25,736 bases of DNA from a virus. The notes under the pieces were generated by a model. That model did no database searches, was not told the origin of the DNA, and saw only the letters and a program-made list of their open reading frames with translations. Below, in pieces: positions 1-25,736 of the stretch. Made by a program: the position numbers and the translations under genes. Where the stretch lies: positions 1-25,736 of IMG/VR virus record IMGVR_UViG_3300009183_003072. One strand, written 5' to 3'. Position 1 is the stretch's first letter. The number at the start of each line of letters is the position of its first letter.

Positions 1-26
1 TATTCTTCTATATGAAAGTGCCCCAT
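1..26 (-). CDS. Start of a gene running off the left edge (partial)
   Basis: An ATG at 26..24 shares its A with the TAA stop of the FmdB-like gene (TAATG), the same coupling used at several other junctions here. Only eight codons are visible (MGHFHIEE), so no function can be read. A GGCGGA stretch about four bases upstream could serve as a Shine-Dalgarno. This is a plausible but unproven start. Confidence 0.3.
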
Positions 27-193
27 TATCCGCCTGTCTTGTAGAAGCCACCTGTCTTAAAGATGGCTGGTATGGCAGACCATACCCTTGTCATACTGGT
101 TTGGCAACATGTAGGTACAGACTCATCACCTATTTCTTTTGATACTTCCTGTTGACTTGAACATACATCACACTTATAATCATAGGTAGGCAT
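26..193 (-). CDS. FmdB-family zinc-ribbon protein, 55 aa
   Basis: This short ORF reads MPTYDYKCDVC at its start, has a CC pair at residues 29-30, and ends FKTGGFYKTGG. This is the layout of the FmdB putative regulatory zinc-ribbon family: an MPxYxYxCxxC start, a second Cys pair, and a Phe/Lys/Gly/Phe/Tyr/Lys-rich end. The metal ligands would be C8, C11 and C29/C30; the second knuckle is CC rather than CxxC, which is slightly unusual. The ATG overlaps the upstream stop as TAATG, so translation is probably coupled. Its role in phages is unknown; a zinc-dependent nucleic-acid or protein contact is possible. Confidence 0.75.
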   Translation of the reverse strand: MPTYDYKCDVCSSQQEVSKEIGDESVPTCCQTSMTRVWSAIPAIFKTGGFYKTGG

Positions 194-396
194 TAATCAC
201 ATCCGTCTATTTCAGTAGGAGCAGTGGCTAAGCTGCCACAAAGGGCACACTCCATATCCAGAAAGTACATAGATATAGTTTGTTCCTGAAACATTACTTT
301 TAGATTCCATAACTGTGAGCCACAAGGACATACCTCTGTAGGTATGCCTCTGTAGTCAGCGTTATACTTCTTCTTGCTTCGTCTCTTGATTCTCAT
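193..396 (-). CDS. Small zinc-ribbon protein, 67 aa
   Basis: The N terminus is strongly basic (MRIKRRSKKK), followed by two cysteine knuckles, CPC at 23-25 and CALC at 50-53, consistent with a zinc ribbon. I chose the ATG at 396, not a longer reading from 423, because AGGA lies about eight bases before it and it overlaps the sigma-like gene less. The gene still overlaps the end of that gene by 35 bases. It probably binds nucleic acid, given its basic tail and metal site. I do not recognise a named family. Confidence 0.65.
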   Translation of the reverse strand: MRIKRRSKKKYNADYRGIPTEVCPCGSQLWNLKVMFQEQTISMYFLDMECALCGSLATAPTEIDGCD

Positions 397-1027
397 CTTG
401 TATATCCTGGTCAAAGTAAGCACGCCAACCGCCTAAGTTTTGTACTATAGAAGCCAAGGCTCTCTCGACTTTCTTACGTGCACCATCTGCACTGCTAGTA
501 CCCATGTGTTCTGCTAGCTCAGACCACTCAGTCTGTTCATTCATGTAGCGAAGGCGCAGTATGTTCTGCTTAGCCTCTGGTAATCTGTAGTAACCCTTAG
601 CTATATCAGAGCGTAAGGCAAGCCAGTTCATGCCATCATTTATTGCGCCATTGTTAAACTTAAGATTTAAATCTTTAATCTTGGTAGGCATCTCATAACT
701 CTCTACAATAATTGAGGGCAAGAAAGCTTCAACGACTGACACATCATAGTAATACAAATCTGTTAGGTCATAGCCTTGATTCTTAGCTTTTTCTTTTTCA
801 CAATACTTAAGGCATTGATTACGTAATGACTTAGCCATAAGTTTGTTTTTATCTTTTTCCTGAAGAGCGTCCCACTCTTTAAACTTATTAGGGTGGGTAA
901 CAAACCAGAGATACATCTCCTGTTGCAGGTCATCTGCCTCAACCATAGGATATTTTTTCCTATACTCCGAGGCTATCTGTACCATCATGTCTTTATAGTC
1001 TAACCATTTATCAATGTTATATTTCAT
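362..1027 (-). CDS. Sigma-70-like RNA polymerase sigma factor, 221 aa
   Basis: Residues about 15-60 resemble sigma region 2, with the pattern EADDLQQEMYLWF and an aromatic-rich core. Residues about 148-200 resemble region 4, a helix-turn-helix (LPEAKQNILRLRY, then WSELAEHMGTSSADGARKKVERAL). No region 1 or 3 is evident, so it is built like a short ECF-type or phage sigma factor. The likely role is to redirect host RNA polymerase to phage promoters, perhaps late ones. Its ATG overlaps the stop of the metallophosphoesterase gene by four bases (ATGA), which implies coupling. The linker between the regions is long and divergent, so identification rests on the two end regions. Confidence 0.65.
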   Translation of the reverse strand: MKYNIDKWLDYKDMMVQIASEYRKKYPMVEADDLQQEMYLWFVTHPNKFKEWDALQEKDKNKLMAKSLRNQCLKYCEKEKAKNQGYDLTDLYYYDVSVVEAFLPSIIVESYEMPTKIKDLNLKFNNGAINDGMNWLALRSDIAKGYYRLPEAKQNILRLRYMNEQTEWSELAEHMGTSSADGARKKVERALASIVQNLGGWRAYFDQDIQDENQETKQEEV

Positions 1028-1776
1028 GGAAGCTTAATGTCTCCATCGATAATGGGTACGGTATAGGGAATTACCTTACGGTTCTTTTCTACTAAGATAC
1101 CTATGCCCTGTTGCCAGTTAGCTACGCCAGATGTTAAGTAACTTGCCTGTTTCATGTCCATAAGGTGACCGACTTCCATACCATAGATAGTTTTATTCTT
1201 ACCGTATAGTCCAGTAGTCTCATGCTGTAGTCCTAGTTTGTGCGTGTGTCCACACACAACACTCTTACCCAGCTTCTTAGCTAATGACATAGCTGTACTT
1301 CCAGGAGTTTGTATTGACCTGCCTTCATCACCGTGTGCCATTACCCAGCCTGGTAGAAGTTCTTTAAATTTGTGCAGGTATTGTATGTTTAAAGAATGAT
1401 ACCCCAGCAATTCTTCTATCTTGAGAGTATCAAGAGAGCCGAATGCCGGGGCATATTTTCTAATGTAAGTCTGTATTCTATCCGTATGATTAGACCTTTG
1501 AATAACAAACGGTTTATTTCTACCGAGTGCTGCTCTAAAGTCTGCCATTATGTTGTACGTTAAATCAATTGAATCTTGTAAGGTTGGTGCGTACTCACCA
1601 GCCATACCTTTATTCCAACGCGAAGGTTCGGGTGCGTCTAGCTCATCACCCACGCACCACAATTCGTGGGGCTTGTACCATTTGATGAACTTCATTACTG
1701 CATTGACACTCTTGTCGTCTTGATAAGGTATCTGCAGGTCGCTCAATACTACTATTCGGCGTTGATGTGTTGCCAT
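1024..1776 (-). CDS. Calcineurin-like metallophosphoesterase, 250 aa
   Basis: All motifs of the two-metal phosphoesterase fold appear in order: D13-L-Q15 (the usual DxH, with Gln in place of His), GDELD at 43-47, SNH at 95-97, AHGD at 147-150 and CGHTHK at 175-180. The family cleaves phosphomonoesters or phosphodiesters; phage members are linked to DNA or nucleotide metabolism, but the substrate here cannot be read. The start is fixed by the first motif, so the gene begins inside the preceding Nmad1-like ORF and overlaps it by 131 bases in another frame. GGGAAGG about nine bases upstream is a fair Shine-Dalgarno. The DxQ variation may change metal preference. Confidence 0.85.
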   Translation of the reverse strand: MATHQRRIVVLSDLQIPYQDDKSVNAVMKFIKWYKPHELWCVGDELDAPEPSRWNKGMAGEYAPTLQDSIDLTYNIMADFRAALGRNKPFVIQRSNHTDRIQTYIRKYAPAFGSLDTLKIEELLGYHSLNIQYLHKFKELLPGWVMAHGDEGRSIQTPGSTAMSLAKKLGKSVVCGHTHKLGLQHETTGLYGKNKTIYGMEVGHLMDMKQASYLTSGVANWQQGIGILVEKNRKVIPYTVPIIDGDIKLP

Positions 1777-2062
1777 TAGGCAAGCCTTCCCATTGTCCGT
1801 TTTGAACCAATAGTCCTATTATGGCATAGTTTGCTAGGTCCATAAAGGAATCAGCGATGGATTCGTAGTTCGGCGTGTCGCCACCCTTCTCGTAAAGGTT
1901 GTTAATCCTTGCGAGTTTGTCATACATCCGTACTCGTAGTCCATTGATAGGACCACCGGGTGCGTTAGATATGTTGAGCGGACCGTAATCGTGCTGCTTC
2001 TTGAGTAGTAAATTCTTGAGGTCGGCGATGATGACATCTATATTATGCTCCATGTTTTCCAT
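1646..2062 (-). CDS. Nmad1/DUF1599-like protein, 138 aa
   Basis: Residues 20-90 carry the pattern KKQHDYGPLNIS, then RVRMYDKLARINNL, then SIADSFMDLANYAI. I recognise this as the DUF1599 / nucleotide-modification-associated domain 1 family, an all-helical phage protein whose acidic and Lys motifs recall MazG-like enzymes. A role in handling modified nucleotides is proposed for the family; the reaction is not established. GGAGG lies about ten bases before the ATG at 2062. The last 43 residues overlap the phosphoesterase gene in another frame and are low in complexity (Asn, Ser, Thr, Arg), so the conserved domain probably ends near residue 90. Confidence 0.7.
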   Translation of the reverse strand: MENMEHNIDVIIADLKNLLLKKQHDYGPLNISNAPGGPINGLRVRMYDKLARINNLYEKGGDTPNYESIADSFMDLANYAIIGLLVQNGQWEGLPNGNTSTPNSSIERPADTLSRRQECQCSNEVHQMVQAPRIVVRG

Positions 2063-2357
2063 TAAGTAAATCCTCCATACTTAGCTCGAAGTTTCTCATA
2101 CCTTCATGAACCATTAGTTCTTCCCATACCCTGTCGGCTTGACCCAATGGAGCGGCTACTAGTAGTGCTGCTAAACCTATTAGTAATTCTTGCGCTTGTT
2201 CTTTATCTTTCTTGTTAGCATGATAGATGTCATATAAGGCACCCAATATATCCAAAGCTTTATCTTCTGTTAGCTGTATACCAACTGACTTGTTCATGTG
2301 TTCAACATGACTCCATATACTTTCATCAAGAAGCAATACAATTTCTGACTCGTTCAT
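2043..2357 (-). CDS. Hypothetical protein, 104 aa
   Basis: This is an acidic, mostly helical protein I do not recognise. A hydrophobic stretch around residues 58-72 (ELLIGLAALLVAAPLG) could be a buried helix, or weakly a membrane segment. The ATG at 2357 has AAGGA about nine bases upstream. The gene overlaps the primase TOPRIM ORF by 32 bases upstream and the Nmad1-like gene by 20 bases downstream, so it sits inside the coupled replication operon. Its function is unknown. Confidence 0.7.
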   Translation of the reverse strand: MNESEIVLLLDESIWSHVEHMNKSVGIQLTEDKALDILGALYDIYHANKKDKEQAQELLIGLAALLVAAPLGQADRVWEELMVHEGMRNFELSMEDLLNGKHGA

Positions 2358-2955
2358 CTATCCATTCCTTTCCTAGTTTAATGAACACGCTATTTACGTC
2401 TTCACCTTCTGGCATTGCGATAACATTTGCGTTAGGCAACTCTCTTGTTATCTTCTTGCCAAACTCTGCACCTGCTGTATCTCCATCGGTTAATATGATA
2501 ACCATATCGAAGTCATCTAGTATGCGTGAGTAGTGTGGCTTCCAGTTGTTAGCACCTGGAATACCTACCGTAGGATGATTAGTTTTAACTGACATCATGA
2601 TGCAGTCAAACTCTCCTTCGGTTACACATATGTATTTAGATTGCACAAAGCATGCTGGTGTATTAAACATGGTTGTCTTTGCGCCTACCATTCCCATGTA
2701 CTTAGGGTCTACATCTCCCATTGCACGGAAACGAATGTCAACTACACCGCTAGGTGTTATGTAAGGTATAGCTAATCTATTCTTAAAGCCCTCATGCCCA
2801 GGCATAGGGTCAACTACTACCCCTAGATGAAATGTTCGTGCCTCTTCTACCGAGAGATGTCGGGTTAGTAGATAGTCTTTTGCTACCTCTATTTGAGAAG
2901 CGTATTGTTGGGTTGCCCGAAGTAGAAATTGTCTGTGCGAATTCGATAGCCTCAC
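2326..2955 (-). CDS. Primase catalytic (TOPRIM) polypeptide, 209 aa
   Basis: A DnaG-like catalytic part without its zinc domain. Residues about 15-50 match the primase fold before TOPRIM (KDYLLTRHLSVEEARTFHLG). The TOPRIM motifs are VTEGEFD at 111-117, with acid E113, and TDGDTAG at 156-162, with D157 and D159. It would make RNA primers for phage replication. The start is a GTG at 2955 with a very strong Shine-Dalgarno (AGGGGAGGT at 2971..2963) seven bases before it. A TAA lies in frame immediately upstream of the GTG, so the frame cannot begin earlier. The first 146 bases overlap the zinc-domain ORF in another frame. Confidence 0.85.
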   Translation of the reverse strand: MRLSNSHRQFLLRATQQYASQIEVAKDYLLTRHLSVEEARTFHLGVVVDPMPGHEGFKNRLAIPYITPSGVVDIRFRAMGDVDPKYMGMVGAKTTMFNTPACFVQSKYICVTEGEFDCIMMSVKTNHPTVGIPGANNWKPHYSRILDDFDMVIILTDGDTAGAEFGKKITRELPNANVIAMPEGEDVNSVFIKLGKEWIDERVRNCIAS

Positions 2956-3169
2956 TTAATGTACCTCCCCTCTTGTGTTTTATTAAATCATATATATCAC
3001 CAGCAACACCGCAACCATGACATTTGAATCTGTTAAGTTCAAAGTTAATTGCAGATGATGCAGTTCTATCTTCATGAAATGGACATCTCATTTTACGCCA
3101 GCCATGCCCCTCTGCAGGCAGGCTGGCGCCTATGTAATTTAGATAGTCAGAAACATTGTGCTTATCCAC
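2810..3169 (-). CDS. Primase zinc-binding (CHC2) polypeptide, 119 aa
   Basis: Residues 1-78 are a DnaG-type CHC2 zinc-binding domain. C29-P-F-H32 and C50-H-G-C53 are the zinc ligands, followed by GDIYDLIKHKRGGTLSEAIEFA, the normal end of the domain. In DnaG this module recognises the template trinucleotide. The remaining 40 or so residues are rich in Ser, Arg, Thr and Asn and lie opposite the start of the TOPRIM ORF, so they may be unstructured read-through. The start is a GTG with AGAAGG nine bases upstream. Catalysis must come from the next ORF, so this is one half of a split primase. Confidence 0.85.
   Translation of the reverse strand: MDKHNVSDYLNYIGASLPAEGHGWRKMRCPFHEDRTASSAINFELNRFKCHGCGVAGDIYDLIKHKRGGTLSEAIEFAQTISTSGNPTIRFSNRGSKRLSTNPTSLGRRGTNISSRGSS
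2963..2971 (-). promoter_or_regulatory. Strong internal ribosome-binding site for the TOPRIM primase ORF
   Basis: On the minus strand this reads AGGGGAGGT, close to a perfect anti-16S match, seven bases before the GTG at 2955. It lies inside the coding region of the zinc-domain ORF. It argues that the TOPRIM polypeptide is started independently rather than only as a fusion. Confidence 0.7.
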
Positions 3170-3189
3170 AATAACAATCCTTCTAATTC

Positions 3190-3220
3190 ATAATACAAAG
3201 ATAACAATACTGCAATGTAA
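3190..3220 (-). promoter_or_regulatory. Weak promoter-like boxes before the primase genes
   Basis: In the 51-base gap before the primase, the minus strand has TTACAT (3220..3215) and TATTAT (3195..3190), separated by 19 bases. The spacing is long and the -35 box imperfect, so this may be chance in AT-rich sequence. It is one of the few real gaps in this operon. Confidence 0.25.
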
Positions 3221-3562
3221 CTATTTAACATCGATAACCTTTCTTAATAAATCTACCCATACTTGAACGGGCATAGTGGCGTACCAATCGGATGGACTCC
3301 CCTTGCCTTTCCGCTTGTGTACCACTACACCTGTCCAAGCTTTATCATTAGCCATCTCGACTAATAATTCTTCTACCCACCCCGCCAAGTCCATCTTGGC
3401 GTGGTTTTTAATTTCTATTGTGACTCCAGGTATGCCAGATATATCGCCCTTATCTAGTGTTGCACCAGCTAAGCGACGGTCTACGTAAGGGAACCATTCT
3501 TTAAGATACTTTACTACATCACGTTCTGCTTGGCTACCCTTAGCCTTAGAGGCTGAACTCAT
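3221..3562 (-). CDS. PD-(D/E)XK nuclease, Holliday-junction-resolvase-like, 113 aa
   Basis: A small nuclease with E13 in a leading helix (GSQAERDVVKYL), D40 in the GDISG turn, and E50-I-K52 in TIEIKNH. This is the PD-(D/E)XK catalytic core, and the size and layout match phage Hjc-like resolvases. It probably cuts branched DNA from recombination or replication before packaging. The ATG overlaps the stop of the helicase-like gene as ATGA, so the two are likely coupled. Another PD-(D/E)XK role, such as recombination endonuclease, cannot be excluded. Confidence 0.75.
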   Translation of the reverse strand: MSSASKAKGSQAERDVVKYLKEWFPYVDRRLAGATLDKGDISGIPGVTIEIKNHAKMDLAGWVEELLVEMANDKAWTGVVVHKRKGKGSPSDWYATMPVQVWVDLLRKVIDVK

Positions 3563-4380
3563 ACTGGCATTTCTACTTGTTGATAATCTTTATATGTGTC
3601 TTCTAAATACATAGAGCCTGGTTCAAAACTTAAGGTAACGTATGTGTTACCAGTTTGGTCAGCCTTACCATAACGATTCTTTACTGGTGCTACGCATAAG
3701 TATGTATCTTTACCTTCATGCATTAGCTGTTGACCAACTGTTAATACCATTGCAGGTATTTGATTAACCATACCTTGTAGAGATGAACGTGGTTGACATG
3801 GTCTACCCTCGTATCCTTCTTTAGTATGGTGCAGTACCAACACACATGCATTGGTATCCCTTGCTAAGTACTTAAGTTCTTTCATTGCTGCTCGCATACC
3901 AGAGAACTCTTCATGTCCATCCATAGAGATGTCCATTAAGTTATCAACAACTATAAGGGTAGGACTTCTACCCCACATAGTCTCGAATGCAGCAACCTCT
4001 TCATCTAAATCTTTAAGTGTAGGGCTAGGTTCAAATGACCAATACAAATGATTGTTGTTAGCAAGAATAGACTCAGCAGTATCTGGATTATGTTTTAATA
4101 GATTCTCCGCTTGCTGTTGAGTCATCTTGCCTGACATGGCAATCAATCGCATAGCCATGGTATGTGCATTAGTATCAGCTGAGAAATATAATGTTGGTTG
4201 TTTTAATCTTGCAGCTATATGTAATGCAATAGAACTCTTACCAGCACCAGGAGTGCCAGCAATTACCGTAACTTCCGCACGTCTAAGTATCATACCGGCA
4301 CGTTCAAAGGCTTGAAAGGGAGCCGGTAAAGGCTCCCCTCCTACCTCTGACTTACGTACGCTACGTCGTAGTGTCTTCAA
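3559..4380 (-). CDS. DnaB/RecA-like replicative helicase ATPase, 273 aa
   Basis: A RecA-fold ATPase: Walker A is GTPGAGKSS at 42-50, Walker B is LIVVDN at 142-147, and a VLVLHHTKEG strand at 180-189 fits motif H3 of DnaB helicases. The SADTNAHTMAMR stretch takes the place of the usual SxEM motif of DnaB. There is no N-terminal primase-binding domain, so it is the helicase core alone. It sits between nuclease and primase genes, as expected for the phage replicative helicase. The start appears to be TTG at 4380, with GGGA upstream and a TAA in frame just before it; an internal Met at residue 30 is a less likely alternative. Confidence 0.8.
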   Translation of the reverse strand: MKTLRRSVRKSEVGGEPLPAPFQAFERAGMILRRAEVTVIAGTPGAGKSSIALHIAARLKQPTLYFSADTNAHTMAMRLIAMSGKMTQQQAENLLKHNPDTAESILANNNHLYWSFEPSPTLKDLDEEVAAFETMWGRSPTLIVVDNLMDISMDGHEEFSGMRAAMKELKYLARDTNACVLVLHHTKEGYEGRPCQPRSSLQGMVNQIPAMVLTVGQQLMHEGKDTYLCVAPVKNRYGKADQTGNTYVTLSFEPGSMYLEDTYKDYQQVEMPV

Positions 4381-4543
4381 TTATCCCACAATCTGTTTCT
4401 AGTTGTGTGCCACATTCTTCACATGTACTTGCTTCACATTCTATATCGGTATCATAATGTATATCACATTCGTCCCATATTATATGAGCATTACAACATT
4501 GAGATAGTTGTGGTGCTTCAGGGAAAGGTATTACTTCCCCCAT
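4361..4543 (-). CDS. Small acidic zinc-ribbon protein, 60 aa
   Basis: An acidic protein with a CC pair at residues 16-17, C26, C36, and a CEEC knuckle near 41-44, consistent with one zinc ribbon. It starts two bases after the stop of the previous gene and has no clear Shine-Dalgarno, so translation is probably coupled. Its end overlaps the helicase start by 20 bases. The N-terminal VIPFPEAPQ stretch recalls short peptide motifs seen at the ends of phage replication proteins, but I cannot assign a role. Confidence 0.6.
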   Translation of the reverse strand: MGEVIPFPEAPQLSQCCNAHIIWDECDIHYDTDIECEASTCEECGTQLETDCGIIEDTTT

Positions 4544-4545
4544 TG

Positions 4546-4983
4546 TTACTTGATTCTATCGGCTAAGAATGTATTCCATTCTGGCTCATGCTTAAGTACA
4601 TAGATAGTCTTGCATTTATCTAATGCACCTCTAGCAGATGGGCAGAAGTATCCCTTATAGATACCACCATCTTTGCTTGGGCCTTGGAGTGCAGTCATCT
4701 TACCGTGAGGACATGTGCGCCCCCCACCTAACGATTGCGTTGGAGGGGCTTGGTTAAAAGGTGGTATCTCCTGTGCATTGAACGCTTGTTTAGCGTATGC
4801 AATAGCATTTGGAGCTTGAGATGGCTTAGCTATAACTTCTAGTTCTGTTATAGCAGATTGAATACTTGCTAATGAGGTAGCAACTAATTGGTCTAGTTCC
4901 TCACCTGTGTTAGCACGTACTGTTAACTGCGTACCTGATGCAGTTCTTATGTTGATACTGATTGGTGCTTCCGTACTACTCAT
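4546..4983 (-). CDS. Hypothetical zinc-binding protein, 145 aa
   Basis: The N-terminal part (residues about 5-50) is predicted beta strands followed by a helix (ISINIRTASGTQLTV, then LDQLVATSLASIQSAI). The middle is Pro/Gln-rich, and the C-terminal part holds CPHGKM and YFCPS, likely a zinc knuckle. I chose the ATG at 4983 because AAAGGAG lies just upstream; a longer reading from 5028 has no such signal. It overlaps the nuclease gene by eight bases. Its place between a Cas4-like nuclease and the helicase suggests a recombination or replication accessory, possibly a DNA-binding protein. That is inference only. Confidence 0.65.
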   Translation of the reverse strand: MSSTEAPISINIRTASGTQLTVRANTGEELDQLVATSLASIQSAITELEVIAKPSQAPNAIAYAKQAFNAQEIPPFNQAPPTQSLGGGRTCPHGKMTALQGPSKDGGIYKGYFCPSARGALDKCKTIYVLKHEPEWNTFLADRIK

Positions 4984-5605
4984 GCTTCTCCTTTGGTGTA
5001 TACCATTGACATTGTGCAGTATATCCACACATTATGCAATGGTCGAAGTTAGGTAAAAATATACCAGACTTCCTTGCCTTATCAAACATATCTACCAACG
5101 TCTCGACCTTGCTGTCATCCAGACCAGCAAGGTCGTGCGGTGGAGATAATTCTCCCTTACGTGCCATCCAGTAGTAACCTTTGGTTATGTTTAAACCAAA
5201 CTGTTTACGGATTCCATATGCATAGAAGGCTAACTGTAATGAACTATGCGGTGTAGTCTTACCTGTTTTTAAATCTACGATTACATATTCTTTATTGAAA
5301 CTATCATAGAACACCCGGTCGATTGCCATCTTAACTGTCACACCATTAACTACCGGTGCTAGTTCTAATTCAATTGCCAATGTCCCGTCGTCCAGCTTAG
5401 CGATTGACATGTGGGTATTTTCTTCACGCCATTGCACCCAGTTCTCTAGGAATTTATATCCATTCGCATACCACCACTCTCCATCTTCTGGATTGCGTGA
5501 CTTCATTGCAGCCATGCGCCAATTGGATGTGTTGCTTAAATTATATTCTTCTCTTTCGTCAGCAGTAGCCTGCCACCATGTGTTCCAATGTTCTAAGATA
5601 CTCAA
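4976..5605 (-). CDS. Cas4/RecB-like nuclease, catalytic C-terminal part, 209 aa
   Basis: This carries the PD-(D/E)XK core of the RecB/Cas4 exonuclease family: D96 in AIDRVFYD, then IVDLKTGK with D111 and K113, then QLAFYAYG, the family's Q-Y motif. Near the C terminus, CIMCGYTAQC gives three cysteines that in Cas4/AddB proteins bind a 4Fe-4S cluster together with one N-terminal cysteine. That fourth cysteine is in the upstream ORF. The apparent start is TTG at 5605, overlapping the upstream TGA as TTGA. The family degrades DNA ends to make single strands for recombination. By itself this ORF lacks the normal N-terminal helical segment. Confidence 0.8.
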   Translation of the reverse strand: MSILEHWNTWWQATADEREEYNLSNTSNWRMAAMKSRNPEDGEWWYANGYKFLENWVQWREENTHMSIAKLDDGTLAIELELAPVVNGVTVKMAIDRVFYDSFNKEYVIVDLKTGKTTPHSSLQLAFYAYGIRKQFGLNITKGYYWMARKGELSPPHDLAGLDDSKVETLVDMFDKARKSGIFLPNFDHCIMCGYTAQCQWYTPKEKHE

Positions 5606-5790
5606 GGGTTCAACCTATCCCATTCTTCAGTCGCCTTATGTACGGCTGAACCTCCATAGAACCACCATGCTGGTAGCTCTGCAATTTTTTGTACTCTGCT
5701 TAAATAATATTTCCATCCACATGATAACCATTCAGTAAGTGATGAGTATGAAACGTGAATAGGTAAATCGTGGTCATCAATCTTAATCAT
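5602..5790 (-). CDS. Cas4/RecB-like nuclease, N-terminal part, 62 aa
   Basis: Residues 12-60 match the start of RecB/Cas4-type nucleases (HVSYSSLTEWLSCGWKYYL, then GGSAVHKATEEW). C24 is in the position of the first iron-sulfur ligand, and the GxxxHxxxE helix carries an early catalytic-site His. The ORF ends right after the WDRLNP segment, and the rest of the enzyme continues in the -1 frame at the TTGA overlap. AAGGAG lies five bases before the ATG at 5790, so this is the entry point of the operon. I read it as half of one enzyme, rejoined by frameshifting or by assembly of two chains. Confidence 0.75.
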   Translation of the reverse strand: MIKIDDHDLPIHVSYSSLTEWLSCGWKYYLSRVQKIAELPAWWFYGGSAVHKATEEWDRLNP

Positions 5791-5806
5791 TGGACTCCTT
5801 AGTAAG

Positions 5807-5845
5807 GGCTGAACTAGGAGAAAGTAGAGAAAGCCTAGCCCAGCC
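5807..5845 (-). promoter_or_regulatory. Leader hairpin before the nuclease operon
   Basis: Two stacked stems, GGCT (5807-5810) with AGCC (5842-5845) and CTAGG (5814-5818) with CCTAG (5834-5838), are separated by a 3x3 internal loop. The hairpin would form at or near the 5' end of a transcript from the adjacent promoter-like site and just ahead of the AAGGAG signal. It could protect the message or tune translation. Confidence 0.4.
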
Positions 5846-5850
5846 TATAC

Positions 5851-5879
5851 ATTATACACCATGGAAAGGACACTAGAAA
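5851..5879 (-). promoter_or_regulatory. Candidate leftward promoter for the nuclease-helicase-primase operon
   Basis: On the minus strand a perfect TATAAT (5856..5851) sits 17 bases after TTTCTA (5879..5874), which matches only three of six -35 positions. It lies in a true gene gap, pointing at the ATG at 5790. The weak -35 may mean an activator or an alternative sigma factor; one is encoded further down this operon. Confidence 0.5.
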
Positions 5880-5915
5880 ATGAACTAAACTAGTGCCTTA
5901 TTAGTGTACCACTAG
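5871..5915. repeat. Three CACTAG half-sites around the promoter
   Basis: CACTAG at 5871-5876, its inverse CTAGTG at 5890-5895, and CACTAG again at 5910-5915 form two overlapping inverted repeats with 13- and 14-base gaps. A near copy, TTAGTG, is at 5901-5906. The first copy overlaps the -35 region, and the last covers the stop codon of the amidotransferase gene. They could be operators, or the right-hand pair could be a transcript-end hairpin. Confidence 0.4.
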
Positions 5916-6805
5916 AACGGGATAGCGTCCTGTCCTAGTTTCTTTGTGTGTCCTACCCGCCCATTCGGGTACCCACACTGACATAGTTCAGCAACGTTAT
6001 CGCAATCAAAGCAAGAGCCACACCAGGTACATGTACCCATGCTCTCCCATAAATCAGCTTCTGATATCCATGCGCTGCAATTAAAACATTCTTGTACTTC
6101 TAATTCATTATCTGGTTTGTCTTGTTTGATTGTATCTTTGGCTAACTTATTATACCCAGCCCAAGCATACTCATCATCGTAATCACCATACCAACCAGCG
6201 TACCGGCCAGTAACATTTGATGTACCATAGGAATAACCTAAGTTACATGTATCGTTAGACCACCATACACCTGACTCATCTTCTTTGCCTGACTCAGCAT
6301 TGAGTAGATACATAGGGTGCTTAGCGGCAGGGTCAATAGTAATGATACATACCTTTGAACCAGATGTATATTCTTGTAGCATATTCCAGATGAAGTCATC
6401 ATCTAATGCGGTAACCCCACCTAATCTAGGTAGTAACTCTTCAGCAAATACTTTAGTATCACTGCGGTCATCTTTATCTGGTATCTCAATAGGTAAGATA
6501 CCGTTATGCCCAAGATAGGTACGGTCATCATGACCTACTGCAAATGGGTGGCAATTCTCTAGTGTGCGAGAACCATGAGTAGCAAACCGAGCATGCCACA
6601 TGGCATAGCCATCTTGATAGATAGCACGTTGTGCTAAGAACCTATTGATAGATTCATCTGCGTCCATGCTTTTCTCTACTATGATTCTGTTCTCACTAGG
6701 TACGGCAATGGCAAAGCCAAAGCCATGTGGATTATTTAATGCAGAGTTCTCCAACTTATCTCTTGACGGAGTAACTCCTGGTGGTAGTACGCATAACATA
6801 CACAT
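5912..6805 (-). CDS. Class II glutamine amidotransferase-like protein with zinc-ribbon tail, 297 aa
   Basis: An N-terminal-nucleophile amidotransferase: after Met removal, C2 of MCMLC is the predicted nucleophile. WHARFATHGSR (70-80), ENCHPF (83-88), LGHNG (99-103) and RSDTK (114-118) are the conserved glutamine-binding and oxyanion motifs of the GATase-II fold. The C-terminal third (about 237-283) has many Cys pairs (CFNC, CTWC, CFDC, CQC), so one or two zinc ribbons are fused. Class II enzymes release ammonia from glutamine. The gene follows the amidoligase by two bases, suggesting that it feeds that ligase. No synthase domain is attached. Its own substrate is unproven. Confidence 0.8.
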   Translation of the reverse strand: MCMLCVLPPGVTPSRDKLENSALNNPHGFGFAIAVPSENRIIVEKSMDADESINRFLAQRAIYQDGYAMWHARFATHGSRTLENCHPFAVGHDDRTYLGHNGILPIEIPDKDDRSDTKVFAEELLPRLGGVTALDDDFIWNMLQEYTSGSKVCIITIDPAAKHPMYLLNAESGKEDESGVWWSNDTCNLGYSYGTSNVTGRYAGWYGDYDDEYAWAGYNKLAKDTIKQDKPDNELEVQECFNCSAWISEADLWESMGTCTWCGSCFDCDNVAELCQCGYPNGRVGHTKKLGQDAIPF

Positions 6806-6807
6806 GA

Positions 6808-8127
6808 TTAGTCCTCTCTACTCTCATTGTGTGAATCGCTATTGAATGAACGATTGATTGTCTCAAACAAATTAGGATACTTATCGGTATTAGAACCGAT
6901 GTAACCTACATACTTTACCCAAGAGAATGGTTTATCTTTGGGGATTATCTTAAGCTCACGAGTATATTCAACTACTGAATGAACAAACTCTAAGCCAGAT
7001 AATATTCTAGGTATATGTAATGAACCCTTAAACACACGAACTTCTAATGTATTATCTGGCTCGACATTAACGGCAGCATACCTACCATTTGATTGACTCT
7101 TGTATTTAACCTTTGGAATAATCTTACCTGCGTCAGAGAAGCTAGCATAGTTAGAACTACGACCAGCAATCCTTTGTACTTGGCGTTCATTATCATAGAT
7201 TAGTTTAATGAATCTAATCTGATGGTCGTCATCATCGAATGCAGTACGACTTACATGTACGTGCAATCCACAAGTACTAGTATTCCAAGACCTGAATCTT
7301 AACTTCTTAAGTTCAGTTAGCATAGTCCAAGGAAAATTCTTTTGATACTCTTCAAGTGTATGCGGATGAGTAACAATCTCAAAGCCATTGACTAGAGAAC
7401 CATCACCCTTAAGATAGCCACGATACTTGCGATTACGCATTGGATTCATAGCATTATGTGCTAGTTCAGCACCTATTGCATAGTTGTCATTAGTATCTTC
7501 TACCTCTAACTCAAAGCCAAGGTAGTACTTACCTTCACCCCAAAATCTAGGGTCAGGTTTATAACTCCAGCTATGCACCCACTCGCTGTAATTTCTAGTG
7601 CGACTATCGCAACTATGACCGTCCTCTTCACCAAAGCAATCACCACAATCATCACACTCTATCTCTTGATTGTAACAATCACGGCACCTGCTATCTTGAT
7701 GTAACTCAGACCAGTATAAATCGTCTGCGTCACCAAACATTTGATTACATTCATCACATGCAACATAATCAGGATTGTTTTCTTCCCATTGTTCTGAACA
7801 TGATGGGCAGTATAATTTGTTATGAATATAATTCATCTTAACTTTAGGTACACCGCCGGTGTGCCATCCACCCCAACGACTACCTAAAAAATAGTGATTA
7901 CATTCATCACATTGTGTAGCACATCTTTTATGACCATAGATTATTTCAAGGCAGTCATTGTCAGGAGATATTCTTGCAGACATTTGTACCTTTGAGTATC
8001 TATAATTCCAGACGGCGTCAACATCACCTGTTGTGTCTGGCTCTGCATATATGTCATTACATACACCACATACATCTCGTATGGTTTCGGTAACGACATC
8101 ACTTGATGTCTCTACTACATCAGGCAT
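6808..8127 (-). CDS. Amidoligase (glutamine-synthetase-like COOH-NH2 ligase) with N-terminal zinc ribbons, 439 aa
   Basis: Residues about 200-420 match the Amidoligase_2 family: GFELEVE (204-210), DGSL (242-245), GFEIVTHP (248-255), CGLHVHVS (286-293), and a late VNVEPDNTLEVRVFKGSL. The acids and His pair fit the metal and ATP site of glutamine-synthetase-like ligases, which join a carboxylate to an amine. Residues 20-175 hold at least four cysteine knuckles (CGVC, CDEC, CPSC, CDEC, CRDC, CDDCGDC), an unusually long zinc-ribbon array. The start has AAGGAA seven bases upstream. With the amidotransferase it forms a likely two-gene amidation or peptide-modifying system. The target is unknown. 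Confidence 0.8.
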   Translation of the reverse strand: MPDVVETSSDVVTETIRDVCGVCNDIYAEPDTTGDVDAVWNYRYSKVQMSARISPDNDCLEIIYGHKRCATQCDECNHYFLGSRWGGWHTGGVPKVKMNYIHNKLYCPSCSEQWEENNPDYVACDECNQMFGDADDLYWSELHQDSRCRDCYNQEIECDDCGDCFGEEDGHSCDSRTRNYSEWVHSWSYKPDPRFWGEGKYYLGFELEVEDTNDNYAIGAELAHNAMNPMRNRKYRGYLKGDGSLVNGFEIVTHPHTLEEYQKNFPWTMLTELKKLRFRSWNTSTCGLHVHVSRTAFDDDDHQIRFIKLIYDNERQVQRIAGRSSNYASFSDAGKIIPKVKYKSQSNGRYAAVNVEPDNTLEVRVFKGSLHIPRILSGLEFVHSVVEYTRELKIIPKDKPFSWVKYVGYIGSNTDKYPNLFETINRSFNSDSHNESRED

Positions 8128-8142
8128 TGCATTTCCTTTCTG

Positions 8143-8589
8143 TTAGTACCAACCGTGTTTGCGGTGGTGTGTCCAAGCAATAGACGGACGTCCATATCTA
8201 TGTTCTATATAGGCCAGCCCACGCTCAATCTGCAGCGGGGCTGGCGCTTTAGGGTCCAGTCCTAATATCTGTGGTATACCACCCGCATGTTTACCTGTAT
8301 GTTTATCTGCACTCTTATTGAAAGCTTCATGCCTCCAGTTAGATTCAGCAGTCCACAATTTATTTAAAGCTATGAACTCTGATGAGTTCCAGTCGTACAT
8401 CATGTTCATGTATGCACGTGCATAAGTTTTAGCAAGGCGCGGTGTCCAATGAGAGTTAGGTGCCTCTTTACATTCTGCCCTACTACCTACTGCTATTGCA
8501 TATGCAGATGATGGATACCCAATCAACCCAGTAAAGATTAACCAGAAAGAACTTAAGAGAGATAGAGCACGTTTAACTTTATCTTTCAT
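8143..8589 (-). CDS. Secreted lytic transglycosylase-like muralytic enzyme (endolysin candidate), 148 aa
   Basis: An N-terminal signal sequence (positive MKDKVKR, a hydrophobic stretch at 8-24, likely cleavage after AYA at 31) precedes a small lysozyme-like domain. KLWTAESNW (78-85) contains the expected catalytic Glu, E82. AGGIPQILG follows, then a GLAYIEHRYG helix and an end in AWTHHRKHGWY. This pattern, ending in GWY, is typical of the transglycosylase domain of secreted actinobacterial cell-wall proteins. It probably cleaves peptidoglycan and could be exported by the host Sec system. Its ATG overlaps the upstream 37-residue ORF as ATGA. The location outside the virion block is consistent with a lysis role. 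Confidence 0.75.
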   Translation of the reverse strand: MKDKVKRALSLLSSFWLIFTGLIGYPSSAYAIAVGSRAECKEAPNSHWTPRLAKTYARAYMNMMYDWNSSEFIALNKLWTAESNWRHEAFNKSADKHTGKHAGGIPQILGLDPKAPAPLQIERGLAYIEHRYGRPSIAWTHHRKHGWY

Positions 8590-8699
8590 TCTTCATCCTC
8601 CCACATGCGGTCGGGTAGTCCGGTATCGTTCTCGTCTACATCATCCTCTGTTCCATTTAAGGCATAGTCATCACCCTGTAAATACATAGGTTCACTCAT
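8586..8699 (-). CDS. Small acidic protein, 37 aa
   Basis: A short ORF (MSEPMYLQGDDYALNG start) with a very acidic second half. The ATG at 8699 shares its A with the TAA of the preceding ORF (TAATG), and its own TGA overlaps the start of the muralytic gene (ATGA). GGAG lies about ten bases upstream. Perfect packing at both ends supports real translation. The function is unknown; it may act mainly to couple translation into the muralytic gene. Confidence 0.55.
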   Translation of the reverse strand: MSEPMYLQGDDYALNGTEDDVDENDTGLPDRMWEDEE

Positions 8700-8866
8700 T
8701 AGTTATGCACTCCATACTTCCAACATACATCATGCACTGCTTTATTTAGTAAGCTTATAAACTCAGCCTTCCTTGCTTCATTCATATTGCTTACATCTGT
8801 GTTACGGATACGGCATTCCCAGAGATTATCATTCATAGTATTCATTTCCAATCCATTGGGCTTCAT
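8699..8866 (-). CDS. Small hypothetical protein, 55 aa
   Basis: The ATG at 8866 is preceded by a near-perfect AGGAGG six bases upstream, which lies inside the previous ORF. The protein starts MKPNGLEMNTMND and continues as a mixed-charge helix with two cysteines. It overlaps the upstream ORF by 38 bases in another frame and ends with a TAATG junction. No family is recognised. Confidence 0.65.
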   Translation of the reverse strand: MKPNGLEMNTMNDNLWECRIRNTDVSNMNEARKAEFISLLNKAVHDVCWKYGVHN

Positions 8867-9002
8867 ACGTTTCCTCCTGGTCTATAGGTGCAAGCCAAGC
8901 ATTATGTAGCCTGGCTTGTTCGACTGCGTCTACTTCATTTAGTGCGGTTACATCTTGCTCTTGCTCATAGGTGGTAAGTTTCCACACTTTATATTTAGGC
9001 AT
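8829..9002 (-). CDS. Small hypothetical protein, 57 aa
   Basis: The start reads MPKYKVWKLTTYEQ, a beta-strand-like opening, followed by a helix rich in Glu and Ala and an acidic, aromatic end (IGNEYYE). The ATG is joined to the previous stop as TAATG, with AGGG about five bases upstream. The function is unknown. Confidence 0.6.
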   Translation of the reverse strand: MPKYKVWKLTTYEQEQDVTALNEVDAVEQARLHNAWLAPIDQEETYEAQWIGNEYYE

Positions 9003-9157
9003 TAGACCCTGCCTTCCTCAACAAGTCCATCAAGTATGTCGCCTACCATTATGATAATTGACATATCATCTTGATTAATAGAACCACTAGAGCCTACTTT
9101 GTAGCAGACATCTATTGCTCCTTTGATTTGTTCTTCAGTGTAACCCATCAGACTCAT
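9002..9157 (-). CDS. Small acidic hypothetical protein, 51 aa
   Basis: I chose the ATG at 9157 because AGGAGG lies six bases upstream; another in-frame ATG at 9148 is possible. The protein starts MSLMGYTEEQIKGAI and looks like two helices with an acidic end. It overlaps the end of the 103-residue gene and ends with a TAATG junction. No family is recognised. Confidence 0.6.
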   Translation of the reverse strand: MSLMGYTEEQIKGAIDVCYKVGSSGSINQDDMSIIIMVGDILDGLVEEGRV

Positions 9158-9446
9158 CTGATTCCTCCTTGTATTGTTTGATTAGATGATTGAGTTCATC
9201 CTCCCAATCAGGCTCAGTCGTTGGCACTTGAAATGATGCAGAGCTTTCAGTAACATTGACCGGTTTGATGTAGTCAATTTTAGCAAAGGTTGCATTCTCA
9301 TTCATATTCTTAATTAGAAAGTCTAGTATTTCATAGACTGACTGTTCGCCTGCCCATTGCAGTCGTACCTCATTGTACTTTTTGTACTCAGGGTATTTCT
9401 CTATGTCTATCTCAGTTCTAAAGACTACTGGTGTATAGATTTCCAC
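9135..9446 (-). CDS. Hypothetical protein, 103 aa
   Basis: A GTG start at 9446 has an excellent GAGGAGGT signal about five bases upstream. The protein has a beta-rich N-terminal part (EIYTPVVFRTEIDI) and a helix around residues 33-50 (GEQSVYEILDFLIKNM). A variable middle leads to an acidic helical tail (WEDELNHLIKQYKEES). I do not recognise a family. It is the largest of the run of short genes before the muralytic enzyme. Confidence 0.65.
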   Translation of the reverse strand: MEIYTPVVFRTEIDIEKYPEYKKYNEVRLQWAGEQSVYEILDFLIKNMNENATFAKIDYIKPVNVTESSASFQVPTTEPDWEDELNHLIKQYKEESDESDGLH

Positions 9447-9447
9447 G

Positions 9448-9579
9448 TTACCTCCTCATTAATCTAATTGAATAAGTTAATCCGACTGCACCTACTGCCA
9501 GCCAGGTTGGTACCTGCATGGCTAGACCTATGCTATCTGCATATAGTTCTAACCATTCTATTCCGACTGCGATTTCCAT
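9448..9579 (-). CDS. Small single-pass membrane protein, 43 aa
   Basis: After an acidic N-terminal stretch, residues about 20-38 form one hydrophobic segment (MQVPTWLAVGAVGLTYSI) ending in the positive RLMRR, the layout of a membrane anchor with its C terminus in the cytoplasm. AAAGGAAA lies six bases before the ATG. The stop is one base before the next start. In a lysis-linked cluster a 43-residue membrane protein could be a holin-like or antiholin-like factor, but with a single helix this is a guess. Confidence 0.6.
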   Translation of the reverse strand: MEIAVGIEWLELYADSIGLAMQVPTWLAVGAVGLTYSIRLMRR

Positions 9580-9613
9580 ATGTTTCCTTTCATAGATGAT
9601 GGACTTCCAATGT

Positions 9614-9637
9614 CCCGCCATAGTACGGCGGGCTTTT
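9614..9637 (+). other. GC-rich hairpin with a T run on the plus strand
   Basis: CCCGCC (9614-9619) and GGCGGG (9627-9632) pair perfectly around a seven-base loop, followed on the plus strand by CTTTT. The U run is on the strand opposite to the genes here. It may end antisense transcription or simply fold in the leader of the small-gene cluster. Confidence 0.4.
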
Positions 9638-9638
9638 G

Positions 9639-9678
9639 AAAAAAATAGAGGGATACCAAGCCGAAGCCTGGTATCCCT
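9639..9678 (-). terminator. Strong rho-independent terminator, leftward
   Basis: On the minus strand AGGGATACCA (9678..9669) pairs with TGGTATCCCT (9658..9649). It is capped by a CTTCGG-type loop and followed by CTA and a run of seven T (9645..9639). It lies ten bases after the stop of the SSB-like gene. This is the clearest terminator in the window and would separate that gene from the short-gene cluster. Confidence 0.85.
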
Positions 9679-9687
9679 GAGTATTTA

Positions 9688-10014
9688 TTAGATGCCTACT
9701 GTTAGTTCACTTACTTCGATTTGAGTCCATGGCTTGCGACGGTCAGCATTTTCTACATCTTTGCGTCTATCGAAGTTAGTTACTAGTCTGCCTGTAAGTT
9801 TTACATTCTCTATAACTCCGCTTTCATTTGGAGTTAAGCCGTCTGCTAAACCTAAGCGACTTTGAGTAAATACGATTGGGAAAGTAAAGACACAACCTGT
9901 TTTCCCGCTATCAAGAATAGCGTACTGAGAGAATGAAGCGGTTTTGATTTTCCAATTTCCGTTCTCTTTAGTTTGGATATTCTTGATTTGTCCTGTTAGT
10001 GATACTGTGTTCAT
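9688..10014 (-). CDS. Probable OB-fold single-stranded-DNA-binding-like protein, 108 aa
   Basis: The pattern MNTVSLTGQIKNIQT, then WKIKTASFSQYAI, then a second strand set (VIENVKLTGRLVTNF) and a basic segment (DRRKDVENADRRK) resembles the five-strand OB fold of SSB-like proteins. There is no acidic SSB tail. I chose the ATG at 10014, preceded by GGAG at six bases, over one at 10026 with no signal. A strong terminator follows, so it may be expressed at a higher level than the genes beyond. The OB assignment is from pattern only. Confidence 0.55.
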   Translation of the reverse strand: MNTVSLTGQIKNIQTKENGNWKIKTASFSQYAILDSGKTGCVFTFPIVFTQSRLGLADGLTPNESGVIENVKLTGRLVTNFDRRKDVENADRRKPWTQIEVSELTVGI

Positions 10015-10053
10015 TTGGTGCTCCATTTCTTAGTTAGTTGGATTTTCTGGGGG

Positions 10054-10091
10054 TTGCCCCCTGTCACTTGTTACTGGGGGCAAGCCTTTTT
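10054..10091. other. GC-rich hairpin between two leftward genes
   Basis: TTGCCCCC (10054-10061) pairs with GGGGGCAA (10076-10083) over 14 bases; a smaller GGGGG/CCCCC hairpin competes at 10049-10061. A run of five T follows on the plus strand, not on the gene strand. It sits right after the stop of the 133-residue gene and could be a U-less terminator leftward or a terminator for antisense RNA. Confidence 0.45.
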
Positions 10092-10491
10092 ACGATACGT
10101 ATTCGTCGCAGTTAACGCACTTAACCTGCGCTAGCGTTGTTAGATGACACCAGTTACAAACAACTTGATTGTTTGGAATTTCAGTGTCATCGTCGAAGGA
10201 TATAGATTCTGCACGAGCATGAATCTCACCTTCGTAGTACTCCTTGCGAAGTATAGGCTCCCCGTCTTTGTCGATACCGACTTTAACGATGGAACTTATC
10301 CAGTCATGGCCACTGGCTTGGGTTGTATATATCCACTGGTACTTGTATTGAAGGTTGCCTTCATCTACAAGTTCATGGGCTAGGTCTGCTACTCGAGCGT
10401 CTGCAAGGTCTTGGCAGTTATCGCACAAGGCGTCCATTTGCATGCAGTCGTAGCATTGGTTGGTAATGTTTATGCCGTTATTAGGCTCCAC
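10090..10491 (-). CDS. Zinc-knuckle hypothetical protein, 133 aa
   Basis: Two cysteine clusters, CYDCMQMDALCDNC near residues 13-26 and CNWCHL with VKCVNC near 112-129, frame a beta-rich middle (YKYQWIYTT, VKVGIDKDGEPILRKEYY). It looks like a protein with a zinc ribbon at each end. The start is GTG at 10491 inside the end of the upstream gene, so translation is probably coupled. No family is recognised. Confidence 0.65.
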   Translation of the reverse strand: MEPNNGINITNQCYDCMQMDALCDNCQDLADARVADLAHELVDEGNLQYKYQWIYTTQASGHDWISSIVKVGIDKDGEPILRKEYYEGEIHARAESISFDDDTEIPNNQVVCNWCHLTTLAQVKCVNCDEYVS

Positions 10492-10696
10492 TTACTTCTC
10501 CTTCGGTTCCGTCGGTTAAGTGAAAGAACCAGCGAGCAACTTCTGCGTTGGTAACACCAACGATAGGTATTTGCTTACGCTTTACCATGCGTAACGCTAA
10601 CTTGTTAGGTGAGTATCCACCTATGGTCTTGCCGGTCTTTTTTTGAACCTTAGGTCTTTTCTTAGATGCTTTACCATTAGGTCTTGTAGTATTCAT
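10481..10696 (-). CDS. Small basic protein, 71 aa, first gene of the leftward block
   Basis: The first 40 residues are rich in Lys and Arg (MNTTRPNGKASKKRPKVQKK), suggesting nucleic-acid contact. The rest (GVTNAEVARWFFHLTDG) is a short folded part. I chose the ATG at 10696, with GAAGGG about seven bases upstream, over a reading that begins at 10717. It directly borders the structured non-coding region and could act on it. That link is inference. Confidence 0.6.
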   Translation of the reverse strand: MNTTRPNGKASKKRPKVQKKTGKTIGGYSPNKLALRMVKRKQIPIVGVTNAEVARWFFHLTDGTEGEVSGA

Positions 10697-10737
10697 TTTT
10701 ACCCTTCTGACTCTCAACCTTTGAAAGTCACCTACAA

Positions 10738-10832
10738 TTGGACACCCTAACGCACCTGAGCGTATTCCAGCTCAGGCTCCGAGTCGCGCTCTAAGGGCTG
10801 AAGGCCCTTGCGACTTGCGGACGGGTGTACAA
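10738..10832. ncRNA. Candidate structured RNA, three-stem fold
   Basis: A closing stem pairs TTG-g-ACACCC (10738-10747) with GGGTGT-a-CAA (10823-10832), nine pairs with one mismatch. Inside are hairpin A, CCTGAGC (10755-10761) with GCTCAGG (10770-10776), and hairpin B. In hairpin B, AGTCGC (10782-10787) with GCGACT (10810-10815) stacks on AAGGGC (10793-10798) with GCCCTT (10804-10809). The fold resembles a cloverleaf lacking one arm. There is no T-loop motif or CCA end, so it is not a normal tRNA. The strand is not decided by the sequence. Confidence 0.5.
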
Positions 10833-10900
10833 TGGGAACACCAGCGAACTCTGTCTGTGTCCAGCAGTAGGCAGTAAGGCAGTTACTCTTTAACAACATT

Positions 10901-11043
10901 GAACGGCGCCAGCCGTTCCTTGCTTTTAAATCTTGTGCTTGGCATGGGATTTTTATTTAAATCCTGAAGCACACGGAGCGCCTGTTTAAGGCGTGGAGTG
11001 AGCAGTCCTGCAGACGCCTGACTGTATAGCAGTACAGAGCGTC
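10901..11043. repeat. Run of four hairpins
   Basis: In order: GAACGGC/GCCGTTC (10901-10918, four-base loop); TGTGCTT/AAGCACA (10934-10973) enclosing GGATTT/AAATCC; CGCCT/AGGCG (10979-10993); and GACGC/GCGTC enclosing CTGTA/TACAG (11013-11043). All stems are perfect. Together with the neighbours they look like one extended folded RNA rather than separate sites. Confidence 0.5.
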
Positions 11044-11050
11044 AGTCTTG

Positions 11051-11083
11051 AAAGCCGGAGGGTCGTATGACCCGGAGGCTTTT
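11051..11083 (+). terminator. Rightward terminator-like hairpin before the terminase
   Basis: AAAGCC (11051-11056) pairs with GGCTTT (11077-11082) and GGGTC (11060-11064) with GACCC (11069-11073), around a four-base loop. TTTT then AAAT follow on the plus strand. It would stop RNA entering from the left, that is, a transcript of the structured region, about 280 bases before the terminase gene. The T run is short, so termination could be partial or regulated. Confidence 0.55.
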
Positions 11084-11144
11084 AAATGTCAGTCGTAAGT
11101 AGTTATGTATCTCTCCCTAAAATTATTTGTGGTTATAGTGACCC

Positions 11145-11186
11145 TTGCTAAATCAGTACAAAATAGGACATAACGACCTATTTAGC
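11145..11186 (+). promoter_or_regulatory. Candidate late promoter with overlapping palindromes
   Basis: TTGCTA (11145-11150) and CATAAC (11169-11174), 18 bases apart, each match four of six consensus positions. The palindrome AAATAGG/CCTATTT (11161-11167, 11177-11183) straddles the -10. A second one, GCTAAAT/ATTTAGC (11147-11153, 11180-11186), shares bases with it, so as RNA or cruciform the two exclude each other. This looks like an operator or switch at the start of the rightward block. Confidence 0.4.
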
Positions 11187-11243
11187 ATAGGTGATAAAAA
11201 TAGTTGAGAATAAAACGTCCGTTTTACCTGTTTGGACGGATTA

Positions 11244-11309
11244 GTACTGTATGTAGCAGTAAGTTATTCGCCAGGCTTTTATATAGCCTGGCTCATACAG
11301 TTACAGTAC
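11244..11309. repeat. Nested hairpin just upstream of the terminase gene
   Basis: An inner stem GCCAGGC/GCCTGGC (11270-11276, 11286-11292) is enclosed by ACTGTAT/ATACAGT (11246-11252, 11295-11301). An alternative outer stem is GTACTGTA/TACAGTAC (11244-11251, 11302-11309). A smaller CGTCC/GGACG pair precedes it (11216-11238). It ends 50 bases before the terminase ATG. It may be a packaging site or a leader control element. Confidence 0.5.
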
Positions 11310-11359
11310 AGGTGACTGACAGACAGTGTAGGACGGCGAAAGACTATCTAAAGGACACC

Positions 11360-13246
11360 ATGACATTTAAGGCGGGCGAAGAGCATTTTAAAGTTAAGGC
11401 TCTAGCCGAGGCAAAAGCTAAGGTTATAGAGTTAGTGAGCCAAGGTGCTACTACCCACCAAGCTATGAATCTAGCTGGCAAGAAACCAGATACGGTTCGT
11501 CAGTGGATGGTCAGGGATGCTGACTTTGCAAAGGAGTTAGCCAAGGCTAAGGAACTAGGTGAGAGTCTCACTCTAGCCAACCTAGGGTATGACAAGAAGG
11601 ATTTACCCTTTGCTGAATTTTCAAAAAATTTTTTAGACCAGACGGTCTTCCCACATCATCAAGACTGGGTCGACCTGTTAGAGGGACGGGAACCTTCCTG
11701 GCTTCACCCTAGCATAATATATGACAAGGCTGATAAGTCTAGGATTCTTATTAACGTGCCACCGGAGCACGCTAAGAGCACGGTTATTACCGTGAACTAC
11801 TCAACATACCGTATCGCTCTCGACCCTAATGTTAGAATCATCGTCGTTTCTAAGACACTGATAAAGGCACGAGAATACGTGTACGCAATCAAGCAACGTC
11901 TCTCACATCCAAGATGGCTTAAGATGCAAAACGCATTTGGTCCTCAAGGTGGGTGGAAAGAAGACGCAGATACTTGGCGAACCGATACAGTGTATCTCGG
12001 GAGCGATGCTCGTAACTCAAGTGAGAAAGACCCTACCATTCAAGCTCTTGGTATGGGTGGGCAGATTTATGGAGCCCGTGCAGATTTAATTATTCTTGAC
12101 GACGTGATAACCACAGCCAACGCCCATGAATGGGAAAAACAACTTAACTGGCTGCAAAAAGAAGTTATCACTCGTCTCGGCAAAAACGGCAAGCTATTAA
12201 TAGTGGGGACTAGAATTGCGCCAAGTGACCTATATAAGGAACTTCGTAGTCCTGAGCATTGGTCTGGTGGTAGGTCTCCCTTTACTTATATGGGTATGCC
12301 TGCTGTACTTGAGTATGATGTTGAGCCAAAAAATTGGGTTACTCTTTGGAAAGAATCAGATGTACCCTGGGATGGCGATACAGATACACCACAAGAAAAC
12401 GGCTTCTATCCCAAGTGGGATGGACAAACATTATTCAAACGTCGTTCCGAGGTTACTCCTACTACGTGGGCTCTTGTCTATCAACAAGAAGACGTACAAG
12501 AAAACTCTATCTTCCCACCAGCTTTGGTACAGGGAAGCATACTCGGGGCTAGAAGAGTCGGACCTTTAAAGCCAGGAGCATCAGGTCATCCTAAAAAAGT
12601 TGAGGGCTACACCATTATTGGTATGGACCCAGCTATTGCCGGACATGCAGCTTTAGTTGCAATAACTTTTAATAGAGCTGATGGTCGTATCTACGTACTA
12701 GATTGCTTGAACATGGCAGAGCCTAGTTACCAAAAGATACGTGATGCTATAGAAGCTATGACCATTAAATATGCACCCCAAGAAATACGAATTGAAATCA
12801 ACGCATTTCAGAAAGCATTTGAATTAGATGACAGCTTACGACAGTGGCTTGCTGGATACGGCGTACGGCTTAATTCTCACCATACAGGAAAAAATAAATG
12901 GGACTCGAACTTTGGAGTTGCCTCCATGTCAAGCTTATTCGGAACTACTCAAGACGGTAAGTTTCAAAACAACAACCTCCTCGAACTCCCATCAAGTGAT
13001 GGCTCAGAAGGAATCAAAGCTTTAGTACAGCAGTTGATTACTTGGAAGCCAGACACTAGAGGCAAGACAGACTGTGTTATGGCTTTGTGGTTTGCAATCA
13101 TTAGGGCAAGAGAATTGATTCAAAGCGGTACAAGGGTGTCACCTTATTTAGATAATAGGTGGGCTACTAGAGCTCAGATGGAAAAAAGAAACTCAATCAA
13201 CTTAGACGATGCTTTTAGTGAGCAATGGTCTGAAGTCTATGGTTAG
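11360..13246 (+). CDS. terL: Terminase large subunit with N-terminal helix-turn-helix, 628 aa
   Basis: The packaging motor that cuts and pumps DNA into the prohead. Walker A is VPPEHAKST (133-141) and Walker B LIILDD (243-248). The nuclease acids are D423 in IIGMDPAIAG, E479 in IRIEINAF and D571 in KTDCVMALW. Residues about 15-65 (KVIELVSQGATTHQAMNLAG, then VRQWMVRDADFAKEL) read as a helix-turn-helix of the kind used by small terminase subunits, and no separate small subunit is seen. I chose the ATG at 11360, with AAAGGA just upstream. The open frame extends back to a TTG at 11204, but that part lies over hairpins and has no Shine-Dalgarno. Confidence 0.9.
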   Translation: MTFKAGEEHFKVKALAEAKAKVIELVSQGATTHQAMNLAGKKPDTVRQWMVRDADFAKELAKAKELGESLTLANLGYDKKDLPFAEFSKNFLDQTVFPHHQDWVDLLEGREPSWLHPSIIYDKADKSRILINVPPEHAKSTVITVNYSTYRIALDPNVRIIVVSKTLIKAREYVYAIKQRLSHPRWLKMQNAFGPQGGWKEDADTWRTDTVYLGSDARNSSEKDPTIQALGMGGQIYGARADLIILDDVITTANAHEWEKQLNWLQKEVITRLGKNGKLLIVGTRIAPSDLYKELRSPEHWSGGRSPFTYMGMPAVLEYDVEPKNWVTLWKESDVPWDGDTDTPQENGFYPKWDGQTLFKRRSEVTPTTWALVYQQEDVQENSIFPPALVQGSILGARRVGPLKPGASGHPKKVEGYTIIGMDPAIAGHAALVAITFNRADGRIYVLDCLNMAEPSYQKIRDAIEAMTIKYAPQEIRIEINAFQKAFELDDSLRQWLAGYGVRLNSHHTGKNKWDSNFGVASMSSLFGTTQDGKFQNNNLLELPSSDGSEGIKALVQQLITWKPDTRGKTDCVMALWFAIIRARELIQSGTRVSPYLDNRWATRAQMEKRNSINLDDAFSEQWSEVYG

Positions 13247-13253
13247 GATTTAA

Positions 13254-14009
13254 ATGGCTAGCAGCAGTCCAATGGAACTAGGTAAAACTAAGGGCCTCAA
13301 ACCAGCTATATCTCCAACTCAAGCAAGAGCCTTGCGTACCGGTGTTGATATTATATCTAGTGTAGTTGGTCCTGGTAAAGCTAAAGGTTTATCTATAGGA
13401 GTTACTAAAGCTGCACGTCTTGCTAAAGAAGCTAAAGAGATTGCAGAAAAAGCAGCTGGGTTTTCTAAACCTAGAGTTCCAGTAGTTTCGAGAGAAATTG
13501 ACTATAGTCCTACTCCAGCTAAACCTGTTATAGTTAAACCAGAAGAAAAAAAATTATTTCGTTCAGTTCCAGAGCCTAAAGAAACTGGCCTAGATTTTGC
13601 TATAAAACAATCTAAAACATTTGGACTTGGTTCAGTATCACCTGAACAAAGAGCAGCTATTGAATTTCAGATGAACAGAGGGCTACGCCCTGATATGGCT
13701 CCTTTGAGAACTAATCCACTTCCTCCAGAGGCAGTAAGTATTCGTCCACCTTTAGCTCCGGGTATGCGTAAATGGACACCAGAAACTAAAAAAGTTGTTG
13801 CGCCCATGAAGCCAGCATTACCTAAGCCACAGATATTTGATATTAAATCATCTGGTAAAACAAAACCTTTAACTCCAGCACAAAGAGAACGTATAGCTGA
13901 AGAGCAGGCACAACGTGCTGAAGGTTTAAGACCATCTGAATATGAAATGACTACTAAAGAAAAACTTGATATGTTAAAACAACTTCGTAAAGAAGTTAAG
14001 GGAGATTAA
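13254..14009 (+). CDS. Pro/Lys-rich hypothetical protein, 251 aa
   Basis: This lies seven bases after the terminase, with AGGA before the ATG. Residues 20-70 form Ala/Lys helices (AARLAKEAKEIAEKAAGF). The middle is a long Pro, Lys and Val-rich linker with no clear fold, and the C terminus is a charged helix (EEQAQRAEGL, then KEKLDMLKQLRKEV). Its position between terminase and portal suggests a virion or packaging accessory. I do not recognise a family. Confidence 0.7.
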   Translation: MASSSPMELGKTKGLKPAISPTQARALRTGVDIISSVVGPGKAKGLSIGVTKAARLAKEAKEIAEKAAGFSKPRVPVVSREIDYSPTPAKPVIVKPEEKKLFRSVPEPKETGLDFAIKQSKTFGLGSVSPEQRAAIEFQMNRGLRPDMAPLRTNPLPPEAVSIRPPLAPGMRKWTPETKKVVAPMKPALPKPQIFDIKSSGKTKPLTPAQRERIAEEQAQRAEGLRPSEYEMTTKEKLDMLKQLRKEVKGD

Positions 14010-14012
14010 TTT

Positions 14013-15788
14013 ATGGCATTAGATATGAGACAGATAACCGCAAGAGTAGACTCTCTGCGTTATCGTTCTATAGAAAGAGATGCACGTAACCTAGACGTAC
14101 TTGCTGTTCGTCAAGGAAAAATCTCACAAGTTTATCCTAACTTCTTTCCAGCTGGTATAGACCAGAACGTAGTAGCTAACTTTATTGATATTGTTGCAAG
14201 AGACCTTGCAGAAGTTATGGCTCCACTACCTGCTGTTAACTGCTCAGCAGTAAATCAAGTTTCAGATAGAGCACGTCAGTTTGCAGACAAGCGTACAAGA
14301 ATTGCTGCTAACTATTTCCGCCATTCAGATTTGCAAGTAAATATGTACAACGGTGCGGACATGTACATAACATATGGTTTCCTTCCTTTCATTGTTGAAC
14401 TAGATGAAGAAGCAGGATTACCAAGAATTAGATTAGAAAATCCTATTGGGTCTTATCCAGAGTTTGACCGGTATGGTCGTTGCGTAGCATTTGTAAAACG
14501 TTACACCCTTACCTTGGGTGAGCTGGTTAGCCAATTCCCTGAGTTTGAATTTCAACTCCTAGGCTCAGAGGGTTACAACCAAAATCTTAATCATCAGATA
14601 GAGATGATTCGTTATTACGATAAAGACCAATCAGTTATTTATATACCAGCAAAGAAAAATTTAGTTCTATCAAAGGCAAGTAATCCTATAGGTAAGATGA
14701 ATGTAATCGTTGCTAGACGCCCAGGTGTTGATGGTGAGCTTCGTGGACAGTTTGATGATGTATTAGGAATTCAATTACTTCGCAATCGTTTTGCTTTGCT
14801 TGCAATGGAAGCTGCAGAAAAATCTGTTCAGGCACCAATTGTATTACCAAACGACGTACAAGAATTACAATTAGGCGGAGACGCTGTAATTCGTACAAAC
14901 AATCCAGCAGGTGTTAGACGTGTTGAACTTAATCTCCCACAAGGAGCTTTTACAGAGCAACAACTTCTAAACGAAGAACTACGCGTAGGAGCTCGTTATC
15001 CTGAATCACGTACTGGAAATGTTAAAGCTTCAATCATTACTGGCGAAGGTGTTCAAGCACTACTAGGTGCATTTGATACACAGGTTAAATCAGCACAATC
15101 TATATTTACTACAGCATTACGTGATGTTATTTCTCTTTGCTTTGAAGTAGATGAGAAATTATTTAACGAAGAAAAAACAATTCGTGGCACCGATGCTGGT
15201 GCGCCTTATGCGGTTACATATACACCTACAAAAGATATCAAGGGTGATTACTCAGCCGATGTAAGATACGGAATGTTAGCTGGTTTAAACCCAGCACAAG
15301 GACTTATCTTCATGCTTCAAGCTCTTGGCGGAAAGCTTATCTCTAAAGATATGGCTATGCGTGAGTTGCCATTTAACGTCAACGTCACCTTAGAACAAGA
15401 GCGTATTGAAACAGAAGATATGCGGGCTGCATTGATTGGTTCATTGCAAGCTTATGCACAAGCAATACCTCAAATCGCTGCTCAGGGCGGTGACCCAAGC
15501 GACATTGTTAACAAGATAGCTGAAGTCATTAGGCAACGTCAAAAAGGCATAGCAATTGAAGATGCCATCAGTGAGGTATTTGCAATCGAGAATCCTCCAG
15601 CTGGTGGCGCACCATCGGTCGAGCAGCCGTCCGTCCCCTCTGCTCCCGGCGCTCCAGTTGGAGGCTCACAACCAGAACAACCAATAGAAGCTCAAGCACA
15701 ACAAAGACCAGAGTTACAAAGTTTATTAAGTAATTTAAATATGGCTGGAAGAACTAACGCAAGTGTAAGGACAGTAAACAGAAGATAA
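14013..15788 (+). CDS. Portal protein, 591 aa
   Basis: Called from position, size and pattern. The N-terminal part (IDQNVVANFIDIVARDLAEVM) is the early helical region of portal proteins. A wing-like beta region follows (ITYGFLPFIVELDEEAGLPRIRLENP), and a long helical C-terminal part (LLNEELRVGARYPESR, MAMRELPFNVNVTLEQERIETEDMRAALIG) suits the stem and crown. The last 70 residues are Pro/Gln-rich and disordered. GGGAGA precedes the ATG. Portals form the ring through which DNA enters and leaves the head and which binds the terminase. No alternative family fits this position better. Confidence 0.8.
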   Translation: MALDMRQITARVDSLRYRSIERDARNLDVLAVRQGKISQVYPNFFPAGIDQNVVANFIDIVARDLAEVMAPLPAVNCSAVNQVSDRARQFADKRTRIAANYFRHSDLQVNMYNGADMYITYGFLPFIVELDEEAGLPRIRLENPIGSYPEFDRYGRCVAFVKRYTLTLGELVSQFPEFEFQLLGSEGYNQNLNHQIEMIRYYDKDQSVIYIPAKKNLVLSKASNPIGKMNVIVARRPGVDGELRGQFDDVLGIQLLRNRFALLAMEAAEKSVQAPIVLPNDVQELQLGGDAVIRTNNPAGVRRVELNLPQGAFTEQQLLNEELRVGARYPESRTGNVKASIITGEGVQALLGAFDTQVKSAQSIFTTALRDVISLCFEVDEKLFNEEKTIRGTDAGAPYAVTYTPTKDIKGDYSADVRYGMLAGLNPAQGLIFMLQALGGKLISKDMAMRELPFNVNVTLEQERIETEDMRAALIGSLQAYAQAIPQIAAQGGDPSDIVNKIAEVIRQRQKGIAIEDAISEVFAIENPPAGGAPSVEQPSVPSAPGAPVGGSQPEQPIEAQAQQRPELQSLLSNLNMAGRTNASVRTVNRR

Positions 15789-15800
15789 CTTGGGGGAATA

Positions 15801-16370
15801 GTGACGGCTATTGTTGGAATTCAAGGCAAAGGTTGGGCTGTCCTAGCAGCAGATTCTATGACTACATATACAGATAGACCGTATGTAGCAAAAGGTTGCG
15901 ACAAGATAGTTAAAATTGGTGAGTATCTAATTGCAGTAGCAGGTGATGCTATAGCAGGAGATATCCTTAATAATTTATGGCAACCACCTAAAGTAATTAA
16001 GACGCAAGACCCAGATAGATTTATGATGATTAGAGTTTTACCATCTATCAAGCAAGCATTAAATGAAGCAGGCTATGAACCAACACCTAAGGGCAAGAGC
16101 GATGATGATTCTGGCTGGGATGCGTTAATTTGTTTTAATGGAAAGTTATATCAAGTTAGTGATGACTATGGATATATGCGAGACGATAGAGGATTTTACG
16201 GAATTGGTTCAGGCGGTGGGCTAGCTCTTGGTGCATTAGTCGCAATGGAAGTTGAAACTAAAACACATGCTAAAGCAACAAGTGCGGCAAAGAAAGCAGT
16301 TAATGCAGCAATCCAATATAATATTTGGTGCGGTGGAACAGTTAATATCAAAACTCAATTTACTAAGTAG
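15801..16370 (+). CDS. Proteasome/HslV-fold N-terminal-threonine hydrolase, candidate head-maturation protease, 189 aa
   Basis: Removal of the initiator residue would leave T2 as an N-terminal threonine (TAIVGIQG). Counting from it, D17 lies in LAADSMTT and a Lys near position 34 in DKIVKIG, the catalytic set of proteasome beta subunits and HslV. LIAVAGDAIAGD and GIGSGGGLALGAL are the family's other signature strands. There is no propeptide. The GTG start has GGGGGA about five bases upstream. It sits just after the portal, where tailed phages normally encode the prohead protease, so capsid maturation is the leading role. Degrading host proteins is an alternative. Confidence 0.8.
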   Translation: MTAIVGIQGKGWAVLAADSMTTYTDRPYVAKGCDKIVKIGEYLIAVAGDAIAGDILNNLWQPPKVIKTQDPDRFMMIRVLPSIKQALNEAGYEPTPKGKSDDDSGWDALICFNGKLYQVSDDYGYMRDDRGFYGIGSGGGLALGALVAMEVETKTHAKATSAAKKAVNAAIQYNIWCGGTVNIKTQFTK

Positions 16371-16378
16371 GAGTATAA

Positions 16379-16801
16379 ATGGCAAATGGACGTGGCGGAT
16401 ATCGTCAACCTAGTAATCCAGCACCTGTATCAGGTCCAGGCGCTTTGTCAAAGCGTACTGATGGTGGTGCAACTGAAGGTATGACTCAAGCTCCTAAGTA
16501 CATGGCTGGAATGAGATACGGCATGGGTGGAAATATGGAACAACAATCTGGTGCTCCTATGCAAGGTACTGATATACCTTCTACTCCAACTCCTATAGTG
16601 CCATTAAGCGCACCTACAAGCCGTCCTGAAGAACCTATTACAGCCGGTGCTGACTTTGGTGAAGGTCCTGGCTCAGAGGCTTTAATGGGTATGCCATCTC
16701 CTCAAATTAATATTACTAACATCCTTAGCAGACTTGCTCAGTATGATGACTCAGGAGACACAGAGCTTATCTATCGCAGGTTACTAGATAGCGGTTACTA
16801 A
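16379..16801 (+). CDS. Gly/Pro/Met-rich virion-associated protein, 140 aa
   Basis: The first 100 residues are low complexity (Gly, Pro, Met, Thr) with no predicted fold. The last 30 (INITNILSRLAQYDDSGDTEL) form a short helix that could be a docking peptide. Its TAA shares an A with the ATG of the giant gene (TAATG), so it may control the amount of that protein. The function is unknown. Confidence 0.65.
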   Translation: MANGRGGYRQPSNPAPVSGPGALSKRTDGGATEGMTQAPKYMAGMRYGMGGNMEQQSGAPMQGTDIPSTPTPIVPLSAPTSRPEEPITAGADFGEGPGSEALMGMPSPQINITNILSRLAQYDDSGDTELIYRRLLDSGY

Positions 16802-19800
16802 TGCCTAGACTACCGCGTCCAGTAGTAGCTCAGACATCTCAAGGTCTATATAATGCAGTTGCTTCAGCTAACCTTTCGCCTGAAGAAAATAACATGGTTA
16901 CGCAGATGTCTTATGCGTATCAAGAAGGTTTAAGATTAAGTAAACTATCTCCCGATAAAGCTAAAGCAGATTTTGATATTTTAAATGATAGTGCTAAAAG
17001 AGACGTTAGAGTTCTGTTTCCAAATGAAGAATACTCTAAGCCTGAACCAAGCTTATTAGGAAAAGGTTTAAGTGTTGCTGGCAAAATAGCTAATGTTCCT
17101 TACAAGTTTTTTGGTTCTCCTTTTCTTGGTACATTCTCAGCTTTAGAAAAATACGGTAAGACACTTAATACGCCAGCTCGTGTAGCATTTCAAGCTACAA
17201 CTTTAGACAAGCCTTTGTTTTCTCAAAACACTTGGTCAGATGCTTATAAAGGTAAAGATTTTTATAATCCAAATGATGTTAAGAATCTTGAAGAGAAATA
17301 TGGTAGAGCTAATGCCGCAGTTGCAATGGGTATTGCTGCTGCTAAAACTCCAGGTGAGATTATTAAAGACTGGGGCAAGGTAGATGCAGAGATAACTCAA
17401 GCACTTGCTGATTCATTAGATGACCCAGATAAGTTTGAACCTATTCTTAAAGAAACAAAATTAGCAAGATTTTCTCCAGGCCGTTCAATTATACGTATGG
17501 TATATGATGAACAACATCCAGTACTTTCAACAATATGGTTCTCTGCCTTTGGCAGACCAATGGAAGTTCCTGGTCAATCTCCAGAAGTTAAAGCTGCAAA
17601 TGCAGCCTATAAAGCCAATGTAATGGCTAAGCAATCTGGAACTATTGACGCTATTTATCAAGTGATAATTTCTCCTGATACTTACCTATCATTGGGTCTT
17701 AGTAAGATACCTATACTTGGTCCTAGGTTAACCAGAGCTGCTATTGCAAGAGGAGCAGATGAAGCTGGCTTTCTTGTTGCCGGACAAGGTAATAAAGGTA
17801 GAGTATTAGCTAATAAAATATTAGCGGCTAAACCAGAGGAACTAAACCTTACCGTTCGTGAGACTTTTCAAAGACCAGATGTATTTAACTTGTGGCAAAA
17901 TGAAGTTGGTCCAGTAGTTAAAGCATTTACTGAGGCTAAAAATAACACAGCTAAGGCAGAAATATTTAGAAATTTTAGAATTACTTATCCAGAATTCAAT
18001 GACCTTGCAGTATTTAAACTGTATTCTAAAAACAATGTATTTGATGCAGCATCTGCTGAGAAGTTTTTTACTACCGCAGATAATGCAAGATATTTAATAG
18101 GCGGAAGATTAGACGGTACTACTTTTTATCGCAATGGCGTAGCTACTGCACGTGCATCTCGTCAATTCACGTCAGGAATTGCTCGTAAGGTAGACGCAAT
18201 ATTTAATCCAACAATAGGAAATATTGCTGCCAGAGATACCCTTGAAAAGGCTACTGCTGCACATGAACGTGGTTGGGAAATCCTTACACGCTTAGGTGAA
18301 GAAGCTGATTTGGGAGTTAACCCAAACATAACAAAATTTATAGACATTGAAAACGATATGTCTAAAACACGTAAATTAGCATTTAAAATAGGCACAGCAG
18401 CTGGCAGAAGTCCTACTAGTAGTGGTATTAGATATGGCGATGACGCCATTGAAACTGTTTCTGAGTTTAGAAACATGGCTGCATTAGTAGTAGATAGAGA
18501 TTTTGCAGATACATGGGCATTAAACTATTTAGATTTAGATTCTGCTCAACAAGTAGTAGCTATTCGTAACCTTTATGCTGCATATTTTCAGAAACAAGGC
18601 TTTGAAGGATTACCTGGCGGTAAAAACTACACGCAAAAAATATTAGACAGAACATTTAATCATCATGCTGGCTTCGGTGTTACCTCTAAGGTGGAAATAC
18701 GTAGAGATTTAGCGGACATGATGGACCCTAGTGCTATTGAATATGAAAATGGTATTCCGTATTTAAGAAACCGTGGTATTACTCATGGATTCCAAGCGGC
18801 TGGAATGATTGCTCCATTACCTTTTGAAGAGATTGCTGCTACAAAAGCAATGCTTGGTATGAAAGACCAGGCTGGTCACTTTACTTTAAGAAATGGCATA
18901 CCTTCTCTGTTTGATGGCATGCATAGAAACTATTTTATGCGTGCAGTTACTGATACTTGGGCTGTTCTTACCCTAGGTATTCGTCAAGGTCTACGAACTT
19001 CTATAGACCACTTTACATTTTATGCATTTACTGCTCCTAGCGACGCTATTAAAGACTTTGCAGTTGGAGAATCAAGAAAATTAGGCAAGGTTCTTACTGT
19101 TGCTACTGGTTCTAAGGCAGCTGTTGGTCCATATAAGCGTTTGTTTAACAAACTGTTTCTTAATGGTGGTTTAGAGCAACGTCTTACCAAGGGTGACCGA
19201 TTAGAGATTGTAAAAGACTTACAAAAAGAAATGTCTGAAAAGCTTGGGTACGATGTACCGATGCAAGAAGTTAGCAATGTTTTAATTAGACAAGAATCTG
19301 GTAAGCGTGCTTGGGATATTCTATTCAAGGGCCAAACCGATGAAGCTCAACAAGACATTATGGATTTATTAGTATATCAACCAGATACTATCGATGCAAT
19401 GCAAAGAGCCGTTAGCGCAAAATCAAACTTAAGCGGTAGATTTGATGATGAGGTTAGAAATCTAACCCTTCCTGAGTCTAATGTAACTAGAGCGGTTGAA
19501 GATGTTGGTTTGAAATTAGGTAGGAAGTGGAAACCTATTTCCACTAGAGAACTTGCTCAACTAAATCAACAGTATCCAGCATTAGCACACTATGATAACT
19601 GGGCATTGCGTTTTGCATTTAATAGAATTCAACTTGCTGAGTATAAATCTTTTAGTCCTGTATCAGCATTTTTTATGCACAATGGATTAAGAGATACCAA
19701 GGATATTGAGAGAGCTAGACAATCTATCCTTAAACAAGTTGGTGTTAATTACTATTCAGAAGAAGACCAAGCTATCCAACTAGCTAATAGGACTATCAAT

Positions 19801-22659
19801 TCTGGTGGAGCATCAGGCGCAGATACAGTATTTGGTCGCGAAGGTGCAGTATTTGGAATGAATGTTAAGGCTCATTCATTTGATGGCCATAAGATTCAAC
19901 CTGGTTCTGGTACTCAAGTTATTCATACACAGCAAGAGCTTGAAATTGCTGATGACTTAATGAAAACTGTAAATGAAAAATATTTAAAGAGAGCGTTTCC
20001 TCCGACCAATAAATATGTAGCTAATTTATTACGTAGAAATTACTATCAAGTAAAAGATTCTGAGGCTGTTGTTGCTATAGGTCGTATTGATAATAATGTC
20101 GTTCAAGGTGGAACAGCCTGGGCTGTCTATGCTGGTATTGAACTTAATAAACCAGTTCATGTATTTGATATGAATGTCAATAAATGGTTTACATGGGCAG
20201 ATGGTGCTTGGTCACAATCAGATACGATTCCTGCTTATAGAAATTTTGCTGGTATTGGTAGTAGAGATATATCTCCAGCTGGTACAAGAGCAGTTAAAGA
20301 GTATTTAACCAATATGTCTCTTATTAAGCCTGGTATATCATTAAAGGTTTTTGATGTAGATTTACTAAGACGTTTTGTTACCAAGTTTGGTGATACAGTT
20401 GCATTTCGTGAGAGAGGTTTAACTGACGAACAAATATCTCTTATTCTTGTAGATAACATGTTGGCTGATATGCAGGTTGCTTTCCATGGCGGAGCTAATT
20501 CCTATAATCAAGAGCTAATGAACCTAGTTAAAGAAAAACATTTTGATATTACAGAAGCAGCAGCTAGACGTTCTAAGCGTATCCCATCTGATGCATGGGA
20601 AAAATCTGTATCTAGTATTGAGTTTTCTGACTTTGAAAAAGCTACGGTTAACATGCACCCAAGTGGTGAGATTAACACACGTATTGATTTCCTTGATGAA
20701 GATATGGAAGGAAACTTTAGGAAGTTTGGCAATGCTATTTATGAGCAAGCAGACCGTCAAGCAACTGGTTTGTTTAGCCAACCAGTCTTAGTCTATACAT
20801 ACAAAACCTTGCGTCAATCTTATAGAAACCAAGAGAAACTATTTGCTAAACAACAAGAGGCTAGGCTTATAGAACAAGACCCATTCAATAGCAAAGCTAA
20901 AGAAATTGCTACTGATTTGGCACGTAAAAGATATGCTGAAATAGCGCATAATGATGCTATATATACAATATTAAAGTACATAGATAACCCTGCTATTAGA
21001 AGCAATTTCTCTATGTCTGTTAGACACGTAGGCAGATTCTATCGTGCAACTGAAGACTTCTATCGTCGTTACTATCGTATGTTACGTGATAAGCCACTTC
21101 AAACTGCGTATCGCATGCGGTTATTACATCAAGGTCTACAGTCTTCTGGCAGTGTGCACAAAGACCAAGACGGTGTCGAGTACTTTATCTTCCCAACAGA
21201 TACGGTTATCAATGGTGCAATTGAGCCAGTAGTACGTAAACTATCTGGTAACAATCAATTTAAAGTACCTCAATTTGATAACTTTAAAATGAAATTACAG
21301 ATGCTTAACCCATCTTTCTCACCTGATGCTGGTATACCTACCTTCTCTGCACCTGCTGCTTCGGTAACTATACTTGCAATAGATGGATTATTGGGTAAGT
21401 ATGGTAATGCTTTTACGTCTAACTTAGGCGAGAGTTTTAAGCAAGCCACACTAGGTAGCTTTGGCGAAACCATGAGTTTCCGCAGTGCTGTTATCCCTAT
21501 GTATGTTGAGAATGCTATTAGATTAAGCAAGCCAGCACAAGAGATTCTTGGTATTACTGATATAGAACACAAGACTCGTGAAGAGAAGAGCGCTGCTATG
21601 CAGGCTATCTCTTACATGCAGGCATACGGTAATCAACCACTATCAGAGACTCCTACGCCTCAAGAGCGTAACGATTACTTGAAGGCAATAAGTATATCAA
21701 CAAGCAACTTACTGTTTATGCGTGGTTTCTTAGGTATGTTCTCACCTGTATCTGCATCTTTACAAGAGAGCAAAGGTGTTCCGGATTATTACAAGCAGAT
21801 TGGTATAACCAGTCTACGTAATGAATTCTATGACATATTAGATGGCATAAAGCAGACATATGGTACTGATATTCAAGATGCTTATGCCCTTGCTACTGCT
21901 GTCTTTGTGGCTAATAACCCAAAGAAGAGTATCTATTTAGCTTCTCGAAACGATAAGCAAACAAGTATTCTAATTAACAAGACTCAACAGGTTAAAGACT
22001 GGGCTCTAAGTAATAAAGACTTTGTAGATACTTATGGCGAGACTGCTTATATCTTTGCACCAAAGGTAGGAGACTTTAATCCCGCAGTATATAACTGGTT
22101 GGAGTCACAAGACCTACTGGGTCAGCCTGACTTAGAAGTATACCTAGAAAGAGTGCTAGTAGCAGAGGATAAAGCTGCTTACTTTAATATTGCTGATAAG
22201 GAAAAAGAAGCTTTGGCTAATACTACTAGTATCAGTCAACGTCAAGCTATTATCAATAATGCAACAAGAAGTCGTCAGATTTTGTTGAACTCTAATCCAT
22301 ATTTACTGGAAGCCTTACAAAGTAAGAATAGTTTTCCTTCAGAGAAGATAATGTTAGACAACCTATCTACATTACTATCTGATGAAAACACCCCTATACC
22401 TGATATTACACGGGTTAAAATGAGGGCGGCAGTTAATGAGGTTCAAGGGTTTATAGCACTTGCTACTGACCAAGAATACAAATCATCACCTTACTTTGTT
22501 GATTCTAAACGTATAAGAAAAGCTGAGATTGAAAAACTTATTGAAGACTTAAGGACTGGAGACCTTGTTATGACTGAAGCATACAGAGCTGTGTTACAGC
22601 CAATACTTGACTTCTATTCACGGGATACATACGTAGCATTCAGAAAGGCTAACTACTAA
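16801..22659 (+). CDS. Giant virion protein with embedded SLOG/LOG-like domain, 1952 aa
   Basis: By far the largest gene, almost a quarter of the window. Most of the chain is helical and not recognised. Residues about 998-1170 form a distinct module: SGGASGADTVFGREG (1001-1015), then LLRRNYYQVKDSEAVVAIGRI, VQGGTAWAVYAGIELNKPVHVFD, and AGIGSRDISPAGTRAV near 1150-1165. I recognise this as the SLOG/LOG-like Rossmann family found in phage and large-virus hypothetical proteins, which binds nucleotide-type ligands. It is coupled by TAATG at both ends. Size and place suggest an internal or ejected virion protein. No peptidase or muralytic motif was seen. Confidence 0.75.
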   Translation: MPRLPRPVVAQTSQGLYNAVASANLSPEENNMVTQMSYAYQEGLRLSKLSPDKAKADFDILNDSAKRDVRVLFPNEEYSKPEPSLLGKGLSVAGKIANVPYKFFGSPFLGTFSALEKYGKTLNTPARVAFQATTLDKPLFSQNTWSDAYKGKDFYNPNDVKNLEEKYGRANAAVAMGIAAAKTPGEIIKDWGKVDAEITQALADSLDDPDKFEPILKETKLARFSPGRSIIRMVYDEQHPVLSTIWFSAFGRPMEVPGQSPEVKAANAAYKANVMAKQSGTIDAIYQVIISPDTYLSLGLSKIPILGPRLTRAAIARGADEAGFLVAGQGNKGRVLANKILAAKPEELNLTVRETFQRPDVFNLWQNEVGPVVKAFTEAKNNTAKAEIFRNFRITYPEFNDLAVFKLYSKNNVFDAASAEKFFTTADNARYLIGGRLDGTTFYRNGVATARASRQFTSGIARKVDAIFNPTIGNIAARDTLEKATAAHERGWEILTRLGEEADLGVNPNITKFIDIENDMSKTRKLAFKIGTAAGRSPTSSGIRYGDDAIETVSEFRNMAALVVDRDFADTWALNYLDLDSAQQVVAIRNLYAAYFQKQGFEGLPGGKNYTQKILDRTFNHHAGFGVTSKVEIRRDLADMMDPSAIEYENGIPYLRNRGITHGFQAAGMIAPLPFEEIAATKAMLGMKDQAGHFTLRNGIPSLFDGMHRNYFMRAVTDTWAVLTLGIRQGLRTSIDHFTFYAFTAPSDAIKDFAVGESRKLGKVLTVATGSKAAVGPYKRLFNKLFLNGGLEQRLTKGDRLEIVKDLQKEMSEKLGYDVPMQEVSNVLIRQESGKRAWDILFKGQTDEAQQDIMDLLVYQPDTIDAMQRAVSAKSNLSGRFDDEVRNLTLPESNVTRAVEDVGLKLGRKWKPISTRELAQLNQQYPALAHYDNWALRFAFNRIQLAEYKSFSPVSAFFMHNGLRDTKDIERARQSILKQVGVNYYSEEDQAIQLANRTINSGGASGADTVFGREGAVFGMNVKAHSFDGHKIQPGSGTQVIHTQQELEIADDLMKTVNEKYLKRAFPPTNKYVANLLRRNYYQVKDSEAVVAIGRIDNNVVQGGTAWAVYAGIELNKPVHVFDMNVNKWFTWADGAWSQSDTIPAYRNFAGIGSRDISPAGTRAVKEYLTNMSLIKPGISLKVFDVDLLRRFVTKFGDTVAFRERGLTDEQISLILVDNMLADMQVAFHGGANSYNQELMNLVKEKHFDITEAAARRSKRIPSDAWEKSVSSIEFSDFEKATVNMHPSGEINTRIDFLDEDMEGNFRKFGNAIYEQADRQATGLFSQPVLVYTYKTLRQSYRNQEKLFAKQQEARLIEQDPFNSKAKEIATDLARKRYAEIAHNDAIYTILKYIDNPAIRSNFSMSVRHVGRFYRATEDFYRRYYRMLRDKPLQTAYRMRLLHQGLQSSGSVHKDQDGVEYFIFPTDTVINGAIEPVVRKLSGNNQFKVPQFDNFKMKLQMLNPSFSPDAGIPTFSAPAASVTILAIDGLLGKYGNAFTSNLGESFKQATLGSFGETMSFRSAVIPMYVENAIRLSKPAQEILGITDIEHKTREEKSAAMQAISYMQAYGNQPLSETPTPQERNDYLKAISISTSNLLFMRGFLGMFSPVSASLQESKGVPDYYKQIGITSLRNEFYDILDGIKQTYGTDIQDAYALATAVFVANNPKKSIYLASRNDKQTSILINKTQQVKDWALSNKDFVDTYGETAYIFAPKVGDFNPAVYNWLESQDLLGQPDLEVYLERVLVAEDKAAYFNIADKEKEALANTTSISQRQAIINNATRSRQILLNSNPYLLEALQSKNSFPSEKIMLDNLSTLLSDENTPIPDITRVKMRAAVNEVQGFIALATDQEYKSSPYFVDSKRIRKAEIEKLIEDLRTGDLVMTEAYRAVLQPILDFYSRDTYVAFRKANY

Positions 22660-23861
22660 TGGCTGATTCTAACTTTAACTATCAAGCAGGAAAGCTTAAT
22701 CAGGCTGACGAGTTTGCCGCAACCGGCGCAACTTTAAGTATTAATCCTTCTACTAATAAAAATGAATTAGTTATTAAGGGTGATGGTAAAGAGCGTGGTC
22801 CGATTGGTGCTCTTAATCCAGCTTATGTATATATCTCTCCAGATGGAATTAACTTTGATGTTGATACTGACTTAGATAGAATATTAAATCTATATTATGC
22901 TGACTTTAGAAAAGACCCTGCATACAAAGATGCAGTATATAAGAATCTAAAAATTAAAAAGGGTGCTAACCCAACAGATGTAGGCAATGCTCTTAATAAA
23001 CGTATTGTTGATTTTGGTGTAGATATAGCAACTCAGCTTAAATCAAATCCTGGGTTAAGTGCTTTTACTCCATTAAGTAAATGGGCAGGTGGGGCAGGAG
23101 GCTCTACTACTACAGTAGAACGTGCTTTATCTACAAAGGCTCAAGCATCACAAGAGTTAGATGATTTCTTTGTTGAGCAATTAGGTCGCAAAGCTACTCT
23201 TGAAGAGAAGAAAGATTTTTATAATAGATTAAGAAAAGAAGAAAGCGTTGGAGTTACTACTACTACCGGAGAGACTACTCGTACTTCAGTAGGTCGTGGC
23301 TTAAGGCCAATAGACCGTCAGAGAATCATGGGTGATGTTCTACGCCCTGCTGCTGAGCTTATGACCGGTGATGACCTTCTTAAATCAGGTGGATTACTAG
23401 GTACATATATATCTAAGCTACAAGCTACAGCTAGAAACTATGGCTTGGCTTATAGCCCTGACATGGCTAAGAAGAATGTATTAAGTAACTATCAATCAGG
23501 TGGAACTCTTACAAGTGGTTCCCTTGAAGCTGAAGAGTTAGGTATTAAAAGTATAGCTAAGACTATATACCCTAACCTAGGTAAGTTAATTGATAGTGGC
23601 GTAAAGGTAAGTAGTCTTGCTGACCAGTACGCATATTACATGGGTCAAACCCTTGAGTTACCGGATAACTCTATTGATATTACTAAAGATACTTACATAC
23701 AGAATGCTCTTAAGAATGGCGGACAAGAAGGTTCAATGAATTTAAATGACTTTCAATTATCACTACGTAAAGATGCACGCTGGGCTAAGACTAAGAATGC
23801 TAGAGAAGAAGCATCTGGTTATGTTAACTCTATCTTATCTTCATTTGGATTGGTGAGATAA
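22659..23861 (+). CDS. Virion-associated hypothetical protein, 400 aa
   Basis: Joined to both neighbours by TAATG overlaps. Residues 1-60 are beta-like; 60-130 and 230-400 are helical. The segment YPNLGKLIDSGVKVSSLADQYAYYMGQTLEL (near 305-335) resembles a repeated element in proteins encoded next to actinophage head genes. A Thr/Gly-rich linker lies near 200-212. It probably belongs to the virion and is likely ejected or tail-tip-associated, given its operon with the giant protein. The exact role cannot be read. Confidence 0.65.
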   Translation: MADSNFNYQAGKLNQADEFAATGATLSINPSTNKNELVIKGDGKERGPIGALNPAYVYISPDGINFDVDTDLDRILNLYYADFRKDPAYKDAVYKNLKIKKGANPTDVGNALNKRIVDFGVDIATQLKSNPGLSAFTPLSKWAGGAGGSTTTVERALSTKAQASQELDDFFVEQLGRKATLEEKKDFYNRLRKEESVGVTTTTGETTRTSVGRGLRPIDRQRIMGDVLRPAAELMTGDDLLKSGGLLGTYISKLQATARNYGLAYSPDMAKKNVLSNYQSGGTLTSGSLEAEELGIKSIAKTIYPNLGKLIDSGVKVSSLADQYAYYMGQTLELPDNSIDITKDTYIQNALKNGGQEGSMNLNDFQLSLRKDARWAKTKNAREEASGYVNSILSSFGLVR

Positions 23862-25018
23862 TGGCATACGACCCAGTTACTAAAATCTATACTCCAGAAT
23901 ATACACCAAATCCTGATGCATATATAAAAAAATTAACTGACCAAGGTATGAGCAAGGCAGGGGCTGCATCATCTGCTAGATACCAAGCACAGGCTGATGC
24001 ATATTTTGCTCCAACTGGGCCAGGTGCAAACATTGACCCAACTACTGGCGGACCTAGAACCGTAGTACCAACAGGTCCAACTCAAGCAGAATTAGATGCA
24101 GCAGCAGCGGCAGCAGCCGCCGCTGCTAAGGCAGCAGCAGATAAACTTAAAGAAGATAAAGCTAATAAAGATGCTTATGCTATCTTAGAAGATACCTTAA
24201 ACACCTATGGACTGAGCTCTCTTGCTTCTGTTATCAAGGGTTATATGCTTTCAGGTCTTGGACCTGAGCAAGCTAAATTGCAGATTAAGCAAGACCCTAT
24301 CTATAAGGCCAGATTCAGGGGCAATCAGGTACGTTTAGACTCTGGATTAAACGCTTTATCTGAGGCTGAGTATTTAGGTCTTGAAGATACCTATAGTCAA
24401 GTCATGAATCAGTATGGGTTAGGTGATTACTTTGGTAAGACAAGAGAAGCACGTCAGACTAAACTAGCTGATATTATAGGCGCAGATATATCAGCAGTAG
24501 AATTAAAGAGTAGAATATCTACAGTAGTAGATAGAGTTAACAATGCTGACCCTGGTATTAAAGCACAGCTTAAAGAATTCTATCCTGGTATTACAGAAAC
24601 AGATTTAGTTAAATACTTCTTAGACCCTAAACAAACATTGCCACAATTACAAGAGAAGGTAACATCAGCTGAGATTGGTGCTGCTGCTGTTAGCCAAAAA
24701 CTAGACACTAGTGTAACCAGTGCTACTGACTTAGCTAAGTATGGTATCGACCGTGCTGCTGCAGTTAAGGGTTACGCAACCATTGGTGGAATACTTCCAG
24801 AGGCTAAAAAATTAAGCGGCATTTATGGCGAAGCAAAGATTGATTATACACAGGCTACAGCTGAACAAGAAGTCTTTAAAGGTAATGCATCTGCTGAGCG
24901 TAAGCGTAAGCAATTAGCCGCTCTTGAGTCGGCCCAATTTAGTGGCTCAGCTGGAGTTGGTACTGCCGGACTAAGTACTACTTACTTAAGAAAGTCATCT
25001 AGCGGCGGACAGTTCTAA
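23861..25018 (+). CDS. Virion-associated hypothetical protein with poly-Ala helix, 385 aa
   Basis: The first 75 residues are Pro/Gly/Thr-rich. Residues 80-100 are a nearly pure Ala run with Asp and Lys at its ends, leading into a long charged helix. The middle (KGYMLSGLGPEQAKLQI, then DPIYKARFRGNQVRLDSGLNALSEAEYLGLE) matches a motif that I associate with actinophage virion proteins. The C-terminal tail is Ser/Gly-rich. The ATG is coupled to the previous stop by TAATG. It is probably a structural or internal protein; I cannot name a family. Confidence 0.65.
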   Translation: MAYDPVTKIYTPEYTPNPDAYIKKLTDQGMSKAGAASSARYQAQADAYFAPTGPGANIDPTTGGPRTVVPTGPTQAELDAAAAAAAAAAKAAADKLKEDKANKDAYAILEDTLNTYGLSSLASVIKGYMLSGLGPEQAKLQIKQDPIYKARFRGNQVRLDSGLNALSEAEYLGLEDTYSQVMNQYGLGDYFGKTREARQTKLADIIGADISAVELKSRISTVVDRVNNADPGIKAQLKEFYPGITETDLVKYFLDPKQTLPQLQEKVTSAEIGAAAVSQKLDTSVTSATDLAKYGIDRAAAVKGYATIGGILPEAKKLSGIYGEAKIDYTQATAEQEVFKGNASAERKRKQLAALESAQFSGSAGVGTAGLSTTYLRKSSSGGQF

Positions 25019-25026
25019 ATAGAATC

Positions 25027-25093
25027 CTATGTGAATCCATCGGCCTCACATAGCGTACTAGACCGATAGCAAGAGCCAGACCGATTCCCCGAT
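25027..25093 (+). promoter_or_regulatory. Candidate H-type pseudoknot in the scaffold/capsid leader
   Basis: CTATGTGA (25027-25034) pairs perfectly with TCACATAG (25046-25053). Loop bases ATCGG (25039-25043) can pair with CCGAT at 25063-25067, 25081-25085 or 25089-25093, giving a pseudoknot with a choice of three partners. AGACCGAT is a direct repeat (25060-25067, 25078-25085). It lies in the only sizeable gap of the late block, 47 bases before the scaffold start. Confidence 0.45.
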
Positions 25094-25139
25094 TGGAACC
25101 TGAGGCTTGCGACTACAACGAATAGAAGGGTGGGTTGCT

Positions 25140-25616
25140 ATGAGCAACAACTACTGGGATGAAGACGAAGACGACCAAGATACCGACAACGAAACACAGT
25201 TGGATGGAAGCGATTTACTTAAAAAATTGCGGAAAGCCAAGCGTAACGATGAAAAGCGTATTAAGGAACTTACTGAGCAACTTGAGGGATTATCCAAGTC
25301 GCAGCGTGAGCGTATAGTCAAAGATGTCCTAGACAAGAAGGGTGTCAATCCAAAGGCACAACGCTTAATCCTTAAAGACTTAGAAGACGTTAACGAAGAG
25401 TCAGTTAATAACTGGCTTGATGATAACGGCGACTTGTTTGGATTAACAAAGGAGCCTGAGGTAAACCAAGAACAAGAACTTAATCGAGCAGCCTTACGGC
25501 AGCAAGATGTAGTTACTCAGCTGGGTACGACCCCTGACAAAGCCCAAGACTTATTGAACAGAGTTATGAATGCGGCTAACGCAGAAGAACTTACTCAACT
25601 AATTCAAGGCAATTAA
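25140..25616 (+). CDS. Scaffold-like protein, 158 aa
   Basis: It directly precedes the capsid gene. The N-terminal 25 residues are extremely acidic (NYWDEDEDDQDTD). A charged helix follows (LLKKLRKAKRNDEKRIKELTEQLEGLSKSQRERI) with coiled-coil spacing, and a short helical C-terminal part (DKAQDLLNRVMNAANAEEL) could bind the coat protein. This is the usual build of phage scaffolds, which shape the prohead and then leave or are degraded. I chose the ATG at 25140 (GAAGGG upstream); a TTG at 25107 in the same frame overlaps leader sequence and lacks a signal. Confidence 0.75.
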   Translation: MSNNYWDEDEDDQDTDNETQLDGSDLLKKLRKAKRNDEKRIKELTEQLEGLSKSQRERIVKDVLDKKGVNPKAQRLILKDLEDVNEESVNNWLDDNGDLFGLTKEPEVNQEQELNRAALRQQDVVTQLGTTPDKAQDLLNRVMNAANAEELTQLIQGN

Positions 25617-25635
25617 TATCCATAGTAATTCTTAA

Positions 25636-25650
25636 TCACCTTGGAGGTGA
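25636..25650 (+). promoter_or_regulatory. Hairpin enclosing the capsid Shine-Dalgarno
   Basis: TCACCT (25636-25641) pairs perfectly with AGGTGA (25645-25650) over a three-base loop, so the GGAGGTG signal (25643-25649) that serves the capsid ATG at 25654 lies within it. It may limit or time capsid translation. Confidence 0.45.
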
Positions 25651-25653
25651 ACA

Positions 25654-25736
25654 ATGGCTAATGCCTATTCAAGTACAGGCTCAGCAACACTCGGCGGAAC
25701 CGCTGGTAGCGCTGGTTTAGTACAGACAGCGTATGA
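25654..25736 (+). CDS. Major capsid protein, start only (partial)
   Basis: The ATG follows a very strong GGAGGTG. The visible 27 residues begin MANAYSSTGSATLGG and end GLVQTAYD. The LVQTAYD motif near the N terminus is familiar from HK97-fold coat proteins, where it precedes a helix with Arg and Leu. Position after the scaffold and the strong ribosome site support the call. The gene runs off the right edge. Confidence 0.7.
   Translation, partial: MANAYSSTGSATLGGTAGSAGLVQTAY

Follow-up and report, generated by a model that had tools for sequence, protein, structure and literature searches.

The window, by which we mean the whole stretch of DNA that was analysed, is an IMG/VR virus record of 25,736 bases. 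Between a leftward gene and the rightward gene of the large terminase it holds a gap at positions 10697-11359; the preliminary description, made from the letters alone, had given about 660 bases without a credible gene, and its coordinates were correct (663 bases). The left border is the first ATG (10696-10694) of the open reading frame 10481-10717 on the minus strand, and the right border is the ATG of the terminase frame at 11360. The list of open reading frames opens the terminase frame at a TTG at 11204, and the stretch that this would add ahead of the ATG is the conserved non-coding element.

The preliminary description could not match the gap to tmRNA, RNase P RNA, 6S, GOLLD or ROOL, and our searches agree with it: Rfam 15 gave no family match for the gap, either at curated thresholds or at E values up to 5, and ARAGORN reported nothing in it. 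A DNA search of positions 10400-11700 against the phage collection returned no match, and no paper describing this element was found in the open-licence literature with a limited set of search terms. The features of the region are the following, with the basis of each in brackets.

10481..10696, minus strand: leftward gene of 71 aa, counted from the first ATG (Pfam and PHROG gave no match)
10709..10729: hairpin GACT...AGTC next to the leftward gene, on its upstream side (compared with close relatives)
10742..10828: branched fold with closing stem ACACCC/GGGTGT (alignment with close relatives)
10901..10918: perfect hairpin GAACGGC/GCCGTTC (absent from relatives L204-L207)
10978..10993: hairpin HL, GCGCC...GGCG (homology judged by position)
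11000..11108: putative direct terminal repeat, present as a single copy at the junction (offsets from relatives; ends uncertain by several bases)
11013..11043: hairpin GACGC...GCGTC, within the putative repeat (folding)
11051..11085: hairpin AAAGCC-GGA-GGGTC/GACCC-GGA-GGCTTT, ending in TTAA (motif and partner-arm scan)
11107..11143, plus strand: block A, GTATCTCT...TATAGTGACC, conserved, beginning at the predicted right cut (relatives' upstream regions)
11216..11238, plus strand: P1 hairpin CGTCC...GGACG (relatives)
11261..11301, plus strand: P3 and P2 hairpin, parted by a TC/TC bubble (strong covariation)
11360..13246, plus strand: large terminase, in which N-terminal residues 16-68 resemble a small subunit (profile matches)

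Block A may perhaps be a promoter; a search of the plus strand for consensus promoters found none.

Secondary structure in the window and its relatives

With arms of at least 6 bases and loops of 3-14, the gap contains 9 perfect inverted repeats, against a mean of 1.68 and a maximum of 6 in 300 dinucleotide shuffles; with arms of at least 7 there are 4, against a mean of 0.40 and a maximum of 3. The preliminary description had counted at least ten: the dense excess stands, while the exact count hinges on the arm length. A separate repeat-finding program, run with its own settings, listed no inverted repeats in the gap. The density is high and not unique, because other 663-base stretches of the window reach 7. 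Folded whole, the gap gave z values of -7.78 on the plus strand and -6.17 on the minus strand, and none of 20 shuffles was as good on either; a structure that folds no better than shuffled sequence, which had been named as an outcome against the claim, was thus not what we observed.

The 5' half was compared between the window and six close relatives, with L210 left out of the alignment. The hairpin at 10709..10729 reads GAAT...ATTC in three of the six (L204, L205, L207), so that both of its arms have changed, and in the branched fold at 10742..10828 the closing stem is kept, with L204 and L206 carrying exchanged inner hairpins.

The hairpin excess is general among relatives, which goes beyond what could be seen in a single sequence. 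Near-duplicate removal kept 73 of 183 element sequences, 45 of which had enough flank for folding z values and 56 for mismatch, G-U and hairpin counts. The 570-base upstream regions of these 56 hold on average 2.59 perfect hairpins with arms of at least 7, the averages being 0.23 for shuffled sequence and 0.24 for 50 coding stretches of the terminase. Across the 45, the mean folding z is lowest at three places relative to the core: -400 to -281 (-2.6 on the plus strand, -2.3 on the minus), -200 to -81 (-2.5 and -2.1) and 0 to +119 (-2.8 and -3.0); four coding stretches gave values between -0.7 and +0.2. The two strands fold about equally well.

Conservation upstream of the terminase

Relatives were collected with a terminase search of IMG/VR, which gave at least 599 stretches; the best 80 were taken, and 70 of these entered the upstream set. 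In most of the relatives read, the order upstream of the terminase is GACCC...TTAA, then GTATCTCT...TATAGT, then the core P1 and then P3/P2. The core P1 reads GTTCG...GAACGG in relatives and GTCCG...GGACGG in the window. The element pattern missed 6 of 71 upstream stretches, five of which carry variants; the sixth, L021, is the sole stretch of the 71 without any visible core element. Scanning IMG/VR with the P1 pattern (at least 120 stretches) added at least 117 new loci, and in 114 of the 117 listed the terminase follows P1 on the same strand, mostly 130-180 bases on, the remaining three running off the available sequence before it is reached. In some relatives (L023, L030, L033) the distance from core to terminase is 206-342 bases, owing to added sequence. 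In L021 and L060, suspected tRNA-like stretches beside the terminase did not hold up when checked.

Of 191 distinct lake-phage upstream regions, 187 contain the motif GACC(C/G)...TTAA, 186 of them at 110-175 bases before the core, compared with 33 of 955 single-base shuffles in which it was allowed anywhere in the stretch. The conservation of P1 and of the GACCC motif is overstated by these figures, since the search patterns behind most loci already prescribe parts of the two. A partner arm that completes the GACCC hairpin is present in 107 of 168 regions; the hairpin was rejected as a universal structure, with 61 of the 168 below the score limit, four of them lacking the motif.

Just before P1, at 10-40 bases, four relatives (L028, L057, L073, L089) have dyads like TGTGA-N6-TCACA, which resemble the sites of CRP-type regulators; the Streptomyces phage ZooBear has TGTGACCTGCATCACA.

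Compensatory changes and the question of DNA or RNA

The elements were sorted into 77 of group A, 30 of group B and 4 others, and alignments were made of all 38 distinct group A segments and of 21 of the 22 distinct group B rows, L017 being left out as wrongly sorted. In group A, all 15 proposed P3/P2 pairs show at least one change on both sides, and the covariation score is 0.540, compared with 0.210 (sd 0.017) in shuffles, of which none in 500 was as high, and with at most 0.147 when the partner was slid; these two kinds of control model relatedness incompletely. Homologues without covarying pairs had been named beforehand as an outcome against a folded structure, and the structure is not refuted by what the alignment contains. 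A further measure on P3/P2, the count of further pair types, gave no excess: 430 of the 500 shuffles scored as high. Conservation is poor at the four outer P3 pairs, which are unpaired in 18-25 of the 38 segments, and half of the cells are unpaired in alignment columns 15-27. Group B relatives have a different arrangement, in which both sides have changed at 9 of the 18 pairs. The inner pair of P1 is T-A in 153 of 182 elements and C-G in 29, with no mixed case; P1 changes as a unit.

Covariation indicates that pairing is kept, and the kind of pair that is used bears on whether the folded molecule is DNA or RNA. Among the ten best-kept P3/P2 pairs (ten inner pairs, picked after seeing the table) there is no G-U in 356 paired cells; 14 G-U cells occur in the other five P3/P2 pairs and 5 in group B. 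Hairpins with a single mismatch, counted in the 56 relatives, have 10 G-T, 8 A-C and 30 other mismatches, so that neither strand is favoured. In helices of at least 5 pairs, the G-U share at two upstream places is 0.085 and 0.090 (shuffles 0.161 and 0.153), and at the core it is 0.159 on the plus strand and 0.063 on the minus (shuffles 0.188), a difference between strands that leans towards RNA at the core. In a single case (L073:357-394) the P3/P2 bubble reads GA/GA where the others have TC/TC, which is what the opposite strand of the same hairpin would show, as if the hairpin had been inverted. Taken together, the wobble, mismatch, strand and L073 results lean towards DNA, short of proof, and the gap probably does not serve as an RNA, or at least not solely as one. 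Stems that covary in the gaps of phage genomes may belong to DNA instead of RNA, and a claim of RNA should be preceded by counts of wobble pairs and of strand preference.

Terminase relationships and genome ends

The start of the terminase resembles small terminase subunits (residues 16-68; E 0.00025). Its only PDB matches, both weak, are DNA maturase B (4bij, E 0.00016), which we take to be the protein of T7, and a large terminase (8dgc). Its named relatives with complete records are those of Streptomyces phages of the Beephvirinae, at 43-45% identity, so that the terminase is related to that of phages with terminal repeats through the Beephvirinae and, weakly, through 4bij. From these Streptomyces relatives an actinobacterial host may be guessed. 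A terminase scan of genome contigs confirmed no prophage relative among 10 stretches.

In the gap before the terminase, six Beephvirinae records (ZooBear, Kumquat, WRightOn, FlowerPower, Dennebes and Stella) carry direct terminal repeats that match exactly and span 253-274 bp; every one of them has its right end 23 bases after TTAA. The pattern for the full GACCC motif matched in four of the six, and in the remaining two a related stretch precedes TTAA, with the offset unchanged. The gap stretch of the Streptomyces phages is present twice in all 19 records matched. Their ends resemble the predicted ends of the window phage in lying in a non-coding gap before a related terminase, with leftward genes on the other side of the gap (ZooBear), and in having a motif that closes with TTAA, which in these phages stands 23 bases before the right end. 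They differ in the length of the repeat, which would be about 109 bp in the window, and, in ZooBear and Kumquat, in having no visible GGGTC partner arm before GACCC. Eight bases, GGAGTGAG, occur in the window and across the right cut of ZooBear, a match so short that it is weak evidence.

In the lake-phage contigs, 12 right ends fall within 100 bases after TTAA (at 1, 14, 19, 23, 23, 24, 27, 53, 66, 76, 80 and 84); five of these (L214, L230, L237, L318, L365) are at 19-27 and seven are elsewhere. L301 was dropped as a right end, and L357 as a near-whole contig ending at the predicted place, because each of these contigs continues past it. On the left side, among the matches listed for contigs with GACCCCAGACTGTTTAAW, 12 have their start 66-76 bases before GACCC, and the starts of another 16 are spread over other positions within 400 bases of it; five of the starts were separately confirmed as contig ends. 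The cluster was weaker in later scans: one gave a single start near the motif, at 110, and another gave starts at 52, 63, 107 and 109, plus one at 193 whose status as a contig end is uncertain. Further starts form a second group at 107-114 (L257, L275, L308, L331, L349, L369), and in the first four of these the start is at or near the foot of another hairpin. Just to the left of the main start cluster, hairpins of at least 6 pairs are present in a fraction of 0.43 of 75 regions, compared with 0.11 in shuffles, and 22 of these 32 hairpins have their foot at -74 to -78; the site of HL in the window matches this place. A direct repeat at both ends of one contig was found in none of the lake-phage contigs examined.

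When the offsets of relatives are transferred to the window, the predicted cuts are at about 11000 on the left (GTGGAGT|GAGC) and at about 11108 on the right, and the window phage would thus carry a terminal repeat of about 109 bp at approximately 11000-11108.

The gap as a probable packaging junction

The explanation that we favour, and consider probable, is that the gap is the junction of a concatemer and contains a terminal repeat of about 109 bp, which is flanked by DNA hairpins for terminase recognition or end duplication. The element has a fixed place beside the terminase, the motif and the covariation accompany it, and the 23-base offset holds in the six sequenced relatives. The terminase, with its small-subunit-like stretch joined to the large subunit, would bind the junction and cut near 11000 and near 11108, GACCC...TTAA setting the right cut about 23 bases downstream, and the two cuts would leave every virion genome with about 109 bp directly repeated at its ends. 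The hairpins on either side (HL, GGGTC/GACCC and P3-P2) would act as DNA, in the form of cruciforms or folded single strands, and would work during replication or processing, either marking the junction or priming the copying of the repeat. Points against packaging are the seven right ends that lie elsewhere, the weakness of the start cluster in later scans, the second group of starts, the 61 of 168 regions that lack the GACCC hairpin and the G-U share at the core; moreover, hairpin-rich DNA can itself break assemblies. The preliminary description had offered two readings, an RNA fold of several domains and a compound site for control and packaging; its packaging half gained good indirect support from the relatives' ends at the same place, with a similar motif and the 23-base offset, and from the contig-end clusters, and its RNA half comes second, with pairs that covary and with G-U nearly absent from the best-kept ones.

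An old question is how a phage with direct terminal repeats gains both copies of its end when each concatemer junction holds one. In T7, according to work by Chung, Nardone and Hinkle in 1990, concatemer processing reportedly involves a hairpin end, proposed to prime the copying of the repeat. The window shares with T7 a short terminal repeat (putative here), a terminase of the maturase B kind and inverted repeats at the junction; a hairpin intermediate is reported for T7 alone, and the likeness is drawn from features of the junction and the terminase. More tentatively, and as a possibility rather than an expectation, the lake-phage group may have a structure-coded packaging signal in DNA, in which covarying hairpins, one with a TC/TC bubble, flank a short repeat, the packaging machinery reads shape and not letters, and the hairpins drive end duplication. 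In the lake-phage family one junction exists in many natural variants, which allow motif, cut offset and hairpins to be tested apart from one another.

Transcription of the gap together with the terminase, as a structured leader RNA of the late operon that controls translation or alters RNA polymerase for the long rightward operon, is the second-best explanation after packaging, and we think it rather unlikely. It would account for the place before the terminase on the same strand in nearly all loci listed, for the covarying pairs of P3/P2 and group B and for the higher G-U share of the plus strand at the core, and it has a precedent in the put RNAs of HK022, which form stem-loops where a long phage operon begins and change RNA polymerase. 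The gap likewise has stem-loops heading a long phage operon; it differs from the put RNAs in its best-kept pairs without G-U and in sitting at likely genome ends. The balanced G-T and A-C mismatches, the GA/GA bubble of L073 (one case) and the lack of both an Rfam match and a plus-strand consensus promoter also argue against a leader RNA. GOLLD, ROOL and the phi29 packaging RNA are large or packaging-related structured RNAs borne by phages, and from these the gap is set apart by the Rfam result at both thresholds.

The inverted repeats might instead be operators or promoters only, that is, protein-binding dyads on double-stranded DNA that steer two divergent gene blocks. The divergent blocks, the conserved block A and the dyads before P1 in some relatives (L057, for example, by eye) are in line with this, and P1 alone would fit it; the arm letters of P2 and P3 vary freely with pairing kept, unlike those of a sequence-specific dyad, and we hold this explanation to be very improbable. 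Still less credit is given to a mutational by-product, in which template switching in replication keeps perfecting palindromes that have no function: it would explain the perfect arms, the few G-U pairs and the differences in hairpins among close relatives, whereas the place, the TC/TC bubble and the block order are kept in relatives, one of which alone departs in the bubble.

Other genes of the window

On the minus strand, a class-II glutamine amidotransferase-like gene (5912-6805) adjoins an amidoligase-like gene (6808-8127), with weak to moderate matches. On the plus strand, the gene at 13254-14009, between terminase and portal, has no PHROG or Pfam match, and the same slot in ZooBear and Kumquat is annotated as an endolysin. 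Within the head gene block, 15801-16370 on the plus strand matches the HslV-like peptidase family (phrog_1040, E 1e-27).
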